A DNA stretch of 64,000 bases, from contig NZ_JAPFPW010000012.1 in assembly GCF_026155325.1 (NCBI RefSeq), forward strand, positions 62,001-126,000, read 5' to 3'. Of the stretch, positions 1 through 64,000 are shown piece after piece. The notes below the pieces were generated by a model. It saw only the letters and a program-made list of their open reading frames with translations. It was not told the DNA's origin and made no database searches. Each line of letters starts with the position of its first letter. Within the stretch, counting starts at the first letter, position 1. Source of the stretch: Desulfobotulus pelophilus (GTDB lineage: Bacteria; Desulfobacterota; Desulfobacteria; Desulfobacterales; ASO4-4). A program made the position numbers and the translations under genes.

Positions 1-282
1 GGAGGCTTCCATGGAAAGGCGGTGTATCAGCATACTCAAGGCTGGATTATCGGTCTTGTGATCATCGGTTTTCTGATGCCCAGCATCAACAACTGGGGTC
101 ATGGAGGCGGACTTGTGGCGGGAATCCTGGCGGCTTTTGTTCTTGGCTATTCCGAAATAAGACCGGAAACACCCGGTCTTCGGATGACAGTCCTTGTCAT
201 TGCTCTGGCCGTGCTGGCCCTTCTGGTGTGGGTGGCCTTTACGGCTCTGATTTACAGGGGAAGCATAGGACGTCTGATATAG
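1..282 (+). CDS. Rhomboid-family intramembrane protease, C-terminal part (truncated by window edge)
   Basis: The reading frame is open from base 1, so only the C-terminal ~93 residues are present. Two hydrophobic segments are visible. The motif N-N-W-G-H-G-G-G-L-V-A-G matches the rhomboid transmembrane helix that carries the catalytic histidine (commonly A-H-x-G-G-x-x-x-G). The catalytic serine segment (GxSG) would lie upstream of the window. A further hydrophobic helix follows and the protein ends without a soluble domain. Rhomboids cleave membrane-anchored substrates within the bilayer; the substrate here is unknown. The family call is fairly safe, but activity cannot be judged without the N-terminus. 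Confidence 0.75.
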   Translation, partial: GGFHGKAVYQHTQGWIIGLVIIGFLMPSINNWGHGGGLVAGILAAFVLGYSEIRPETPGLRMTVLVIALAVLALLVWVAFTALIYRGSIGRLI

Positions 283-499
283 GTGAAGAATTCGGTGCCG
301 TTTTTTCTGCTGCTGATGGTCAGGGGCAGGGAATGGCAAAACATACACCCATAAAATGGTAACGGCTAAGGATTCTTTCGTCCGGCAGTGGAAAAGAAGA
401 TGTTGCATGATGGCAAGCCTTTGTATTTTCTCCATGGTTTTGTCCCTATGCGGATTCGGCTGGATCGTTACAGAAGAGTTCCGTTGCGGGGAGATGATC

Positions 500-1924
500 A
501 TGATTGATGCTGTAATTGGTTTTTTAAATACCCTTTTCTGGAGTTATATTCTCGTTTACGGCCTGCTTGCCGTGGGCGTTTTTTTTACACTGCGGCTGGG
601 TTTTATTCAGTTTTTCCAGTTCGGGGAAATGTTCCGTGTGGTGTTTGCTGCGCGCAGGAAGGATGGGGCGGGTATTTCTCCCTTTCAGGCCCTTTCCGTG
701 AGCCTTGCCTCCCGCGTGGGAGTGGGAAATCTTGCTGGTGTGGCCGTTGCCCTGCATCTGGGGGGAGCCGGAGCCATTTTCTGGATGTGGTTGATGGCAC
801 TGTTCGGTATGGCTACGGCCTATGCCGAAAGCACTCTGGGCCAGCTGTATAAAACCACCAATCACGACGGCAGGTATCGGGGAGGGCCGGCTTTTTATAT
901 AGGCCGTGGGCTGAAGGCACCCTGGGCGGGCGTTCTTTTTTCTCTTGCACTGATTCTTTCCTTCGGCCTGGTGTTCAATGCGGTGCAGGCCAACGCCATA
1001 GCAGGGGCCATGAATTTCGCCTTTGATGTTCCCCTGTGGGCAACGGGTCTTGTGGTGGCGGCCTGTGCCGGTGTGGTGATTTTTGGCGGTATCCGTCAGG
1101 TAGCCAAGGTGGCGGCTCTTGTGGTTCCTGTCATGTCATTTTTTTATGTGCTCCTCGTTCTCGTTATCCTTGTGATGAATATCACGGCGGTGCCGGATAT
1201 GCTGAAACTGATTGTGCTGTCTGCGTTCGGTCTGCAGGAGGCTGCGGGAGGTATCATGGGGGGGCTGACAGCAGCCATGCTCAATGGTGTGAAACGGGGC
1301 ATGTTTTCGAATGAAGCGGGCATGGGTTCGGTTCCCAACATCGCAGCCTGTGCAACGCCCAGTCCCCATCATCCGGCATCCCAGGGTTTCGTTCAGGCCC
1401 TGGGGGTATTTCTCGATACCATTGTCATCTGTACGGCAACGGCTGTCATGATTCTTCTTTCCGGGATCTTTCTGGAACCGGGAGCCGATCTTAAAGGCAT
1501 TGAAATTACCCAGATGGCGCTGGCTGCCCATGTGGGAGCCATCGGGAATTATTTTGTGGCTGTGGCCATTCTCTTTTTTGCCTTCACCTCCATCATTGGC
1601 AATTATACCTATGCGGAAAATGCCCTCACCTATATCGGTTGTGCTGGGCGCACGGGCGTGATGCTTCTTCGGGCAGGGCTGGTTCTGATGGTTTTCTGGG
1701 GTGCCCAGCAGACGGTACAGCGTGTTTTTGATGCGGCGGATGCCTCCATGGGATTGATGGCCACCATCAACCTTGTGGCCATTGTTCTGCTTTCCGGAAC
1801 GGTGGTAAAGCTTACCCGGGATTATCTCCGCCAGAAAAAGGAAGGTGGAGATCCCTGTTTTGACCTTGGGGATTATCCGGAACTGGAAGACAGAATCGAT
1901 ACGGAAGTGTGGACAAAACGGTAG
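500..1924 (+). CDS. Alanine/glycine:cation symporter (AGCS family)
   Basis: A polytopic inner-membrane protein of ~474 residues that should import alanine or glycine with Na+ or H+. It has the family layout: an N-terminal helix running into T-L-R-L-G-F-I-Q, an S-L-A-S-R-V-G-V-G-N-L-A-G-V segment near residue 70, and the conserved G-M-F-S-N-E-A-G-M-G-S-V-P motif in the middle. About ten hydrophobic helices are visible, followed by a charged tail. The frame extends upstream to an ATG at 356, but I start at ATG 500 because GGGGAG at 488-493 is well spaced and family proteins begin about here; ATG 494 is also possible. The 217 bp upstream shows no recognisable riboswitch. Confidence 0.88.
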   Translation: MIDAVIGFLNTLFWSYILVYGLLAVGVFFTLRLGFIQFFQFGEMFRVVFAARRKDGAGISPFQALSVSLASRVGVGNLAGVAVALHLGGAGAIFWMWLMALFGMATAYAESTLGQLYKTTNHDGRYRGGPAFYIGRGLKAPWAGVLFSLALILSFGLVFNAVQANAIAGAMNFAFDVPLWATGLVVAACAGVVIFGGIRQVAKVAALVVPVMSFFYVLLVLVILVMNITAVPDMLKLIVLSAFGLQEAAGGIMGGLTAAMLNGVKRGMFSNEAGMGSVPNIAACATPSPHHPASQGFVQALGVFLDTIVICTATAVMILLSGIFLEPGADLKGIEITQMALAAHVGAIGNYFVAVAILFFAFTSIIGNYTYAENALTYIGCAGRTGVMLLRAGLVLMVFWGAQQTVQRVFDAADASMGLMATINLVAIVLLSGTVVKLTRDYLRQKKEGGDPCFDLGDYPELEDRIDTEVWTKR

Positions 1925-1992
1925 TGATGGGCTGCCTGGCAGGGAAAAATCCCTGCCCAGGCAGTTCGTTGAATCCTCATGCAACCCGGTAC

Positions 1993-2445
1993 TCACTGGT
2001 GGGAGAAAGTCTGGTGGGTGTTTTCCCCGAATCCGAAAGTTTCGGCCAGCATTTTCAGGGTATCCGGTGATACGCAGAGACTTCCAAGTTCTTCTTCGGA
2101 AATCCATGCGGCTTCCTTTGCGTCGTCTCCGGCTCTGGGCTGGCCTTCAAGATAGTGGCCCAGCACATCCACAATGAGATAGTGCCAGATAATACGGTCC
2201 TGCCCGTCTTTCTCCAGAAGATCCATTACCCAGACCACCTTTCCTGCCCGGATACGGATACCTGTTTCTTCAAAAATTTCCCTTTCCGCAGCCTCGCCAT
2301 AGCCTTCTCCAAGGCGCATTTTTCCACCGGGGATGGCCCAGTATCCCGCAGCCGGAGCCTTGCCCCGTTTGACCAGAAGCACTTTGTTTTCATGGAAGAC
2401 GACAGCTCCCACGGCAGGGATCGGGTAAGCGGTTTTTTCTGTCAT
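1993..2445 (-). CDS. NUDIX hydrolase
   Basis: A protein of 150 residues with a complete Nudix box: G-x5-E-x7-R-E-x2-E-E-x-G, seen as GKMRLGE...REIFEETGI. These enzymes hydrolyse nucleoside diphosphates linked to another moiety using Mg2+ bound by the box glutamates. A G-x-W-x-I-P-G-G stretch precedes the box, common in ADP-ribose or MutT-like members, but the substrate cannot be assigned. Start at 2445 is preferred over an upstream in-frame ATG (2505) because AAGGTG lies just before it on the minus strand. It is convergent with the symporter and divergent from the ABC operon, sharing a ~115 bp promoter region with it. Confidence 0.88.
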   Translation of the reverse strand: MTEKTAYPIPAVGAVVFHENKVLLVKRGKAPAAGYWAIPGGKMRLGEGYGEAAEREIFEETGIRIRAGKVVWVMDLLEKDGQDRIIWHYLIVDVLGHYLEGQPRAGDDAKEAAWISEEELGSLCVSPDTLKMLAETFGFGENTHQTFSHQ

Positions 2446-2559
2446 CGGACACCTTTTTTGCTGAATAGCTGTTGTTTCTCCTTGAAAATGTGCATACTTT
2501 TCCATGAAATATCCCTGCCCTGCAAGGATTTACTTTTTTTAAAATACCATGGAGGCTGT

Positions 2560-3231
2560 ATGATCCGGGCCCAAGCCCTTGAAAAATCCTATCAGGTGAA
2601 CGGACGTACCCTTGCTGTGATCCATCCCATGGATCTTCATATAAGGGCCGCTTCATTTTCGGCCATTCAGGGGCGCAGCGGTTCCGGCAAAACTACCCTT
2701 CTGACCCTGCTTTCCGGTCTGGACAGGCCAACGGGGGGGCGTCTTATTCTGGATGAAGACGATATCACGGACTGGCCTGAATCCCGCATGGCCGCCTTCA
2801 GAAACCGCAAAATCGGTTTTGTGTTTCAGGATTTCCATCTGATTCCCGGCATGACGGCTCTGGAAAATGTGCTGTTTCCCGCCGAGCTGTCCGGAAGCTC
2901 CCATGCCCGTGAACGGGCGGAAAGTCTTCTGCGGCAGGTGGGACTCTGGGAAAGGAGGAAACACCTGCCCCGTCAGCTTTCCGGCGGAGAGCAGCAGCGG
3001 GTTGCCATCTGCCGTGCCGTGGTGAACCGGCCGAAAATCATCTTTGCCGATGAGCCCACAGGCAACCTGGATTCGGCGGCGGCGGATGGGGTCATGCAGC
3101 TTCTGGTGGACCTGAAGGAGCAGGAAGGGGCTACCCTTGTGGTGGTGACCCACAGCCGGGAGGTGGCGGAGCAGGCCGATCGTGTGATCACCCTGGCCGA
3201 CGGGGAGGTTGCCCATGACAGCGGCGCTTAG
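2560..3231 (+). CDS. ABC transporter ATP-binding protein (LolD/YbbA type)
   Basis: A cytoplasmic ATPase of 223 residues with Walker [11 protein letters not shown]-loop FQDFHL, signature LSGGEQQR, Walker [13 protein letters not shown] and a switch histidine in VVTHS. The D-E-P-T-G-N-L-D form is typical of the LolD/MacB/FtsE group that works with FtsX-like permeases. Start is ATG 2560 after GGAGG at 2551-2555; the frame is open further upstream but that part overlaps the divergent gene. It overlaps the permease start by 17 bases. With the permease and the following TesA-like esterase it mirrors the E. coli ybbA-ybbP-tesA cluster, though there tesA is divergent. The transported substrate is unknown, probably lipid-like. 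Confidence 0.9.
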
Positions 3232-5713
3232 GATGCTGGGCCGTATTCCTTCGGAGTGGCGTCATGCTCCGGGAACGGCCCTTTTGTTTTTTGCCTGTGT
3301 TTTTCTTTCCGTTGCCGCTTTTTCCGGTGTGGAGAATCTGCGCATGGCCGCAGACCGTATGCTGAAACAGGAGGCCAGAAGCTTTATCGCATCGGATATG
3401 GAGATTCGCTCTGCCTTTTCCTTTTCCCATGGTGCCATGGCTGCGGTGAAGGAGCTGGAGGAAAGCGGGCGGATACGCACGGCCTTTGTGACGGAATTTC
3501 TTGCCATGGCCCTGCCCGATAAAGGCCGTACCGGTCTTGTTTCCGTCAAGGCCGTTTCAGAGGGTTACCCTTTTTATGGCAGGGTGTCGCTGGCATCGGA
3601 ACAAGGTCTCAGGGAGGTGCTGCAACCGGGAATTCTCATTGCAGAGGCCACGGCACTGCGCCGTCTCGGGGTTGAGGAAGGGGACAGCCTGCAGTTGGGA
3701 GATGCTTTTTTCACCGTAAAGGATATGGTTTTGTCGGAGCCGGATCGTCCCATTGATGCGGCAGGGTTAGCACCCCGGGTTTTCATCCATCATACAGACC
3801 TTGATGCTACGGGCCTTGCCGTTACAGGGAGCCGTGTCCGGTATCGTCTTCTGGTGGCTTTAGGAGAAGAGGATGACAGAGCGGCTGTGAAAGCCCGGCT
3901 GTCTGCAGCTCTTCTTGACGGAACAGAGGAACTGCGTACCTATGAGGACACGGGTAACCGGGCTTTGCGCTGGATGGACTCCCTGTTTTATTATCTGCGC
4001 TTCTGCGGTATTGGCATTCTTGTTTTGTCCGGCTTTGGCATACGGGGCAGCCTTGTGGCTTTGTGGATGCAGAGGGAAAAGGGTGTGGCCCTGATGAAAA
4101 CCTTAGGGGCAACGCCCTTTCAGGTGGGTTGTCACATGGCCCTTTTTCTTGCATCCATCGTAATTCCTGCCCTTCTTGCGGGCTGGCTGGCAGGCTGGGC
4201 ACTGGCCCTTGCCATGGGTTCCTTTATGGCGGAGATGCTGCCGAGGGGGCTTGTTTTCGGGTTTTCCTTTGAAACCCTGCTGCTGACCCTTCTGGTGGGC
4301 GGTGGATTCACCCTTTTGTTTTCCATTCTTCCCTTCAGCCGTATGGTGGCAACACCTCCCGTGAGAATTCTGCAGCGGGGAGAAAACAGCGGCAGAGCTG
4401 GAAGGCTTGCCCGTATTCTTTTCTGGGCAGGTGTGGCAGGGCTTTTTGTTCTGGCAGCCCGTATGTTACAGGAGGCGGGGGGGAGCCGTGTACCCGTACT
4501 GATTTTTATGGGTTCCATGGGAGCCACCGCCGCCGCGGCCTGGTTTCTGGTGCAGCTGGCCACCCGGTTTCCCGCCAGAGGCGCAAGGCACAGGGTGGTT
4601 ATGCAGGCGTTGAAACGGCCGGGGGCCACGCCCGTTGCCACCGTTGTTTCCATGGCCATTGCCACAGGACTTGTTCTGGCTCTGGTGCTGATGGAGCGGA
4701 ATCTCTCAAGGTTGTTTATCGATGCCTTTCCTGAAAATACTCCCAATCTTTATGTGATAGACATTCAGCCATCCCAGAGGGAGGCTGTGGAGGAAATTCT
4801 GGGGCCAAAAGCTCTGTTCTTTCCCATGGTGCGGGCGAGGGTGATGGCTGTGAATGACAGGCCCATTGATGCTGCTGCGGAAAGGAAGAAACGGGGGGAT
4901 AACCTTGGCAGGGAGTTCAGCCTTACCTGGCACGGTGCCATGGAGGATGAAGACCTTCTGGAAGGAGACACCCTGTTTCAAGATGATCTGGACGAAGCTC
5001 AGGTTTCCATTCTGGATTATATTCGGGAGACTTATCCCCTGCGTGTGGGAGACCGTATCACTTTCCGCATACAGGGGGTCTCCATGACAGCTGTGATCAC
5101 CAGTGTGCGAAAAAGGCAGGATGGAAGCCTGCGGCCCTTTTTTGTTTTTAACCTCAGGGAAAAGGATCTTGGGGATGCGCCCCATACCCTTTTTGCGGCC
5201 CTGTCTGCGGACGGGAAAAATCAGGAGATACTGGAGCGGAACCTTGCGGAACAGTTCAGTAATATCCGTATTATTGATGTTCGGGAGATGATAGATCGAC
5301 ATGCGGATCTTGCACGGCAGATGGCAGGGCTTTTGCGGGCTTTTTCCATGGTCGCCTTTGGTGCGGGAATTCTTGTGTGGCTCGGCGGCCTTGCGGCAAC
5401 GGCTGCGGATCGGGCAAGGGATGCTGTCCTGCTTCGGGTGGTGGGAGCGGACCACCGCTTTCTTCTGGAGACCGGGGTACTGGAAACGGGTATTCAGGGG
5501 CTTTTTGCCGTGGGGCTGGGCTTTCTCATTGCAGAAGGCCTTGCTGGCTTTGTGGTGGTGAAGGGCTTTGGTCTGGATTTCAACCCGGAGTTTCTTCTTC
5601 TGGGTGGATGTTCCGTGCTGGCCCTGCTGGTGATTGTTCTTCTCGGGACAGGGGTTGCATGGCCCTCCATGGGAACACGGCCTGCGGATGCCGTACGGGG
5701 TCGGAGCAGGTAG
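3215..5713 (+). CDS. FtsX-like ABC transporter permease (YbbP type)
   Basis: About 832 residues. One N-terminal membrane helix is followed by a large periplasmic domain, a cluster of helices, a short pair in the middle, a second periplasmic domain (~residues 500-680) and three C-terminal helices, which is the layout of long duplicated FtsX/MacB permeases such as YbbP. Start is ATG 3215 with GGGGAGG at 3202-3208; a TTG at 3209 lies in the same frame. It overlaps the ATPase gene and is followed after 31 bp by the esterase gene. The likely role is extraction or mechanotransmission for a lipophilic substrate at the inner membrane; this is inferred from the family. Confidence 0.85.
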
Positions 5714-5744
5714 AAAATTATTGGATGAAAGGCGGAGAGAATTG

Positions 5745-6416
5745 ATGAAAAAAGTATGTTTCTGTCTGGTCTGCGGTGTGCTTCTGCTCAATCTGGGCTG
5801 TGACCGTAAACCAGAGGCGGAAGTTGCTGGAAAAGTGGCCATGAAAACGGAGTATACCATCGTTGCCATGGGAGACAGCCTGACGGAAGGCCTTGGCGTG
5901 CTGCCGAATGAGGCTTATCCTGCCCGTCTGGAGCAGATTCTGCAGGAGAGGGGATGGCCCGTTGAAGTTATCAATGCAGGGGTCAGCGGTGAGACCTCGG
6001 CGGGTGCCCTTTCACGGGTGGACTGGATTATCAGCCGTCTGAGGCCGGATCTGGTCATCCTTGTCAGCGGTGCCAATGACGGTCTGCGTCGTATTGCCGT
6101 GGATGACATGGAGAAAAACCTGGATGAAGTGCTGCGCCGTATGGATGCGGCGGGTATTCCAGTTATTTTGGGGGGGATGCAGATGTTTTTCAATCTGGGT
6201 CCGGCCTATGTGAAGGAGTTTGAGGCGGTGTATCCGGGACTTGCCAAAAAATGGGATGTGGAGCTGATTCCTTTTTTTCTGGAACGGGTGGCTGGTGAAC
6301 CCTCCATGAACCAGTCCGACGGGATTCATCCCAATGCAAAGGGCTATGAAAGGATCACGGATCAGCTTCTTCCCTTTGTGGAAAGAGAACTTGAAAAACT
6401 CCAGTCCGAAACCTGA
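5745..6416 (+). CDS. SGNH/GDSL esterase, TesA-like lipoprotein
   Basis: A protein of 223 residues with a signal peptide ending in a lipobox (L-L-L-N-L-G-C), so the mature protein should be lipidated at Cys19 and act in the periplasm or at the outer membrane. The four SGNH blocks are visible: GDSLTEG (nucleophile Ser), a glycine in NAGVSGET, GANDG, and DGIHPN with the Asp/His pair. This matches arylesterase / acyl-CoA thioesterase I (TesA), although E. coli TesA is periplasmic and not a lipoprotein. It is the last gene of the ABC operon, 31 bp after the permease. An upstream in-frame start exists inside the permease gene but lacks the signal peptide. Confidence 0.87.
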   Translation: MKKVCFCLVCGVLLLNLGCDRKPEAEVAGKVAMKTEYTIVAMGDSLTEGLGVLPNEAYPARLEQILQERGWPVEVINAGVSGETSAGALSRVDWIISRLRPDLVILVSGANDGLRRIAVDDMEKNLDEVLRRMDAAGIPVILGGMQMFFNLGPAYVKEFEAVYPGLAKKWDVELIPFFLERVAGEPSMNQSDGIHPNAKGYERITDQLLPFVERELEKLQSET

Positions 6417-6662
6417 GATTCTGATAACCGTATACCATTCTTCTTTTTTTGTGAGCTGCCTGAGCAGTTCTTCCCGATTATAATCCTGAATAGTCGTATA
6501 AATGTCAATAAAACCGAAGTGTTGTTCAAGCTTAACCAGATCTGTTGTGGTGATACAGCCCGCTTATGGTCCGATATCCTCTATTCTATCCTCCTGTTGA
6601 TACAAAGGTATACAGCCCATCCAGCACGCATGACCGGGAAGGGGCTCTCCTTTTTCCTGCGT
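6417..6662. other. Gene-poor stretch with a possible minus-strand coding remnant
   Basis: No intact gene is seen here. On the minus strand one frame stays open through roughly 6420-6575 and reads as a plausible protein fragment (for example L-V-K-L-E-Q-H-F-G-F-I-D-I-Y), but it has no start codon and I do not recognise the family. It lies just downstream of the broken antitoxin and may be debris from the same accessory insertion. Plus-strand frames here are short and unconvincing. Confidence 0.3.
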
Positions 6663-6860
6663 CTATGTTTTGCTGCTGGTTATCAATGTTGGATTGCCGT
6701 CTTCTCCAAGGGCTTTATACAGGCTTGCACGGGTGACTCAGGCTTTTTTAGCGACCTCGCCCATGCCGATTGCTCTGGCAGCGGTATTTGGGGCGTGAAT
6801 GAAGTCGGATTTGTCACCAGTAGCAGCAACTTCCGCCGCTAACCTCACACGATCAATCCG
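6663..6860 (-). pseudogene. Degenerate addiction-module antidote (HigA-like HTH antitoxin)
   Basis: Reading the minus strand from about 6860 gives a fragment that matches the conserved core of the 'probable addiction module antidote protein' family: a G-D-x-x-x-F-I segment, then A-R-A-I-G-M-G-E-V-A-K-K-A, then V-T-R-A-S-L-Y-K-A-L-G-E-D-G-N-P-T. Between the last two segments an in-frame TGA (6738-6740) sits where the family has a glycine, and the C-terminus is lost after N-P-T-L. There is no usable start upstream. This is a dead antitoxin gene; no matching RelE/HigB-like toxin was found beside it. Recognition is by motif only. Confidence 0.6.
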
Positions 6861-7082
6861 TATTTTTCCTGCCTGTTTTTTTCATTTTGTATTGCATTGA
6901 AACGAATAGTTCATTTTTTCTATAAGATTTTTGTTGCCATGCCGATATATCTGTAAAGAGATTTCCAGTTGATCTGACCTGCCAGAAAAAAATGCCTGTA
7001 AAGGCCAAAATCATATTATCAATAAAACCAATCTGGATTGATTGGTACGGTGCTGATTTGATTTAAAAAGGAGGCATTTGAG

Positions 7083-9014
7083 ATGATTACCTTTAATTCA
7101 GCAGATTTTAAAATTTCAGCTAAAGCACCTGAAAATCTGAACTCCATCAAACAATTACCAAATTACCAGCACACAAAAATTAAGCACATAAGCGCTGCTG
7201 ATAAGCAGGTAGAAGATTATACCGTAACCCTTGGGAATATGGACGTAGACATTAGGCCCTCTCAGATTATTGTTGATGGTGATGCCCTTCTGAAAGATCT
7301 TGTCGGAAAGAGTTATATTGCTTCATATGACCATACCCCCCGAATGCATGATTTGCAGACTTTGGTAAAACTGGATAGGGGGGATACATATAATGGTTTT
7401 AGTAACTTTATAAATCCAAGAGTGGATCGTGCATTAGTAGGTATCCAAAGAGCATTTCGAAGCGATACTGTCTCAGGATATGGGAGTGAAGAATGGGATG
7501 CGTTCATGACGGCAGCAGTCAAAACAGGAGGCCGGGTTGCTGATTTCATTTTGTTAACAGATAAATTAAGTGGTCAAGATCAAAAGGATTTTGTTAAATT
7601 TGCGGCAACATTATCCCCAGAGGATTTAAGCAAGTTTATGGATGCCGTGGATGTAACGGGTACGGCAGGTGAGGTGATCGGGCTTGCATCACGCATGGAT
7701 GAAAATCAGCTTGGAAAGTATTTTGATGCCGTAGTACTGGCAGATGGTGAAACCAAATTATTGAATCAGGTTATCAATAAATCCGGTAATATTTCATCTG
7801 TTTTATCCGCAGTGATTAAAGCGGGTGACAAGGCCCTGACTTTTCTGGAAAGTGCCGTCCGGGTTGGAACCGAAACCCTAAATCAAATGTCTGATTATAT
7901 CAACGCTTCCCGTGACGGAGAAAATATAGGTAATTTCATTGCTTTTACAAATCATGCCAAAGAAAAAGATATGGTTGCAATCATGGATCTGTCCGCAACG
8001 TTATCTTACCAAGATACATCCAGTTTATTGCTGGCTGTATCCCATCCCAAAGCAGAGGGGCAGATCGGGCGTTTGGTTGAGCAGGTATTTACCCTTCAAT
8101 CCGGTCAATCGAAAGCAGATCTATCGAATTTTTTGACCATCGCCGCCCATGCAGAAAAAAATATTGGCAAATTTTTGGATGTGGCAGGAGAAATTGAGTT
8201 GTCTTTCACAAGCACTTTATCTGTGGTGGACACGGTTAATTTTCTGGAAGCAGCGAGTATGCCGGATGCTGATATTGCTAACCTGACCAAAATGGGAGAA
8301 GGCCTTTTGGGTCAAGACAGAAGTAATTTTTTTTATGCAGCCTCAAACCCAGAAATCAATGCCAGAAAACTTTTACAGGAAATAAACCTTTTGCAAGGGG
8401 CTGAGCGGTCAGAATATCTGCTTAAAATGGCAAATGATGGTTCCACAAAAATGGATGAAAACATCTATATGAAGGGACTTCTTTCCTATACGGATTATGA
8501 AAATTTTAATGCCACGGTTTCCAGCCTGAAGCCCCATGAAACAGGCACTTTTATTTCTACCGTCAGCGACCACAAGGGAGCATCCCGGTCAGATTTTCTT
8601 CAGGCAACCCGTTCGGCGGGTGAGAATGCCGATAAATTTATTTCAAAATACCTCCGATCTTCCGCGGAAGATAAAAAAAATATTTTGCAAATGTCTTCGG
8701 AGCTTAGGGGAACAAACCGGGATAATTTTATTCAGGCCACCATTACCAAAACCGGTGATGTTAACGAACTGATTGATAGGGTCCGTGAAGTCCGGGATAA
8801 TAATGCCATTGGGGCAAAAGAAGAAAAACAAAAGTCGCTCACTTTGTTTTTAACCGCTGCTGGCGGGGCCGGTGCAAAGAATCTCGAAAACCTGATTTAC
8901 ATTGCAGGTGAGATTTTAAATGAAAATCCTTCATTATTTATTGATGAATTCAAAGAACTGGCTTTGGGGATCAAAAATGGAGACGCTGGCTCCAGAGTAG
9001 ATGCGGTAATTTGA
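7083..9014 (+). CDS. Unknown 643-residue alpha-helical repeat protein
   Basis: Strong ribosome binding site AGGAGG at 7069-7074 and a full-length frame support a real gene. No signal peptide, lipobox or membrane segment is visible. After a polar ~130-residue N-terminus, the rest is predicted helical and built from degenerate units of roughly 35-40 residues, with recurring pieces like D-L-S-N-F-L-T-I-A-A, D-R-S-N-F-F-Y-A-A-S, S-R-S-D-F-L-Q-A-T and N-R-D-N-F-I-Q-A-T, spaced by L-x-G or L-S turns. I know no named family with this pattern. The gene is visibly richer in A and T than its neighbours, which suggests acquisition by transfer. It could be a scaffold, a secreted effector or a surface protein; there is no basis to choose. 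Confidence 0.8.
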   Translation: MITFNSADFKISAKAPENLNSIKQLPNYQHTKIKHISAADKQVEDYTVTLGNMDVDIRPSQIIVDGDALLKDLVGKSYIASYDHTPRMHDLQTLVKLDRGDTYNGFSNFINPRVDRALVGIQRAFRSDTVSGYGSEEWDAFMTAAVKTGGRVADFILLTDKLSGQDQKDFVKFAATLSPEDLSKFMDAVDVTGTAGEVIGLASRMDENQLGKYFDAVVLADGETKLLNQVINKSGNISSVLSAVIKAGDKALTFLESAVRVGTETLNQMSDYINASRDGENIGNFIAFTNHAKEKDMVAIMDLSATLSYQDTSSLLLAVSHPKAEGQIGRLVEQVFTLQSGQSKADLSNFLTIAAHAEKNIGKFLDVAGEIELSFTSTLSVVDTVNFLEAASMPDADIANLTKMGEGLLGQDRSNFFYAASNPEINARKLLQEINLLQGAERSEYLLKMANDGSTKMDENIYMKGLLSYTDYENFNATVSSLKPHETGTFISTVSDHKGASRSDFLQATRSAGENADKFISKYLRSSAEDKKNILQMSSELRGTNRDNFIQATITKTGDVNELIDRVREVRDNNAIGAKEEKQKSLTLFLTAAGGAGAKNLENLIYIAGEILNENPSLFIDEFKELALGIKNGDAGSRVDAVI

Positions 9015-9240
9015 TTATAACAAAAACAGGAGGCTTTTTTGGCCTGTGTGGAAAAGATTATTTGGCTGTCACCAGGCATCAATGGAATAAGTGCGGTGGT
9101 TTTTTTGGCTGCCTGATCTTTACCTGAGGCACTTTATGCCTTAGAGTATAATCATCTGCAGGTTGTTCCGTTCTGTTGAGCAACCATTCTTTTCCCCTCG
9201 GATGATCTTTTCTTCAATCCTTACCGTTAAGGAGCCAGCC

Positions 9241-9552
9241 ATGGATGTAAAGGACTATTGCAAAGGCACAGAAATGGAACTTACCGCATGGAAAGCCAAA
9301 CTGTATGATCTGACCCGGAAGCTGGACAGGCTGTCTGCGGCGGATAAGGAAAAGGTGACGGCCAATGTGGAAGATTTACATATCATTGTAGCGGAGCTGG
9401 AAGACCGTATCCATCAGCTGCGTTTCGAGTGCCCGGCGGAGTGGGCACCGGTGAAGGACAGTATTGAAAAAGGCCATGTGGATATGCGCGGTCGCTATGA
9501 AAAGACCATGGAAGAAATTGGCCGTTACGCTCCTGTTTCCATAGCAGGATAA
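9241..9552 (+). CDS. Small conserved coiled-coil-like protein, copy 1
   Basis: A protein of 103 residues, soluble and strongly charged, with a heptad-rich middle (residues ~10-65: leucines and isoleucines spaced among K, D and E) suggesting an antiparallel coiled coil. Single cysteines occur near residues 7 and 63. It resembles short uncharacterised proteins I associate with deltaproteobacteria; no function is known to me. Start is ATG 9241 with AAGGAG a few bases upstream; the frame extends further 5' but without a ribosome binding site. A good terminator follows at 9584-9616. The protein is identical to that encoded at 13539-13850. Confidence 0.8.
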   Translation: MDVKDYCKGTEMELTAWKAKLYDLTRKLDRLSAADKEKVTANVEDLHIIVAELEDRIHQLRFECPAEWAPVKDSIEKGHVDMRGRYEKTMEEIGRYAPVSIAG

Positions 9553-9583
9553 TTTGCCGGATGGCTTTTTTGTTCAGACTGTG

Positions 9584-9616
9584 GGCGGGTAGGTGATGAG
9601 AACCTCCCGCCTTTTT
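9584..9616 (+). terminator. Rho-independent terminator after coiled-coil gene copy 1
   Basis: GGCGGG and AGGT pair with ACCT and CCCGCC around a short A/G-rich loop, with one bulged T, and the stem is followed directly by five Ts. It lies 31 bp after the stop codon and is part of the duplicated segment. Confidence 0.8.
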
Positions 9617-10084
9617 GTTTGCCCGGTACTGGCCACTCTGCCCACTTGAAAGAAGATTGAACAGGATCCGTGTGTAAGTTTGTACGAGAGGGCTCCTGCA
9701 AAGACAATCTCTCTAGCCAACCCGATTTTTGACCTGCGGCTTGTTCCTTATGATCTGCCGATAATTATTTGGATCAGAAGAAATCCTGTCTTGCCCTGCC
9801 TCTGATTTCGTGTCACCATATTCCAAACCAAATACAAATTGATGAGCAGACCCTTATCCGGACGGGAATCCTGCTTTCAGGAATCCTTTCCATTCTGCAT
9901 CACGGAACGATGTTTTGTGCAGGGATGGTTCAGAGGGGCTTGAACAAAGACTGCGTATCGGATTTTATTTTTGAGTAGGTGGCGTTGTTCGCTATAAAGA
10001 GAGTTGTTTTTTTGCGTTTGTCGTCTCTGGTCCTTGGGACTGGTAGGATGAAAAGAGGGAACCCTAGAGGCAAAGGAGGGCAGT
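9617..10084. other. Intergenic stretch, no gene identified
   Basis: About 470 bp between the first repeat copy and the barrel gene. Short frames exist on both strands, but none has a convincing ribosome binding site or recognisable sequence. It presumably holds the promoter for the barrel/lipoprotein pair. The barrel gene's ribosome binding site (AAAGGAGGG) is at its 3' end. Confidence 0.4.
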
Positions 10085-10945
10085 ATGACAAAAAAAAGTG
10101 GCTGGGTGATCATGTTGTTTGCATCTCTGGTGCTGGGGAGCGCTACGGGGGCATGGGCGGGAAGCCGGGAAGCTTCCTTTGCTCTTTTCAAACGCTCCAT
10201 TTCTCCTGTTTACCACTGGGGGCAGAACGGTTTGATAACCGTGCCCAAGGCTGTGACTCTGGGCAAGGGGAACTTCTATCTCGCCGGTTCGGCACAGGAT
10301 GCGGGCAAGATTGAAGGTGACCGGCTTTTTCTGACCGCAGCAACCATTATGGCAGGAACCTCTGAAGATGTGGAGCTGGGCTATACCCGTCGCCAGTTTA
10401 TCTGGGATAATCTGGATAAAACCGATCTTGAAATGGACACCTTCCATTTCAAGGCAAGGATTTTTCACATGACAGACACCTTCATTCCCCAGTTGGCGCT
10501 GGGGATTCATGCGGTTTCCCTGTCAGACAATGAATTCAACTCCTATGACGAAATTCTTTTTAATCCTTACCTTGCGGCAACGGTACAGATTCCTCTGGGT
10601 ACGGAAAAGGCCATGCTTTCCCTCACCGGCGTGGCGGAAGTGCTGTATAACGAGGGTGAAACGGGGCAGGCTTTTTTCAGTGCCGGCGCCGATCTTGGAT
10701 TCTGGGAGACCCTTTATCTGGTGGCAGAAATTCAGGGAATCAACCTTGATGATGGAGATCCCATTGTGAATATCGGAGCGAGGGTGAAAGCAGGGTGGTT
10801 CAGCCTTGGGGTCAGTCTCTTTAACGCGCTGGAGGATAAGTCCGGAGAGCTGGGTCAGGAAAAGGAAGACAGCCGGTACTGGATGGGGTATGCGGCCGTT
10901 GAAATTCCTCTGGGTACAATGTTGCGTGGGAAACAGGACCGCTAA
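10085..10945 (+). CDS. Predicted outer-membrane beta-barrel protein
   Basis: A protein of 286 residues with a cleavable signal peptide (hydrophobic stretch, then A-T-G-A-W-A-G near residue 26). The mature part alternates short amphipathic strands ending in aromatic residues with polar loops, for example L-G-K-G-N-F-Y-L-A-G-S, V-E-L-G-Y-T-R and M-G-Y-A-A-V-E-I, as in 12-14-strand outer-membrane barrels. The opening G-Q-N-G-L-I-T-V-P-K-A recalls YjbH-type barrels involved in polysaccharide export, but that similarity is weak. It is followed after 12 bp by the large lipoprotein, so the two probably work together at the cell surface. Confidence 0.7.
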   Translation: MTKKSGWVIMLFASLVLGSATGAWAGSREASFALFKRSISPVYHWGQNGLITVPKAVTLGKGNFYLAGSAQDAGKIEGDRLFLTAATIMAGTSEDVELGYTRRQFIWDNLDKTDLEMDTFHFKARIFHMTDTFIPQLALGIHAVSLSDNEFNSYDEILFNPYLAATVQIPLGTEKAMLSLTGVAEVLYNEGETGQAFFSAGADLGFWETLYLVAEIQGINLDDGDPIVNIGARVKAGWFSLGVSLFNALEDKSGELGQEKEDSRYWMGYAAVEIPLGTMLRGKQDR

Positions 10946-10957
10946 AGGAGGTGGCGA

Positions 10958-13324
10958 ATGAGAGCGTATCGGTATGCCGGGTCTCTGGCCCTCATGGTTC
11001 TGGTGATCTTGCTGGCAGGCTGTGATACACGGCCCATTCTGGGTGACCATATTATTACCCTTTATAATGCGGATCTTCAGGAGACAAAAACCTTTGCTCC
11101 CATGGACACCATGTATGTACGGGTGGCCGCTTTGGGGCCGGAAAAATATTATGCTGTCAGTGTGGTGGATGCCAGCGGCAGAACCATTTCCCGCATAGAA
11201 ATGCAAAGTGATGAAGGGGGTGTGCTGGGTCCCGTTCCCCTCTGGTATGACATGGGCCTTTATAAGGAAGCCGCAGGCAGTCCCCCTGTGCTGCGTGCTC
11301 TGGATGCTGTGGATATTGAAGCATTTTATGTGACGGTGCAGAGTCTGACGGATACGCAGACCCATTTCCGTCAACCCATGTGGATACGGTTCAAGGCGGA
11401 TCCGGCTCAGACAGGAAATCCCAGACCCGTAGTGTATGCAGCCTATTGTGAAAACAATGATCCCCAGGGCAGCTGCTATCCGGAGAATGCCTTTGAAGAA
11501 TCGGGAAGCCGTAAGGAAGATGGTATCAGTGCCAGTGATAAAACGAAAATTTATGTGGAAGCCCGGCGTATCCCCCAGAGGGTCGGCCCCAGGGATATTA
11601 CCCATGTGGATTTTTATGTACTTCCCTTCAGTGGTGCCTTTCTGGAGGATCGGGCCGTGCTCAGGGACTACATTGTGAAAAAAGAAAATGTGGCCGTAGG
11701 GCAGGATGGAGAAATCGGGCCAACCCTTCTCTGGAATCTGGATGACCCCCCGTCCAATCCACAGGTCATCAATCCGGGGCAGGATAATATGGCCTATATG
11801 ATCGTGATGGATGTGGATCAGAACGGCCGTTTTGATCTGGGGGTGGACACCACCCGGGATGGACTGGTGGATGATTACATTGACGGCATTGATGGCATGG
11901 GGGTTCCGGGTTTTATCATTCAGAATACCCCGGCCAATGATACCTTCATTACCATTCGGGATGAAGAGGGCAGGGCTGTAAATGCCATTCCGGACAAACA
12001 GGCGGAGCCGAAACACCTTTATTTCAATATGGATAATATCGCACTGCCTGCTGGTTTTACCCTGGCCACCGATACCATCCGTATCCATCTGATTGAGGCC
12101 GAGAATAATGACCTTCAAAATTTAGACCCTATTCCTGCTGATTCGCGTGCTGGCCCGGTGCCAGCTGTTTCCGTAGAGCCGGCTTCCGGACTTCGTCTGC
12201 TTCCCTATGCAGAAGACATTCCTTTGCTGAATACCAGGGCTGTGGCTGCTGATGTATATACCTATGGTACTTTGCCTTTAGGAGCGGACAGGCTTCTTGA
12301 CATCGTTGTGGATCTGGATGGGAATAACGTGTTTAACACGGGTGACCTGCATCTTAGGGGTGCTGTGACCATGGTTTATGTGGAGCCGAATCCGGAGTAT
12401 GAGACCCACCTGAATATGGCGGGTACGGCCCCTTCCATCTATTTTGATGAAAGCGGAACCCTGAACGGCAATACCAGAGTGTACATGAAGGTGACGGATA
12501 TGCCTGCTGGGGCAGCCCCCTATGATGTGTATGTGGTGCCACGCAGGGACTGGGCAGACGGGAACACGGTTTCCGGCAGAGAGCTTTTTGTGGTGGAAGG
12601 TCTTCAGGGCAACGGTGTTTTTGAGATCTGGGATCTTGACACTGCCCACAGGGTGATCAATCCCGGACCGGATAGCAATACCTATGATCTGGTCATCGAC
12701 AGAAACCGCAATGGCCGTTTTGATGCGGCAGGGGATGCTGTGATCCGCATCGTGATTCTGAACACAGAGGCCAACACCTACCCCAGAGTTGCCTATGCCA
12801 ACATTGCATCCGGCGGTGTCTTCGGTAACACCCGGCAACAGCACTGGACCCTGTACTCGGAATTCTGTGATTACAGGGATGTGTTCCGTGTGGACGGTGG
12901 AGGGACCAATCCCACAGGTGGTGGTTACGGGGTAAAGGCCGTATTCAATCCCTACTTCAAGTGGTTTTCCAATCCCGGTCCGGAGCGGGAGCTGGAAGGG
13001 ATTTACCATGGCCTTTTCGTGGATGTCTATATCGTGGATGCGGATACTTTTGACCTCACGCGTTTTGGCCGTGCCGGTGAACTCAATGACACGGTGGATG
13101 TCCGGGGCCGTAAATCCACCATTGCCATTCAGCCCTCCTGTTATAACGGAGCCGGTATGATGACCATATGGAGGGCTCCCCTGAAAAGAGGGCGCTACTA
13201 TGTGATCGTGGATGTGGACAGAAACGGCAGGATAGTGGAAGGCCGGGATATCATTGATGCGGTGAACTTCAGGGGAGAGTCCATTCTGGATGACCCGGCT
13301 ATTGTCGGTTTTTCCGTGGAATAG
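10958..13324 (+). CDS. Large lipoprotein with repeated D-x-D-x-N-G-x-F modules
   Basis: A protein of 788 residues starting with a lipoprotein signal (hydrophobic stretch ending L-L-A-G-C, lipidated Cys ~22). The body contains several related modules. Their best landmark is an acidic loop: M-D-V-D-Q-N-G-R-F-D (~residue 285), V-D-L-D-G-N-N-V-F-N (~450), I-D-R-N-R-N-G-R-F-D (~578) and V-D-V-D-R-N-G-R-I-V (~749). These resemble calcium-binding EF-hand or dockerin loops. Upstream of two of them the phrase V-I-N-P-G-x-D recurs. Aspartate-rich beta modules like these are usual in secreted adhesins or surface-layer proteins. Start ATG 10958 follows AAAGGAGG. No named family was recognised. Confidence 0.75.
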   Translation: MRAYRYAGSLALMVLVILLAGCDTRPILGDHIITLYNADLQETKTFAPMDTMYVRVAALGPEKYYAVSVVDASGRTISRIEMQSDEGGVLGPVPLWYDMGLYKEAAGSPPVLRALDAVDIEAFYVTVQSLTDTQTHFRQPMWIRFKADPAQTGNPRPVVYAAYCENNDPQGSCYPENAFEESGSRKEDGISASDKTKIYVEARRIPQRVGPRDITHVDFYVLPFSGAFLEDRAVLRDYIVKKENVAVGQDGEIGPTLLWNLDDPPSNPQVINPGQDNMAYMIVMDVDQNGRFDLGVDTTRDGLVDDYIDGIDGMGVPGFIIQNTPANDTFITIRDEEGRAVNAIPDKQAEPKHLYFNMDNIALPAGFTLATDTIRIHLIEAENNDLQNLDPIPADSRAGPVPAVSVEPASGLRLLPYAEDIPLLNTRAVAADVYTYGTLPLGADRLLDIVVDLDGNNVFNTGDLHLRGAVTMVYVEPNPEYETHLNMAGTAPSIYFDESGTLNGNTRVYMKVTDMPAGAAPYDVYVVPRRDWADGNTVSGRELFVVEGLQGNGVFEIWDLDTAHRVINPGPDSNTYDLVIDRNRNGRFDAAGDAVIRIVILNTEANTYPRVAYANIASGGVFGNTRQQHWTLYSEFCDYRDVFRVDGGGTNPTGGGYGVKAVFNPYFKWFSNPGPERELEGIYHGLFVDVYIVDADTFDLTRFGRAGELNDTVDVRGRKSTIAIQPSCYNGAGMMTIWRAPLKRGRYYVIVDVDRNGRIVEGRDIIDAVNFRGESILDDPAIVGFSVE

Positions 13325-13526
13325 CTCATAGGGATTTTCCCGGATCTTTCCCTGCCTCCAGCGCCGGAGAGCAGGGGAAAGGTTCCCGGATGCCGGGCGG
13401 TGATGGAAACGATGTTTTTTTGCATCCTAACTATTTACGTTGCGACAAATAGAGCCTATTGTATTGGCACTTCTCTCCGTTCCCTTCAGTGGCACGGTGT
13501 TTTCCCTTTCTTTCACCCATGTACCA

Positions 13527-13914
13527 AAGGAGCCAGCCATGGATGTAAAGGACTATTGCAAAGGCACAGAAATGGAACTTACCGCATGGAAAGCCAAACT
13601 GTATGATCTGACCCGGAAGCTGGACAGGCTGTCTGCGGCGGATAAGGAAAAGGTGACGGCCAATGTGGAAGATTTACATATCATTGTAGCGGAGCTGGAA
13701 GACCGTATCCATCAGCTGCGTTTCGAGTGCCCGGCGGAGTGGGCACCGGTGAAGGACAGTATTGAAAAAGGCCATGTGGATATGCGCGGTCGCTATGAAA
13801 AGACCATGGAAGAAATTGGCCGTTACGCTCCTGTTTCCATAGCAGGATAATTTGCCGGATGGCTTTTTTGTTCAGACTGTGGGCGGGTAGGTGATGAGAA
13901 CCTCCCGCCTTTTT
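13527..13914 (+). repeat. 388-bp direct repeat, copy 2
   Basis: Identical to 9229-9616. Flanking sequence on either side is unrelated between copies; the T-run after the terminator is one base longer here. No target-site duplication or insertion-sequence end was recognised at the borders. Confidence 0.95.
13539..13850 (+). CDS. Small conserved coiled-coil-like protein, copy 2
   Basis: Encodes exactly the same 103 residues as the gene at 9241-9552, with no silent differences, so the duplication is recent or is kept uniform by gene conversion. The upstream 200 bp differs completely from copy 1, so the two copies may be driven by different promoters. ATG 13539 is preceded by AAAGGAG. The same terminator follows, and then the SDR gene begins about 40 bp later. 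Confidence 0.8.
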   Translation: MDVKDYCKGTEMELTAWKAKLYDLTRKLDRLSAADKEKVTANVEDLHIIVAELEDRIHQLRFECPAEWAPVKDSIEKGHVDMRGRYEKTMEEIGRYAPVSIAG

Positions 13915-13915
13915 T
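13882..13915 (+). terminator. Rho-independent terminator after coiled-coil gene copy 2
   Basis: Same GGCGGG/CCCGCC plus AGGT/ACCT hairpin as at 9584-9616, here followed by six Ts. It separates the duplicated gene from the SDR gene that starts at 13955. Confidence 0.8.
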
Positions 13916-13954
13916 GATGGCGCAGCACGTATGGATTTCATGAAAGGAGCACCC

Positions 13955-15496
13955 ATGGATCTTGCCATTCCGGAAAAGCCTCTGCTGGTTACGGGGGCAA
14001 CGGGTTATATAGGGGGGAGGTTGGTGCCCCTTTTGCTGTCCAGAGGGTTCAAAGTCCGGGCCCTTTCCAGATCTTTGAGAAAAATGCATGCCCGGCCCTG
14101 GAGCAATCATCCCAATGTGGAGCTTTTCGCCTGCGATCTCATGGATGGCCCGGCTCTGGAAAAGGCAGTCGAAGGCTGCTCCGGTGCCTGGTATCTGGTA
14201 CATTCCATGGAGGGAGATTCGTCCGGTTTTGCCGCAAGGGAAGAAAAAACGGCAAAGAATATGGTGCAGGCCGCGGAAAAGGCCTGCTTGGAACGGATCG
14301 TCTATTTGAGTGGCCTTGGGGATGAAAAGGACCCCCATCTCAGTTCACACCTGAAAAGCAGGCATGCCGTTGCAAGGATCCTTACTTCCGGAAAAACACC
14401 GGTCACCGTTCTCCGGGCAGCCATGGTGCTGGGTTCGGGAAGTGCATCCTTTGAAATTCTGCGCTATCTGGTGGATCGTCTTCCCTTTATGCTGACGCCA
14501 AAGTGGATACGGACCGCCTGCCAGCCCATCGGCATAGGCAATACCCTGGAGTATCTGGTGGGGGCCATGGTGCATCCGGATATGGGCGGGCAAAGCTTTG
14601 ATATCGGCGGTCCGGACGTCTTAAGTTATCAGGATTTGATGCAGCTCTATGCGGACGAGGCCGGATTGAAAAGGCGGATCATTATCCCCGTACCTTTTCA
14701 GACTCCGGGCCTTTCAGCCTTCTGGGTGCATCTGGTCTGTCCCCTTCCCGCAGGCATTGCCAAGCCCCTTGCAGAAGGTCTTCGAAATCCTGTGGTCTGC
14801 GGGGATATGCGCATTGCCGGGCTGATTCCCCAGAAGCTTCTGTCCTGCAGGGAAGCCATCCGTGAGGCCATCCGCAAGGTGGCCCAGGAAGAGGTGGAAA
14901 CCCGCTGGTCCGATGCGGGAAAACTCCTTCCACCGGAATGGGTGCAGTGTACGGACCCTTCCTACAGCGGCGGCACCATTCTGGACTGCTGCTACAAGGT
15001 GAAAATCCGGGGAAATCCCGAAAACATCTGGCAGAAGGTGACATCCATTGGTGGTAAAAATGGATGGTATTACGGGGATATTCTCTGGCGTATCCGGGGG
15101 CGCTGGGATCAGATCACAGGGGGCGTGGGCCTGCGCCGGGGACGCCGACATCCGGAGGAGCTTCTGGTGGGGGATGCCTTAGATTTCTGGCGGGTTCTTG
15201 ATGTGAAATCCCATGATCGCCTGCTGCTTCTGGCGGAGATGCGTCTTCCCGGCGAAGCCCTGCTGGAATTTCGTATGAAAGATCTTGGGGATGGTCATTG
15301 TGAACTGCAGCAGATGTCCCGCTTTCTTCCCAAAGGGCTGTTGGGCATTGTCTACTGGTATGCCCTGCTTCCTTTTCATCATCTGATTTTTAAAGGCATG
15401 CTGAGCCGTATGGCAGAAGCTGCCGGAAAACCCGCTGGCAGTGTTCAGGCCTTTTCCTATGACTGGAAAGCCCTTGTGTGTACTTATGATGAGTGA
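13955..15496 (+). CDS. NAD(P)-binding SDR-family epimerase/reductase with C-terminal DUF2867
   Basis: About 513 residues. The N-terminal Rossmann fold has the dinucleotide motif G-A-T-G-Y-I-G-G near residue 15, followed by basic residues (R-S-L-R-K) that suggest NADP(H). The atypical SDR part covers ~residues 8-290. The C-terminal ~180 residues, with I-R-G-R-W-D-Q-I-T-G-G-V-G-L-R-R-G-R and conserved tryptophans, match the DUF2867 domain often fused to it. The reaction is unknown. Start ATG 13955 is chosen because AAGGAG ends 5 bases before it; an in-frame ATG at 13931 lacks one. It is a single gene with no obvious partner. Confidence 0.83.
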   Translation: MDLAIPEKPLLVTGATGYIGGRLVPLLLSRGFKVRALSRSLRKMHARPWSNHPNVELFACDLMDGPALEKAVEGCSGAWYLVHSMEGDSSGFAAREEKTAKNMVQAAEKACLERIVYLSGLGDEKDPHLSSHLKSRHAVARILTSGKTPVTVLRAAMVLGSGSASFEILRYLVDRLPFMLTPKWIRTACQPIGIGNTLEYLVGAMVHPDMGGQSFDIGGPDVLSYQDLMQLYADEAGLKRRIIIPVPFQTPGLSAFWVHLVCPLPAGIAKPLAEGLRNPVVCGDMRIAGLIPQKLLSCREAIREAIRKVAQEEVETRWSDAGKLLPPEWVQCTDPSYSGGTILDCCYKVKIRGNPENIWQKVTSIGGKNGWYYGDILWRIRGRWDQITGGVGLRRGRRHPEELLVGDALDFWRVLDVKSHDRLLLLAEMRLPGEALLEFRMKDLGDGHCELQQMSRFLPKGLLGIVYWYALLPFHHLIFKGMLSRMAEAAGKPAGSVQAFSYDWKALVCTYDE

Positions 15497-15599
15497 GGGC
15501 TGCTCTGTTGGGCTTTTACAAGATAAATATTTGTCGTAATTATTCAGAACAGTTTATTCCGAACTGCCAATGCTGTCATTGCAGCCGCTTCGTACTGTT

Positions 15600-15862
15600 G
15601 CAAGGCTCCGTGGCTATTTGCAAGTGACATTGCAATCGTTTCGGATCAGAGCTTTGAAGGCCTGTGCGAAAGAAGCGGCAAACTGTCTGAGCCGCCACAA
15701 AGGCAGCGTGCTTACGCCTGCTATGGTAATCAAAAAGCTTATCCTGCCTGTGGCGGTGAGTTTTTGCCGCTTCCGCGCAGGGCAAGAAGCTCTACGAATA
15801 AGATTGCGTCACAGGCAAATAGTCTGGGGCCTGTGCATCTTGTCTTGCAGGTAAGGTACTTG
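15600..15862 (+). repeat. MITE-like repeat, copy A
   Basis: The stretch 15612-15790 matches the reverse complement of 20794-20968 with most positions conserved. Its ends form imperfect inverted repeats: the left end reads, on the minus strand, TGTCACTTGCAAATAGCC, and the right end reads CGTCACAGGCAAATAGTC at about 15807-15824. A further single end of the same type lies at 15948-15990. No transposase gene is inside. The ~560 bp between the SDR and ABC genes is otherwise without genes. Confidence 0.7.
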
Positions 15863-16055
15863 GAAAACTGTGCTGAACAGTTACTATTTGTCTACGTATA
15901 CAGCACATTTTATTCTACAATTCAGATATTGTAATCTCAGCAGCTTTGCGTCACGGGCAAATAGTCCGGGTGCCTGTGAACTTGCCTGACAGCTATGGTC
16001 CTTAGCCAGCAAAGATATTGCTGAACAATTCTTTGCTGCCGGACAAGGAGAGAAT

Positions 16056-16871
16056 ATGGATGCTGCCATTGAAAGCAGAAGCATGGAAGACATGGACGAA
16101 AACCCGGTGCCGCTGGTTTTGGCTTCAGGTCTCTGCCGTTTTTACGGCAGAAAGGGTGCGGAGCTGAAGGCACTGGACCATGTGGATCTTACGGTGAACC
16201 GGGGAAATTTTGTACTGCTGAAGGGACGCAGCGGTTCAGGGAAAACCACGCTTTTGTCTCTGCTTGCCGGTCTGGACAGGCCGGATGCGGGCAGCCTGAG
16301 GGTAGGGGATTATGACCTGTCTCCGGGAAAAAATCCGGATCTGGATACCTTTCGCCGTCACGGTGTGGGGGTGATTTTTCAGTCCTTTAATCTTCTGCCC
16401 ACCTTGAGGGCCGTGGAGAATGTCATGCTTCCTTCGCTTCTGGCAGGCTGCAAACAAGGGGCTGCACAGAAAAGGGCAGGGGATCTTCTCAAATCCCTCG
16501 GCATGGGGCCGCGCATGCATCATCTGCCTGCGGAACTTTCAGGCGGTGAGATGCAGCGGGTGGCCATAGCAAGGGCCCTTGTGAACGAACCGGATCTGCT
16601 GCTGGCCGACGAACCTACTGGCAATCTGGATGAAAGCAATGCCATGGCTGTTATCACTCTTCTGTCGGATCTGGTGAAAAAAGGGGCCACCCTTGTCATG
16701 GCTACCCACAGTGACATGGCAGATCCCTTTGCCAGCCATATAATTCACCTGATGGATGGCAGGGTTTCTGACGCAAGGCCTGATCCTTTGGCGTCGGCGG
16801 CCTCTTTTGTAAAAGGAGCCGCCCCTTATACGGATACCCTCACCACCTCCATTCAGGGCATGAAGCCATGA
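16056..16871 (+). CDS. ABC transporter ATP-binding protein (LolD/MacB type)
   Basis: A protein of 271 residues with Walker [11 protein letters not shown]-loop FQSFNLLP, signature LSGGEMQR, Walker [13 protein letters not shown] and a switch histidine in ATHSD. About 25 extra N-terminal residues and a ~40-residue C-terminal tail extend the usual ~225-residue LolD length. Start ATG 16056 follows AAGGAG. Its stop overlaps the permease start by 4 bases (ATGA), implying translational coupling. The gene belongs to a second FtsX-type system, separate from the one at 2.5-5.7 kb. It should energise the permease encoded next. Confidence 0.9.
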
Positions 16872-19462
16872 AGTTTTTTTTCTTTCTTCTTTTCCGTATT
16901 TCTCTGCGTCATCTGCTGCGGCAGAAACTGAGAACCTTTGCGGCCCTTCTGGCCATTGCTCTGGGAGCCTCCGTCTTTTCCAGTGTGCGCATGGCCATTG
17001 ACGGAGCAGGGGAGAGTTTCTCCTCATCCGTCACACAGGTAACGGGCCGGGCGGATTATCACCTGACCGCCGGACCGGAAGGCATACCGGAAGAGCTGAT
17101 GGCGGATTTCCTGCATCATCCGGATGTGCTTGCGGCGGCTCCCTTTTCTTCTGTTTATGTGCTGCCGGACAGACAAGACAAGCAAGGAGAACGCCCTTTT
17201 CTGCTCATGGGGCTGGATCCTTTTCTGGATACCTCCTTTCGGCAGTGGGAGCCTGTGTCTTCCGAAGAAGATTCTGGCGGAATTTCCGAACTGGTGACAA
17301 GGCCCGGTGCCATGCTTGTGACCCGTAGTCTTGCCCGAAGGCTGGATCTTGGCCGTGGAGACAGTCTGCGGATTCTCCACGGAGGAAAACCCGCCGATAT
17401 GTTTGTGGCAGGGATTCTGGAGGAAAAGGGGCTGGCTCTGGCCGAGGGCGGAGGGCTGGCTCTTTGCGATATGGCCACCTTTCAGGAAAGTACGGGCCGC
17501 TATGGCCTTGTGGATCGCATGGATCTGAGGCTGCATGCAGGGGCGGATATAATGGCTCTGGAAGCCATGCTGCCTTCAGGGGTACAGATGCAGCCTGCCA
17601 CAGCTTTCAGGGATACGGGCCTTTCCATGGTAAAGGCCTATCGCATGAATCTTCTGGTGATGGGTTTTGTCTCTCTTTTTGTGGGTATGTTTCTTGTTTA
17701 CAGCGTGGTGGCCCTCAATGCCGCATCCCGAAGCCGGGAGGTGGCCATGCTCCGGGCCATGGGCGCTGCAAAGGCATCCATATTTTTGCTTTTTATTACA
17801 GAAGGTCTGCTGTTGGGGATCATGGGCTGGCTTTTTTCTCTGCCCCTTACCCTCTTGGCGTATCCCTTTTTGCAGGATGGAGTTGGAAAAACCCTTGAGA
17901 CCCTTTTCTTTGGAAAGGGTGTGGCAGCCCATGCCTTTAGATTTCAGGATCTCTGGCTGACCCTTGCGCTGACCCTTTTTGTGGCCGCCATCGCGGCTCT
18001 GTATCCCGCACTTCAGGCCACGTCCGTATCAGCGAAAAGGGCCATGGCGGCAAGGGATTTTTCCGTCAGAAAACCCGGTGCAGGAAAGCCTGCTGTTCTG
18101 GCGGGTCTTGGGCTTCTGGCCGCAGTTCCCCTTTTTGCAGGACTGCCTGCACTGGATGGCCTGCCCATGGGCGGATATCTGGCAGCCTTTTCCCTTTTCG
18201 GCGGAACGGCTTTGATTCTGCCCTGGGTATTGGCCCGTCTGGGGCCGGGCATGGCCCTTTTTCTGGGACGCCGTTTCGGTGTTTCTGCCTTTCTGGCGGC
18301 AAGGCAGTTTCGGGAAAGTGGTGGCCGTATTGCTCTGGCAGCAGGTGCCCTGACAACGGCCGTTGCCCTTTTTGTGGCCCTTTCCCTGATGATTACAAGT
18401 TTCCGTGAAACCGTGCGTCTCTGGGTAGACCAGAGTATCAGCGGGGATCTTTTCATCCGAAGTAAAATGGCAGAGTTAAATGATTACCGCTATCCCCTTT
18501 CCGCAGAGCTTGTGGCTCAAATAGAAAAACTGCCTTCATGGGATGCCTTGGGTTACCGCAGGGTGAAACTTGAAAAAGATGGCCTTGTTTTTGATCTGGA
18601 AGCCATGGATATGGATATTCTTTCCCGCTACGGTGGTTTTCTCGATGTCACCGGCAATTCTTCCGATGCATATTTTTATTCCGGCCATGGACCCATTCCC
18701 CTTCTGGTATCGGAACCGGCTCTGCATCTCCACGGGCTGGATAAGGGGCAGATACTCGATTTTTATGTGGACGGAGTTTTCCTGCCGTTTGAGGTAAAAG
18801 CCATTGTCCGGGATTTTCGTACCCGGACACTTGCCCTTTCCTGTGACATGGAGGCCCTTGAGAATCAAACGGGAAATCAGGAAATTTCAGGGATGCGCCT
18901 TTTCTATAATAAGAGTTCCGGTGACGGAGGGCAGGAAAAGGACCTTGCCCTTGAACTTTTAAGAAATCAGCTTCTAAAAGATTACGGAGACAGCGTGGAT
19001 GTGGTGGCAGGTCTTTCTTTGAGAAATGCCGTTTTGGATATTTTCGATGAAACCTTTGCCGTGACCTTTGTTCTTCTGGCCATGGCCCTTGGCATAGCAG
19101 GGCTTGGCATAGCCACCACCATGACCCTGCGGGTGATGGTGGAAAGGGTGGAGCTTCTGACTCTGAGAAGCCTTGGGGCTTCTGCTTTTCAGGTGCGGTC
19201 CATGGTACGCTGGGAGGCAGGGCTGCTTCTGGCCTTCTCCCTTGTGGCCGGGCTTGCCTGCGGCTTTGTGCTTTCTTATCTCCTTATCCATGGCATCAAT
19301 AAACAGTCCTTTGGCTGGACCTTTTTATTTGCTCTGGATGGTATGAATCTTTTGGCAGGGATTCTGATGATTTTTCTTGCGGGAATGCTGGCGGCAGGCC
19401 CTGCCATGGCCCTTGCCCTGCGGGGGTCTCCGGCGGAAGCCCTCCGGGAGGGAGCTTCATGA
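16868..19462 (+). CDS. FtsX-like ABC transporter permease
   Basis: A protein of 864 residues. An N-terminal helix (residues ~25-45) precedes a periplasmic domain, then three helices around residues 260-395 with the typical S-R-E-V-A-M-L-R-A-M-G-A loop, a middle pair of helices, a second periplasmic domain, and three C-terminal helices with a matching V-E-L-L-T-L-R-S-L-G-A loop. This is the duplicated FtsX layout. It overlaps both neighbours by 4 bases. The partner downstream is a lipocalin-like protein of the AttH/CrtC family, a combination known from other bacteria, so a hydrophobic substrate is likely. Confidence 0.87.
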   Translation: MKFFFFLLFRISLRHLLRQKLRTFAALLAIALGASVFSSVRMAIDGAGESFSSSVTQVTGRADYHLTAGPEGIPEELMADFLHHPDVLAAAPFSSVYVLPDRQDKQGERPFLLMGLDPFLDTSFRQWEPVSSEEDSGGISELVTRPGAMLVTRSLARRLDLGRGDSLRILHGGKPADMFVAGILEEKGLALAEGGGLALCDMATFQESTGRYGLVDRMDLRLHAGADIMALEAMLPSGVQMQPATAFRDTGLSMVKAYRMNLLVMGFVSLFVGMFLVYSVVALNAASRSREVAMLRAMGAAKASIFLLFITEGLLLGIMGWLFSLPLTLLAYPFLQDGVGKTLETLFFGKGVAAHAFRFQDLWLTLALTLFVAAIAALYPALQATSVSAKRAMAARDFSVRKPGAGKPAVLAGLGLLAAVPLFAGLPALDGLPMGGYLAAFSLFGGTALILPWVLARLGPGMALFLGRRFGVSAFLAARQFRESGGRIALAAGALTTAVALFVALSLMITSFRETVRLWVDQSISGDLFIRSKMAELNDYRYPLSAELVAQIEKLPSWDALGYRRVKLEKDGLVFDLEAMDMDILSRYGGFLDVTGNSSDAYFYSGHGPIPLLVSEPALHLHGLDKGQILDFYVDGVFLPFEVKAIVRDFRTRTLALSCDMEALENQTGNQEISGMRLFYNKSSGDGGQEKDLALELLRNQLLKDYGDSVDVVAGLSLRNAVLDIFDETFAVTFVLLAMALGIAGLGIATTMTLRVMVERVELLTLRSLGASAFQVRSMVRWEAGLLLAFSLVAGLACGFVLSYLLIHGINKQSFGWTFLFALDGMNLLAGILMIFLAGMLAAGPAMALALRGSPAEALREGAS

Positions 19463-20577
19463 AAAAGTTTAAGGTTTTTCTTCTTGTTTTTTTTTCGCTC
19501 TGTATTTTTCCCTTCTTTGTCTCCGCCGGGGATTTTCCCCGGGTGGACGGACCCTGCGGGCTGGTTTTTCCCAAAGATCATGGTCCCCATCCGGATTTTC
19601 GTACGGAATGGTGGTATTATACCGGTAACCTCACGACGGATACGGGGCGGCACTTTGGTTATCAGCTCACCTTTTTCCGTTCCCGCCTTGGGCCACCGGA
19701 TCGTTTTGCACAGCCTGAAAAGCCTTCTTTTTGGCGGACAGAAGAAATATGGATGGCCCATGGGGCTGTTTCCGATATGGAGGGCAGAAGACATTTCCAT
19801 GCCAGCCGTCTGATGCGGCCAGAACCGGGGATGGTTTTATGGGGCATGGAGGATGCCGCCTTTTTTATCCATATGGGCGAGTGGACAATGAACCTTGGGG
19901 AAAAAAAGCAGCACCTTGCACTTGTGGAGCATGATTTTGCCTTTTCCTTTGAGCTTGAGCCTGAAAAACCCCTTATACTGCATGGCGATGGGGGTTATTC
20001 CCTTAAGGGAAATGCTCCGGAGAGGGCCAGTTGTTATTATTCCTTCACCCGTCTGAAAACCCGTGGCAGCATAATACTGGGGGAAGAAAAGTATGGGCTT
20101 GAAGGTTTGTCCTGGATGGATCATGAGTTTTCATCGGAACCTCTGGACCCCGATGCCGTGGGCTGGGACTGGTTTTCCATTCAGCTTTCCGACGCTTATG
20201 ATCTCATGTTTTTTCAGGTGCGTGCAAAGGACGGTTCTGCTCTGATTTACTCAGGAACCCTTGTGGACCCTGAAGGAAAAAGTGTTTCAATCCCCATGGA
20301 AGATGTGGCATTATCTGTTCAAAGTACCTGGCGCAGCCCGGAATCCGGGGCTGTTTATCCGGTGGCCTGGCGATTGCAGCTGCCCTCTGTGGATCTGGAT
20401 CTTTACTTTGAGACGCCCCTTAAGGATCAGGAAATGCGTCCGCAGGACAGCCCCGGCAGTGTCATTTACTGGGAGGGCAGCATCCTTGTTTCCGGAACCC
20501 GCAAGGGAAAAGCCCTGACGGGAAAAGGCTATGCCGAACTGACGGGGTATGCGGGATCCATGGCCGGAAGGCTGTAG
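19459..20577 (+). CDS. AttH/CrtC-type lipocalin-like secreted protein (predicted hydrolase, COG5621-like)
   Basis: A protein of 372 residues with a signal peptide (hydrophobic residues 5-22, cleavage after V-S-A). The mature start P-D-F-R-T-E-W-W-Y-Y-T-G-N-L and the following G-Y-Q-L-T-F-F-R are hallmarks of the AttH / carotenoid 1,2-hydratase fold, two lipocalin-like barrels in tandem. A second landmark, S-W-M-D-H-E-F-S-S, matches the conserved centre of the family. Real carotenoid hydratase activity is unlikely, because no carotenoid genes are near. It starts with a 4-base overlap with the permease and so belongs to that ABC operon, probably handling its lipophilic substrate in the periplasm. 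Confidence 0.85.
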   Translation: MKKFKVFLLVFFSLCIFPFFVSAGDFPRVDGPCGLVFPKDHGPHPDFRTEWWYYTGNLTTDTGRHFGYQLTFFRSRLGPPDRFAQPEKPSFWRTEEIWMAHGAVSDMEGRRHFHASRLMRPEPGMVLWGMEDAAFFIHMGEWTMNLGEKKQHLALVEHDFAFSFELEPEKPLILHGDGGYSLKGNAPERASCYYSFTRLKTRGSIILGEEKYGLEGLSWMDHEFSSEPLDPDAVGWDWFSIQLSDAYDLMFFQVRAKDGSALIYSGTLVDPEGKSVSIPMEDVALSVQSTWRSPESGAVYPVAWRLQLPSVDLDLYFETPLKDQEMRPQDSPGSVIYWEGSILVSGTRKGKALTGKGYAELTGYAGSMAGRL

Positions 20578-20668
20578 GGTAACTTTTGAGCCACTGTAAG
20601 TTATTCTGCGCTAAGACTCCCTTGTATATGTTGTTTTCAGTGCTATTTGTCTGGGAATGGTCACAATT

Positions 20669-20985
20669 GTCAGGCAGATGCACAGACACCCCGGCCGTTT
20701 GTCCGTGACCCAATCCGGTACGGAAGCTGAAAAACCCAAGCCCTTTACGGGAACAAAAATGCCTATGGATCTTGAGTGCCGGATTCTGAGAGTCCTTTGC
20801 CCTGTGCGGAAGCGGCCAAAACTTCCCGTCACGGCAGGATGAGCTTTTTGATTAGCATAGCAGGCGTAAGCATGCTGCCTTTGTGGCGGCTCAGGCAGTT
20901 TGCCGCTTCCGCACAGGCCTGCGAAACTCTGCTCCGAAAGGATTGCCATGTCACTTGCAAACAGCCGGGGTGTCTTGCGCCGGGG
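20669..20985 (-). repeat. MITE-like repeat, copy B (opposite orientation to copy A)
   Basis: Related by inverted orientation to 15600-15862. Both ends carry the same ~20-35 bp end sequence pointing outward: GTCACGGACAAACGGCC read on the minus strand at about 20694-20710, and GTCACTTGCAAACAGCC at about 20949-20965. About 100 bp of the interior (roughly 20711-20790) is missing from copy A, so A may be a shortened version. It occupies most of the 555 bp gap between the AttH-like gene and the PAS/EAL gene; the remainder shows no gene. Confidence 0.7.
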
Positions 20986-21132
20986 CTACGTTACTGGGAT
21001 TTCATAATAATGCACTATCAACAAAAAAATTGTGTGGCCCTGCAACCGCCTGGCAGGCATGCCCGTTAATAAGTGAAAATAGTATTATAGTACATTTTTC
21101 TAGAATCCACCTTGTCCGTAAGGAAGGTTTGC

Positions 21133-24024
21133 ATGTCTCATCCATCCTATCTGCCCCAGGATCTGGAGTCTCTTTTGAAGGGCCTTGAAAGGCGTATAGC
21201 TGATATTTCCCAAGTTTTGGAAAAGGGTCAAAAAGATCTGGACAAGGAAGATCTTCTGCGCCTGCAAGCCTGGGATGTGGCCGATACGGGTCTCTGTGTT
21301 GTGGATGAAGCCGGGCATTTTGTGGACGTAAACCCTGCCTATACCCGTATCTATGGATATGATCGGGACGAGCTGCTTGCCCGGCACTTTACCCTTGTTC
21401 TTCCCGAAGAGAAAAAAGAGACCGCCCGTCGGGCTCTGGCCCGCTTTTTTGACATGGGGGAGGAGCCACCCATGGAGTGGGAGGTGCGGCATAAAGACGG
21501 GCGACCCCTGCGAATTTTGGCAACGGCAGGTCTTTTGAAAGATGAGGCTGGAAAGCGCTATAAAATTACCAGTGTTATGGATGTAACCGAGGCACGCAGA
21601 AACAGGGATTTGCAGCTTCGTCTAGGCCGTATTTTTGAAAGTCTTCAGGAAGAGATTTTTCTTCTGGATCCGGCAACCTTCCTTTTTCAGGATGCTAATG
21701 CCAGTGCCCTTCAGAATTGCGGATATGATTTGGGCGCTCTGCGGAGCATGCATGCCTGGGATCTGTTTATGGGTATGGCAGAGGGCGATTTCCGGGATGT
21801 CATCGGAGATTTGAGCGAGGGCAGAGAGTGCGGTCGTGTTGTGACAGCCCATATCTGCAGGAAAGATAAAACCTGCTATGAAGCGGAACTTCGGTTGCAG
21901 TACATCCAGGCGGAGGATACCTCTGTTTATGCCATGATGGTCAGAGATATCACCTTATCCATGCAGACCCTTCGGGCACTTCAGGAGAGCGAGGAAACCC
22001 TTTCGGAAGCCCAGCAGGTGGCGGGTATCGGCAGTTGGAAAATGGAAAGGGGAACGGGCGTGCTCCGCTGGAGCCGCCAGATGTTCCGAAATATGAAAAT
22101 GCCGGATGATGATGCCGATCCTGATTTTGGTGTTTTTCTGAAGCAGGTTCCGGAAACGGATCACCCCCGTATTCAGGCAGCGGTGGATGCGGCATGGAAT
22201 GAAGGCAGGGCTTTTCATCTGGAGCATGGTGTACGGGTTGGGGGAGAGCTCCGTATTTTTTCCGTGAACGGCCGGGCGGTGACGGATGGTCAGGGCCAGG
22301 TGATGCGCCTTGTGGGAACATCTCAGGACATTACGGAAAATAAAAAGGTGCAAGCAGAGCTGCATAAGCTCACCATGGCCATTGAACAAAGTACCAATGT
22401 GGTTTTTATCACGGACCGTCATGGAACCATTGAGTATGTGAATAAGGTTTTTGAGAGGGTTACGGGTTATGTGCGGGAGGAAGTGATAGGGCAGAACCCG
22501 AGAATTCTGGCATCCGGAGAAACAAGACCGGAAACCTATGCCTCTCTCTGGGAAACCATTCTGTCCGGTCACACATGGCGTGGAGATTTTAAAAACAAGA
22601 CCAAAAACGGGTCCTTTTACTGGGGCAAAGGGTTGATTTCGCCGGTGCGGGGTCATACGGGTGAAATAGTCAATTTTCTGGCCATTCAGGAAGACACTAC
22701 GGAAAAAAAACAGGCAGAAGAGCGGGCTCTTTATCTGGAAACCTATGATGTGCAGACCGGGCTTCTGAACAGAGACAGCTTTATCCGCAGGTTGAGCGAG
22801 GAGTTTTCCGGCAGGGGCGTTGGGATGCTTATTGATATTGACGGTTTCAAGCTGATCAATGACCAGATTGGCTATGCAAGGGGCGATGGGGTTTTACGGA
22901 GGCTGATCCGCATGGTCCGACAGACCCTTGAGGCCCGGCTGGTACCCGAAAGCTGGTTCATGGGTCGTTTCGGCGGGGATCAGATGGCACTTTTTGTCCG
23001 GAACATGGGGGGAGCCGAAGCTCTTGCTCTGGGTGAGGAGATCCGTAGCCGGGTGGAAAGTGGCCGGTTTGAAGAAGGGGGTGTGCGCGTCACCGTGTCG
23101 GCAGGACTGGCTCTGATTCCGGAGCATGCGGGTGATGGGGTTACCTTTCTGGCGGTTCTGGATGCAGCCCTTGGAAAAGCCAAGGAATTTGGTAAGAACC
23201 GATGCCGTATTTTTGTCCCGGAAGATCGGGAAGGCGAACTCAAGCGGGCCACTTTCTATCAGAAGCAGAGAATTCTGGATGCACTGGCCTCTGATCGTTT
23301 CGATGTCTGGTATCAGCCCATCATGCGGTTGTCCGACCGCAGCATCGCACACTATGAGGCACTGGTACGGCTTCGGGAGCCAGACGGAAGAATGGTGCTG
23401 CCCGGAGCCTTTATCCAGGCAGCGGAGCGCCATGGACTGGTGGGCTCCATTGATCGTGTGGTGGCGGGAAAAACCTTTGTCTGTCAGGCCGGTCTGAAAA
23501 AAAGGGGACGAATTGTTTCCTTTTCCATGAATCTTTCCGGCAGGGATCTCGCCGATGCGGGAATGGCATCCTTTATGAAAAGAAGCATCCTGGAAAGTGG
23601 TGCGGATCCCGGTCAGCTGATTTTTGAGATTACGGAAACGGCCGCCATTCAGGATATGGACAGGGCGCTGGACTTTATTCGTCAGATGAAAGCCCTTGGT
23701 TGCCGTTTTTCTCTGGATGATTTTGGAGTTGGTTTTACAAGCTTTGTTTACCTGCGGGAGCTGGGTGTTGATTTTATCAAGATTGATGGTTCCTTTATCC
23801 GAAAGCTCCATGAACGGCAGGAAGACCGTAGTGTGGTCCGTGCCATCGTGCAGATGGCACGGGAAATGGGCATTCAAACCGTAGCTGAGTTTGTGGAGCA
23901 GGCAGAAACCATGAAATTGCTCACGGACTTTGGTGTGGATTATGGACAGGGCTTTCTCATTGGAAAGCCCGCACCCTTCGGTTCGGCTTCGTCCATTACC
24001 ATTGGCAGGCAGGAGTTAGGGTAG
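21133..24024 (+). CDS. Multi-PAS GGDEF-EAL protein (predicted cyclic-di-GMP phosphodiesterase)
   Basis: About 963 residues, no membrane segment, so a cytoplasmic sensor. Order: N-terminal helix, PAS (~45-155), PAS (~165-275), PAS-like (~285-395), PAS (~405-515), GGDEF (~530-690), EAL (~705-955). The GGDEF active-site motif reads G-G-D-Q-M instead of GG(D/E)EF, so diguanylate cyclase activity is doubtful; such domains often bind GTP and regulate. The EAL domain keeps E-A-L-V-R-L, the N-L-S-G asparagine, E-I-T-E, D-D-F-G-x-G and the lysine in F-I-K-I-D-G, so phosphodiesterase activity is expected. Start ATG 21133 is preceded by AAGGAAGG. Confidence 0.9.
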   Translation: MSHPSYLPQDLESLLKGLERRIADISQVLEKGQKDLDKEDLLRLQAWDVADTGLCVVDEAGHFVDVNPAYTRIYGYDRDELLARHFTLVLPEEKKETARRALARFFDMGEEPPMEWEVRHKDGRPLRILATAGLLKDEAGKRYKITSVMDVTEARRNRDLQLRLGRIFESLQEEIFLLDPATFLFQDANASALQNCGYDLGALRSMHAWDLFMGMAEGDFRDVIGDLSEGRECGRVVTAHICRKDKTCYEAELRLQYIQAEDTSVYAMMVRDITLSMQTLRALQESEETLSEAQQVAGIGSWKMERGTGVLRWSRQMFRNMKMPDDDADPDFGVFLKQVPETDHPRIQAAVDAAWNEGRAFHLEHGVRVGGELRIFSVNGRAVTDGQGQVMRLVGTSQDITENKKVQAELHKLTMAIEQSTNVVFITDRHGTIEYVNKVFERVTGYVREEVIGQNPRILASGETRPETYASLWETILSGHTWRGDFKNKTKNGSFYWGKGLISPVRGHTGEIVNFLAIQEDTTEKKQAEERALYLETYDVQTGLLNRDSFIRRLSEEFSGRGVGMLIDIDGFKLINDQIGYARGDGVLRRLIRMVRQTLEARLVPESWFMGRFGGDQMALFVRNMGGAEALALGEEIRSRVESGRFEEGGVRVTVSAGLALIPEHAGDGVTFLAVLDAALGKAKEFGKNRCRIFVPEDREGELKRATFYQKQRILDALASDRFDVWYQPIMRLSDRSIAHYEALVRLREPDGRMVLPGAFIQAAERHGLVGSIDRVVAGKTFVCQAGLKKRGRIVSFSMNLSGRDLADAGMASFMKRSILESGADPGQLIFEITETAAIQDMDRALDFIRQMKALGCRFSLDDFGVGFTSFVYLRELGVDFIKIDGSFIRKLHERQEDRSVVRAIVQMAREMGIQTVAEFVEQAETMKLLTDFGVDYGQGFLIGKPAPFGSASSITIGRQELG

Positions 24025-24134
24025 CTGGTTTTCCAGGGGCAAGGTTTGTCGGGGCATATACCCGGTGACAGGGAAACCGTGCGGCTTCCTGTCATCGGCA
24101 TCATGTATCCGGCAGCCAGCTGGTTTCGGGCGCT

Positions 24135-25052
24135 TTATGCTGCTTTCGGAGTCAGTACAAAGGATCTTTCTCGGCGGACAGGATGGTAGGAGCTTTTTGC
24201 ATGGGCAAGGCCCGGCTCATCCATATCGGATTCCTTGTTGATAAAATGAATATCCGGAGAAAACAGGCGTGCGCAGCATTCTTTGTCAAAATACTGATAC
24301 AATCCCTTGATCGAGCCCAGAGCTTTTTCAAAATGCAGTACGCCCATGTCGGAAGTAAGACGATTGGCAATGCCAAAAGCAACCAGATTTCCGTCCAGAG
24401 AAAGCTTGAGTCCTTTGTAGTCGGTATGGTCAATCATTTCTATGGCATTGGCTGCGGCTATTTTCTCACAGGCCATATCGGTTTCCGGATCCCTGTCGCA
24501 CTTTCTTTCCCTGCACCATTCCTCAAGAAAAGTAAGGCATTCCGGTATGTCTCCCGTGGTGATGGGCCGAATCTCAATTCGGTCTTCGCTGTAGGTGCGC
24601 TGAAACTGTGAAATGAGATTTCTTTTTTTAGCGTATTTTCTTCCCTTCAGTGTGGCAAGGTCTTCTTTGAGGTAGATATAGTCCGCATAGGCACTTTGTT
24701 CTTCAACAAGAAAAAAGGTTTCAAGGGCTTCTTTGCCTGTTTCCTTTATCCAGCTTTCCGGAGCAAACCAGAAGGCGGGGAAACGGGATTCTCTGCAGAG
24801 ATCACGGAGTTCTTCCGGCTGCCATTTTTTCCCCTTGCCCAAGGGTAGAATCAAGTGTCGGAGCTCTGGCTGATGGGCATAGTCAGCTCCAATGATCAGG
24901 CTGTCCCGGCTGAAAGCGGCAACGGGATGATAGGCCTTTGTCTGCCATGAAAGCAGGGAGGGCAGGGAGTAGCTGCAAAGCGGGTAGGTTTGGTTTGTGA
25001 AGTAAGGTGAGAGTCTGTCATAGTCTTGTAAGGATATTGTCTGAAACTTCAT
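24135..25052 (-). CDS. DUF2156 domain protein (GNAT-fold, phosphatidylglycerol lysyltransferase C-terminal-like)
   Basis: About 305 residues covering the DUF2156 fold: a central K-R-N-L-I-S-Q-F region and later V-A-F-G-I-A-N-R, H-F-E-K-A and a near C-terminal F-I-N-K-E-S-D-M-D-E-P-G-L. In LPG synthases this double-GNAT fold transfers an aminoacyl group from tRNA to lipid; the stand-alone soluble form seen here has no known substrate. Start at 25052 follows AGGAAG; an upstream in-frame start (25181) would overlap the GNAT gene heavily. Third gene of a minus-strand set after the REC-GGDEF and GNAT genes. Confidence 0.8.
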   Translation of the reverse strand: MKFQTISLQDYDRLSPYFTNQTYPLCSYSLPSLLSWQTKAYHPVAAFSRDSLIIGADYAHQPELRHLILPLGKGKKWQPEELRDLCRESRFPAFWFAPESWIKETGKEALETFFLVEEQSAYADYIYLKEDLATLKGRKYAKKRNLISQFQRTYSEDRIEIRPITTGDIPECLTFLEEWCRERKCDRDPETDMACEKIAAANAIEMIDHTDYKGLKLSLDGNLVAFGIANRLTSDMGVLHFEKALGSIKGLYQYFDKECCARLFSPDIHFINKESDMDEPGLAHAKSSYHPVRRERSFVLTPKAA

Positions 25053-25071
25053 TGTCTTCCTGAGTGGACCT

Positions 25072-25506
25072 TTACTGTAGTCCCATAAGTTGAAGGGTTT
25101 TTCCATGGAGCATGGGAAGGGCGCGGGGCATGATACCGAAACCCAGTTTTTCATAAAATGGGTGGGAACCCCTCTCGGCAATCAGGCCTATCCATTCGAT
25201 TCCTTGCTGGGAAAGAAGGCGGCAGAGTTCGTTGACCATGTTTCTGCCAAGGCCTTTTGACCGGTAATCCCCATGAATGGTTACATCCTGAATATAGGCA
25301 TCGCAGACACCATCGCTGATAGCCCTGCCCATACCGATAATATTGCCCTGCTCACGGACAGTTAAAAAAAGATGGCTGCCTGCAATGATGCGGGCAACCA
25401 GTTCGAGGTTATCAGGGCCCTGCCACCAGTTTTCAGCATGGTAGAGGGCAAGAATTTCCCGGCAGTCTTTCAGCTCGGGTTCCCGGAGGACCAGGAGTTC
25501 AGGCAT
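25072..25506 (-). CDS. GNAT-family N-acetyltransferase
   Basis: A protein of 144 residues with the acetyl-CoA binding motif V-T-I-H-G-D-Y-R-S-K-G-L-G (R-x-x-G-x-G) and the late H-P-F-Y-E-K-L-G-F motif, both standard for small GNATs. The acceptor is unknown. I start at ATG 25506 because the AAAGGA site is ~10 bases away; another ATG at 25515 is too close to it. The start lies within the 3' end of the REC-GGDEF gene (overlap of 37 bases), so the two are probably translated together. Confidence 0.86.
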   Translation of the reverse strand: MPELLVLREPELKDCREILALYHAENWWQGPDNLELVARIIAGSHLFLTVREQGNIIGMGRAISDGVCDAYIQDVTIHGDYRSKGLGRNMVNELCRLLSQQGIEWIGLIAERGSHPFYEKLGFGIMPRALPMLHGKTLQLMGLQ

Positions 25507-26432
25507 TGTATACATTTCCTTTGATCATTGCTCAAGAGGCTTGTGATCTGATTACGCCCGTTGTTCTTGGAGCAGTACATGGCCATATCTGCACGTTGAA
25601 TAAAGGTGACAACGGCTTCCTCTTCCATATACTCGGTTATGCCCACGCTCACAGTTATGGGAACAGGTTCAGAAGTTCCCGCTGGAAAAAACTGTGCAGA
25701 AAGAAGGCTTTCTTGTATGCGGTGTGCCACCACAAGGGCTTCTTCAGCGTCTGTTTCCGGAAGGAGTATGGTGAACTCTTCACCTCCGTATCTGTAGGCG
25801 GAATCCATGGAGCGAAGACTGTTGCGGATAATATCTCCCATGCGCATCAGAACCTGGTCTCCTTCCAGATGACCATAGGTATCATTATAAGTCTTGAAGT
25901 GGTCGATGTCGAGGAGCAGAAGGGATAATGGGTGATGATTTCTCCGGAACCGTTCCGCCTCTTTTGCAATGCGGGCATGAAAATGTCTGGAATTATAAAG
26001 ACCTGTCAGCTCATCGGTAATGGAAAGCTCCTGGAGCTTTGCCAGCATGACTTCCCTTTCATGGGTCAGTTTTCGCTCCCGCAGTACCCGTTTAAGACGT
26101 AAAAGAATTTCTTCAAAACGGGCGGGTTTGAAAAGAATGTCACTGGCGCCGCGGCGTATGGCTTCCTCGTAGGAGTACTCTGCGCTGTAGCCTGTCATGA
26201 TGATTACATCCGTATCGTAATTGTTGCGGATATAGTCCGTCAGTTCAAGGCCGGACATGCCTTCCATCATGATGTCTGTAATCACCACATCCACAGGCCC
26301 GAAGGTCTGAAGGTGTTCGATGGCCTCCTCTGCACTGGCTACGGAGGCGGTCTGGAAACCATCCATATTGATATAAGCTTCCATGGCGGATCGGATGGCA
26401 TTGTCGTCGTCCACAACAAGAATTCGGGTCAT
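25470..26432 (-). CDS. Response regulator with REC and GGDEF domains (diguanylate cyclase)
   Basis: A protein of 320 residues. The REC domain (~1-120) has the acidic pair D-D-D near the start, a phospho-acceptor Asp in V-I-T-D-I-M-M, a Thr in M-T-G-Y and a Lys in L-F-K-P. The GGDEF domain (~145-300) has an intact G-G-E-E-F and the inhibitory I-site R-S-M-D five residues before it, so it should make cyclic di-GMP and be product-inhibited (family knowledge). The cognate histidine kinase is not in the window. It heads the minus-strand GNAT / DUF2156 set and is convergent with the PAS-EAL gene, so opposite cyclic-di-GMP activities lie close together. Confidence 0.9.
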   Translation of the reverse strand: MTRILVVDDDNAIRSAMEAYINMDGFQTASVASAEEAIEHLQTFGPVDVVITDIMMEGMSGLELTDYIRNNYDTDVIIMTGYSAEYSYEEAIRRGASDILFKPARFEEILLRLKRVLRERKLTHEREVMLAKLQELSITDELTGLYNSRHFHARIAKEAERFRRNHHPLSLLLLDIDHFKTYNDTYGHLEGDQVLMRMGDIIRNSLRSMDSAYRYGGEEFTILLPETDAEEALVVAHRIQESLLSAQFFPAGTSEPVPITVSVGITEYMEEEAVVTFIQRADMAMYCSKNNGRNQITSLLSNDQRKCIQCLNSWSSGNPS

Positions 26433-26755
26433 GGGAGGCTTCCTTTAACCAGTGGATCGGAAACAGGTTACCGGGAGGATACCGGTGAATGGCAGAGTTA
26501 CCTTATGGCTGACAGCTGCAGGAGGGCTGTCCGGATATTTCTTTTTCTATGTAAAGGAAAAGAAAGACTCTGTTTACAAGATAAAGACCCATTCTAACAC
26601 AACAGCATGGAACGATGGAAGCATGAATCAGATATCTTTTTTTTATATGGGATTTTTATGTGGAGGGCATCCATGGGGATGGGGATGCAGGGAAAGGGCG
26701 GGTGCTGTCTCCCGGAGCCGGATAATGGCCCGGGAGCATAGAGATACTGTCATAC
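26433..26755. other. Intergenic region, no gene identified
   Basis: 323 bp between iorB (stop at 26756) and the REC-GGDEF start. It must contain the promoter of the minus-strand REC-GGDEF set. Short frames are present on the plus strand but have no ribosome binding site or recognisable content. No clear hairpin terminator after iorB was found. Confidence 0.4.
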
Positions 26756-27343
26756 TCAGGTTGCTTGGGCGAACCCTTTTTCAAAGGCAAGAATATTCAT
26801 ATCCACAAAGCTGGCTTTGGTTCGCGTACGGATGGCTTCGCGAACAGCTTCGGCTGTGATGGGGAGAACTCCTGTGGCTATAAGGGTACCCAGTAGAACC
26901 ATGTTCAGACACATGGAATTACCGGCTTCTTCTGCAAGAGCTGTCGCATCAAATGCAATGAGGCGGCCTGTTTTGTCCCGGAGAATCGTAGTGACCTCGC
27001 TGATATCGGGATAGGTCCCCCGGCCGATAACAGCCGTAAAGGGAGGGAGGGGCCGGGTATTGGTGATGGCAACGGTTCGGGGATTGCACTTTTTCAGAGC
27101 CCGAAGGGCTTCGCAGGGTTCAAAGCTCACAAAAAGATCGGCTTCGCCGTCGGAAATGATGGTGGATCTGGCTTCACCGAAAACAAGGGCGGATTCCACC
27201 ACGCCACCTCTCTGGGCCATACCGTGAATTTCACTCATGCGGACAGGTATGCCGGACATGAGAGCGGCTTCGCCAAGAACATGGGAGGCCAGCAGGTTGC
27301 CCTGACCACCAACTGCAACAATAATAAGACGTTTGGGTTCCAT
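26756..27343 (-). CDS. iorB: Indolepyruvate:ferredoxin oxidoreductase, beta subunit
   Basis: A protein of 195 residues of the gamma-type 2-oxoacid:ferredoxin oxidoreductase fold, with the opening V-A-V-G-G-Q-G-N-L-L-A-S-H-V-L-G and the following I-H-G-M-A-Q-R-G-G-V-V typical of IorB. With IorA it oxidatively decarboxylates aryl pyruvates to aryl-acetyl-CoA while reducing ferredoxin, in anaerobic amino acid breakdown; the reverse can serve aromatic amino acid synthesis. Start is at 27343 after AAGGGGA. It is 54 bp downstream of iorA on the same strand and surely cotranscribed. Confidence 0.92.
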   Translation of the reverse strand: MEPKRLIIVAVGGQGNLLASHVLGEAALMSGIPVRMSEIHGMAQRGGVVESALVFGEARSTIISDGEADLFVSFEPCEALRALKKCNPRTVAITNTRPLPPFTAVIGRGTYPDISEVTTILRDKTGRLIAFDATALAEEAGNSMCLNMVLLGTLIATGVLPITAEAVREAIRTRTKASFVDMNILAFEKGFAQAT

Positions 27344-27397
27344 GGGTTCCCCTTATATGGAAGAGGACCGGGACTTCCCGGCCCGTAAACGTTGGTT

Positions 27398-29254
27398 TTA
27401 AAGGCTCTTGGCCGGAACAATGGCGTTTTCCGGACAGGCTTGGGCACAGAGCGCACATCCTACGCAGAGATGGGTATGGATGCGGGGCATTCCGTTTTCC
27501 AGGTAGAAGGCCGGGCATCCCAGAGCATCAATGCATTCTCTGTGATTTTTGCATTTTTCCGGGTTTACCTGAAAGGGTTTGCCTTTAAGCTGTTTGAGAC
27601 TTTTGGCGTACAGCGCACATTTTTCCTTTGCGATAATGACCGATACCCCTTCAAATGCAAGGGATTCCCGTACGGCATCCATGGTTTTTCTGACATTGAA
27701 GGCCCGTACAACGGAAACATGCTTGACGCCCACGGCCCGCACAACGGCCTCAATGTCCACCGTATTATAATTTTCCATGGCAAGTTCTGTCATATCGACG
27801 CCGGGATTCGGCTGATGACCGGTCATGGCGGTTGTGCGGTTGTCGAGGATCACAAGGGTGAAGTTGTGATTGTTGAAAACCCCATTGATCAATCCGGAAA
27901 GGCCGGAGTGAAAGAAGGTGGAGTCTCCTACAAAAGCCACAACTTTTTTATCCGTTACGGTGGAGAAGCCACATGCTGTACCCGCTGAGGCACCCATGCA
28001 GATAACAAAGTCACCCATACCCAGAGGCGGCATAAAGCCTAAGGTATAGCAGCCGATATCCGAGGGGAAGATAACGTCCTGGCCTTCACAGGCTTTTTTG
28101 ACGGCATAAAAGACGGACCTGTGAGAGCACCCGGCGCAAAGGGTGGGCGGCCGCATGGGAAGCGCGGGTGTTCCGGAAAGATCCGTAGCCGGGGCCGGTT
28201 CATGGGCAATACCGAAGAAGGAGGCCATGCAGTTGCGTACCATGGCCGGATCAAACTCATAGAGTCTTGAGAAAAGGGAGGGAGTTTTTCCTGCAATGGG
28301 GAGGGTGAGCCCCCCTTCCTGGGCAAAGGCTTTGACCGCCTCTTCCATAAAAGGTTCTCCCTCTTCAATGACAAGAACCTGATCGCATGAAGCCAGAAAG
28401 TTTTTGATCAGTTTTGCAGGCATCGGATTGGAGAAACCAAGGCGAAGGATGCGGATCCGGTCTTTCGCTTTCAGATCTCTTACGGCATCCACCGCATAGG
28501 TGTAGCTGACACCGTTGGCGATAATGCCGAGGTTGCCGCTGCCTTCCACAAAGTTGAAGGGAGAATTTTCTGCCATTTCCTGAGCCCTGTCCAGATCGGC
28601 CAGCAGTTTGACATGAAGACCTCTGGAAACGGCAGGAACGGTGACGCAGCGCATGGGTTCTTTGATGAATTCTCCTCTGGTTGTGCGGGGAGGCAGTTCA
28701 CCCAGAGTGACAACGGCTGTGGAGTGGTTGATGCGGGTCGTGGTGCGGAACAGTACGGGTCTTTTTAGTTTTTCGGAAAGGGCAAAGGCTTCTTTGACCA
28801 TTTCCTTGGCTTCTTCCACGGAAGAAGGTTCCATCATGGGTAGCCCGCCGAATTTGGCATAATAACGGTTATCCTGTTCATTTTGGCTGGAGAACATGAA
28901 CGGGTCATCGGCCGTCAGGATAACAAGGCCAGCGGTAACTCCCACATAGGCAAGGCTCATGAGTACGTCGGCAGCCACATTGAGCCCTACATGTTTCATC
29001 ATGCACATGCTGCGTACACCGCTGTTGGCAGCTGCGGCGGCTACTTCAAGGGAGACTTTTTCGTTGGTACTGTATTCAAAATAGAGGTCGCTTTCCCGTG
29101 ACATCTGAAAAAAGTTGAGGGAAAGCTCCGAAGAGGGCGTGCCGGGATAGGTGGATGTAAAGGCCACACCGGCTTCCATGGCTCCCCGGGCAATGGCTTC
29201 ATTTCCAAGAAGGAACATGGATTCGCCGGGTTTGTCAGTCAGAAGTTTGTGCAT
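27398..29254 (-). CDS. iorA: Indolepyruvate:ferredoxin oxidoreductase, alpha subunit
   Basis: About 618 residues. The N-terminal pyrimidine-binding region holds L-L-G-N-E-A-I-A-R-G and S-T-Y-P-G-T-P-S-S-E; the thiamine pyrophosphate-binding region is marked by C-A-G-C-S-H-R-S, G-D-S-T-F-F-H-S-G and a later I-L-D-N. The C-terminus has one degenerate iron-sulfur motif (C-x5-C-x5-C-P) and one full 4Fe-4S motif C-V-G-C-A-L-C-A-Q-A-C-P for electron transfer to ferredoxin. The frame opens further upstream (to 29434), but I start at 29254, where AAGGA is correctly spaced and the sequence begins to match the family. Divergent from rdgB across ~300 bp. Confidence 0.93.
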   Translation of the reverse strand: MHKLLTDKPGESMFLLGNEAIARGAMEAGVAFTSTYPGTPSSELSLNFFQMSRESDLYFEYSTNEKVSLEVAAAAANSGVRSMCMMKHVGLNVAADVLMSLAYVGVTAGLVILTADDPFMFSSQNEQDNRYYAKFGGLPMMEPSSVEEAKEMVKEAFALSEKLKRPVLFRTTTRINHSTAVVTLGELPPRTTRGEFIKEPMRCVTVPAVSRGLHVKLLADLDRAQEMAENSPFNFVEGSGNLGIIANGVSYTYAVDAVRDLKAKDRIRILRLGFSNPMPAKLIKNFLASCDQVLVIEEGEPFMEEAVKAFAQEGGLTLPIAGKTPSLFSRLYEFDPAMVRNCMASFFGIAHEPAPATDLSGTPALPMRPPTLCAGCSHRSVFYAVKKACEGQDVIFPSDIGCYTLGFMPPLGMGDFVICMGASAGTACGFSTVTDKKVVAFVGDSTFFHSGLSGLINGVFNNHNFTLVILDNRTTAMTGHQPNPGVDMTELAMENYNTVDIEAVVRAVGVKHVSVVRAFNVRKTMDAVRESLAFEGVSVIIAKEKCALYAKSLKQLKGKPFQVNPEKCKNHRECIDALGCPAFYLENGMPRIHTHLCVGCALCAQACPENAIVPAKSL

Positions 29255-29561
29255 GGTCAATTCCTTGATGAAGATGGTGTTCAGGTCCCCATGGGTCTGA
29301 ACATAAGGTAGGTTCGGCAGCAGGCGTTTCAGAGCGTGTCCGCCGGGTTCCGGATTTCTGTAAGATCGTTTCCAGTGCTGCAAATTCTTATACCAAGGCA
29401 GTTCAGGGTGTAAACACTTTTTATGATAACGCATCCTTGCTGAAGTCTTCTTTCTTCGGTGCTGGATGAGCAGGCTTTACAATACCGGGGGCCTTGATTA
29501 TAAGGATGACTGTTCCGTTATGATGATGATTGCATGCTGTTTTTGAAAGGAGGGGAGTAGG

Positions 29562-30233
29562 ATGGCAGATCAGAAAGTGACTCTTGTGCTGGCCACAGGT
29601 AATCCCGGCAAAACCCGTGAGATTATGTCCATGCTGGAGGGTTTTCCCGTTGATATTAAAAATCTTTCAGATTTCGGCCCCATCCCGGAAATAGTGGAAG
29701 ATGGTGAGTCGTTTGATGCTAATGCGTATAAAAAGGCTGCCCTGACGGCCCGCTATCTGGGGCTGGCAACCCTGGCCGATGATTCGGGCCTCGTGGTGGA
29801 GGCCCTTGGTGGCAAGCCCGGTGTCCATTCGGCCCGTTATGCAGGAGAGGGGGCCAATGATGGGGAAAACAATGCAAAGCTTCTGGCGGCCATGGAAGGG
29901 AAAATCAGTAGAAAAGCTGCTTTTGAGTGCGTGATCTCCATCGCTGTGCCCACAGGCCAGGCCCTGACCTATGAAGGCCGCTGTGAGGGCGAAATTCTGC
30001 ATGCGCCTGTGGGTCAGAAGGGCTTCGGTTATGATCCTCTTTTTTTCTGTCCGGAACTGGGGAAAAGTTTTGGTGAGGCGGATATGGAGGAAAAAAGCCG
30101 GGTTAGTCATCGTGGCCGGGCTCTGGGAGAGGTTCGTTCCGAATTTGAAAAGATTCTTCTCTGGCTGGAGCAGAATCTGCCCCGTTCTCAGCGTTTTGCC
30201 TGCGTCAGATCAAAGGAGGGAGGGCCGTGCTGA
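29562..30233 (+). CDS. rdgB: XTP/dITP diphosphatase (RdgB/HAM1 family)
   Basis: A protein of 223 residues that removes non-canonical purine nucleotides such as dITP and XTP, releasing pyrophosphate. Family motifs: A-T-G-N-P-G-K near the start, D-S-G-L-V-V-E-A-L-G-G-K-P-G-V-H-S-A-R-Y, and the C-terminal G-F-G-Y-D-P-L-F and S-H-R-G-R-A-L. The tail of ~25 residues after the last motif is longer than in many homologues. Ribosome binding site AAAGGAGGGG precedes ATG 29562. The stop overlaps the start of the nitroreductase gene by 7 bases. Confidence 0.93.
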   Translation: MADQKVTLVLATGNPGKTREIMSMLEGFPVDIKNLSDFGPIPEIVEDGESFDANAYKKAALTARYLGLATLADDSGLVVEALGGKPGVHSARYAGEGANDGENNAKLLAAMEGKISRKAAFECVISIAVPTGQALTYEGRCEGEILHAPVGQKGFGYDPLFFCPELGKSFGEADMEEKSRVSHRGRALGEVRSEFEKILLWLEQNLPRSQRFACVRSKEGGPC

Positions 30234-30796
30234 AAAATCTTGTGGCGCAAAGTCGTTCCGTGCGCCGTTTTGTGGAAAAAGAGGCGGTTGGCAGTCAGGT
30301 TCTGGCAGAACTGATTGATCTTGCCCGCCAGTCTCCTTCCGCAGGCAACCTGCAGAGGCTTCGTTTCCGACCGGTCAGGGAAGCAGGGGAAAGGGATGGG
30401 GTTTTTCAGGCCCTGGGTTGGGCGGCTTACCTGAAAGACTGGCAAGGACCGAAACCCGGTGAAAGGCCTGCCGCCTACATTGTGATCTGTGGCCCTGAAA
30501 AGGGCGGAGAGCATCTTTTCTGTGATATCGGCATTGCTGCGCAGACCATGGCCCTTGGTGCGGCTGAAAAAGGGCTGGGTGCCTGCATGCTGGCCAATAT
30601 GGATAAGGAGGTTCTGCGCAGGGTTCTTGCCATCCCTGAGAGTCTGGATATCCTGCTGGTTCTGGCTCTTGGCGAGCCCGGAGAAAAGGTGGTGATGGAG
30701 GCCATGAAGCAGGACAGCTCCGTGCAATACTGGCGGGATGAAAAGGGCGTGCACCATGTTCCAAAACGACTTCTTTCCGATATCCTGATATCCTGA
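30227..30796 (+). CDS. Nitroreductase-family protein
   Basis: A protein of 189 residues of the FMN-dependent nitroreductase fold: the N-terminal R-S-V-R-R-F and A-R-Q-S-P-S-A-G-N-L-Q segments bind FMN phosphate in this family, and A-A-E-K-G-L-G-A-C-M-L near residue 115 is the usual second motif. The substrate is unknown. It begins with GTG at 30227 after GGAGGG and overlaps rdgB, so the two are coupled. Part of a plus-strand run with rdgB, an AmpG-like transporter and a DUF6178-type gene. Confidence 0.85.
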   Translation: MLKNLVAQSRSVRRFVEKEAVGSQVLAELIDLARQSPSAGNLQRLRFRPVREAGERDGVFQALGWAAYLKDWQGPKPGERPAAYIVICGPEKGGEHLFCDIGIAAQTMALGAAEKGLGACMLANMDKEVLRRVLAIPESLDILLVLALGEPGEKVVMEAMKQDSSVQYWRDEKGVHHVPKRLLSDILIS

Positions 30797-30821
30797 CATT
30801 CGCTGCAGGAAAGGGGCCTTC

Positions 30822-32192
30822 ATGATTGAGAAACGGAAAACAGATTCCTGGGGTGCCGCTTTCCGTGTGTATCGTCATCCTCGGGTGATGGGAATGCTGT
30901 TTTTGGGTTTTGCCGCAGGGCTTCCTCTCCTTCTGGTAGGGGGTACGTTTACTGCCTGGCTCAGGGATCTGGGGATCAGCCTGGCTGCCATAGGCTTTTT
31001 AAGTTGGGTTGGCATGGCCCATAGTCTGAAGATTTTATGGGCCCCTGTGGTGGACCGGATTCCGCTCCCCTTTCTGACCCGTCTTATGGGAAGGCGACGT
31101 TCCTGGATGTTTTTCGGACAGCTGCTTTTGTGTCTGTCCCTGGCCGGTATGGCCTTTACGGATCCCAGGACCCACCTGGCACTGGTGGCACTCTGGGCGG
31201 TAGCAGCCGGGTTTGCTTCGGCGACTCAGGATATTGCCATTGATGCCTATCGGATTGAGGCGGCGGCAAAGGAGTTGCAGGGTGCCATGGCAGCCAGCTA
31301 TGTGTTGGGATACCGTGTGGCCCTTCTGGCCGCCGGGGCCGGAGCTCTTCATCTTGCTGCCAGTTTCAACTGGTCTGTGGCCTATGGAGGTATGGCCGTT
31401 CTGATGGGGGTGGGAATTCTCACTACACTGATGATTGAGGAACCCGATGTCTTTGTGGATGAAGAGACTTTGCGTCTGGAAAAGGAGGTTGCTGCCTTTC
31501 GGAACGGAGAGGGGCGATCCCGGCTTCATACCTTCCGGCTCTGGTTTGTTGGAGCCATTATCGGCCCTTTTGCGGATTTTTGGCAACGTTTTCGTATGAC
31601 AGGGTTTCTGATTCTTCTTTTTATTGGCTTGTTCCGTATCAGTGATATTTTCATGGGGGTTATGGCCAACCCCTTTTATCTGGATCTGGGATTCACCAAA
31701 ACTCAGATCGGTAATGTCGCCGCTGCCTTTGGTCTGGCCATGACCCTTACGGGTGCGGCTGTGGGGGGCGTACTGGTGGTTCGATTCGGTATCATGCGCA
31801 TGCTGATAGCCACCACCGTGCTGGCACCGCTGACCAACCTGACGTTTTCCTGGCTGGCCCTTCTGGGACCGGAGCTGTACGGTCTTGTGGTGGCCATTAT
31901 GGCAGATAATATCAGCGCGGGTATGGCAGTTGCCGTTTTTATTGCCTACCTTTCCAGCCTTACCAATACGGCCTATACGGCCACACAATATGCCCTTTTC
32001 AGTTCCATCATGACCCTTCCCGGACAGTTTCTTGCCGGATTTACGGGGATTCTTGTGGAGCAAACCAGCTGGTTTTTGTTTTTTATCTCATCAGCCCTCA
32101 TCGGCCTCCCTGCTGTGCTGCTGGCCATTCTGGTGGCCCGCTATGCCAATCCGGATACCCTGCAGCAGCCGGGGCATCAGAAAACCGTCTGA
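30822..32192 (+). CDS. MFS transporter, AmpG-like (muropeptide permease family)
   Basis: A protein of 456 residues with about 12 hydrophobic helices. The opening L-G-F-A-A-G-L-P-L-L-L-V-G-G-T, the S-W-V-G-M-A-H-S-L-K-I-L-W-A-P-V-V-D motif and the A-T-Q-D-I-A-I-D-A-Y-R motif are characteristic of AmpG / PAT-family permeases, which bring anhydromuropeptides from cell-wall recycling into the cytoplasm. No beta-lactamase or ampD gene is near, so the recycling role is a family inference and other substrates remain possible. Ribosome binding site AAAGGGG lies before ATG 30822. Confidence 0.87.
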   Translation: MIEKRKTDSWGAAFRVYRHPRVMGMLFLGFAAGLPLLLVGGTFTAWLRDLGISLAAIGFLSWVGMAHSLKILWAPVVDRIPLPFLTRLMGRRRSWMFFGQLLLCLSLAGMAFTDPRTHLALVALWAVAAGFASATQDIAIDAYRIEAAAKELQGAMAASYVLGYRVALLAAGAGALHLAASFNWSVAYGGMAVLMGVGILTTLMIEEPDVFVDEETLRLEKEVAAFRNGEGRSRLHTFRLWFVGAIIGPFADFWQRFRMTGFLILLFIGLFRISDIFMGVMANPFYLDLGFTKTQIGNVAAAFGLAMTLTGAAVGGVLVVRFGIMRMLIATTVLAPLTNLTFSWLALLGPELYGLVVAIMADNISAGMAVAVFIAYLSSLTNTAYTATQYALFSSIMTLPGQFLAGFTGILVEQTSWFLFFISSALIGLPAVLLAILVARYANPDTLQQPGHQKTV

Positions 32193-32222
32193 ACCGTATC
32201 TACTCCAAAGAGGTACCAAGGA

Positions 32223-33956
32223 ATGACATCATCATACCTATCCACCCATGAACAGCGTCTTATGGCCCTTAGGATCAAACGACAGCACCTGGAAAATCTT
32301 TCCGGGGAAGAAGCTCTTGAAATGCTTCTCTCAGATCCCGAGTCTTTGCCTCTGGTGCATTCTTTTCCTGAAGAGGATTTTTTTCTTCTCATGCATCGTA
32401 TCGGGCCGGATGATTTTGCCCCCGTTCTGGCCATGGCATCGGATAAACAATGGCATTTTATATTGGATCAGGAATGCTGGGTAAGGGATCTTCCCGCCTA
32501 TGGTGCCATGGGTATCTGGTTTATGCGTTTTTTTCTGGCGGCTCCCCGGCGTTTTGTCCAATTCCTTCTGGAGGAGGAAGGGGACCTCATGGATGCCTGG
32601 CTTTTCCGGAATGTGGAGGTGCGTCTCCGGGAGCACGATGAGGATCCGTCTGACTTCGGGGATGGCTTTTCCACCATGGACGATGTTTTGTATTTTCGTA
32701 TGCGTCCTCTGGCAGTAGACACGGATTACAGGCCGGAAGAAAAGGATGCGAGGGAAGAGGCGCTGGGGGTTTTTTTCCGGCATCTGGCGGACATTTCCCA
32801 TCCTCTTTTTTTCCGTGTTCTTCAGGAAATGGCCTGGTCCATTCCGGCAGAACTGGAGGAAAGCTCCCTGCGCTGGCGAAGAGTGCGTATGGCGGAGAAG
32901 GGTTTTATTCCCAAAGAAGAGGCGGTGGCCCTGTTTCAACCCCTTGGGGATGGGGAACTGGAAACCCTTGGCAGAAAGGGCCGTACCCGTTCATCATCTG
33001 ATTGGAAATTTGCCGTTCCTGAACAGGGCTTACGCATGGCATCGTCGGATGTTCGTTTTTCCGAGGCTGTAGCACTCATGGACAGTGAGGAGGGACTCAC
33101 GGAGCTGCAGCTTGAACTGGCGGATCTTTGCAATCGTTTTATTGCAGCAAAGGGAAAAGTTCTCCGTTCCCGTGAAGAGATCGACGCTGCAGGACGGATG
33201 GTGATGGGCTATGTACGGGTAGGGATTGGCCGGATTACGGGGCAGCATGAGCCTGATGCGGGAACTGTTTCAACTGTATTGAAACAATACCGGATGGATG
33301 CGGTTTTCCGGGCGGGCTTCGGACCTGTGATGCGGCTGAAGTGGAAAATCGAAGGCTGGTGGGAAAAGGCATGGTTCCGCAGAAGTGGCCTGTCCCTTTC
33401 TTTCTGGGAAGAGGAAGGCATGGGGCTTTTGGGGGGACTTCTCCTCGATTTGCCCCTTCGTTTTGATGCCTCTCTTAGCACGGGTAGCTATTATCTGCCC
33501 TTTGCTTCCGACACAGAGATTGCAGAGGGGGAAGAGGCAGTGGACGACATCATGGCTCTGGACGATGTGCTGGCCCTTCTTGGCCTCAGGGAGGTGGATA
33601 GCATGGGGCGTCTTCTGACATGGAAAAATCTTCTGTTGACCCTGTGGGCAAACGATAGCCTGGGGGACGACCGGGAACAAGGGAAGTTGATTCCCCTGCA
33701 CGAGGAAAGGTTCCGCTTGTTTCTGAAAGGTATTTCTATGGGGAAAGGGGGAGGAGGGTCTCCGGGCATGGACCGCAAGAATAATTTTCTCGCCTGGCTT
33801 GCGGGCCGGACCGGATTGGATGCTGCTGCTCTGGCGGATCGCATCGGTCCTGCTCTGGAAACTCTTTTCGGGGAGCTGGAAGGGGAAATGGGGCAGATGA
33901 ATCCTGCCGATCTGGATTGTCGTTACATTGAGCTTTTCCTTCTCCGTCCTGCATGA
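32223..33956 (+). CDS. DUF6178-type protein
   Basis: A soluble, acidic protein of 577 residues beginning 30 bp after the AmpG-like gene. Features such as L-P-L-V-H-S-F-P-E-E-D-F, H-F-I-L-D-Q-E-C-W and M-D-D-V-L-Y-F match my memory of the DUF6178 family found in deltaproteobacteria; no function is known. It is rich in aromatic and acidic residues, lacks signal or membrane segments, and shows no catalytic motif I can name. The ATG at 32223 has only a weak upstream AAGGA. It may be translated with the transporter, but a functional link is not shown. Confidence 0.72.
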   Translation: MTSSYLSTHEQRLMALRIKRQHLENLSGEEALEMLLSDPESLPLVHSFPEEDFFLLMHRIGPDDFAPVLAMASDKQWHFILDQECWVRDLPAYGAMGIWFMRFFLAAPRRFVQFLLEEEGDLMDAWLFRNVEVRLREHDEDPSDFGDGFSTMDDVLYFRMRPLAVDTDYRPEEKDAREEALGVFFRHLADISHPLFFRVLQEMAWSIPAELEESSLRWRRVRMAEKGFIPKEEAVALFQPLGDGELETLGRKGRTRSSSDWKFAVPEQGLRMASSDVRFSEAVALMDSEEGLTELQLELADLCNRFIAAKGKVLRSREEIDAAGRMVMGYVRVGIGRITGQHEPDAGTVSTVLKQYRMDAVFRAGFGPVMRLKWKIEGWWEKAWFRRSGLSLSFWEEEGMGLLGGLLLDLPLRFDASLSTGSYYLPFASDTEIAEGEEAVDDIMALDDVLALLGLREVDSMGRLLTWKNLLLTLWANDSLGDDREQGKLIPLHEERFRLFLKGISMGKGGGGSPGMDRKNNFLAWLAGRTGLDAAALADRIGPALETLFGELEGEMGQMNPADLDCRYIELFLLRPA

Positions 33957-33990
33957 AAACAGGGCTGTCATTGCAGGGCGGGAGAAGACT

Positions 33991-35874
33991 TCATTCTGAT
34001 CTGAGCAGTTTGCGGATATGCCAGACAAGGTCTGCGGTGGTGAAGGGTTTGCTCAGAAAGGCCGTAACCCCTGCCTCAAAAGCGGCTTTTTTCTGGCTTT
34101 CCAGGGTTTCTGTGGAAACCATGAGAATGGGGAATTCTTGTCCCAGCTCTTCCCTGACCAGACGCGTCAATTCGATGCCGTTTTTGTTGGGCATATTCAG
34201 ATCGGTTAACAGAAGCGCGAACCGTGAGGGGTCTGGCTGAATTCTTGCCAGGGCATTGAGACCGTCCCTTGCTGTTTCAACGGTATATCCATACTGGGGC
34301 AGCAGGGTCTCATAAAATCGTCTCATGGTAGGGGAGTCGTCTGTAACGAGAATGCGGGGGCGTTCTGCCGGAATTTCGTCGATGGCTTTGCGGAGTATAT
34401 GCTCGCAGCCCTGGCGTGTGGCGGAATGGGGAATGCTGGAACAGGCTTCAAGAAAGCGGTGGAGCAGACGGGTATTGCGACTCTCTGCCGCGGTTTTGAT
34501 GATGGACAGGGTGAGTTTGCGGTCTTCCGAAAGCCCGATGAAAAGGGCTGTAGCCTGCATGGCTGCCATGGCGGCAATCAGGGTGGAACTGCGATGGGGG
34601 TGGGCGAGCAGAGCCTGACGGACGGCCCTTGCACCTGTTTTCGGGTGCTGGAGGTTGAGACCGGTGATGGCAGCGCAGACCACATCCGCATTGGTGTCTT
34701 CCAGTGCCGCACTTAAGGGGAGAAAGGTTTTTTCCGAGGGAATTCTGCCAAGGGCCTCGCAGGCGGAAAAGCGGACATTGGCATCTTTGTGTCGTAGCTG
34801 GATGCACAGGCTGTCAATGGCTTCCGTGAGTCCCGTATACCCCAGAATAAGGCAGCCAATCACCCGGCCGGGGGTGCTGGCTGTTTTCATGGCTTGAATA
34901 ATGGGCTGAATGGCCTTCTCACCCCCCCGGACCAGCAGGGTTGCCACCTCTTTGCGTACAACGGCATCGTCCGGGTGCAGATGCGCTGCCAGCGCTGTAT
35001 AACCTTCAGGTGTTCCTGCTGCGGCCAGGGCATTGGCCGCGTTCACTGCCCGTATACCTTCCGGGTGCTCAATGAGATCTGACAGCAGTGCAATGCTGTC
35101 GTTGTCTCTATGGATAGCCCCGAGGCATTCAATGGCCGCAAGGGCACGGAGCGTATCCTCTCCCAGGGCTTCTTTGTGGAGCACCCTTCTGACCATAGCA
35201 TCGGGGAAATGGCCCAGAGCGCGGATCAGTATTTCGCCCTCTTCCGAATTGTCTGTGTCAGTAAGAAGATGCATAAGAATCGGAAGGGCTTTGTTCAGAC
35301 GGATACTTCCGGCAGTCCGGGCGCAGATGCGTCGGGTACGGTATCCTCCCTGTTCCAGTCCCAGAAGAATCAGTTCTGGAGAAGAGTTGAGGAGAACCTG
35401 CACTTTTTCCGTAAGAAGAGGCAATATGGCTGTATCGGCTTTTCTATCATCCAGGTACTGAAAAAGCTCCGGGAGGAGGATGGGGGCATTCCGGGGTGTG
35501 AGGGTGTCGAGCCATGGAATCATATCCATGAAATCCGTGGGAATACCCGGAGAGTAGGCATGTATCTTTTCCGGGTGGTCAAGATGGGCTAGCAGATGGG
35601 CAAGGGCACGGGGAGCAACGGGTGTTTTGAGAAAAAGACGGGTCGCTTTGCCCGGCTCTCTGCCTATATGAATGTTTTGGGTATTGCCGGGAAGAGCTGC
35701 GGGTAGCTCATGGCCAGGGCCTGAAAAGATAATAGGGGCATCGGCAGTAGTCTGGTTCCGGTATGCGGACGGTGAAAAAGGGGCCGGTGAATAGCCCAGT
35801 TTTTTCAGCCAGAGGCTGAGGTGTTCTCTTCCGAGAGGGCTTTCCCAGAATATATGGACCTTAGGCTCCTGCAT
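33991..35874 (-). CDS. HEAT-repeat protein with C-terminal response-regulator receiver domain
   Basis: A protein of 627 residues with the receiver domain at the unusual C-terminal end (~505-625): acidic pair V-T-D-D-S, phospho-acceptor Asp in L-L-T-D-L-N-M-P, Thr or Ser in M-V-S-T-E and Lys in L-S-K-P. The region ~130-500 is a run of HEAT-like helical repeats (for example C-A-A-I-T-G-L and F-S-A-C-E-A-L-G-R-I). The first ~110 residues look like a degenerate receiver-like fold but lack the acidic residues. HEAT repeats bind proteins, so phosphorylation may control a complex. No output DNA-binding domain or kinase is present. Convergent with the DUF6178 gene, 34 bp apart. Confidence 0.8.
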   Translation of the reverse strand: MQEPKVHIFWESPLGREHLSLWLKKLGYSPAPFSPSAYRNQTTADAPIIFSGPGHELPAALPGNTQNIHIGREPGKATRLFLKTPVAPRALAHLLAHLDHPEKIHAYSPGIPTDFMDMIPWLDTLTPRNAPILLPELFQYLDDRKADTAILPLLTEKVQVLLNSSPELILLGLEQGGYRTRRICARTAGSIRLNKALPILMHLLTDTDNSEEGEILIRALGHFPDAMVRRVLHKEALGEDTLRALAAIECLGAIHRDNDSIALLSDLIEHPEGIRAVNAANALAAAGTPEGYTALAAHLHPDDAVVRKEVATLLVRGGEKAIQPIIQAMKTASTPGRVIGCLILGYTGLTEAIDSLCIQLRHKDANVRFSACEALGRIPSEKTFLPLSAALEDTNADVVCAAITGLNLQHPKTGARAVRQALLAHPHRSSTLIAAMAAMQATALFIGLSEDRKLTLSIIKTAAESRNTRLLHRFLEACSSIPHSATRQGCEHILRKAIDEIPAERPRILVTDDSPTMRRFYETLLPQYGYTVETARDGLNALARIQPDPSRFALLLTDLNMPNKNGIELTRLVREELGQEFPILMVSTETLESQKKAAFEAGVTAFLSKPFTTADLVWHIRKLLRSE

Positions 35875-35983
35875 GAAGGCTCCGGTGGATTGATTTCCGA
35901 ATGGTTTGTTCCTGTATATGAAAGATATATGGTGCCATAACGGATATGTCTGTTTCTGCTGGAAAAATCAAATATTATCAGGG

Positions 35984-36718
35984 CTATGTCATCATTGCCA
36001 GGAGCTTTGGAAGGAGTCTGCCCGCCTGTCCCTGAAGAAGTCCATCGGAATGAAGGGTAAGGGATGTTGGTTCCGGGTTGATTTCAATGATACGGGCCCC
36101 GGCTGCTTTGGCCATATGGGGTAGTTCCGCTGCCGGCCAGACTTCGGCGGATGTTCCCACCACAAGCATCAGATCGCATGACAGGGTAAGCTCTCTGGCT
36201 TTGATCATGGTTTCTTCAGGAATATTTTCTCCAAAAAAGACGCAGTCGGGGCGAAGTACACCTCCGCATGCACAGAGGGGCGGCAGCTGCGTAAGGGAGA
36301 GTTGCTGAATGCCAAGGGTCCGGTCGCATTTCGTGCAGCGAATCTTTGCAAAACTTCCGTGGAACTCCACAACGCAGCGGTTACCGGCAGCCTGATGAAG
36401 GCCATCGATATTTTGGGTGATGATACCTTGCAGCCTTCCCGTTTGTTCCAGCTGAAAAAGTGCTTCGTGGGCTGGGTTAGGTCTGGCCTTATCCAGCGTG
36501 TCTTTCATGGTGCGGAGCAGAATATCCCAGACCCTGGCAGGGTCTTTCCGAAAGGACCGGATATGAGCGAATTCCATGGGGTTCATGGTTTCCCATAGCC
36601 CTCCTTTCCCACGAAAGGGAGGAATGCCACTTTCAACGGAAATACCCGCTCCGGTCAGGGCCACAATGCGATGGCTCCGGTTTGTAATGGCAAAAACCTC
36701 TTCCATGGAAAGGTTCAT
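35984..36718 (-). CDS. Sir2-family NAD-dependent protein deacylase
   Basis: A protein of 244 residues. NAD-binding motif T-G-A-G-I-S-V-E-S-G-I-P-P-F-R-G, T-Q-N-I-D-G-L-H and the catalytic histidine in V-E-F-H-G-S are all present. Four zinc cysteines form C-x2-C (C-T-K-C) and C-x-C (C-A-C). Sirtuins remove acetyl or other acyl groups from lysines using NAD+. The residues that separate deacetylase from desuccinylase activity (the Y-x2-R motif of CobB) do not appear, so deacetylation is the default guess. Ribosome binding site AAGGAAG precedes the start at 36718. Confidence 0.92.
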   Translation of the reverse strand: MNLSMEEVFAITNRSHRIVALTGAGISVESGIPPFRGKGGLWETMNPMEFAHIRSFRKDPARVWDILLRTMKDTLDKARPNPAHEALFQLEQTGRLQGIITQNIDGLHQAAGNRCVVEFHGSFAKIRCTKCDRTLGIQQLSLTQLPPLCACGGVLRPDCVFFGENIPEETMIKARELTLSCDLMLVVGTSAEVWPAAELPHMAKAAGARIIEINPEPTSLTLHSDGLLQGQAGRLLPKLLAMMT

Positions 36719-36756
36719 GGTGCTTCCTTGCTGTTATGTGAAAAATTTCGTTGGAT

Positions 36757-37596
36757 TCAGAGATAAAAGTGCATATCTGCCGCAACGGCAAAGCATTCAA
36801 GGCTTGAGTTGTGTCGACGGATATGGTCGCACGCATTTCTGACCATTCTGTCAACATCCGTATCTGACCGGTCCTGATTATGATGGAAAAAACCCAGTCG
36901 CCGGACTCCGCTTTCCATAGCCAGACGTACAACATCCATATACGAGGAATGACCCCATAGGATTTTGGTTCCATATTCATCGGGTGTATATTCCGCATCA
37001 TGGATCAGAAGATCCGCCCCCCTACAGAAATCCCTGTAGTCTTCAAAGGTAAGACCTTCTGCATGGCGATGGCCTAGCTCATTGTCTGTCAGAAAAACAA
37101 AGCTTTTCTCGTTTTCCGTAAAACGATATCCGCATCCGCCATTGGGATGATTGAGTCTGATGGGGGTAATGCGCATGCTTCCGAGAAAGAATGGGTCCGG
37201 GCACCCGTTTTTGAAGCTAATTTTTGCCTTAAGATCCGAATAGTTGATGGGAAAGTTGGGAGGTGTCATGACTCTGGTGATCATGGATTCCGCATACCCT
37301 TCTGAAGATGGACAGCGAAAAACCCGGATGGTGGTGCCCTCTGTAAATATGGGTCTGAAAAAGGGAAAACCCATCAGATGATCCCAGTGGGCGTGGGTGA
37401 AAAGAAGATGGTAATGGAGCCGGCCTTCTTTCAGGAGCTGGTTGCCCAGGCGGCGGATGCCTGTCCCGGCATCCACGATCAGGATGTGATCATCCGAAGT
37501 GCGGATTTCCATACAGGCCGTGTCCCCGCCATAGCGGTTGTACGGAGGCCCGGAAACAGGAATGGAACCGCGTGCTCCCCAGCACTTCACATACAT
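36757..37596 (-). CDS. Metallo-beta-lactamase-fold hydrolase (PhnP / RNase Z-like group)
   Basis: A protein of 279 residues with the metal-binding signature T-H-A-H-W-D-H (H-x-H-x-D-H), a later N-H-P-N-G-G histidine, the Asp in L-I-H-D-A-E and a final histidine region G-H-S-S. The opening G-A-R-G-S-I-P-V and Y-G-G-D-T-A-C are shared with the cyclic phosphodiesterase / RNase Z-like subgroup. The substrate may be a phosphodiester, but this is uncertain. Start at 37596 follows GAAGAGG. It lies 38 bp upstream of the sirtuin gene on the same strand. Confidence 0.87.
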   Translation of the reverse strand: MYVKCWGARGSIPVSGPPYNRYGGDTACMEIRTSDDHILIVDAGTGIRRLGNQLLKEGRLHYHLLFTHAHWDHLMGFPFFRPIFTEGTTIRVFRCPSSEGYAESMITRVMTPPNFPINYSDLKAKISFKNGCPDPFFLGSMRITPIRLNHPNGGCGYRFTENEKSFVFLTDNELGHRHAEGLTFEDYRDFCRGADLLIHDAEYTPDEYGTKILWGHSSYMDVVRLAMESGVRRLGFFHHNQDRSDTDVDRMVRNACDHIRRHNSSLECFAVAADMHFYL

Positions 37597-37980
37597 ATGC
37601 GCCTCTTCTGGGGTTACGGTGGAAGTTGACGGATGGCCGAAGGGGCCGGAATATCTCTGGAACTGATAGATCTGTCGTGTGGATCTGTGGCCGTATTTAC
37701 GATTGTTTTCCGAAGGCGCGAACGAAAAAAGAAGGAAGGGCTTCAGCCATTCGGAATCCTTTTACTTTTTTAACTGCAGTGAAGCAGATATGGGCCACTA
37801 CATGGGCTATACTTGTCTGAAATAGGCCATGGTGTCAATGGGATTTGCATGGAAGGAGCTGGTTCCGGCACTCTCTGTTGCAAGGGAAGATGTTTTCATG
37901 TAAAAACCCGTTCTGTTTTTTTGCAATAATCTTGCAAGAGGGTTCTTTTTTGAAGCCACATTACAGGGAACAGGAATGAA
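37597..37980. other. Divergent intergenic region, no gene identified
   Basis: 384 bp between the divergent hydrolase and PP-loop genes. It must contain both promoters. No tRNA, riboswitch or complete hairpin terminator was recognised; short frames have no support. The ribosome binding site AGGA for the plus-strand gene lies at about 37972-37975. Confidence 0.4.
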
Positions 37981-38964
37981 ATGAAAAAAATACGGGCTCT
38001 GGGCCTCTCTTCTGGTGGACTTGACAGTATTCTTGCTGCCCTTGTTTTACGGCAGCAGGGCATAGAAGTGGTCTGGGCAGCATTTGAAACCCCCTTTTTT
38101 GATGCAACTAATGCACGTAAAGCTTCCGATAAGTACGAGATCCCTCTGTTGGTTAAAGAGATTACACAGCACTACCTCCCTATGTTGAAGCAGCCTGAAG
38201 GAGGGTATGGCAGGGCTATGAACCCCTGTAAGGACTGCCACTCTCTGATGTTTCGGGAAGCGGGGGTTCTTATGGAAAAGGAAGGTTTTGATTTTCTTTT
38301 CAGCGGTGAAGTCTCCGGGCAGCGACCCATGTCCCAGACTTCATCGGCTCTGCGCTATGTGGAAAAACGATCCGGTTATGAGGGCCGGATTCTCAGGCCC
38401 CTTTCCGCACGGATTCTTCCGGAAACACCTGTGGAGCAACAGAAACTTGTGGATCGAGACCGCCTGTTTGGTTTTCAGGGACGGGGTCGGAAACAGCAGC
38501 TGGCTCTTGCAAAGGAGCTGGGGGTAAGGGATTTTCCGGCACCTGCAGGTGGTTGCCTTCTGACGGATCTGAATTTTGGCAGAAAACTGAAAGATCTTCT
38601 GGAACATCACCGTGATGTGGATGCTCTGGACTGCCACCTGCTGAAGGGAGGGCGTCATTTTCGGCTTGATCCCCAAAGTAAGCTGATTGTTGGAAGGACG
38701 GCAAAGGACAACGAACTGTTGCAGAGATATATAGATAAAGACCGTCACTGCCGTATCCGGACGGTGAATGTTCCCGGGCCTCTTGGTGTTATTTGCGGCC
38801 CTGCTGACAGCCATACGCGTCACCTTGCAGCAGGCATTGTGGCGGGGTACACGAAGGCCACCGATCTGGAGACGGTGACCCTGCGTTTTGATGGGGGGGG
38901 GCAGAGGGAACAGCTTGAAGCTTTACCCCTGCGGAGCTCCCGGATCCGGGAGCTCATGATCTGA
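37981..38964 (+). CDS. PP-loop ATPase, tRNA thiolation-type (MnmA/ThiI-like)
   Basis: A protein of 327 residues. The N-terminal PP-loop S-S-G-G-L-D-S binds ATP and is the signature of tRNA thiolases. Two cysteines in the expected places, N-P-C-K-D-C-H and G-G-C-L-L-T-D, are spaced like the catalytic pair of MnmA-type 2-thiouridylases. The C-terminal ~120 residues match the small domain seen in similar stand-alone proteins and differ from the MnmA beta-barrel. Known or proposed activity is thiolation of a tRNA uridine; the exact position is uncertain. Its 3' end overlaps the rlmN gene on the opposite strand by 42 bases. Confidence 0.8.
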   Translation: MKKIRALGLSSGGLDSILAALVLRQQGIEVVWAAFETPFFDATNARKASDKYEIPLLVKEITQHYLPMLKQPEGGYGRAMNPCKDCHSLMFREAGVLMEKEGFDFLFSGEVSGQRPMSQTSSALRYVEKRSGYEGRILRPLSARILPETPVEQQKLVDRDRLFGFQGRGRKQQLALAKELGVRDFPAPAGGCLLTDLNFGRKLKDLLEHHRDVDALDCHLLKGGRHFRLDPQSKLIVGRTAKDNELLQRYIDKDRHCRIRTVNVPGPLGVICGPADSHTRHLAAGIVAGYTKATDLETVTLRFDGGGQREQLEALPLRSSRIRELMI

Positions 38965-40035
38965 TTCTCTTTTTCCGGCCAGTTGCCCGCAGGCGGCTCC
39001 TATATCTTCTCCTTTGCTCCAGCGGATAATGGCGGTATATCCCTTATCGAGAAGAATTTTCAGAAAGGCATGAATATGGATTTCCGGCGGCCGTTCAAAG
39101 GTGGAGCCCGGATGTTCATTAAAGGGAATGAGATTGATTTTTGCCTTGATACCGTTGAGAATCCTGGCAAGTCTGCGGGCATCCTGAAGGGAATCGTTGA
39201 TACCTTTGATAAGAATATATTCAAAGGTGATTTTCTGTCGTGGTGCCAGAGGGTAGCGGCGGCAGGCTTCGATCAGGTCTTCCAGAGAGTAGGTTCTGCT
39301 GACGGGCATGAGCATTTCCCGCGTCTTGTTCTCTGTGGCATTCAGTGATATAGCCAGATTAATCTGTGCGTCACGGCCCAGATCCTGGAGTCTGGGGAGA
39401 ATGCCGGAGGTGGAGACCGTAACCCTTCGGCGGGAAAGTTTGAGCCCGCAGTCGCCGTCCGTAAGGATACGGATGGCTTTAATCACATTATTGTAGTTGG
39501 CTAAGGGTTCTCCCATGCCCATAAAAACCACATTGGATAGTCTGGTATCTTTGTCGCTATTGTTTTTCAGGGCTTCCTGCTGAATGATATGGCGGATATC
39601 CCGAACCTGAGCTACAATTTCTCCTGTGGTGAGGTTTCGGGTGAAACCTCCTCTGGCTGTCATGCAGAACCGACAGTTCTGGGCGCAGCCGACCTGAGAG
39701 GAGATGCACAGGGTCTGGTGGTCTTTTTCAGGAATGAGAACGGACTCAATCAGGTTGTCGTCTTCCAGGCGGAAAACAAATTTTCTGGAACCGTCTCTGG
39801 AGAGAGCCGTCTGATGAATATGGAGGCGTTTGAGGCGGAAGATATGGTTGAGTTCTTCCCTTAGCAGTTTGCCCACATCGGTCATGGATGCAAAGGTGTC
39901 TGCCTGATGAAGGTAAAGCCATTTGTGGATTTGATTGGCCCTGAAGGCCTGCATCCCCTTTGACATGAAGTATTCCCGGAGTTCGGGAAGGGTGAAGTCA
40001 AGAATGTCTGGATGGATAGTTTCTTTTTTTGTCAT
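38923..40035 (-). CDS. rlmN: 23S rRNA (adenine(2503)-C(2))-methyltransferase / tRNA m2A37 methyltransferase
   Basis: About 370 residues. A radical-SAM enzyme with the cluster motif C-R-F-C preceded by the RlmN sequence S-Q-V-G-C-A-Q-N, the N-terminal helical domain with F-R-A-N-Q-I-H-K-W-L-Y, and the two further conserved cysteines needed for the methylation mechanism (one in G-C-A-Q and one near the C-terminus, G-A-A-C-G-Q). It methylates A2503 of 23S rRNA and A37 of some tRNAs. Start is uncertain: ATG 40035 gives the usual length; a GTG 12 codons upstream is possible. Convergent and overlapping by 42 bp with the PP-loop gene. Confidence 0.93.
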   Translation of the reverse strand: MTKKETIHPDILDFTLPELREYFMSKGMQAFRANQIHKWLYLHQADTFASMTDVGKLLREELNHIFRLKRLHIHQTALSRDGSRKFVFRLEDDNLIESVLIPEKDHQTLCISSQVGCAQNCRFCMTARGGFTRNLTTGEIVAQVRDIRHIIQQEALKNNSDKDTRLSNVVFMGMGEPLANYNNVIKAIRILTDGDCGLKLSRRRVTVSTSGILPRLQDLGRDAQINLAISLNATENKTREMLMPVSRTYSLEDLIEACRRYPLAPRQKITFEYILIKGINDSLQDARRLARILNGIKAKINLIPFNEHPGSTFERPPEIHIHAFLKILLDKGYTAIIRWSKGEDIGAACGQLAGKRESDHELPDPGAPQG

Positions 40036-40153
40036 GTCCCGAATCTTTGGTTTTCTTTTGGGCGCTGGCACGAGCTTTGCCTAATTTCGGTTGACTTATC
40101 ACCTTTTGCCCGTTAAATTCAAGCTTTTGATTGAACCCTTTGGATGGCTTTTC

Positions 40154-41488
40154 ATGTTTGACAGTTTAAACGAAAGACTCGGCAGCGTTTTCAAGGCCCT
40201 CAAGGGCAGGGGAAAGCTGACTGAAGCCCACATTGAAGAAGGCATGAAAGAGGTGCGCATGGCACTTCTGGAAGCCGATGTCCACTACCGTGTGGTCAAG
40301 CAGTTTGTGGCTGATGTGAAGGCCCGCTCTCTGGGGCAGGAAGTAATGGCGAGCCTGACTCCGGGGCAACAGGTTGTCAAGATTGTCTATGAAGAGCTTA
40401 CCCGGCTCATGGGTGATGCGAGCGTTCCTCTGGATCTTTCCGGGCCAAAGCCTGCCGTTATCATGCTGGTGGGGTTGCAGGGTGCCGGTAAAACCACTAC
40501 GGCTGGCAAGCTTGCAATGTATCTGCGCAAAGAGGGAAAGAAACCCTATCTTGTACCTGCGGATATTTATCGTCCGGCAGCCATTGAACAGCTTCAGAAG
40601 CTGGCCGGAGAAACAGGCTTTCCTGTTTATCCTTCCGATCCTGGCAGCGATCCGGTGGATATATGTCTGGCAGCCCGTGAGGAGGCGCGTCGGCAGAGCT
40701 GTGATGTGTTGCTTGTGGATACGGCGGGTCGTCTTCACGTTGATGAAACCCTGATGGCAGAACTGGTCCGTATACGGGATATAATGACGCCATCGGATAT
40801 TCTTCTGGTGGCCGATGCCATGACAGGTCAGGATGCCGTAAAGATGGCTTCGGCCTTTGACCATGATCTGGGTATCGGCGGGATTGTTCTCACCAAGACC
40901 GATGGTGATGCCCGAGGTGGTGCGGCTCTTTCCATTCGTTCCGTAACCGGACGGCCCGTAAAGTTTGTGGGGACGGGAGAAAAAATTTCTGCTCTGGACC
41001 TTTTTCATCCTGACCGTATGGCTTCCCGTATTCTGGGCATGGGAGACACTCTGTCTCTTATCGAAAAAGCCCAGGAGATGGTGGATGAAAAACAGGCTGC
41101 TGATCTGGAGCGTAAGCTAAGAAAAAACGAGTTTACCCTTGAAGATTTCCGGGATCAGCTGCGACAGGTTCGCAAAATGGGTCCCATAGGAGATCTTCTG
41201 AAAATGTTGCCTGGTGTGAATGAAAAGGCTCTGGGCAAAATGAACATCGATGAGAGGGAGCTGGTGAGGGTTGAGGCGATTATCAACTCCATGACGCCGG
41301 AAGAACGCAGGCGTCATGCCATCATTAACGGTTCCCGAAGAAAACGTATTGCCCGGGGCAGTGGCACCCGGGTTCAGGACGTGAATCAGCTTTTGAAAAA
41401 CTACACCCAGACCATGAAAATGGTTAAAAAACTGAACAAGGGTGGTTTAAAGGGCATGCGCGGCATGCGTGGCATGCTTCCCTTCTAA
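40154..41488 (+). CDS. ffh: Signal recognition particle GTPase Ffh
   Basis: A protein of 444 residues. N domain (~1-85), G domain with [16 protein letters not shown] and [10 protein letters not shown], and a methionine-rich M domain with K-M-G-P-I-G-D-L and [11 protein letters not shown], ending in a glycine/methionine tail. With 4.5S RNA it targets nascent membrane proteins to FtsY. The frame is open 21 codons upstream, but ATG 40154 matches the family start M-F-D-S-L. It heads the plus-strand translation block and is divergent from rlmN. Confidence 0.96.
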
Positions 41489-41516
41489 AAAGATCGTTGC
41501 AAGGAGACTGAAAAAG

Positions 41517-41774
41517 ATGGCTGTAAAAATCAGACTGACCCGGATGGGCACCAAGAAAAAACCTTTCTACCGCATTGTGGTTGCGGATTCCGAAGCCCGC
41601 CGTGATGGTCGCTTTATCGAAATCGTGGGTACTTATAATCCCCTGCGGGACCCTGCTGAAATTACAGTAAAGGATGAGCGGGTGCGTTATTGGCTTGGAG
41701 AAGGTGCCGTCCCTTCCGATACGGTGCGGAGCATCCTGAAAAAAAATGGTGTCACGGAGCCTGCTTCTGCATGA
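41517..41774 (+). CDS. rpsP: 30S ribosomal protein S16
   Basis: A protein of 85 residues with the family start [11 protein letters not shown] and [14 protein letters not shown]. It binds 16S rRNA early in small-subunit assembly. Ribosome binding site AAGGAG is 10 bases before ATG 41517, and it lies 28 bp after ffh. The order ffh-rpsP-khpA-rimM-trmD-rplS is widely conserved. Confidence 0.97.
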
Positions 41775-41835
41775 CGGCTTGTGATTTGTTCTGGCCTTCC
41801 TCTGTTCCAACTTTGGTACTGCAAGGAGATGCGCG

Positions 41836-42066
41836 ATGAAAGAGCTGATCGATTATATCGCCAAAGCTTTGGTAGATCATCCGGACCAGGTCGTGGTTTC
41901 TGAAGTTGAGGGAAATCAGACATCCGTACTGGAACTTAAGGTGGCCAAAGAAGACCTGGGGAAGGTCATTGGAAAACAGGGGCGGACGGCGCGTGCCATG
42001 CGGACTATTCTGAGTGCGGCATCGGCTAAGGTCAAAAAGCGAACTGTCCTTGAGATTATTGAATAG
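41836..42066 (+). CDS. khpA: KH-domain RNA-binding protein KhpA
   Basis: A protein of 76 residues containing one KH domain with the signature [13 protein letters not shown]. KhpA partners with KhpB (Jag) in many bacteria and binds RNA; no khpB is in the window. AAGGAG lies before ATG 41836. It is between rpsP and rimM, its normal position. Confidence 0.93.
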
Positions 42067-42125
42067 GTGGCGGGCGAGAAGGGTTACCGGGAAATCGGGA
42101 ATCCTTTTTCGGATAAAAGGATTCC

Positions 42126-42644
42126 ATGAAGCTTGTACGGATAGGAAAGATTGTGGGTACCCATGGTCTGGCGGGAAATCTGAAGGTGTATTCTGACGCC
42201 GCATCCCTTTCTGTATACACGGATTGTGGGCCTCTCCATATTCGGGAAAAACAAGGTGTGGAGCCGAACAGGCCCTTTCGGGCAAAGCAGGTGCATGTCC
42301 ATAAGGGGCCTGTGCTTTTGTTGCGTTTTGAGGGTATTGAAAGTCATGAGGCGGCGCAGTCTCTGGTAGGCGGTGTGATTTGTGCGGACAGGGATCGTTT
42401 TCCGGAACCCGAAGAGGGATCATATTACTGGAGTGATCTTATCGGCCTTGAAGTCCGAACTCATGAAGGCGAAGTGCTGGGTCATATCCGGGGAATTATG
42501 GAAACCGGCTCCTATGATCTTCTGGATGTGGCGGGCAAGGGTCGTGAATATTTAGTTCCGGCCAATCCGGATTGGATTTGTTCTGTGCTGCCTGAAGATG
42601 GTTATCTGGTAGTGAGGCTTCCGGAAGGATTTTTGGATCTGTGA
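42126..42644 (+). CDS. rimM: Ribosome maturation factor RimM
   Basis: A protein of 172 residues with the RimM N-terminal I-G-K-I-V-G-T-H-G-L-A-G-N-L-K-V-Y segment and the C-terminal PRC-barrel, including Y-Y-W-S-D-L-I-G-L-E-V. It assists 16S 3' domain folding and binds S19. Start ATG 42126 follows AAAGGA. Its stop overlaps the GTG start of trmD, so translation is coupled. Confidence 0.95.
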   Translation: MKLVRIGKIVGTHGLAGNLKVYSDAASLSVYTDCGPLHIREKQGVEPNRPFRAKQVHVHKGPVLLLRFEGIESHEAAQSLVGGVICADRDRFPEPEEGSYYWSDLIGLEVRTHEGEVLGHIRGIMETGSYDLLDVAGKGREYLVPANPDWICSVLPEDGYLVVRLPEGFLDL

Positions 42645-43408
42645 ATACGGACAGGCTGTGCCGGAGTTTTGCTGCCCTGACTATTTTTCCGGAAATGTTC
42701 GATGCATTCTGGGCAACGGGAATGGTCAGACGGGCAATACAGGGAACTTACATCGAGGGAAAGGCTGTGGATCTCAGGATGTTTGCTGAAGGGGTCCACA
42801 AAACCACCGATGATAAGCCCTACGGTGGCGGGTGTGGCATGGTGATGAAGCCTGAACCGCTGATGCGGGGCATCCGGCACCTGAGGGAAGAAATTCCCGG
42901 AGCGCCAGTCGTCATCATGAGCCCTCAGGGCAAACCATTCACACAGGCTGTGGCGGAATCCCTTTCCCGGGAAAGGGGCATGATACTGGTTTGCGGGCGT
43001 TATGAGGGGATGGATGAGCGTGTTTGTATGCAGGCAGACATGGAGGTTTCCATCGGCGACTATGTCCTGACCGGTGGAGAGCTGCCAGCCATGGTAGTTA
43101 TGGATGCGGTGACCCGTCTTATACCCGGTGTGCTGGGAGGAGATGAGTCTGCTGAAAAAGAGTCTTTTTCAGAAGGATTGATTGAATGTGCTCACTACAC
43201 CCGCCCGCCTGAGTACGAGGGGGAACAGGTGCCTGAAGTGCTTCTTTCGGGCCATCATAAGGCCATCGAATCCTGGCGTTTGGAATCTTCCCTGAAGCGG
43301 ACCTTTCTGAAGCGCCCTGACCTGATGGTTGACAGAAACTTTACCAGGGAGGAGCGTGTTCTTCTCCATAAATGGAGCCGGGAGCTTGCACGTTTTGCCG
43401 AATCCTGA
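42641..43408 (+). CDS. trmD: tRNA (guanine(37)-N(1))-methyltransferase
   Basis: A protein of 255 residues of the SPOUT class, with F-P-E-M-F near the start, C-G-R-Y-E-G-M-D-E-R-V at the trefoil knot and S-I-G-D-Y-V-L-T-G-G-E-L-P-A binding SAM. It methylates G37 in tRNAs to prevent frameshifting. It starts at GTG 42641, 4 bases before the end of rimM, with AAGGA ~12 bases upstream. The next gene is a second SPOUT enzyme. Confidence 0.96.
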   Translation: MNTDRLCRSFAALTIFPEMFDAFWATGMVRRAIQGTYIEGKAVDLRMFAEGVHKTTDDKPYGGGCGMVMKPEPLMRGIRHLREEIPGAPVVIMSPQGKPFTQAVAESLSRERGMILVCGRYEGMDERVCMQADMEVSIGDYVLTGGELPAMVVMDAVTRLIPGVLGGDESAEKESFSEGLIECAHYTRPPEYEGEQVPEVLLSGHHKAIESWRLESSLKRTFLKRPDLMVDRNFTREERVLLHKWSRELARFAES

Positions 43409-43415
43409 ACTGTAT

Positions 43416-43970
43416 ATGGCCCTTGTGCATTTTCCCGTAATTAATAAGAACGGGGAGACCATTGCATCAGCGGTAACCAATCTGGATCTTCATGATATGG
43501 CCCGTTCCTGCCGTACCTATGGTGTAAGAGGTCTGTTTGTGGTAACACCTCTGGAGGATCAGAAACGCCTCGTGGAGCGTATATCGGGCCACTGGACTGC
43601 CGGTTTGGGAGCGCGGCATAACCCGGACAGAAAAGAGGCTTTTTCGTTGATCCGGCTTAGTCATGATCTGGAAGAGGCTGTTCTGGCAGTTGAAAAAATC
43701 CATGGACAGCAACCCATTGTGGTTGTGACAACGGCAAAATTCAGTGAAAATGCCATATCTCATGAAGCTCTGAGGGAAATACTTGCCGGGGGGCAACCCT
43801 GTCTTCTGGTGTTCGGGACTGCATGGGGACTTGCAGAGTCCCTTTTGCTGTCTGCGGATAAGGTTCTTGAACCAGTCCGGGGGACGGCATCATATAATCA
43901 CCTTTCGGTACGTTCCGCCGCAGCCATTCTTCTGGATCGCTTGGTTGGACATGGGCTGGAAGGAAGATAA
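43416..43970 (+). CDS. SPOUT-fold RNA methyltransferase of unknown target
   Basis: A protein of 184 residues. The opening [20 protein letters not shown] matches a predicted SAM-dependent RNA methyltransferase family (PF09936-like) often next to trmD in deltaproteobacteria. The later [10 protein letters not shown] and [10 protein letters not shown] are in positions where SPOUT proteins bind SAM. The RNA target is not known to me. ATG 43416 lies 8 bp after trmD; the ribosome binding site is weak, so translation may be coupled. An upstream frame overlapping trmD is not considered part of the protein. Confidence 0.8.
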
Positions 43971-44016
43971 GACAATTAACGGATGCGGAACAGAGCCGCA
44001 AAGCTGGGAGAATCAA

Positions 44017-44367
44017 ATGAATATTATTGAAAAAATGGAACAGGAAAGCATGCGCCTTGATCTGCCTGCCTTCGGTGCGGGTGATACGGTGAATGTTCAT
44101 GTTAAAATCAAGGAAGGTGACAAGCAGCGCATTCAGATTTTTAAGGGTGTGGTGATCTGTCGCAAGAGAGGCGATCTGCCTCAGGCCTCTTTTACTGTCC
44201 GCAAAATTTCCGGTGGTGTTGGAGTGGAACGCGTTTTTCCCCTGCACTCGCCCATCATAGATAAAATCGAAGTCGTGACACGTGGTCGTGTTCGCCGCGC
44301 AAAGATTTACTATCTGCGGAATCTTCGGGGTAAAGCTGCCCGTATCAAGGAAAAAGGGGCGTACTGA
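44017..44367 (+). CDS. rplS: 50S ribosomal protein L19
   Basis: A protein of 116 residues with [18 protein letters not shown] and [17 protein letters not shown], the L19 hallmarks. It sits at the 30S-50S interface. Start ATG 44017 follows GGGAG; the frame opens earlier but that part overlaps the SPOUT gene. It is in its usual place after trmD. Confidence 0.97.
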
Positions 44368-44428
44368 TCTTCCCCTTCCCCTGCCGGTTCGTTCCCGCAA
44401 AAATCGGCAGGGGGGGATAGAAAGACAT

Positions 44429-45028
44429 ATGGTTACTTTTGAAACCTTATACAGACAAAAAGGTTATTCATGCATCGCAGGCGTGGATGAGGCCGGCAGG
44501 GGTCCCCTGGCCGGCCCCGTTGTTTCAGCAGCTGTTGTCCTGAAACCGGACTTTGTTCTCCCAGGGCTGAATGACTCGAAAAAGCTCAGTGAATCACGGC
44601 GGAGAAAACTGTATGCATGTATCCGGAACCAGAGTCTGGGCATTGGGGTGGGGATTGTTGGGCCGGATCGGATTGATGAGATTAATATTCATCAGGCTTC
44701 CCTTGAGTCCATGGTGCTGGCGGTGAAAAAGCTGGCTTTTGAGCCTGATTTTTTGCTGATTGACGGAAAATTCACCCTGCTCCTGCCTGTGGATCAGCAG
44801 GCTGTTGTAGGTGGTGATGGGAAATCTGCAAGCATAGCTGCTGCGTCTGTCATTGCTAAAGTTACAAGGGATGCCATGATGGAGAAGCTCGGTCAGCAGT
44901 ATCCCGGCTATGGGTTTGAGTTCCATAAGGGGTACCCTACCCCGTATCACAAGGAAGCTATTGAACGTCTGGGTGTCCTGTCCATCCACCGGCGTTCGTT
45001 CAGGGGTGTGAAGGAGTTTGTTTCATGA
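44429..45028 (+). CDS. rnhB: Ribonuclease HII
   Basis: A protein of 199 residues with A-G-V-D-E-A-G-R-G-P-L-A-G-P (catalytic D-E), a further Asp in L-L-I-D-G, and the S-I-A-A-A-S-V-I-A-K-V-T-R-D motif. It cuts RNA in RNA-DNA hybrids, including single ribonucleotides. Start ATG 44429 follows GGGGGGA; the upstream frame overlaps rplS. Its stop overlaps the yraN start (ATGA). Confidence 0.95.
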   Translation: MVTFETLYRQKGYSCIAGVDEAGRGPLAGPVVSAAVVLKPDFVLPGLNDSKKLSESRRRKLYACIRNQSLGIGVGIVGPDRIDEINIHQASLESMVLAVKKLAFEPDFLLIDGKFTLLLPVDQQAVVGGDGKSASIAAASVIAKVTRDAMMEKLGQQYPGYGFEFHKGYPTPYHKEAIERLGVLSIHRRSFRGVKEFVS

Positions 45029-45396
45029 GCGGTCGTCTTTCCCTTTTTAGGGGGCGTTCTGCAGAATCCTGTGCCTGTGTTTTCCTTGAACAGCTTGGGC
45101 TGCGTATTCTTGCCAGAAACTTCCGGAGTCGTTTCGGTGAAATTGATATCATTGCTCAGGAAGGAGATACCCTTGTCTTTACAGAGGTGAAGACCCGTGG
45201 CGTATTCTGTATGGGCTCGGCTTTTGAGGCGGTTAACCGGAGCAAACAGCAAAAAATTATCCGCACTGCCCTTTTATTTCTCAGCCGAAGCGATCTGGAT
45301 GATCTTTATATTCGTTTTGACGTGATTGCCGTGGATGCCAATGGAAAATGTTCCCGTTTATGTGATGCCTTCGGTCCCGATGACGGAGATTGTTAA
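45025..45396 (+). CDS. YraN/UPF0102 family nuclease-fold protein
   Basis: A protein of 123 residues with the endonuclease-like fold: G-E-I-D-I-I-A-Q-E-G-D-T-L-V-F-T-E-V-K-T-R carries the D and E-x-K residues of PD-(D/E)xK proteins. Function is unproven; it commonly follows rnhB. It starts by a 4-base overlap with rnhB and overlaps the start of rsmI by about 17 bases. Confidence 0.9.
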   Translation: MSGRLSLFRGRSAESCACVFLEQLGLRILARNFRSRFGEIDIIAQEGDTLVFTEVKTRGVFCMGSAFEAVNRSKQQKIIRTALLFLSRSDLDDLYIRFDVIAVDANGKCSRLCDAFGPDDGDC

Positions 45397-46258
45397 ACCC
45401 GGTTATCTGTATGTGGTGGCCACACCCATCGGTAACCTTGGTGATATTACTTTGAGGGCCCTTCAGATCCTCGGAAGTGTGGATCGGGTGGCAGCGGAGG
45501 ATACCCGGACTACGGCAAGGCTCCTTGCCCATTTTGGTATTCATAAACCTCTGATTTCACTTCATGAACATAATGAAAGTCGCAGGCTGGAAAGCATTGT
45601 GCAGGCCCTGAGGCAGGGAGAGTCTCTGGCTCTTGTTTCCGATGCGGGAACGCCAACACTTTCGGATCCTGGGTTTGTTCTGGCTCGCAGGGTGATATCC
45701 GAGGGTCTTCCCCTTGTGCCCATTCCCGGCGCATCGGCTGCCATGGCTCTGATGTCCGTTGCAGGTCTTCCAACGGATACCTTTACCTTCTGCGGATTTC
45801 CTCCAAAGAAAGCTGGGCGCAGACGCAGATGGATTGAGGGTTTTGCCGGTTCTGTTTCTCCTTTGATTTTTTATGTTTCCCCTCACAGCATTACGGGTTT
45901 TCTTGGCGAGCTGCGGGATGTTCTCGGAGACCGCCAGGCCGTTCTGGGCCGGGAAATGACGAAGATGTTTGAAGAGTTTTTGCGGGGGTCCCTGTCAGAG
46001 CTGGAAGACCGTCTTTCTGAAAGGGACCGCATCCGTGGGGAATGTTCTTTGATGGTGGCAGGTGCAGAAGAAGGTTGCTTGTCAGGCGAAATTTCTGGGG
46101 AAATCAAAGCAGAGGATGTGGATAGGGCGATTACCAAAAATCTGGCTGAAAGCCAGGTCAAACCTTCCGCACTTGCCAAAAGGCTTTCCCGTGAACTGGG
46201 AATGGACCGGCAGTATCTTTATGCGAGAATTCTGTCTGTCAAAGGGGAGGATGGCTGA
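45380..46258 (+). CDS. rsmI: 16S rRNA (cytidine(1402)-2'-O)-methyltransferase
   Basis: About 292 residues of the tetrapyrrole-methylase-like fold: V-V-A-T-P-I-G-N-L-G-D-I-T-L-R-A, E-D-T-R-T-T-A-R-L, L-V-S-D-A-G-T-P-T-L-S-D-P-G and P-G-A-S-A-A are standard for RsmI. It methylates C1402 of 16S rRNA together with RsmH. ATG 45380 gives the family start; ATG 45365 is also in frame and neither has a strong ribosome binding site, so translation is probably coupled to yraN. A terminator follows at 46395. Confidence 0.94.
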   Translation: MTEIVKPGYLYVVATPIGNLGDITLRALQILGSVDRVAAEDTRTTARLLAHFGIHKPLISLHEHNESRRLESIVQALRQGESLALVSDAGTPTLSDPGFVLARRVISEGLPLVPIPGASAAMALMSVAGLPTDTFTFCGFPPKKAGRRRRWIEGFAGSVSPLIFYVSPHSITGFLGELRDVLGDRQAVLGREMTKMFEEFLRGSLSELEDRLSERDRIRGECSLMVAGAEEGCLSGEISGEIKAEDVDRAITKNLAESQVKPSALAKRLSRELGMDRQYLYARILSVKGEDG

Positions 46259-46394
46259 TCTCTTGTGTTTGTCTGTCAGCGTAATGCAGCCAGGAGTCAG
46301 TTCATGAGCTTTGTTTTTTAGGGCAGGCCTGAAAAAATAATAGGTTTCTTGAGAGCATTTCGATCTTATTGGTGTTTTTTTCTTTGGAAGAGAA

Positions 46395-46436
46395 GACCGG
46401 CATCCCGGTAGTATGAAGGGATGCCGGTCATTTTTT
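46395..46436 (+). terminator. Strong Rho-independent terminator of the ffh-rsmI block
   Basis: A perfect 12-bp stem (GACCGGCATCCC pairing with GGGATGCCGGTC) with an 11-base loop, followed by A and six Ts on the plus strand. It lies 136 bp after rsmI and 13 bp from the convergent ackA stop; the opposite side has no long A-run, so it mainly stops plus-strand transcription. Confidence 0.88.
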
Positions 46437-46448
46437 ATCTGTAAAGAT

Positions 46449-47699
46449 TTATTTTAAAAAGGAGTAGGGATATTTTGTGTGGTCTTCATATTTATCCTGG
46501 ATGATGGCCACCACGTCTTCAACAAACACAAGTTCTTCATTGGTGGGGATCATGAATACTTTGACCTTGGAGTCAGGTGTGGAGATTTCTGTCTCACCAT
46601 GCTTGCTGAAGGTGCCCATGTTCTTTTCTTTGTCAATTTTGATGCCGAAGAATTCAAGGCCTTCAAGGGTTTTCTGGCGGATGAGTCCTGAGTTTTCTCC
46701 CACACCTGCGGTAAAGACAATGGCATCAACCTGGCCAAGGGCAAAAGCATATTCGCCAGCGCACTTGCGCAGTTTGTAAGCTTCCATTTCAATGGCCAGC
46801 TTACACCGGGCATCGCCTTCATTGGCGGCATCCTCAACATCTCTGCGGTCCGTAAATTTTCCGGTAATGCCAAGAATGCCGGATTTTTTGTTGAGCAGAT
46901 TGTCCATGTAGCGGGGGCCAACATCAAGCCGTTGCATCATGAACATGGGAATGGCAGGATCGATGTCGCCACAACGGGTTCCCATGACGGCGCCTGCAAG
47001 GGGGGTAAAGCCCATGGTGGTGTCAATGGAGAGGCCTTTTTTTATGGCGGCACAGGAAACACCATTTCCGATGTGCAGGGTGATAATGTTGCATTCAGCG
47101 GCGCTTTTTCCAAGAAGTGACGCAGCCCTTTTGGATACATAAAGGTGGCTGGTACCATGAAAACCATACCGGCGTACGGCAAAATCTTTATACCATTCAT
47201 AAGGAAGGGGATAGAGATAGGCATGCTCCGGCATGCTCTGATGGAATGCTGTGTCAAAGATAGCCACATGGGGAATTTTTGGCATGGCTGCACGGCCTGC
47301 ACGGATACCTACAAGGTTGGCGGGATTGTGCAGAGGGGCAAGGTGTGTGACGGCAGCAATGTGATTGATTACGTCATCGGTAATGAGAACGCTCTGCTTG
47401 AAGTGTTCGCCACCGTGAACGACCCGGTGGCCAACTGCAGATATTTCCTCCATGTTTTCAATGACTTTGCCTTCTCCGGTTGTCAGGGCATTGATAATCC
47501 ATTGAATGGCTGTTTCGTGATTATCGATGGCATATTTAATTTTTTTCTTGAAGTCCTTTGCAGGAACTTTGTGATCAATAAAAGAATCTCCAATGCCAAT
47601 GCGTTCAACAACACCATTGGCAATGACATCTTTATTGGTCCAGTCAAAAAGTTGATATTTAAGCGAGGAGCTTCCGCAGTTTAATGCAAGAATTTTCAT
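46449..47699 (-). CDS. ackA: Acetate kinase
   Basis: A protein of 416 residues with the family start M-K-I-L-A-L-N-C-G-S-S-S-L-K-Y and the second signature around M-G-F-T-P-L-A-G-A-V-M-G-T-R-C-G-D-I-D-P. It converts acetyl phosphate and ADP to acetate and ATP, or the reverse when acetate is activated. Length is slightly above the usual ~400 residues. It lies 28 bp downstream of pta on the minus strand and is surely cotranscribed. Confidence 0.97.
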   Translation of the reverse strand: MKILALNCGSSSLKYQLFDWTNKDVIANGVVERIGIGDSFIDHKVPAKDFKKKIKYAIDNHETAIQWIINALTTGEGKVIENMEEISAVGHRVVHGGEHFKQSVLITDDVINHIAAVTHLAPLHNPANLVGIRAGRAAMPKIPHVAIFDTAFHQSMPEHAYLYPLPYEWYKDFAVRRYGFHGTSHLYVSKRAASLLGKSAAECNIITLHIGNGVSCAAIKKGLSIDTTMGFTPLAGAVMGTRCGDIDPAIPMFMMQRLDVGPRYMDNLLNKKSGILGITGKFTDRRDVEDAANEGDARCKLAIEMEAYKLRKCAGEYAFALGQVDAIVFTAGVGENSGLIRQKTLEGLEFFGIKIDKEKNMGTFSKHGETEISTPDSKVKVFMIPTNEELVFVEDVVAIIQDKYEDHTKYPYSFLK

Positions 47700-47727
47700 G
47701 GGAACAATCTCTTTCTTCCGTTTTGGG

Positions 47728-48720
47728 TTAGCTGGCCTGAACAGCTGTGATGGCCGTTACGTTGACAATATCCATATATTTGCAACCCCTTGAGAGGTCG
47801 TTGACGGGTTTTGCCAGCCCCTGGATGATGGGGCCGATGGCTTCGGCTCCGCCGAGACGTTCAACGAGTTTGTAGCCAATGTTTCCGGACTGAATATCAG
47901 GGAAAATGAGTACGTTGGCTTCGCCTGGGATGGGGCTTTCCGGTGCTTTTTTGGCTCCTACGGATGCCAGAAGGGCCGCATCAGCCTGCAGCTCTCCGTC
48001 GGCTTTGAGGTCTGGCCGCTGGTTTTTCAGAATTTCAACAGCCTGGGTTACCTTATCCACATAGTCGTGCTTGGCACTTCCCTTGGTAGAAAAGGACAGC
48101 ATGGCTACTTTGGGTTCGGTCTCAAGGAAAGCCTGGCAGGAGTCAGCGGATGCGCTGGCAATCTCGGCAAGCTTGGTGGCATCGGGGTCAATATTCACGG
48201 CACAGTCTGCAAAGATCAGGGTGCCGTCCACGCCGAAGTTTTTGTGGGGAGTTACCATTATGAAACAGCTGGAAACGGTTTTCATACCCGGCTTGGTACC
48301 GATTACCTGGATGGCCGCCCGGAGTACGTCTCCTGTCGTATTTTTCGCTCCTGCTACAGCACCATCCGCAAGGCTGAGCCGCACCATCATGGCAGCGAAA
48401 AAGAGTGGATCCTTCATGATTTCGTCGGCTTTTTCCAGTGTCATTCCCTTGGCTTTGCGCATTTCAAAAAATTCAGCCGCAAATTTGCCCCTGAGTTCGC
48501 TGGATGCAGGATCGATGAAACGGGAGCGCAGGGGATACCCTTTTGCTGCAAAGGCCTTTTCAAGGACCTTTTCGTCCCCGAGAATGACGAGTTCTTTTAC
48601 AAGACCATTTTCCATGATGGCATGGGCGGCATCAATGGTGCGTTCATCGTCTCCTTCGGGAAGAACAATGGTCTTTTGTTTTTCCCTGGCAATGGTCCAG
48701 AATTTTTCCATCAGTGACAT
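47728..48720 (-). CDS. pta: Phosphate acetyltransferase (short form)
   Basis: A protein of 330 residues, the compact form with only the PTA_PTB catalytic domain, unlike the ~700-residue enterobacterial enzyme. The segments [10 protein letters not shown] near the start and S-T-K-G-S-A-K-H and [14 protein letters not shown] toward the end are typical. It interconverts acetyl-CoA and acetyl phosphate. AAGGAG precedes ATG at 48720. First gene of pta-ackA. Confidence 0.96.
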
Positions 48721-49754
48721 AATTCGTCTCCTTCGTGCTGAGTCTGGGAGCGGTGGAAACTCTGACGTTGGGCTGCTGTTCTTTGCCTGGCCAGCTTCGC
48801 CCCCCGCGCTGTGAGTTTTCTAAACAACTCATTGTAAGAATATGGCGTTGAGTTGACATTATTTTTGCGTATGTCCTTTTTCAGGAATACGTATAAACCG
48901 TTGGACCTGCTCCTTTTTACCTTCCGGGTTCTGAATCATCTGGAGTAAAAGCACCCAGGCTTTTATGTGAAACGGAAACCGATGATTTCTGTTTTTCTTG
49001 ATGCCCTTACATAAAAAACTGTCATTTTATTGTCTGGCATTTTATATGTAGACATTATGTTGCAGTGCATCCAAAATCAAGGGCAAAAATATAAAAGGAT
49101 TCACGGCAGAGCGCAACAGGAAAATTTTCTGAAGCGAATGTGGCCTGTCAGTATGAATCAATACAGGAATTCTCTCTTTCAAAAGATGACCGGTCCGTCA
49201 AGCCTTCTTTTACAGGATTTGATAATTTTTGAGATGCAGGACCGTTGGGAGTCCCTGTCAAAGATGCCAATAACGGTACGCGGAAGAGGGATGTTGTTTT
49301 TTGTGTGCGAAGTTTTTTGACAGGAGCCAGATTGCCCTTGCTGGCAATTTTCTCTTAAAATAATGATGGACGTTCTGCTGTGGACTCGGAGTGCATAAAA
49401 AATATTGCATATTAAGCGGGTCTGTTGTTCGTAACAAGCTTGGGTAAAACCATATTTCTATAACTAAAAGCTATCAGGATATGGTTTTTTTAAAGGAAAG
49501 TTTGTATGTTTGGTGTGGGTGTATCGAAGAAGTCTGATACAGTTTTCATTGACAGTAAAGGGGCTTTCGTTTAGGGTGTGGCCCTGTATCGTGTCAGGGA
49601 GAGACAGGCTGATGCCTGTACCGTCTGGTCGGCCATTGTTTTTGGCAGGCTAACACAGCATGATTGTCTGGTGTTTTACCCTTGTTTGAACAGGGGTATA
49701 TACGTTGGGGGTTGTGCCAATCCGGATTCATACTCCCGTAGGAATCCTTATACA
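48721..49754. other. Long intergenic region, no convincing gene
   Basis: About 1 kb between the divergent pta and HdrC-like genes, unusually long for this window and AT-rich. A frame of 96 codons at 49030-49320 exists but begins with TTG, lacks a ribosome binding site and resembles nothing known to me. Several short inverted repeats (for example TTGTTCGTAACAA near 49424) could be regulator sites, but no family is assigned. It likely holds promoters for both directions and possibly a small RNA. Confidence 0.4.
49549..49577 (+). promoter_or_regulatory. Possible sigma-70 type promoter for the HdrC/HdrB pair
   Basis: TTGACA at 49549-49554 is followed after 17 bases by TAGGGT at 49572-49577. The -35 box is perfect but the -10 box is poor. 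It would give a ~180-base leader before the HdrC-like start. Confidence 0.3.
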
Positions 49755-49766
49755 ATGGTGAGTATT

Positions 49767-50303
49767 ATGCAAGTTGACCGCTCATTCATCCGGGAAGTGG
49801 AAGAGCGGAGCGGCCAGCGGTTTGGAGCCTGTTTTCATTGCATGGCCTGTTCCGGTGGCTGTCCCGTATCCGATATAATGGATTATCTGCCCAATCAGAT
49901 TGTCCGAATGATGCAGCTGGGTATGCGCAGGGAGGTTCTCGAGAGTCGTGCCATATGGGTCTGTGTGGGGTGCTACAGTTGTGTATCCCAGTGCCCCAAC
50001 CGGGTACATATTCCTTATATGATGGATGCCCTCCGTGAACTGGCTCTGGAGGAAGGTGTGAAAATCGGTGAGCCGGATATCTGGACTTTTCACAGAGAAT
50101 TTCTCAAACAGGTGGATAAGAGGGGGCGTGTATACGAGCTGGAGTTTATGGCACGTTATAAGCTTGCCACCCTAAGCCTTTTCAACGATATGGGGTCGGG
50201 TATGAAAATGCTTTTTAACGGCCGACTGGAACTTCTGCCCCATCGGGTGAAAAAGCTTCAGGAAATCCGGAAAATCAGGGAGGTGTGCTATGGAAAAAAA
50301 TGA
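49767..50303 (+). CDS. HdrC-like 4Fe-4S protein
   Basis: About 178 residues with two full 4Fe-4S cysteine motifs, C-F-H-C-M-A-C-S-G-G-C-P and C-V-G-C-Y-S-C-V-S-Q-C-P, as in HdrC, the electron-transfer subunit of heterodisulfide reductases and related complexes in sulfate reducers. No membrane segment is seen. Start is uncertain: ATG 49767 has GGTGAG just upstream; ATG 49755 is 4 codons earlier, and the frame extends further 5' without support. It overlaps the HdrB-like gene, so the two proteins are likely made together. Confidence 0.85.
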   Translation: MQVDRSFIREVEERSGQRFGACFHCMACSGGCPVSDIMDYLPNQIVRMMQLGMRREVLESRAIWVCVGCYSCVSQCPNRVHIPYMMDALRELALEEGVKIGEPDIWTFHREFLKQVDKRGRVYELEFMARYKLATLSLFNDMGSGMKMLFNGRLELLPHRVKKLQEIRKIREVCYGKK

Positions 50304-51186
50304 GAACGCTCCGGTGCCGGAAGGTTATGTCCCGCACCCGAGGGTTTATTATTATCCGGGTTGTTCCCTGATGTCCACGGCCAGGGACCTGGGAGAGTCC
50401 TTGTTCCAGATGGCACGACTGGTCGGCTCGTGGCTTGAAGAACTCAAAGACTGGAATTGCTGTGGAGCATCACCGGCCCACAGCGTGAACCAGAACTATG
50501 CGATTCTGCTGGCCGGACGGAATCTTGTGCTGGCTGAACGGCAGGGCATAAAAGATCTTTTTGTGATATGCCCCAGCTGCTTTGTCCGTTTGCGGACAGC
50601 GGCTAAAACTCTGATGGCAGACGAAGATAAGAATGCTCTGCTGGAAGAAGCTGTGGGTAAGAGGTATCAGGGCTCCGTACGCCTGCGGTTTTTTCTTGAA
50701 GTTGGCAGTGCCAGCCAGATGAATGTTTTTCGTCAGGCAGTGGTGAATCCTCTGAAGGGCTTAAAGGGGGTTCTGTATTTTGGCTGTCTTCTGACACGTC
50801 CGGAGTGGATTACGGGCTTTGATGTTTTGCCTTACGAGGATGAGCTGCGAAGCTTTGTGGAGTCTATGGGGGTTGAAACCCTGGACTGGGGGTATGGTAA
50901 ACAGTGCTGTGGGGCTCATCTTGCTTTAACCAAGCCGGATCATGTTGACTCCCTGGTGGATCGTATCCGGGATCATGCCCGCAGGGTTGGGGCAAACTGC
51001 ATGATTTCGTTTTGTCCCCTTTGTCAGGTCAATATGGAGTTGAGAGGAAAAAATTCCGAGCCTCTTCCCGTTTTTTATGTTTCAGAGCTGATTGGAATGG
51101 CCTGCCGCCTTCCACGGACGGAAAAGTGGATTCGTAAGCACCTTGTGGATCCAAGAAAGCTTCTTGCAGAGCACAACCTGTTGTAG
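50290..51186 (+). CDS. HdrB-like CCG-domain protein
   Basis: A protein of 298 residues with two cysteine-rich CCG domains: Y-Y-P-G-C-S-L-M then N-C-C-G-A-S and C-P-S-C; and F-G-C-L-L then Q-C-C-G-A-H and C-P-L-C. In HdrB these bind noncubane 4Fe-4S clusters that reduce the disulfide. No HdrA (FAD) gene is in the window, so the redox partner must be encoded elsewhere or differ. Start ATG 50290 overlaps the HdrC-like gene by 14 bases. A terminator follows at 51231. Confidence 0.87.
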   Translation: MEKNENAPVPEGYVPHPRVYYYPGCSLMSTARDLGESLFQMARLVGSWLEELKDWNCCGASPAHSVNQNYAILLAGRNLVLAERQGIKDLFVICPSCFVRLRTAAKTLMADEDKNALLEEAVGKRYQGSVRLRFFLEVGSASQMNVFRQAVVNPLKGLKGVLYFGCLLTRPEWITGFDVLPYEDELRSFVESMGVETLDWGYGKQCCGAHLALTKPDHVDSLVDRIRDHARRVGANCMISFCPLCQVNMELRGKNSEPLPVFYVSELIGMACRLPRTEKWIRKHLVDPRKLLAEHNLL

Positions 51187-51230
51187 CGGATGGTTTTGAG
51201 TTATCCCTTTGGGTTGCCTAAACAACCCGG

Positions 51231-51269
51231 CCCTTTTTGATTCCCTGCGGGTTCAGAAAGGGTTTTTTT
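51231..51269 (+). terminator. Rho-independent terminator after the HdrC/HdrB pair
   Basis: CCCTTTTTGA pairs with TCAGAAAGGG (10 pairs, one G-U) around a 12-base loop and is followed directly by seven Ts. It lies 45 bp after the HdrB-like stop. Confidence 0.8.
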
Positions 51270-51483
51270 GTTGGTTTTTTCTCCGTCCGGATAATGATAA
51301 GCCGCTGGTAGTGTTCGGATGGTTTTGTGAGCCCTTCGTGCGTTGGGGGGCTGTGATTTTTTTGTGAATGGTCCCCTGCCTCTGTGATGAGGTGTTCGTT
51401 GAGTTGTTTGCTGGATTTTGCTATAAAAATTAAGTCTGACAAATGCTGCATGTCCGGTTTTTTTATAGCGAAGGAGAGTTTTC

Positions 51484-51765
51484 ATGACAAAAGGTGGCGG
51501 GGAAACGGTTCGGGAAGACGTCTTCCCTAAAATTGATTTTACAACCTTTATTCTTTCCCTGAATGCGTCGGCTCTGGTGCATCTGGGGGTGGTGGAGGAT
51601 CCGGGCACGGGTCAGCGTTGCCGGAATCTTGCTCTTGCAAAGCAAACCATAGACATTCTTGGGGTCCTTGAGGAAAAAACCAAGGGGAATCTGAAGGAAG
51701 ATGAGGAACGTCTGTTTCTGCACCTTCTGCAGGATCTGCGCTTGCGTTATGTTCGCAGTGAATAG
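51484..51765 (+). CDS. DUF1844 domain protein
   Basis: A protein of 93 residues with the DUF1844 core: F-T-T-F-I-L-S-L-N-A-S-A-L-V-H-L-G and A-K-Q-T-I-D-I-L-G-V-L-E-E-K-T-K-G-N-L, both well conserved in this small family. No function is known. Helical, soluble. The start ATG is 51484 after GAAGGAGAG. It is followed by the HtrA protease gene 66 bp later. Confidence 0.9.
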   Translation: MTKGGGETVREDVFPKIDFTTFILSLNASALVHLGVVEDPGTGQRCRNLALAKQTIDILGVLEEKTKGNLKEDEERLFLHLLQDLRLRYVRSE

Positions 51766-51830
51766 CCTTTGTGTGCTGGCGGTATGGCTTGTGTCGTAAG
51801 ACATTGGTGCGGAAACAAGGAGGAGGTCAT

Positions 51831-53282
51831 ATGTATCCTGATGGTAACAGCGTTGCGATGATTGCAGGGGGCGTGCGGAAGAAGATCTTTCCGAAATGGA
51901 TGCTGGCGGTAATTTGTTTGTTTTTTATTACGGATGCCCATGCCTTACTGCGACCGGACAGTTTCTCCCTGCTTGCGGAAAAGGCGGGTGGGGCCGTTGT
52001 GAATATACGAACGGAAAAAATTACCCAGTCTCAGGATCGGGTTTTTCGTCATTTTTTTCAAAGTCCGTTTGCTGATCAGGACCCTTTTGAAGAATTTTTC
52101 CGTCGGTTTCACGGTGATGACGGGGCCCAGCGGGAGCATCGGAGACAAAGCCTCGGTTCAGGTTTTCTGATCAGTGAAGACGGCTATATTGTGACTAATA
52201 ACCATGTGATTGAAGGTGCAGACAAGGTACAGGTTAAGCTTAAGGATGGTGAGGAATATGATGCGGAAATTATTGGCAGGGATCCTAAAACCGATCTTGC
52301 GCTGATTCGCATCCATGCTGAAAGGACCTTTCCTTTTATAAGCATGGGGGATTCTGATGCCCTCAAGGTCGGGGAATGGGTACTCGCCATTGGTAGCCCC
52401 TTTGGGCTGGAGCAGACGGTGACCGCAGGCATTGTTTCAGCAAAGGGAAGGGTGATCGGTCCTGGCCCCTTTGAAGATTTTATACAGACCGATGCTTCCA
52501 TCAACCCTGGTAATTCGGGAGGTCCTCTTATCAATCTGGATGGAGACGTGGTGGGGATTAACACCGCGATTGTATCGTCCGGTCAGGGAATCGGATTTGC
52601 CATTCCGGCTAATCTTGCCAAGGGGATAGTTACTCAGCTCAAGGCCAGTGGTTCTGTCACCCGCGGGTGGCTCGGTGTCGAGATACAGCCTCTGGAGCCA
52701 TCCATGGCAGCCTATCATGGATTAAAGAATGCAAGGGGGGTTTTTGTGGCGAGGGTCATGGAGGGGGACCCAGCCCATGCGGCGGGCATGCGGGGAGGGG
52801 ATGTCATCACCCATATTAATGACAGAGAAGTCGAAGATACAAAGGATCTGATTGTCCGTGTTGCCGATGCTGCAGTGGGGGATATACTGAAAGTAACTGT
52901 GATGCGTTCCGGTAAAAAGAAAGACTTCCGGGTGACTGTGGCGCAGAGGAAGGACGATCAGGTTAGTCAGTCGGAACCTGTTCAGGGTGACGAACGGTTG
53001 CCGGATGGGCTGGGGCTTTCCCTCCAGGAGCTGGACGATACCCTGGCGGCGCGCATGGGGGTTGAGAGGGATGCCGGTCTGCTTGTCGCTGATGTGGCTG
53101 CGGACAGCCCGGCCCACAAAGCAGGGTTCCGGCGGGGGGATCTCATAAGGGAGATCAATCACCGCCGGATGGATTCCATCAAAAGCTATGAGTCCATGCT
53201 GAAACGCTCGAAAAAAGGGGAGTCCTTACAGTTTCTGGTGCAGAGAAGGGGGCAGTTTCTTGTCATTGTCATCGATCGCTAG
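51831..53282 (+). CDS. Periplasmic HtrA/DegP-family serine protease
   Basis: A protein of 483 residues with an N-terminal signal (hydrophobic residues ~22-37, A-H-A cleavage). The trypsin-like domain has the catalytic triad His in T-N-N-H-V-I, Asp in D-P-K-T-D-L-A-L-I and Ser in G-N-S-G-G-P-L. Two PDZ domains follow (~290-380 and ~400-480). It degrades or holds misfolded envelope proteins. Start ATG 51831 comes right after AAGGAGGAGG. Its 3' end overlaps the ispE start by 23 bases. Confidence 0.94.
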   Translation: MYPDGNSVAMIAGGVRKKIFPKWMLAVICLFFITDAHALLRPDSFSLLAEKAGGAVVNIRTEKITQSQDRVFRHFFQSPFADQDPFEEFFRRFHGDDGAQREHRRQSLGSGFLISEDGYIVTNNHVIEGADKVQVKLKDGEEYDAEIIGRDPKTDLALIRIHAERTFPFISMGDSDALKVGEWVLAIGSPFGLEQTVTAGIVSAKGRVIGPGPFEDFIQTDASINPGNSGGPLINLDGDVVGINTAIVSSGQGIGFAIPANLAKGIVTQLKASGSVTRGWLGVEIQPLEPSMAAYHGLKNARGVFVARVMEGDPAHAAGMRGGDVITHINDREVEDTKDLIVRVADAAVGDILKVTVMRSGKKKDFRVTVAQRKDDQVSQSEPVQGDERLPDGLGLSLQELDDTLAARMGVERDAGLLVADVAADSPAHKAGFRRGDLIREINHRRMDSIKSYESMLKRSKKGESLQFLVQRRGQFLVIVIDR

Positions 53283-54156
53283 GTCCCTGCCGGATGCTTT
53301 CTTTCCTCTTTATCTGAAAGCACCGGCAAAAGTGAATCTTTTCCTTCGTATTACGGGGAAAAGAGCAGACGGATATCATGAGCTGCAGTCCCTTATGTGT
53401 CCAATCAGTCTTTGTGATGAGATTTGCCTCTGTCGCAGCAGGGGCGGGGTCCGGCTTACGGTTCATGGCGGGGGGGGGCAGGTTCCTGAAACGCCCGATA
53501 ATCTGGCCTCAAAAGCAGCCGTGGCTTTTTGTGCCGCAACGGGTTATGTTCCAGACCTTGATATTTACGTAAAAAAGAAGATTCCCGTGTCGGCAGGACT
53601 GGGTGGAGGCTCCAGCGATGCGGCAGCAGTTCTTTCAGCCCTGAACCGGGTGTGCGGTTATCCTCTCTCCGGACCGGATCTGGCTGCTCTTGCGCTGTCC
53701 CTTGGTGCGGACGTGCCTTTTTTTCTGATGGGTGGGGCTGCATGGGCCGAAGGAATCGGTGAGTGTCTTGAATCTTTACGGAATATACAACCCTATCCTC
53801 TGGTTCTGGTTAATCCCGGGGTGCCCCTTTCCACGCAGCAAGTCTATAAAAACCTCAAATGGGGATTGACAAAAGAGGGAATAAAAACTAAAAAACCTCA
53901 TTTTGAGGAGGCCCTCATGGATCCTTTGCCATGGCTGTTCAATGATCTTGAACCTGTGGCCATTTCCATGTGCCCGGAGGTGGATACGGCCCGGTCGGCT
54001 CTGATAAGTGCCGGAGCTTCCAGAGTTTTGGTGTCCGGCAGCGGGCCAACGGTTTTTGGCGTTTTTTCTGAGGATCGGATGGCCATGGAGGCAGAGGCCT
54101 TTCTGGCAGGATGCTGTACGCGCTGGATTGTTATAGCAGCACATCTGATGCCCTGA
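53260..54156 (+). CDS. ispE: 4-diphosphocytidyl-2-C-methyl-D-erythritol kinase
   Basis: A protein of 298 residues of the GHMP kinase family with the ATP-binding motif P-V-S-A-G-L-G-G-G-S-S-D-A-A-A near residue 110 and the N-terminal A-P-A-K-V-N-L-F-L. It acts in the methylerythritol phosphate route to isoprenoids. Start is probably TTG 53260, since AAGGGGG is 8 bases before and the only other choices are unusual too. It overlaps the protease gene and is followed by a tRNA gene, an order common in other proteobacteria (ispE-tRNA-Gln-prs). Confidence 0.93.
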   Translation: MSLSSIARSLPDAFFPLYLKAPAKVNLFLRITGKRADGYHELQSLMCPISLCDEICLCRSRGGVRLTVHGGGGQVPETPDNLASKAAVAFCAATGYVPDLDIYVKKKIPVSAGLGGGSSDAAAVLSALNRVCGYPLSGPDLAALALSLGADVPFFLMGGAAWAEGIGECLESLRNIQPYPLVLVNPGVPLSTQQVYKNLKWGLTKEGIKTKKPHFEEALMDPLPWLFNDLEPVAISMCPEVDTARSALISAGASRVLVSGSGPTVFGVFSEDRMAMEAEAFLAGCCTRWIVIAAHLMP

Positions 54157-54185
54157 GTGCTGAGAGCCTCTTTCTTTTTTCTAAA

Positions 54186-54260
54186 TGGGGCGTCGTCAAG
54201 CGGTAAGACACAGGATTTTGATTCCTGCATTCGGAGGTTCGAATCCTCCCGCCCCAGCCA
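54186..54260 (+). tRNA. tRNA-Gln (anticodon UUG)
   Basis: A 75-base cloverleaf: acceptor TGGGGCG pairs with CGCCCCA, the anticodon stem CAGGA/TCCTG holds the loop TTTTGAT with anticodon TTG at 54218-54220, and the T arm GGAGG-TTCGAAT-CCTCC is intact. The discriminator is G and the CCA end is encoded. It lies 29 bp after ispE and before prs, the conserved location for tRNA-Gln. Confidence 0.96.
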
Positions 54261-54391
54261 TTTTTTTGTCTGCCGTACCCAAAGTTTTGCCGGAGATGTT
54301 TTGGCTTACGAGGTCAAAAGCAAAGGTCTTCTGCCGGAATGGGCAAAAAAATGATTTTTGTTTAACCTCTATGAACCGGATTACAGAGACA

Positions 54392-55348
54392 ATGGAAGAA
54401 CTTGTTTTATTTGCTGGGAACTCAAACCCGCTTTTGGCATCCCGTATTGCAGAGTATGTTGGGAAGCCTCTGGGCTGCGCCAAGGTAACCAATTTCAGTG
54501 ATGGAGAAATCCAGATTGAAATCCAGGAGAATGTCCGGGGCCGGGACGTTTATGTCATTCAGTCTACCTGCAAGCCGGTAAATGACAATCTGGTTGAGCT
54601 TCTTCTGATGCTGGATGCGGTGAAGCGCTCTGCAGCCCGCCGTATTGCAGCCGTTATACCTTATTTCGGATACGCCCGTCAGGATAAAAAAGTGGCTCCG
54701 AGGGTACCCATCAGTGCCAAGCTGGCGGCCGACATGTTGATGGTTGCCGGGGCAAACCGCGTGATTACCATGGATTTACATGCCGGCCAGATTCAGGGTT
54801 TTTTTGACTGCCCGGTAGACAATCTGTATGCAGCTCCCGTGCTTCGGGATTACGCAAAACGGGTACTGGGTTCTACCCCTGAAGATATTTCGAATCTGGT
54901 CATTGTATCTCCTGATGCCGGTGGGGTTGAACGGGCAAGGGCTTTTGCCAAAAGGCTGAAAGCAGACTGGGCCATTGTGGATAAAAGGCGGGATATGCCC
55001 AATAAAGCCCAGGCAATGGCTGTTATTGGTGATGTTGCTGATAAAAATGTTATCATTCTGGATGATATGGTGGACACTGCCGGAACTCTGACCGAGGCGG
55101 CACGGGCTTTGGCAGAAAAGGGTGCGCGCTCTATTCATGCATTCTGTACACATCCGGTCCTTTCCGGGCCGGCAGTGGATCGCATTGACCGCTCTCCCAT
55201 TCAGACACTGGTGGCGACGGATAGTATACCTTTGAGCAAAGAAGCGCTGGAATCGGACAAGATTCATATTCTTTCCATTGCAGATCTGGTGGGGGAAGCG
55301 ATTATCCGCAGTCATCGTGGAGATTCGGTAACCTCGCTGTTTGTGTGA
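54392..55348 (+). CDS. prs: Ribose-phosphate pyrophosphokinase
   Basis: About 318 residues. Opening E-E-L-V-L-F-A-G-N-S-N-P, then F-S-D-G-E-I-Q, the D-L-H-A-G-Q-I-Q-G-F-F motif and the PRPP loop I-L-D-D-M-V-D-T-A-G-T. It makes PRPP from ribose 5-phosphate and ATP. I start at ATG 54392, which matches the family start; ATG 54371 in frame is possible, and both lack a strong ribosome binding site. The frame also runs back through the tRNA, which is not coding. Confidence 0.95.
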   Translation: MEELVLFAGNSNPLLASRIAEYVGKPLGCAKVTNFSDGEIQIEIQENVRGRDVYVIQSTCKPVNDNLVELLLMLDAVKRSAARRIAAVIPYFGYARQDKKVAPRVPISAKLAADMLMVAGANRVITMDLHAGQIQGFFDCPVDNLYAAPVLRDYAKRVLGSTPEDISNLVIVSPDAGGVERARAFAKRLKADWAIVDKRRDMPNKAQAMAVIGDVADKNVIILDDMVDTAGTLTEAARALAEKGARSIHAFCTHPVLSGPAVDRIDRSPIQTLVATDSIPLSKEALESDKIHILSIADLVGEAIIRSHRGDSVTSLFV

Positions 55349-55390
55349 TTGACGATTTTATGTGGGTGTAGACCTGAAGGAGAAAAAACC

Positions 55391-55975
55391 TTGGAATTTA
55401 TGACTTTGAACGCGGAAAACCGCGAAGGAACGAAAAAAGGCGTATGCAGAAAACTGCGGGAAAAAGGAAAAATCCCTGCCGTTCTTTACGGGCGTCAAGT
55501 GGAAAGCCGTGATCTGGCAGTTTCTGTCAAAGAACTAGAAGACGCGATCAGAAACAGCAAGACCCGTGAGCTTTTCTTTGATATCCAGCTGGCCGACGGC
55601 AGCTGCAAAGCCATGATGAAGGATTTTCAGAAAGATCCCATCAATGGCAATTTTATTCATGCAGATTTTTATGCTGTGGAGCTGGACAGAAAAATTACTG
55701 CAAGGGTTAACCTGAGCGTTACGGGAATTCCCAAAGGCGTTGATATGGGTGGGACCCTGAAGGTTTTTGAAAGAATGGTCACTGTGAAGTGCCTGCCTGA
55801 TGCAACGCCCGAAAATATTGTTGTGGATGTTAGAGACATAGGGCTTGGCAAAACATTTTATCTGAAAAATATTGCGGTTCCGGAAGGCGTTGAGCTGATT
55901 GTGGATGGGAATGCTCCCTTGGCTACGGTTGCTGTTCCGAGGGGAGCTGCTGTTGCTGCCGGGGGCAATGAGTAG
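55391..55975 (+). CDS. rplY: 50S ribosomal protein L25/CTC family
   Basis: About 194 residues in the two-domain CTC form: the N-terminal L25 domain (E-G-T-K-K-G-V-C-R-K-L-R, A-V-L-Y-G) and a C-terminal TL5 domain with P-K-G-V-D-M-G-G. It binds 5S rRNA. The likely start is TTG 55391 because GAAGGAG is 8 bases before it; ATG 55400 is 17 bases from that site. It follows prs by 42 bp, as often seen. Confidence 0.93.
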   Translation: MEFMTLNAENREGTKKGVCRKLREKGKIPAVLYGRQVESRDLAVSVKELEDAIRNSKTRELFFDIQLADGSCKAMMKDFQKDPINGNFIHADFYAVELDRKITARVNLSVTGIPKGVDMGGTLKVFERMVTVKCLPDATPENIVVDVRDIGLGKTFYLKNIAVPEGVELIVDGNAPLATVAVPRGAAVAAGGNE

Positions 55976-56015
55976 TAAGGTTTCGGTTGTATGATACGAT
56001 AGAGGGGGTTCCCCT

Positions 56016-56591
56016 ATGGATATGCAAAAGCCGGTAATGGTGGCTGGATTGGGGAATCCCGGTCGCCGTTATGCTGAATCCCGTCATAATGCTGGGTTTC
56101 AGGTGGTAACGTCTTTAGGGGCCTCGCTGGCTGTCCCGCTGGATAAAAATAAATTCGATGCTGAGTTCGGACGGGGGCGGATCGGGGGATGTGACATCTT
56201 TCTGGTCAGGCCCCAGTCCTTCATGAACCGGAGCGGTATGCCGGTTCAGAAGCTTGCCCGTTTTTTTGACATTGAATTTTCCAACGTTGTTGTAGTATAT
56301 GACGACATCGATCTTCCCCTTGGCCGGATACGCATCCGCGAAAAAGGTGGACATGGTGGGCACAACGGAATCAGATCTCTGATGGAACAGCTGGGAACCC
56401 CGGAGTTTGTCAGGGTGCGTGTGGGTGTCGGACGACCGGAAGGGGAGCAGGACGTTGCCGACTACGTACTCAGCGGGTTTTCCAGCAAAGAAAAAGAAAT
56501 CTGGTTGCGAGTGGTTGAAAAGGCGAGAGATGCCATCTGTTGCATTCTGCAGGAAGGCGTCTCTGCCGCAATGCAGAAGTATCATTTGTAG
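56016..56591 (+). CDS. pth: Peptidyl-tRNA hydrolase
   Basis: A protein of 191 residues with [10 protein letters not shown]-x-S-R-H-N-A-G-F (catalytic His in R-H-N) and [11 protein letters not shown] then [11 protein letters not shown]. It frees tRNA from stalled peptidyl-tRNA. Start is ATG 56016 (ATG 56022 also possible). It ends the prs-rplY-pth set and is 38 bp upstream of hppA. Confidence 0.95.
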
Positions 56592-56629
56592 TTTTTTTGT
56601 TTAACCTTACTTCTTTGATGGAGGAAAGC

Positions 56630-58648
56630 ATGGAATTTGTAATGGGGAACATCCCGCTGGTGTGCGCACTGGTCGGGGGGCTCGGCATTCTGTTTGCATT
56701 GATCCTTGCAGGGCTTGTTAAAGCAGCCCCTGCTGGCGATGAAAAAATGGCTGCCATTGCCCAGGCTATTCAGGAAGGCTCCATTGCCTATCTGAATCGC
56801 CAGATGAAAAGTATTGCTGTAGTGGGTTCTGTAATCGCAGTGGTAATTTTTGTTGCTCTGGGTGCCATGAGTGCCCTGGGCTTCATCATTGGTGCCGTGG
56901 CTTCCTATGTGGCTGGCTATATCGGAATGCGTGTTTCTGTTATTGCCAACGTACGTACCGCTGAAGCTTCCAAAAATGGTCTTAACGCCGGTTTGTCCAT
57001 GGCTTTCCGTGGCGGCACAGTAACCGGTATGATGGTTGCCGGTCTGGGTCTTGCTGCTACGGCTGGTCTGTATGCCGCTACCGCCAACATTCCTGCCCTG
57101 GTTGCCCTGGGCTTCGGTGGTTCCCTCATCTCCATCTTTGCCCGTCTGGGTGGTGGTATCTTCACCAAGGGTGCTGACGTTGGTGCGGACCTTGTGGGTA
57201 AGGTTGAATCCAATATTCCCGAGGATGATCCTCGCAACCCCGCAACCATTGCTGACAACGTAGGTGACAACGTAGGTGACTGTGCCGGTATGGCAGCCGA
57301 CCTCTTTGAAACCTATGCCGTTACCCTTGTTGCCGCTATGTTCCTTGGCGATATTCTGTTCAATGGTAATGAAGCCATTATCATGCTGCCCCTGATCCTG
57401 GGAGCCATTTCCATTGTTGCTTCCATTATCGCCAGCTTCTTTGTCCGTCTGGGTTCCAAGAGCGAGTACATTATGGGCGCTCTGTACAAAGGCATGTTCG
57501 GTTCTGCCATTATTGCAGCCATCGCCTTCTACTATGCCATTATGCACTTCATGGGTGATGTGGAAGGTGTTTCCGCCATCAGCCTGTACTATTCTGCCCT
57601 GATCGGTCTTGCGCTGACCGTGCTCATCGTTATTATTACCGAGTACTATACCGGTATTTTCAAGCCTGTAAAAGACATTGCCCTGGCTTCAACTACTGGT
57701 CATGGCACCAACATCATTGCAGGTCTTGCTGTTTCCATGCAGTCCACGGCTGCTCCTGTTCTTACCATCTGCCTTGGTATCTTCATGGCTCACAGCTTTG
57801 CCGGTCTTTTTGGCATCGCCATTGCTGCTGTTTCCATGCTGTCCATGACCGGTATGGTTATTGCCATTGACGCCTACGGCCCCATCACCGACAACGCCGG
57901 TGGTATTGCCGAAATGGCTGGGATGGATGATTCCGTTCGTGCCGTTACCGATCCTCTGGATGCCGTTGGTAACACTACCAAGGCAGTTACCAAGGGTTAT
58001 GCCATTGGTTCCGCCGGTCTTGCTGCTCTGGTTCTCTTTGCCTGCTATGTTCAGGAATTTGCCGTGCATGGTGGTGCCGATGCTGCTCAGCTTCGTTTCG
58101 ACCTTTCCGATGTGAATGTTATCATTGGTCTCTTCATCGGTGGTCTGCTGCCCTACCTCTTCGCCTCCATTGCCATGAGTGCTGTAGGTCGTGCCGGTGG
58201 TGCTGTTGTTGAAGAAGTACGCCGTCAGTTCCGTGAAATTCCCGGCATCATGGAAGGTACCGCCAAGCCAGATTATGCGGCCTGCGTGGATATTGTTACC
58301 AAGTTTGCCCTCAAGGAAATGATTGTTCCTGCACTTCTGCCCGTAATTGCCCCCATTGTTGTGGGCCTTCTGCTGGGCAAAATTGCTCTGGGCGGTATGC
58401 TCATCGGGTCCATCGTTACCGGTCTTTTCGTGGCCATCTCCATGACCACCGGTGGTGCAGCTTGGGACAACGCTAAAAAATACATCGAAGACAATCACTA
58501 TGGTGGTAAAGGTTCCGATGCCCACAAGGCAGCTGTAACCGGCGACACCGTAGGTGACCCCTACAAAGATACGGCTGGTCCCGCTGTTAATCCCATGATC
58601 AAGATCCTCAACGTTGTGGCTCTGCTCATGGTGCCTTTCCTGATGTAA
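56630..58648 (+). CDS. hppA: Membrane proton-translocating pyrophosphatase, K+-independent type
   Basis: A protein of 672 residues with about 16 membrane helices. The active-site sequence [19 protein letters not shown] and [13 protein letters not shown] are complete. The subtype signature [10 protein letters not shown] has Lys and Thr at the positions that make the enzyme K+-independent and H+-specific; K+-dependent forms have Ala and Gly. It couples PPi hydrolysis to proton pumping, or the reverse. Start ATG 56630 follows GGAGGA. Base use is slightly more GC-regular than in neighbours, as in highly expressed genes. Confidence 0.96.
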
Positions 58649-58700
58649 GAACGAAACTGCCTCTCCTGCGGGAGGGGTTATCAGGAAGATGATCTGTGTG

Positions 58701-58734
58701 AAAAGGGGTGGATCCGAAAGGGTCTGCCCCTTTT
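58701..58734 (+). terminator. Likely terminator hairpin after hppA
   Basis: AAAAGGGG pairs with CCCCTTTT (8 pairs) around an 18-base loop that can pair further internally; the distal arm's own Ts act as a short U-run. It lies 52 bp past the hppA stop. Confidence 0.55.
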
Positions 58735-58796
58735 GATTGAAAAGGTGCCTTGTACGGGGATTTGGGCTTTGGTAAGAAATGATTTATTTAAAATGG

Positions 58797-58825
58797 TTGA
58801 ACCCATTGTCAACTTTGTGATATAA
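58797..58825 (+). promoter_or_regulatory. Putative sigma-70 promoter of carD
   Basis: TTGAAC at 58797-58802, 17 bases, then ATATAA at 58820-58825, which ends 42 bases before the carD start. The region is AT-rich and lies between the hppA hairpin and carD. Confidence 0.5.
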
Positions 58826-58867
58826 AAAACTTTTAAAGCATGAACCCCTAACAACGGTGGTGAGAGA

Positions 58868-59392
58868 ATGGCAGAAAAGGCAATGACACTGGAGGAAGGC
58901 ACGCGGCAGTTTCATGTCGGTGACCTTGCGGTCTACCCCGCCCATGGCGTGGGTCGTATTGAAGCCATAGAGTCCCGTGAGATTAATGGGAAGAAACAGG
59001 ATTTTTACATTATGAAAATCCTGGAAAACGGCATGGTCATCATGATTCCCACAGAGAATGTGGATAATGTGGGTTTGAGGGATGTGATCGGCAAACAGGA
59101 TATCCCTAAAGTCTATGCTGTTATGACCAACAGAGAGGACGGGCTGCAGGACAACCAGACATGGAACCGGCGTTACAGGGAGTACATGGAAAAAATCAAA
59201 AGCGGCAGTCTTTACGATGTGGCGGCGGTCTTTCGGGATCTTTTTGTTCTGAAACTGACTAAGGACCTTTCGTTCGGTGAGCGTAAACTTCTGGATACGG
59301 CTCAGGGGCTTCTGCTTAAAGAACTGAGCCTTGCCAAAGAAATGGATGAAAAAAGTATGCTGACGGAAATCGAAAACCTGTTCTCCGCGTGA
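58868..59392 (+). CDS. CarD-family transcriptional regulator
   Basis: A protein of 174 residues. N-terminal RNAP-interacting Tudor-like domain with G-D-L-A-V-Y-P-A-H-G-V-G-R-I-E and a helical C-terminal domain (from ~residue 80) with R-R-Y-R-E-Y-M and L-D-T-A-Q-G-L-L. CarD proteins bind RNA polymerase beta and stabilise the open complex, notably at rRNA promoters in some bacteria. Start ATG 58868 after TGAGAGA. It is at the head of a plus-strand run of small RNA- and stress-related genes. Confidence 0.92.
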   Translation: MAEKAMTLEEGTRQFHVGDLAVYPAHGVGRIEAIESREINGKKQDFYIMKILENGMVIMIPTENVDNVGLRDVIGKQDIPKVYAVMTNREDGLQDNQTWNRRYREYMEKIKSGSLYDVAAVFRDLFVLKLTKDLSFGERKLLDTAQGLLLKELSLAKEMDEKSMLTEIENLFSA

Positions 59393-59409
59393 TCGGTTTC
59401 CATAGATCC

Positions 59410-60411
59410 ATGAATAATGAACACCCAGGCGCTTTCTGTTGTGTGGTATCCCATACCGATGATGGAAAGCGCCTGGATGTTTTTCTGGCTGCTGCACTCA
59501 GCCCCATGAGCCGGTCTCTGGTGGCTCAGCTGATCAGAGAGAACGATTTTTGGGTGGAGGGTGAAAAGGCAAAGCCATCTCTGAAGCTCAAGGCTGGGCA
59601 ACGGGTTTCCGGAAAAATTCCTGATCTGCGGCCTTCTCCTCTTAAACCCCAGAATCTTTTTCTGGATATTCTTTATGAGGATAGTGATTTTCTTGTGCTG
59701 AACAAGGCACCGGGAATGGTCGTGCACCCGGCACCCGGGCATTCGGATGGAACATTGGTCAATGCTCTGCTGTATCATTGCCCGGACCTTGGAGGGATTG
59801 GTGGTGTGGCCCGCCCCGGCATTGTGCATCGTCTTGACAAGGATACATCCGGAGTGATGGTGGCTGCAAAGAACCAGCTGTCCCATGACAGGCTGGTTTC
59901 CATGTTCCATGACCGGAAAACGAATAAGCTGTATGATGTACTGGTCTGGGGTGAAATGAAAGAAGATTCCGGCCGAATGGAGGCTGCCATAGGTCGGCAT
60001 CCCATAGACAGAAAGCGTATGGCCGCTAACGTTGCCGGTGGACGGGATGCTCTTTCGTTCTGGACGGTTTCCGCTCGTTATCAGGGGCTCACAAGGCTAC
60101 GTGTGGATATCCGGTCTGGGCGAACCCATCAGATCCGTGTCCACTGTTCCCATGAAGGTCATCCTGTTGTGGGTGATAGTCTGTACGGGTACCGAAAGCC
60201 GGCTGAAAGGGTGAAGGACCCTAACCTTAAGGCGCGTTTACAGCAGGTAGGCCGCCAGATGCTTCATGCCCGTTTTTTGTCATTTTACCACCCTGTGACT
60301 GAAGAGCCGATGGTGTTTGAAGCTCCTCTACCTGCAGATATGGCCGATCTTTTGAGGGATATTGACCCATGGCGTCTGAAAGAGAGAAAGCCTGATGGAA
60401 GTGTTCTTTGA
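59410..60411 (+). CDS. RluA-family pseudouridine synthase (RluD-like)
   Basis: About 333 residues: an N-terminal S4 domain (~10-75) followed by the catalytic domain with G-I-V-H-R-L-D-K-D-T-S-G (catalytic Asp) and the later R-T-H-Q-I-R-V-H. RluD makes pseudouridines in 23S helix 69; whether this is RluD, RluC or RluA in specificity is not certain. A start at ATG 59410 gives the usual spacing to the S4 domain; GTG 59389, which overlaps the carD stop, is an alternative. The YkgJ-type gene overlaps its end by 17 bases. Confidence 0.9.
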   Translation: MNNEHPGAFCCVVSHTDDGKRLDVFLAAALSPMSRSLVAQLIRENDFWVEGEKAKPSLKLKAGQRVSGKIPDLRPSPLKPQNLFLDILYEDSDFLVLNKAPGMVVHPAPGHSDGTLVNALLYHCPDLGGIGGVARPGIVHRLDKDTSGVMVAAKNQLSHDRLVSMFHDRKTNKLYDVLVWGEMKEDSGRMEAAIGRHPIDRKRMAANVAGGRDALSFWTVSARYQGLTRLRVDIRSGRTHQIRVHCSHEGHPVVGDSLYGYRKPAERVKDPNLKARLQQVGRQMLHARFLSFYHPVTEEPMVFEAPLPADMADLLRDIDPWRLKERKPDGSVL

Positions 60412-60976
60412 TCAGGTGGCCGCAATTTATGAAGGGCTTGCCCAAAATATGGATCCTTTTATGCAGGCAGCGCTTTGCAGGCCCGGATGCTCCCTGTGCT
60501 GCTCCGGCCCGGGCCGTATTGATATCAGCACCCTTGAAGGTTTGAAGATCCTGCAGCATATCAACTCTCTGCCGTCAGGTATCAGGCAGAAAATGTGGAA
60601 ATCCGTTGCAAGAGATTGCAGAAACAGGGAGCAGGAAAAAAAGACATGCTGTCCCTTTCTCCGTAAAAATCATACCTGCGCTATTTATGAAATCAGACCA
60701 CTGGTCTGCCGAAGGCTGTATTCCCTAGAGCCCTGCAAAAGCAGGGGGGCTGTTTTGCATAAAGAAGCTGTGGCCTTGGGTGCTGAAGCCAGAGATGCTC
60801 TTCAACGTTTGGATATCAACGGGTACTCGGGGCATATTTCATACATTCTCCACCTGCTTGAAGAGCCGGGTTTTCGGTCTTTCTATGCGGCAGGGGGTTT
60901 TGATCCTTCCCTTGTGATGGTTTATGGCAGAAAACATAAACTCGTGATACATCGGTCTCTTCATGGAAAAAAATAA
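60395..60976 (+). CDS. YkgJ-family cysteine cluster protein
   Basis: A protein of 193 residues with the Zn/Fe cysteine cluster C-x3-C-x2-C-C near residue 28-35, then C-C-P-F-L and C-A-I-Y-E-I-R-P-L-V-C-R, which is the CxxCxxCC-type (YkgJ) signature. Role unknown; metal binding is likely. Start ATG 60395 overlaps the pseudouridine synthase gene. It is tightly packed between RluA-family and TatD-family genes. Confidence 0.87.
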   Translation: MEVFFDQVAAIYEGLAQNMDPFMQAALCRPGCSLCCSGPGRIDISTLEGLKILQHINSLPSGIRQKMWKSVARDCRNREQEKKTCCPFLRKNHTCAIYEIRPLVCRRLYSLEPCKSRGAVLHKEAVALGAEARDALQRLDINGYSGHISYILHLLEEPGFRSFYAAGGFDPSLVMVYGRKHKLVIHRSLHGKK

Positions 60977-61775
60977 TCAGCACTTTCCACTTGTGGATAC
61001 CCACTGCCACCTTCAAGATGTTCGCATGGCTTCAGAATTGACGCTTTTGCTGGCGGAAGCCCGTTCCGCAGGGATTGGTGGATTTGTGTGTTGTGGATCC
61101 GGAGAAGAAGACTGGGGTCGAGTGAGGGAACTTGCTGCCGTTCACCATGATGTGGTCGCTTTTTTGGGCGTACACCCCTTTTATGTACAGGAGCAGGGGG
61201 CTGGCTGGCTGGATCTTCTGGGTAATTATCTGACTTTTCATCCTGAGTTCGGAGTGGGAGAAATCGGTCTGGATGGTTTGGTCAGCTGCGGAAATATGGA
61301 CGAGCAGGAAATGGTATTTACGAAGCAGTTGCGTCTGGCACGGGATCTGAGGCGCCCTGTTTCACTTCATTGCCGTAAAGCCTGGGACCGTATGCTCCCG
61401 ATTTTGAAAAAAGAAGGCGGCCTTCTCCATGGAGGAGCCTTTCATGCCTGGTCAGGATCGCCGGAGTTGATTCGGGAGGTGGAGAAACTGGGTGCCCATG
61501 TGGGGTTTGGTGCTTCCATTACCCGGTCGGCGAACTCAAAAGTTCGCCGCAGCCTTCTGGCTGTTTCACCGGAACGCCTGCTTATTGAGACAGATGCTCC
61601 GGATATCCCTCCTGTTTTTGTTAAGGAGGGTATCAATCGTCCTGCGTATCTCCGGCATACATTTTCGGCCATTGCAGAGATATTGGGAGTTGGGGAACAG
61701 CCCCTTCAAAAGCAGTTATACAGGAACAGTCTGTCCTTTCTTTCTCCTCTATGCAGAGTTGGGCTTACGTCATGA
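60963..61775 (+). CDS. TatD-family metal-dependent hydrolase
   Basis: A protein of 270 residues: D-T-H-C-H-L-Q-D, I-G-L-D-G (usually E-x-G-L-D) preceded by G-V-G-E, H-C-R-K-A-W, F-H-A-W-S-G and E-T-D-A-P identify a TatD-type TIM barrel with two metals. Family members are 3'-5' DNA/RNA exonucleases. The N-terminal start overlaps the YkgJ gene by 14 bases and its stop overlaps tcdA by 4 bases, so all three are probably coexpressed. Confidence 0.92.
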   Translation: MEKNNQHFPLVDTHCHLQDVRMASELTLLLAEARSAGIGGFVCCGSGEEDWGRVRELAAVHHDVVAFLGVHPFYVQEQGAGWLDLLGNYLTFHPEFGVGEIGLDGLVSCGNMDEQEMVFTKQLRLARDLRRPVSLHCRKAWDRMLPILKKEGGLLHGGAFHAWSGSPELIREVEKLGAHVGFGASITRSANSKVRRSLLAVSPERLLIETDAPDIPPVFVKEGINRPAYLRHTFSAIAEILGVGEQPLQKQLYRNSLSFLSPLCRVGLTS

Positions 61776-62506
61776 ATTCAGGATTTTCACGCGTCATACA
61801 GTTGATGGGTCAGGAGGCTTTTACACGCCTGCAGAAGTCCAGGGTAACGGTCTGCGGATTGGGTGCTGTGGGGTCATTTGCCATAGAGGCACTGGCCCGG
61901 AGTGGTGTCGGATCTCTTCGGCTTGTGGATTTTGATAGTGTGGAGCCTTCCAACCTGAACCGTCAGCTGCTAGCTCTTCAATCAACGGTGGGTTGTGCCA
62001 AAACGGCTGCTGCCGAGGCACGTATCAGAGATATTGCCCCAGAATGCAGGGTGGAAATACTGGATCTCTTTATCGATGAAGCGAGCCTGCCTACAGTTCT
62101 GGATAATGAACCGGATGTGGTTCTGGACGCCATAGATGGTTTGAACTCGAAGGTTCTTCTGATTCGGGAGGCACTGCAGCGGAATCTCGCCATCATCAGC
62201 AGTATGGGTGCCGCTACCCGCTATGATGCCGGAGCAATTCGCGTAGGTGATATTTCTGAAACCCACCATTGTCCCCTCGCAAGACAGGTTCGGCGACGTC
62301 TGCACCGTTTTGGAATAGAGCAGGGTCTTACCTGCGTTTTTTCACCCGAACCGCCCACAAAGGCCAGGTATCCTGAAGCGGTTGACAGGGGGAAACAGAC
62401 GAGAGGGCGTATCCGTCAGCCCATGGGGTCCCTTGCCCATGTGACCGGAAGTTTCGGGCTTCGCATGGCTGGTGCTGCCCTTGATAAACTGCTCGGAAGA
62501 ATATGA
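61772..62506 (+). CDS. tcdA: tRNA threonylcarbamoyladenosine dehydratase (CsdL/TcdA)
   Basis: A protein of 244 residues with the E1-like ThiF fold: ATP-binding G-L-G-A-V-G-S-F-A-I-E-A-L-A-R-S-G-V-G, D-F-D-S-V-E-P-S-N-L-N-R-Q and V-L-D-A-I-D. The P-P-T-K-A-R-Y-P-E and P-M-G-S-L-A-H-V-T-G-S-F-G pieces are typical of TcdA, which cyclises the t6A37 base in tRNA. The ATGA overlap with tatD fixes the start at 61772. Confidence 0.92.
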   Translation: MNSGFSRVIQLMGQEAFTRLQKSRVTVCGLGAVGSFAIEALARSGVGSLRLVDFDSVEPSNLNRQLLALQSTVGCAKTAAAEARIRDIAPECRVEILDLFIDEASLPTVLDNEPDVVLDAIDGLNSKVLLIREALQRNLAIISSMGAATRYDAGAIRVGDISETHHCPLARQVRRRLHRFGIEQGLTCVFSPEPPTKARYPEAVDRGKQTRGRIRQPMGSLAHVTGSFGLRMAGAALDKLLGRI

Positions 62507-62520
62507 AAGGAGGTCCGGCT

Positions 62521-62832
62521 ATGGTTCAGTGGATATATATGACCGCGGGGGACAAATCAGAGGCTGAAATGCTGGCAAAAGTACTGGTCGAAGAAGGTCT
62601 GGCCGCCTGTGTGAATATTTTTTCCGGGGCTCGTTCCTTCTATATGTGGGAAGGAAGGTTCGAAGAGGGTGAAGAGTATGTGATGATAGCGAAAACCACC
62701 CGCGCTGTTTTTCCAAGACTTCGGGACAGGGTTGTTGACCTTCATTCCTATGAGTGTCCCTGTATCCTTGCCCTGAATGTAACGGACGGCCACCAGCCCT
62801 TTATGGAATGGATTTCCGGTGAGGTCGCCTGA
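62521..62832 (+). CDS. cutA: Divalent-cation tolerance protein CutA
   Basis: A protein of 103 residues with A-A-C-V-N-I-F, F-Y-M-W-E-G and C-P-C-I-L-A-L, the CutA1 trimer hallmarks. Its role in metal tolerance is not well established. An upstream ATG (62503) overlaps tcdA, but ATG 62521 has the strong AAAGGAGGT site and is preferred. A terminator follows at 62918. Confidence 0.93.
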   Translation: MVQWIYMTAGDKSEAEMLAKVLVEEGLAACVNIFSGARSFYMWEGRFEEGEEYVMIAKTTRAVFPRLRDRVVDLHSYECPCILALNVTDGHQPFMEWISGEVA

Positions 62833-62917
62833 CTTATTTGTTTTTGGCCACCTTCTTTTGTTTGTGATAGAAAAAAAATATTTGACCACCGCTAAGTCAG
62901 GGGCTATTTTGGTGACT

Positions 62918-62941
62918 AAGGGGAAAAAAGACCCCTTTTTT
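62918..62941 (+). terminator. Small Rho-independent terminator after cutA
   Basis: AAGGGG pairs with CCCCTT around an A-rich 8-base loop, and the following Ts complete a six-T run. It lies ~85 bp after cutA and closes the carD-to-cutA set before the IscA-like gene. Confidence 0.6.
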
Positions 62942-62990
62942 ATCTTGCATGCACGTACTGTGTTGTAATGACGCAGAGAAAGGATTTTTC

Positions 62991-63314
62991 ATGTTTACAG
63001 TAACGCCCGAAGCGCAAAAAGAAGTGTCGGTATTTTTTGAGGGAAAAGAGGTGCAGCCTATCCGTATCTTTATCCATGGCGGTGGTTGCGGCGGTCCCAT
63101 GGTGGCCATGGCATTGGATGAGGAAAAAGATAATGATGTTCGGTTTGACATTGGGGGTATTCCCTATGTTGTTGAAAAGGATTTGTTTGAGGCTGGAAAA
63201 CCCTTTGAGGTTGCATTTAACGGCATGGGTTTTGCCGTGAACTCCAGCCTTCAGCTGGAGGCTGGGGGGGGGGGATGCTCCGGGTGCAGCTCTTCCGGTT
63301 CCTGCGGCTGCTGA
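62991..63314 (+). CDS. IscA/HesB-type protein with cysteine-rich tail
   Basis: A protein of 107 residues in the HesB/IscA fold (T-V-T-P-E-A-Q-K-E-V, I-F-I-H-G-G-G-C-G-G-P-M). The usual C-terminal C-G-C pair is replaced by a longer Gly/Ser/Cys tail (C-S-G-C-S-S-S-G-S-C-G-C). It may carry or bind Fe-S or iron. Start ATG 62991 after AAAGGA. Such variants occur in sulfate-reducing bacteria; specific function unknown. It is convergent with the mutT-like gene. Confidence 0.85.
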   Translation: MFTVTPEAQKEVSVFFEGKEVQPIRIFIHGGGCGGPMVAMALDEEKDNDVRFDIGGIPYVVEKDLFEAGKPFEVAFNGMGFAVNSSLQLEAGGGGCSGCSSSGSCGC

Positions 63315-63367
63315 TTAGCCCATAAGTCTGTCTTCTCATGCGGATCTGATAGAAAAAGTCACATATT

Positions 63368-63802
63368 TCAAGTGTTGTGAAAGTTTGAAGAAGGACATCT
63401 GCTGACCGAAAGTCGGCAGATGTCTTTTTGGTTTTGTAGTGCTTTGGCTACGGCAATATCCGCTTCAAGAAGGTCAAACGTTTCAAGTTCACAGGGCATT
63501 ACCCATTGTGTGGCATCATGGACGTGAAGATGGAAGGTGGGGCTGAAGCTGTGTACGATAAATACGAAGAGATTGACGGTGGCACTGGGGTATGACCACT
63601 GGGAGTTCATGAAAAAACTGGTCTGGTGAATGGTGACTCCCAGTTCTTCTTGAATCTCTCGGTGAAGGCAGGCCATAGGGCTCTCCCCATTGCGGATTTT
63701 ACCGCCCGGGAATTCCCACTGTCCCCCATGATTCTGACCAGGAGCTCTGCGGGCAATGAGTACTTTGTCTCTGCAGGTGAAGACTGCTGCGGCAACGTCC
63801 AT
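63368..63802 (-). CDS. MutT-like NUDIX hydrolase
   Basis: About 144 residues. The Nudix box reads G-K-I-R-N-G-E-x7-R-E-I-Q-E-E-L-G-V, and the preceding G-G-Q-W-E-F-P-G-G-K is typical of MutT-type 8-oxo-dGTP hydrolases. A C-terminal ~20-residue tail is encoded within a terminator-like hairpin. Start ATG at 63802 is 4 bases after the end of the upstream regulator gene; a longer version from 63868 would overlap it. It is likely translated together with that regulator. Confidence 0.85.
   Translation of the reverse strand: MDVAAAVFTCRDKVLIARRAPGQNHGGQWEFPGGKIRNGESPMACLHREIQEELGVTIHQTSFFMNSQWSYPSATVNLFVFIVHSFSPTFHLHVHDATQWVMPCELETFDLLEADIAVAKALQNQKDICRLSVSRCPSSNFHNT
63394..63429 (+). terminator. 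Terminator hairpin for the IscA-like gene, inside mutT coding sequence
   Basis: GACATCTGCTGAC pairs with GTCGGCAGATGTC (13 pairs, one G-U) around a CGAAA loop, and is followed by five Ts on the plus strand. The hairpin encodes part of the MutT C-terminus on the minus strand. Confidence 0.75.
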
Positions 63803-63806
63803 ATGC

Positions 63807-64000
63807 TTAGTCAGGGTAGCCTCCCTCACAGCCTGTACGAGGCCGGTAAGGCCCGGGAGAAATGTCATAGCGCTTCATGATTTGTTGCAGGGCCTGCCGT
63901 TCAAGCCCGCAGGCCCGTGCAGCAAGGCTGATATTTCCTTTGCTGCGCTTTAGCAGTCGGCCAATGTAAATTTGATTGAAACCTTTCAGGGCTTCTTCTT
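63807..64000 (-). CDS. Sigma-54-type regulator, C-terminal Fis-like DNA-binding part (truncated by window edge)
   Basis: Only 63 residues are inside the window. They read Y-I-G-R-L-L-K-R-S-K-G-N-I-S-L-A-A-R-A-C-style sequence followed by L-Q-Q-I-M-K-R-Y, which is the Fis-type helix-turn-helix at the end of NtrC-family enhancer-binding proteins. The ATPase and receiver parts lie outside. The tail continues ~15 residues beyond the helix. The stop at 63807 is close to the start of the mutT-like gene. Confidence 0.75.
   Translation of the reverse strand, partial: EEALKGFNQIYIGRLLKRSKGNISLAARACGLERQALQQIMKRYDISPGPYRPRTGCEGGYPD

Follow-up and report, generated by a model that had tools for sequence, protein, structure and literature searches.

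A direct repeat of a complete gene around a predicted envelope module in Desulfobotulus pelophilus, possibly shaped by recombination and gene conversion

In Desulfobotulus pelophilus, two genes for predicted envelope proteins lie between two copies of a long direct repeat, each copy holding a complete further gene, and the locus raises the question of how such an arrangement arose and whether it acts as a switch for the genes that it encloses. It was analyzed within a window of 64,000 nucleotides, that is, the whole stretch of contig NZ_JAPFPW010000012.1 from position 62,001 to 126,000 (assembly GCF_026155325.1), and all positions given here (Table 1) are those of this window.

An initial sequence-only reading had reported two identical repeat copies, each carrying a whole gene for a 103-residue protein together with its terminator, and this observation is confirmed along with the genes described between the copies. 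The copies, offset by 4298 bases, agree at 388/388 positions, which in a draft assembly, where one consensus may be written into both places, makes near-identity firm and leaves exact identity unproven. The repeat is maximal (the adjoining bases differ on both sides) and its length is beyond chance; only one other direct-repeat family was found in the 64 kb (61 nt, 85% match; minimum length 40, seed 16), and the assembly (86 contigs, 3.66 Mb) contains these two copies of the 388-bp DNA and no third. Each copy comprises a ribosome-binding site (RBS), a 103-codon open reading frame (ORF) and a hairpin with T-run, and the gene contained in it is called R hereafter. The terminator hairpin with its T-run (-19.5 kcal/mol) was equalled in stability by 0/200 and 1/200 shuffles for the two copies; a simple terminator scan, which accepts loops of 3-8 only, did not list it, and no promoter-like site was listed 5' of either copy.

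Table 1. Positions of the repeat copies, the enclosed genes and the adjoining regions in the window
Feature	Position	Strand	Remarks
Upstream region of R copy 1	9099..9228	+	orthologous to the upstream region of the congeners' single R; last 130 bases 84-88% identical
Repeat copy 1	9229..9616	+	R gene, RBS to terminator T-run; ORF 9241-9552, 103 aa
Module left edge	9617..9660	+	~46 bp sequence common to two other sites of the genome, each after an intrinsic terminator
Predicted outer-membrane barrel protein gene	10085..10945	+	286 aa; sub-threshold Pfam matches
Predicted lipoprotein gene	10958..13324	+	788 aa; signal sequence with lipobox LAGC (by eye)
Upstream region of R copy 2	13407..13526	+	diverged homologue of the R upstream region; 73-77% in ~106 aligned columns
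Repeat copy 2	13527..13914	+	R gene, RBS to terminator T-run; ORF 13539-13850, 103 aa
NmrA/DUF2867 gene	13931..15496	+	521 aa from first ATG; PF05368, PF11066; conserved neighbour of R

Residues 4-91 of the R protein match the Sll1863 family of stress response proteins (NCBIfam NF052504, E 5.8e-7) with 29.6 bits, a score under the family cut-off of 35, so that R resembles an Sll1863-like, stress-type protein below the threshold for membership; it has no known envelope role. Sll1863 itself is described as strongly salt-induced in Synechocystis and of unknown function, and its inactivation, reported there as unpublished results, did not cause salt sensitivity (PMC8670252). An alignment of 12 R proteins showed a conserved C-terminal tail (...PVS(I/V)(P/A)G), the protein is 88% identical in Desulfobotulus alkaliphilus ASO4-4, and a sequence search of the PDB with R returned nothing meaningful (best E 0.17).

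The two genes between the copies are, as had been proposed, the sole plausible ones there, and the descriptions given to them held in part. For the barrel, a strand-rich structure model agrees with the proposal, while the model is of low confidence and the Pfam matches stay below their cut-offs: 14.6 bits for PF13505 (cut-off 28.7) and 19.2 bits for PF11231 (DUF3034), under the gathering score of 25 for that family, a score of 19.2 bits being found also for the homologue in another genome of the order (G019). The second product had been called a repeat lipoprotein; the lipobox is in keeping with a lipoprotein, and self-BLASTP (E <= 0.1) gave no internal repeat, the only repetition being three DxDxNG-type motifs. 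The lipoprotein had no Pfam or NCBIfam match, no match in the PDB by sequence, none in plasmids, phages or viral contigs, and no relative in a search of genome contigs; the barrel protein had no match in plasmids. Two structure models, the barrel's included, reached mean pLDDT values of 39.7 and 34.7, too weak for a fold search. The module probably has a role in the envelope, and its products may be located at the surface. An aspartate directly after the lipobox cysteine favours the inner membrane in enterobacteria, and because such an aspartate is present in the lipoprotein, a surface location of this protein is only a possibility. The G+C content and codon use of the module are ordinary for the genome.

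No recombinase gene was found between the copies, and no recombinase family was matched in the segment. A composite transposon was rejected, since the repeat encodes R and had no transposase match, and so were a prophage and an integrative element, given that neither transposase nor integrase lies between the copies.

The origin of the arrangement was approached through two other Desulfobotulus genomes (G001 and G002, one genome per species). Each has a single R, which corresponds to copy 1 on its 5' side and to copy 2 on its 3' side, the NmrA/DUF2867 gene included. When the module and one R are taken out of the window, the flanks align unbroken over ~1200 bp, with 92% identity to G002 and 87% to G001. 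G002 is the nearer congener, with differences of 1.9, 2.1, 2.7 and 4.8% in four flanking stretches, the highest value belonging to the start of the NmrA gene. Module DNA had no match in either congeneric locus, and the barrel and lipoprotein genes are absent from both whole genomes at E <= 0.001. The proposal that one crossover between the repeats would remove the module is thereby supported, as the single-R arrangement that would result is exactly what the two congeners have; it is the expected product of inter-repeat recombination and equally the state before a gain. The suggested comparison with related genomes thus came out in favour as far as the single R without module is concerned, with the reservation that the difference is one between species and may represent a gain in D. 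pelophilus.

The comparison extends to the order, Desulfobacterales. R relatives occur in 22/58 related genomes (own included) and in 59 named loci, covered by up to 6 kb per side with many contigs shorter; the NmrA/DUF2867 gene accompanies R within the stretch at 14 of these loci, the barrel and lipoprotein genes at none. Since the R-NmrA pairing recurs across the order and the module genes are seen at 0/59 loci, the pairing appears old and the module a newcomer. Two diverged R relatives stand side by side at 9/59 loci, which points to R being prone to local duplication. The barrel-lipoprotein pair was found in 3/291 genomes of the order, own included; the other two belong to one family and two genera (G019 and G083). 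Both have a third gene 3' of the pair, coding for a predicted exported protein without Pfam match, of which no convincing relic was found in the window (best E 0.68). No R lies near the module in the stretches fetched from these two genomes, and G019 has no R at all.

The sequence-only reading had attributed the identity of the copies to recent duplication or gene conversion. Recent homogenization stood up well: the R ORF differs at 18/312 positions from G002 and at 41/312 from G001, compared with 0/388 between the own copies over the repeat, which are thus more alike than R orthologues between genomes, as expected of gene conversion. If the copies had diverged since the split from G002, ~18 ORF differences would be expected and zero are seen, and the last homogenization would be younger than about 1/6 of the time since that split, if an observed zero is given an upper limit of 3. 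Duplication alone proved too simple, as the region 5' of copy 2 is homologous to, and diverged from, the one 5' of R, with 73-77% identity to the R upstream regions, against 81-88% among the orthologues.

This homology was assessed against several controls. In alignments anchored at the RBS, the scores of the copy 2 upstream region against copy 1, G002 and G001 were reached by 3, 3 and 61 of 2000 shuffles, and the summed score by 1/2000. Among 3071 genomic control segments, the single scores were reached by 1, 0 and 0 (copy 1, G002, G001) and the sum by none; likewise, 0/41 other RBS-anchored segments reached the sum, the best scoring 42 vs 93. Without anchoring, the result was weaker, with the scores against copy 1, G002 and G001 reached by 46, 3 and 599 of 1000 shuffles. 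The flanks are thus homologous and diverged, with the reserve of the weaker unanchored test, and the copies would be older than their identity; diverged upstream regions next to identical gene bodies indicate gene conversion. Moreover, the identical tract ends where the two R genes cease to be homologous, which points to two whole genes homogenized over their shared part rather than to plain copy-and-paste. In the 60 columns from the stop codon to the terminator, unique changes number 15 in the window, 1 in G002 and 9 in G001, and this outlying stretch does not differ between the copies, as would be seen if a single variant had spread to both of them. The R ORF has no excess of window-specific changes (7 vs 8 in G002), and because of this, and of the ordinary G+C and codon use of the module, an imported R body is disfavoured. 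A conserved leader hairpin with compensatory changes between the copies was considered and dropped: the hairpin formed part of the best fold in copy 1 and G001, not in G002, and the folding of copy 2 was no better than that of shuffles (z 0.56).

We lean, with modest confidence, towards the following account. The native locus would have consisted of R beside the NmrA/DUF2867 gene. In the lineage of D. pelophilus, a 4.3-kb segment, made up of the barrel-lipoprotein module and a second R with a related, diverged upstream region, would have joined the native R, with homologous recombination through R as the probable route. Gene conversion may then have equalized the R genes between the RBS, at which the upstream regions diverge, and the T-run, beyond which copy 1 is followed by foreign sequence, and RecA-type recombination between the repeats could delete the segment again and restore the single-R state of the congeners. 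A gain is preferred because one gain explains the three genomes and loss needs two events, a parsimony argument over only three Desulfobotulus genomes. The rarity of the module pair (3/291) and its standing without a nearby R in the other two genomes fit a gain as well. Less in line with a gain are the composition of the module, whose G+C and codon use do not mark it as foreign, and the native downstream flank of copy 2, owing to which no donor segment is delimited; to these may be added the R ORF without window-specific excess, the weaker unanchored upstream test and the lack of a listed promoter-like site.

The main rival, which we regard as rather unlikely, holds that R-module-R was ancestral to the genus, that conversion kept the copies alike and that both congeners lost the module through R-R recombination. 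The single-R loci of G001 and G002 have the exact form that this loss would leave, divergence between the upstream regions of the two copies exceeds that between orthologous ones, as in old paralogues, and the ordinary composition of the module fits too; against this, two independent losses are required, and there is no other trace of the module in G001 or G002. Plain recent duplication, in which either R was copied or the module came in together with a new R, without conversion and with an upstream likeness that is accidental or functional, would account for the perfect identity of the copies, and the G001 comparison is indeed weak in both the anchored (61/2000) and the unanchored (599/1000) test. 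It is nevertheless an unlikely explanation, as the combined upstream similarity was reached in 1/2000 shuffles and in none of the genomic or RBS-anchored control segments.

The most striking proposal of the sequence-only reading, a phase-variable cassette in which recombination between the repeats repeatedly deletes or amplifies the module within a population and so switches an envelope trait, is suggested by long perfect direct repeats 4.3 kb apart and by the envelope-type genes between them. It appears very unlikely in light of the congeners, which lack the module altogether, so that the known difference is one between species; furthermore, loss would be one-way for a cell without another copy, and the genome has no second barrel or lipoprotein gene. 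Least credible of all is an effect of assembly: the chromosome would carry a single R at this place, with the module on a circle or at another site, or slightly differing copies would have been given one consensus. The assembly is a draft of 86 contigs and another of its contigs ends inside a repeated sequence, but the contig is continuous for 130 kb, and an R on both sides of the module with different outer flanks needs a true insertion or circle. Gain followed by conversion remains our preferred reading. A more speculative one, improbable as it stands, would have R act as a homology dock, with R-carrying modules entering and leaving the R-NmrA locus by RecA, conversion keeping the R copies identical and hence the dock usable, and populations of the species being mixed for chromosomes that have or lack the module.

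The left edge of the module, directly after the copy 1 terminator, recurs at two other sites of the genome. One follows a tRNA-Gly terminator on contig C5 and the other the terminator of a gene that looks by eye like metK, contig C15 ending there in this sequence; the hairpins preceding it fold well at 3/3 sites. Identity to the C5 site is 79% (E 0.03; alignment score reached by 0/300 shuffles), and the pattern is absent from both congeners. Group IIC introns use intrinsic terminators as insertion sites (PMC4424553), and at all three sites of the genome the sequence lies directly 3' of such a terminator. The same first bases follow terminators at three places in two other genomes of the order, one of these loci, L083, being identified as a group II intron by two Rfam models whose gathering scores it exceeds; L081, L083 and L091 have the intron's first 148-165 bases in common. 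The left edge of the window aligns with L083 over 22 bases (0/300 shuffles; a biased comparison, since L083 was found with a window-derived pattern), and the C5 start over 17 bases only (5/300 shuffles). Outside the own genome the pattern had 13 matches in 12/290 genomes, five of them after clear terminators by eye, and several are chance matches, because a backward control pattern gave 6 in 291 genomes. G001 contains a sub-threshold remnant of domain D5 (35.2 bits) that shares 89% identity with the D5 of L083 over 46 bases, which indicates that such introns were once present in the genus. The left edge may therefore be what is left of the 5' end of a group IIC-type intron: like such introns, it starts right after a T-run with first bases resembling those of L083, and it differs from them in having ~46 bp only, without a detected catalytic domain. 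Neither D1-D4 nor D5 was found in 8900-14200 or at the C5 site, nor D5 in the own genome at E <= 0.001 (150/324 candidates scored), and the C5 interior does not align with L083 (score reached by 294/300 shuffles). The whole of 9617-10084 as a group II intron was not supported, as it has no catalytic domain and no similarity to L083 past the first 17-22 bases.

Accessory segments flanked by direct repeats can be lost by homologous recombination. The present locus resembles them in its perfect direct repeats and in relatives with the single-repeat state; here, the repeat is a complete gene with its terminator instead of an insertion sequence or rRNA operon, and loss would be mechanically easy, with a standing risk of RecA-type deletion. 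It offers a clear case of a perfect direct repeat arising around accessory genes, with the single-copy state known in two relatives, and shows that a striking cassette between repeats is explicable without any switch. The ends of the repeat are the ends of homology of two whole genes, and perfect identity up to there suggests conversion over a fresh copy. Strains with and without the module, if they exist, would make the locus an easy place to test whether recombination drives envelope variation in sulphate reducers. In prokaryotes, gene conversion is known to cause concerted evolution of duplicated genes (PMC6053082), and such genes share with this locus that two copies in one genome are closer to each other than either is to its orthologue; here there are two copies, in one species only, around an accessory module, and any conversion need not have been long-lasting. 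Seen beside these systems, the locus is a product of ordinary genome dynamics, of a known kind and unusually well delimited.

The 643-aa protein gene adjoining the repeated 103-residue gene R is a second variable gene at the R locus, and perhaps a multi-copy one. Its G+C content is low (41.5%, and 37% at third positions), and it has no counterpart in the closer of the two congeners, G002. The other congener, G001, holds five partial matches, of which three lie within the first bases of contigs and one lies downstream of the NmrA/DUF2867 gene, the conserved neighbour of R. The R-type pair of G016, a member of another family, is an independent recent duplication of R.

Features at the R locus and at other sites
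Feature	Location	Details
643-aa protein gene	window 7083-9014	beside repeat
Pair of R-type genes	L018 1377-2808 (G016)	91% identical over 300 nt, 1132 bp apart
Inverted repeat, 77 nt	window 15672-15748 and 20833-20909	95% complementary
Variable stretch and phage-integrase-type gene behind tRNA-Gly gene	L057 4105-5534 (own-genome contig C5)	PF00589, 43.4 bits

Stretches akin to the inverted repeat occur in both congeners, with at most 92% identity over ~350 bp, so it probably belongs to an intergenic repeat family dispersed in this genus. The integrase-type gene of the tRNA-Gly site is also found in G002, where the intervening stretch differs from that of the window's own genome.

Elsewhere in the order (genomes G273 and G280), a group II intron lies directly 3' of a terminator at locus L083. 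Loci L081 and L091 share only its first 148-165 bases, likewise placed directly after terminators, and could be 5' fragments of terminator-targeting introns.
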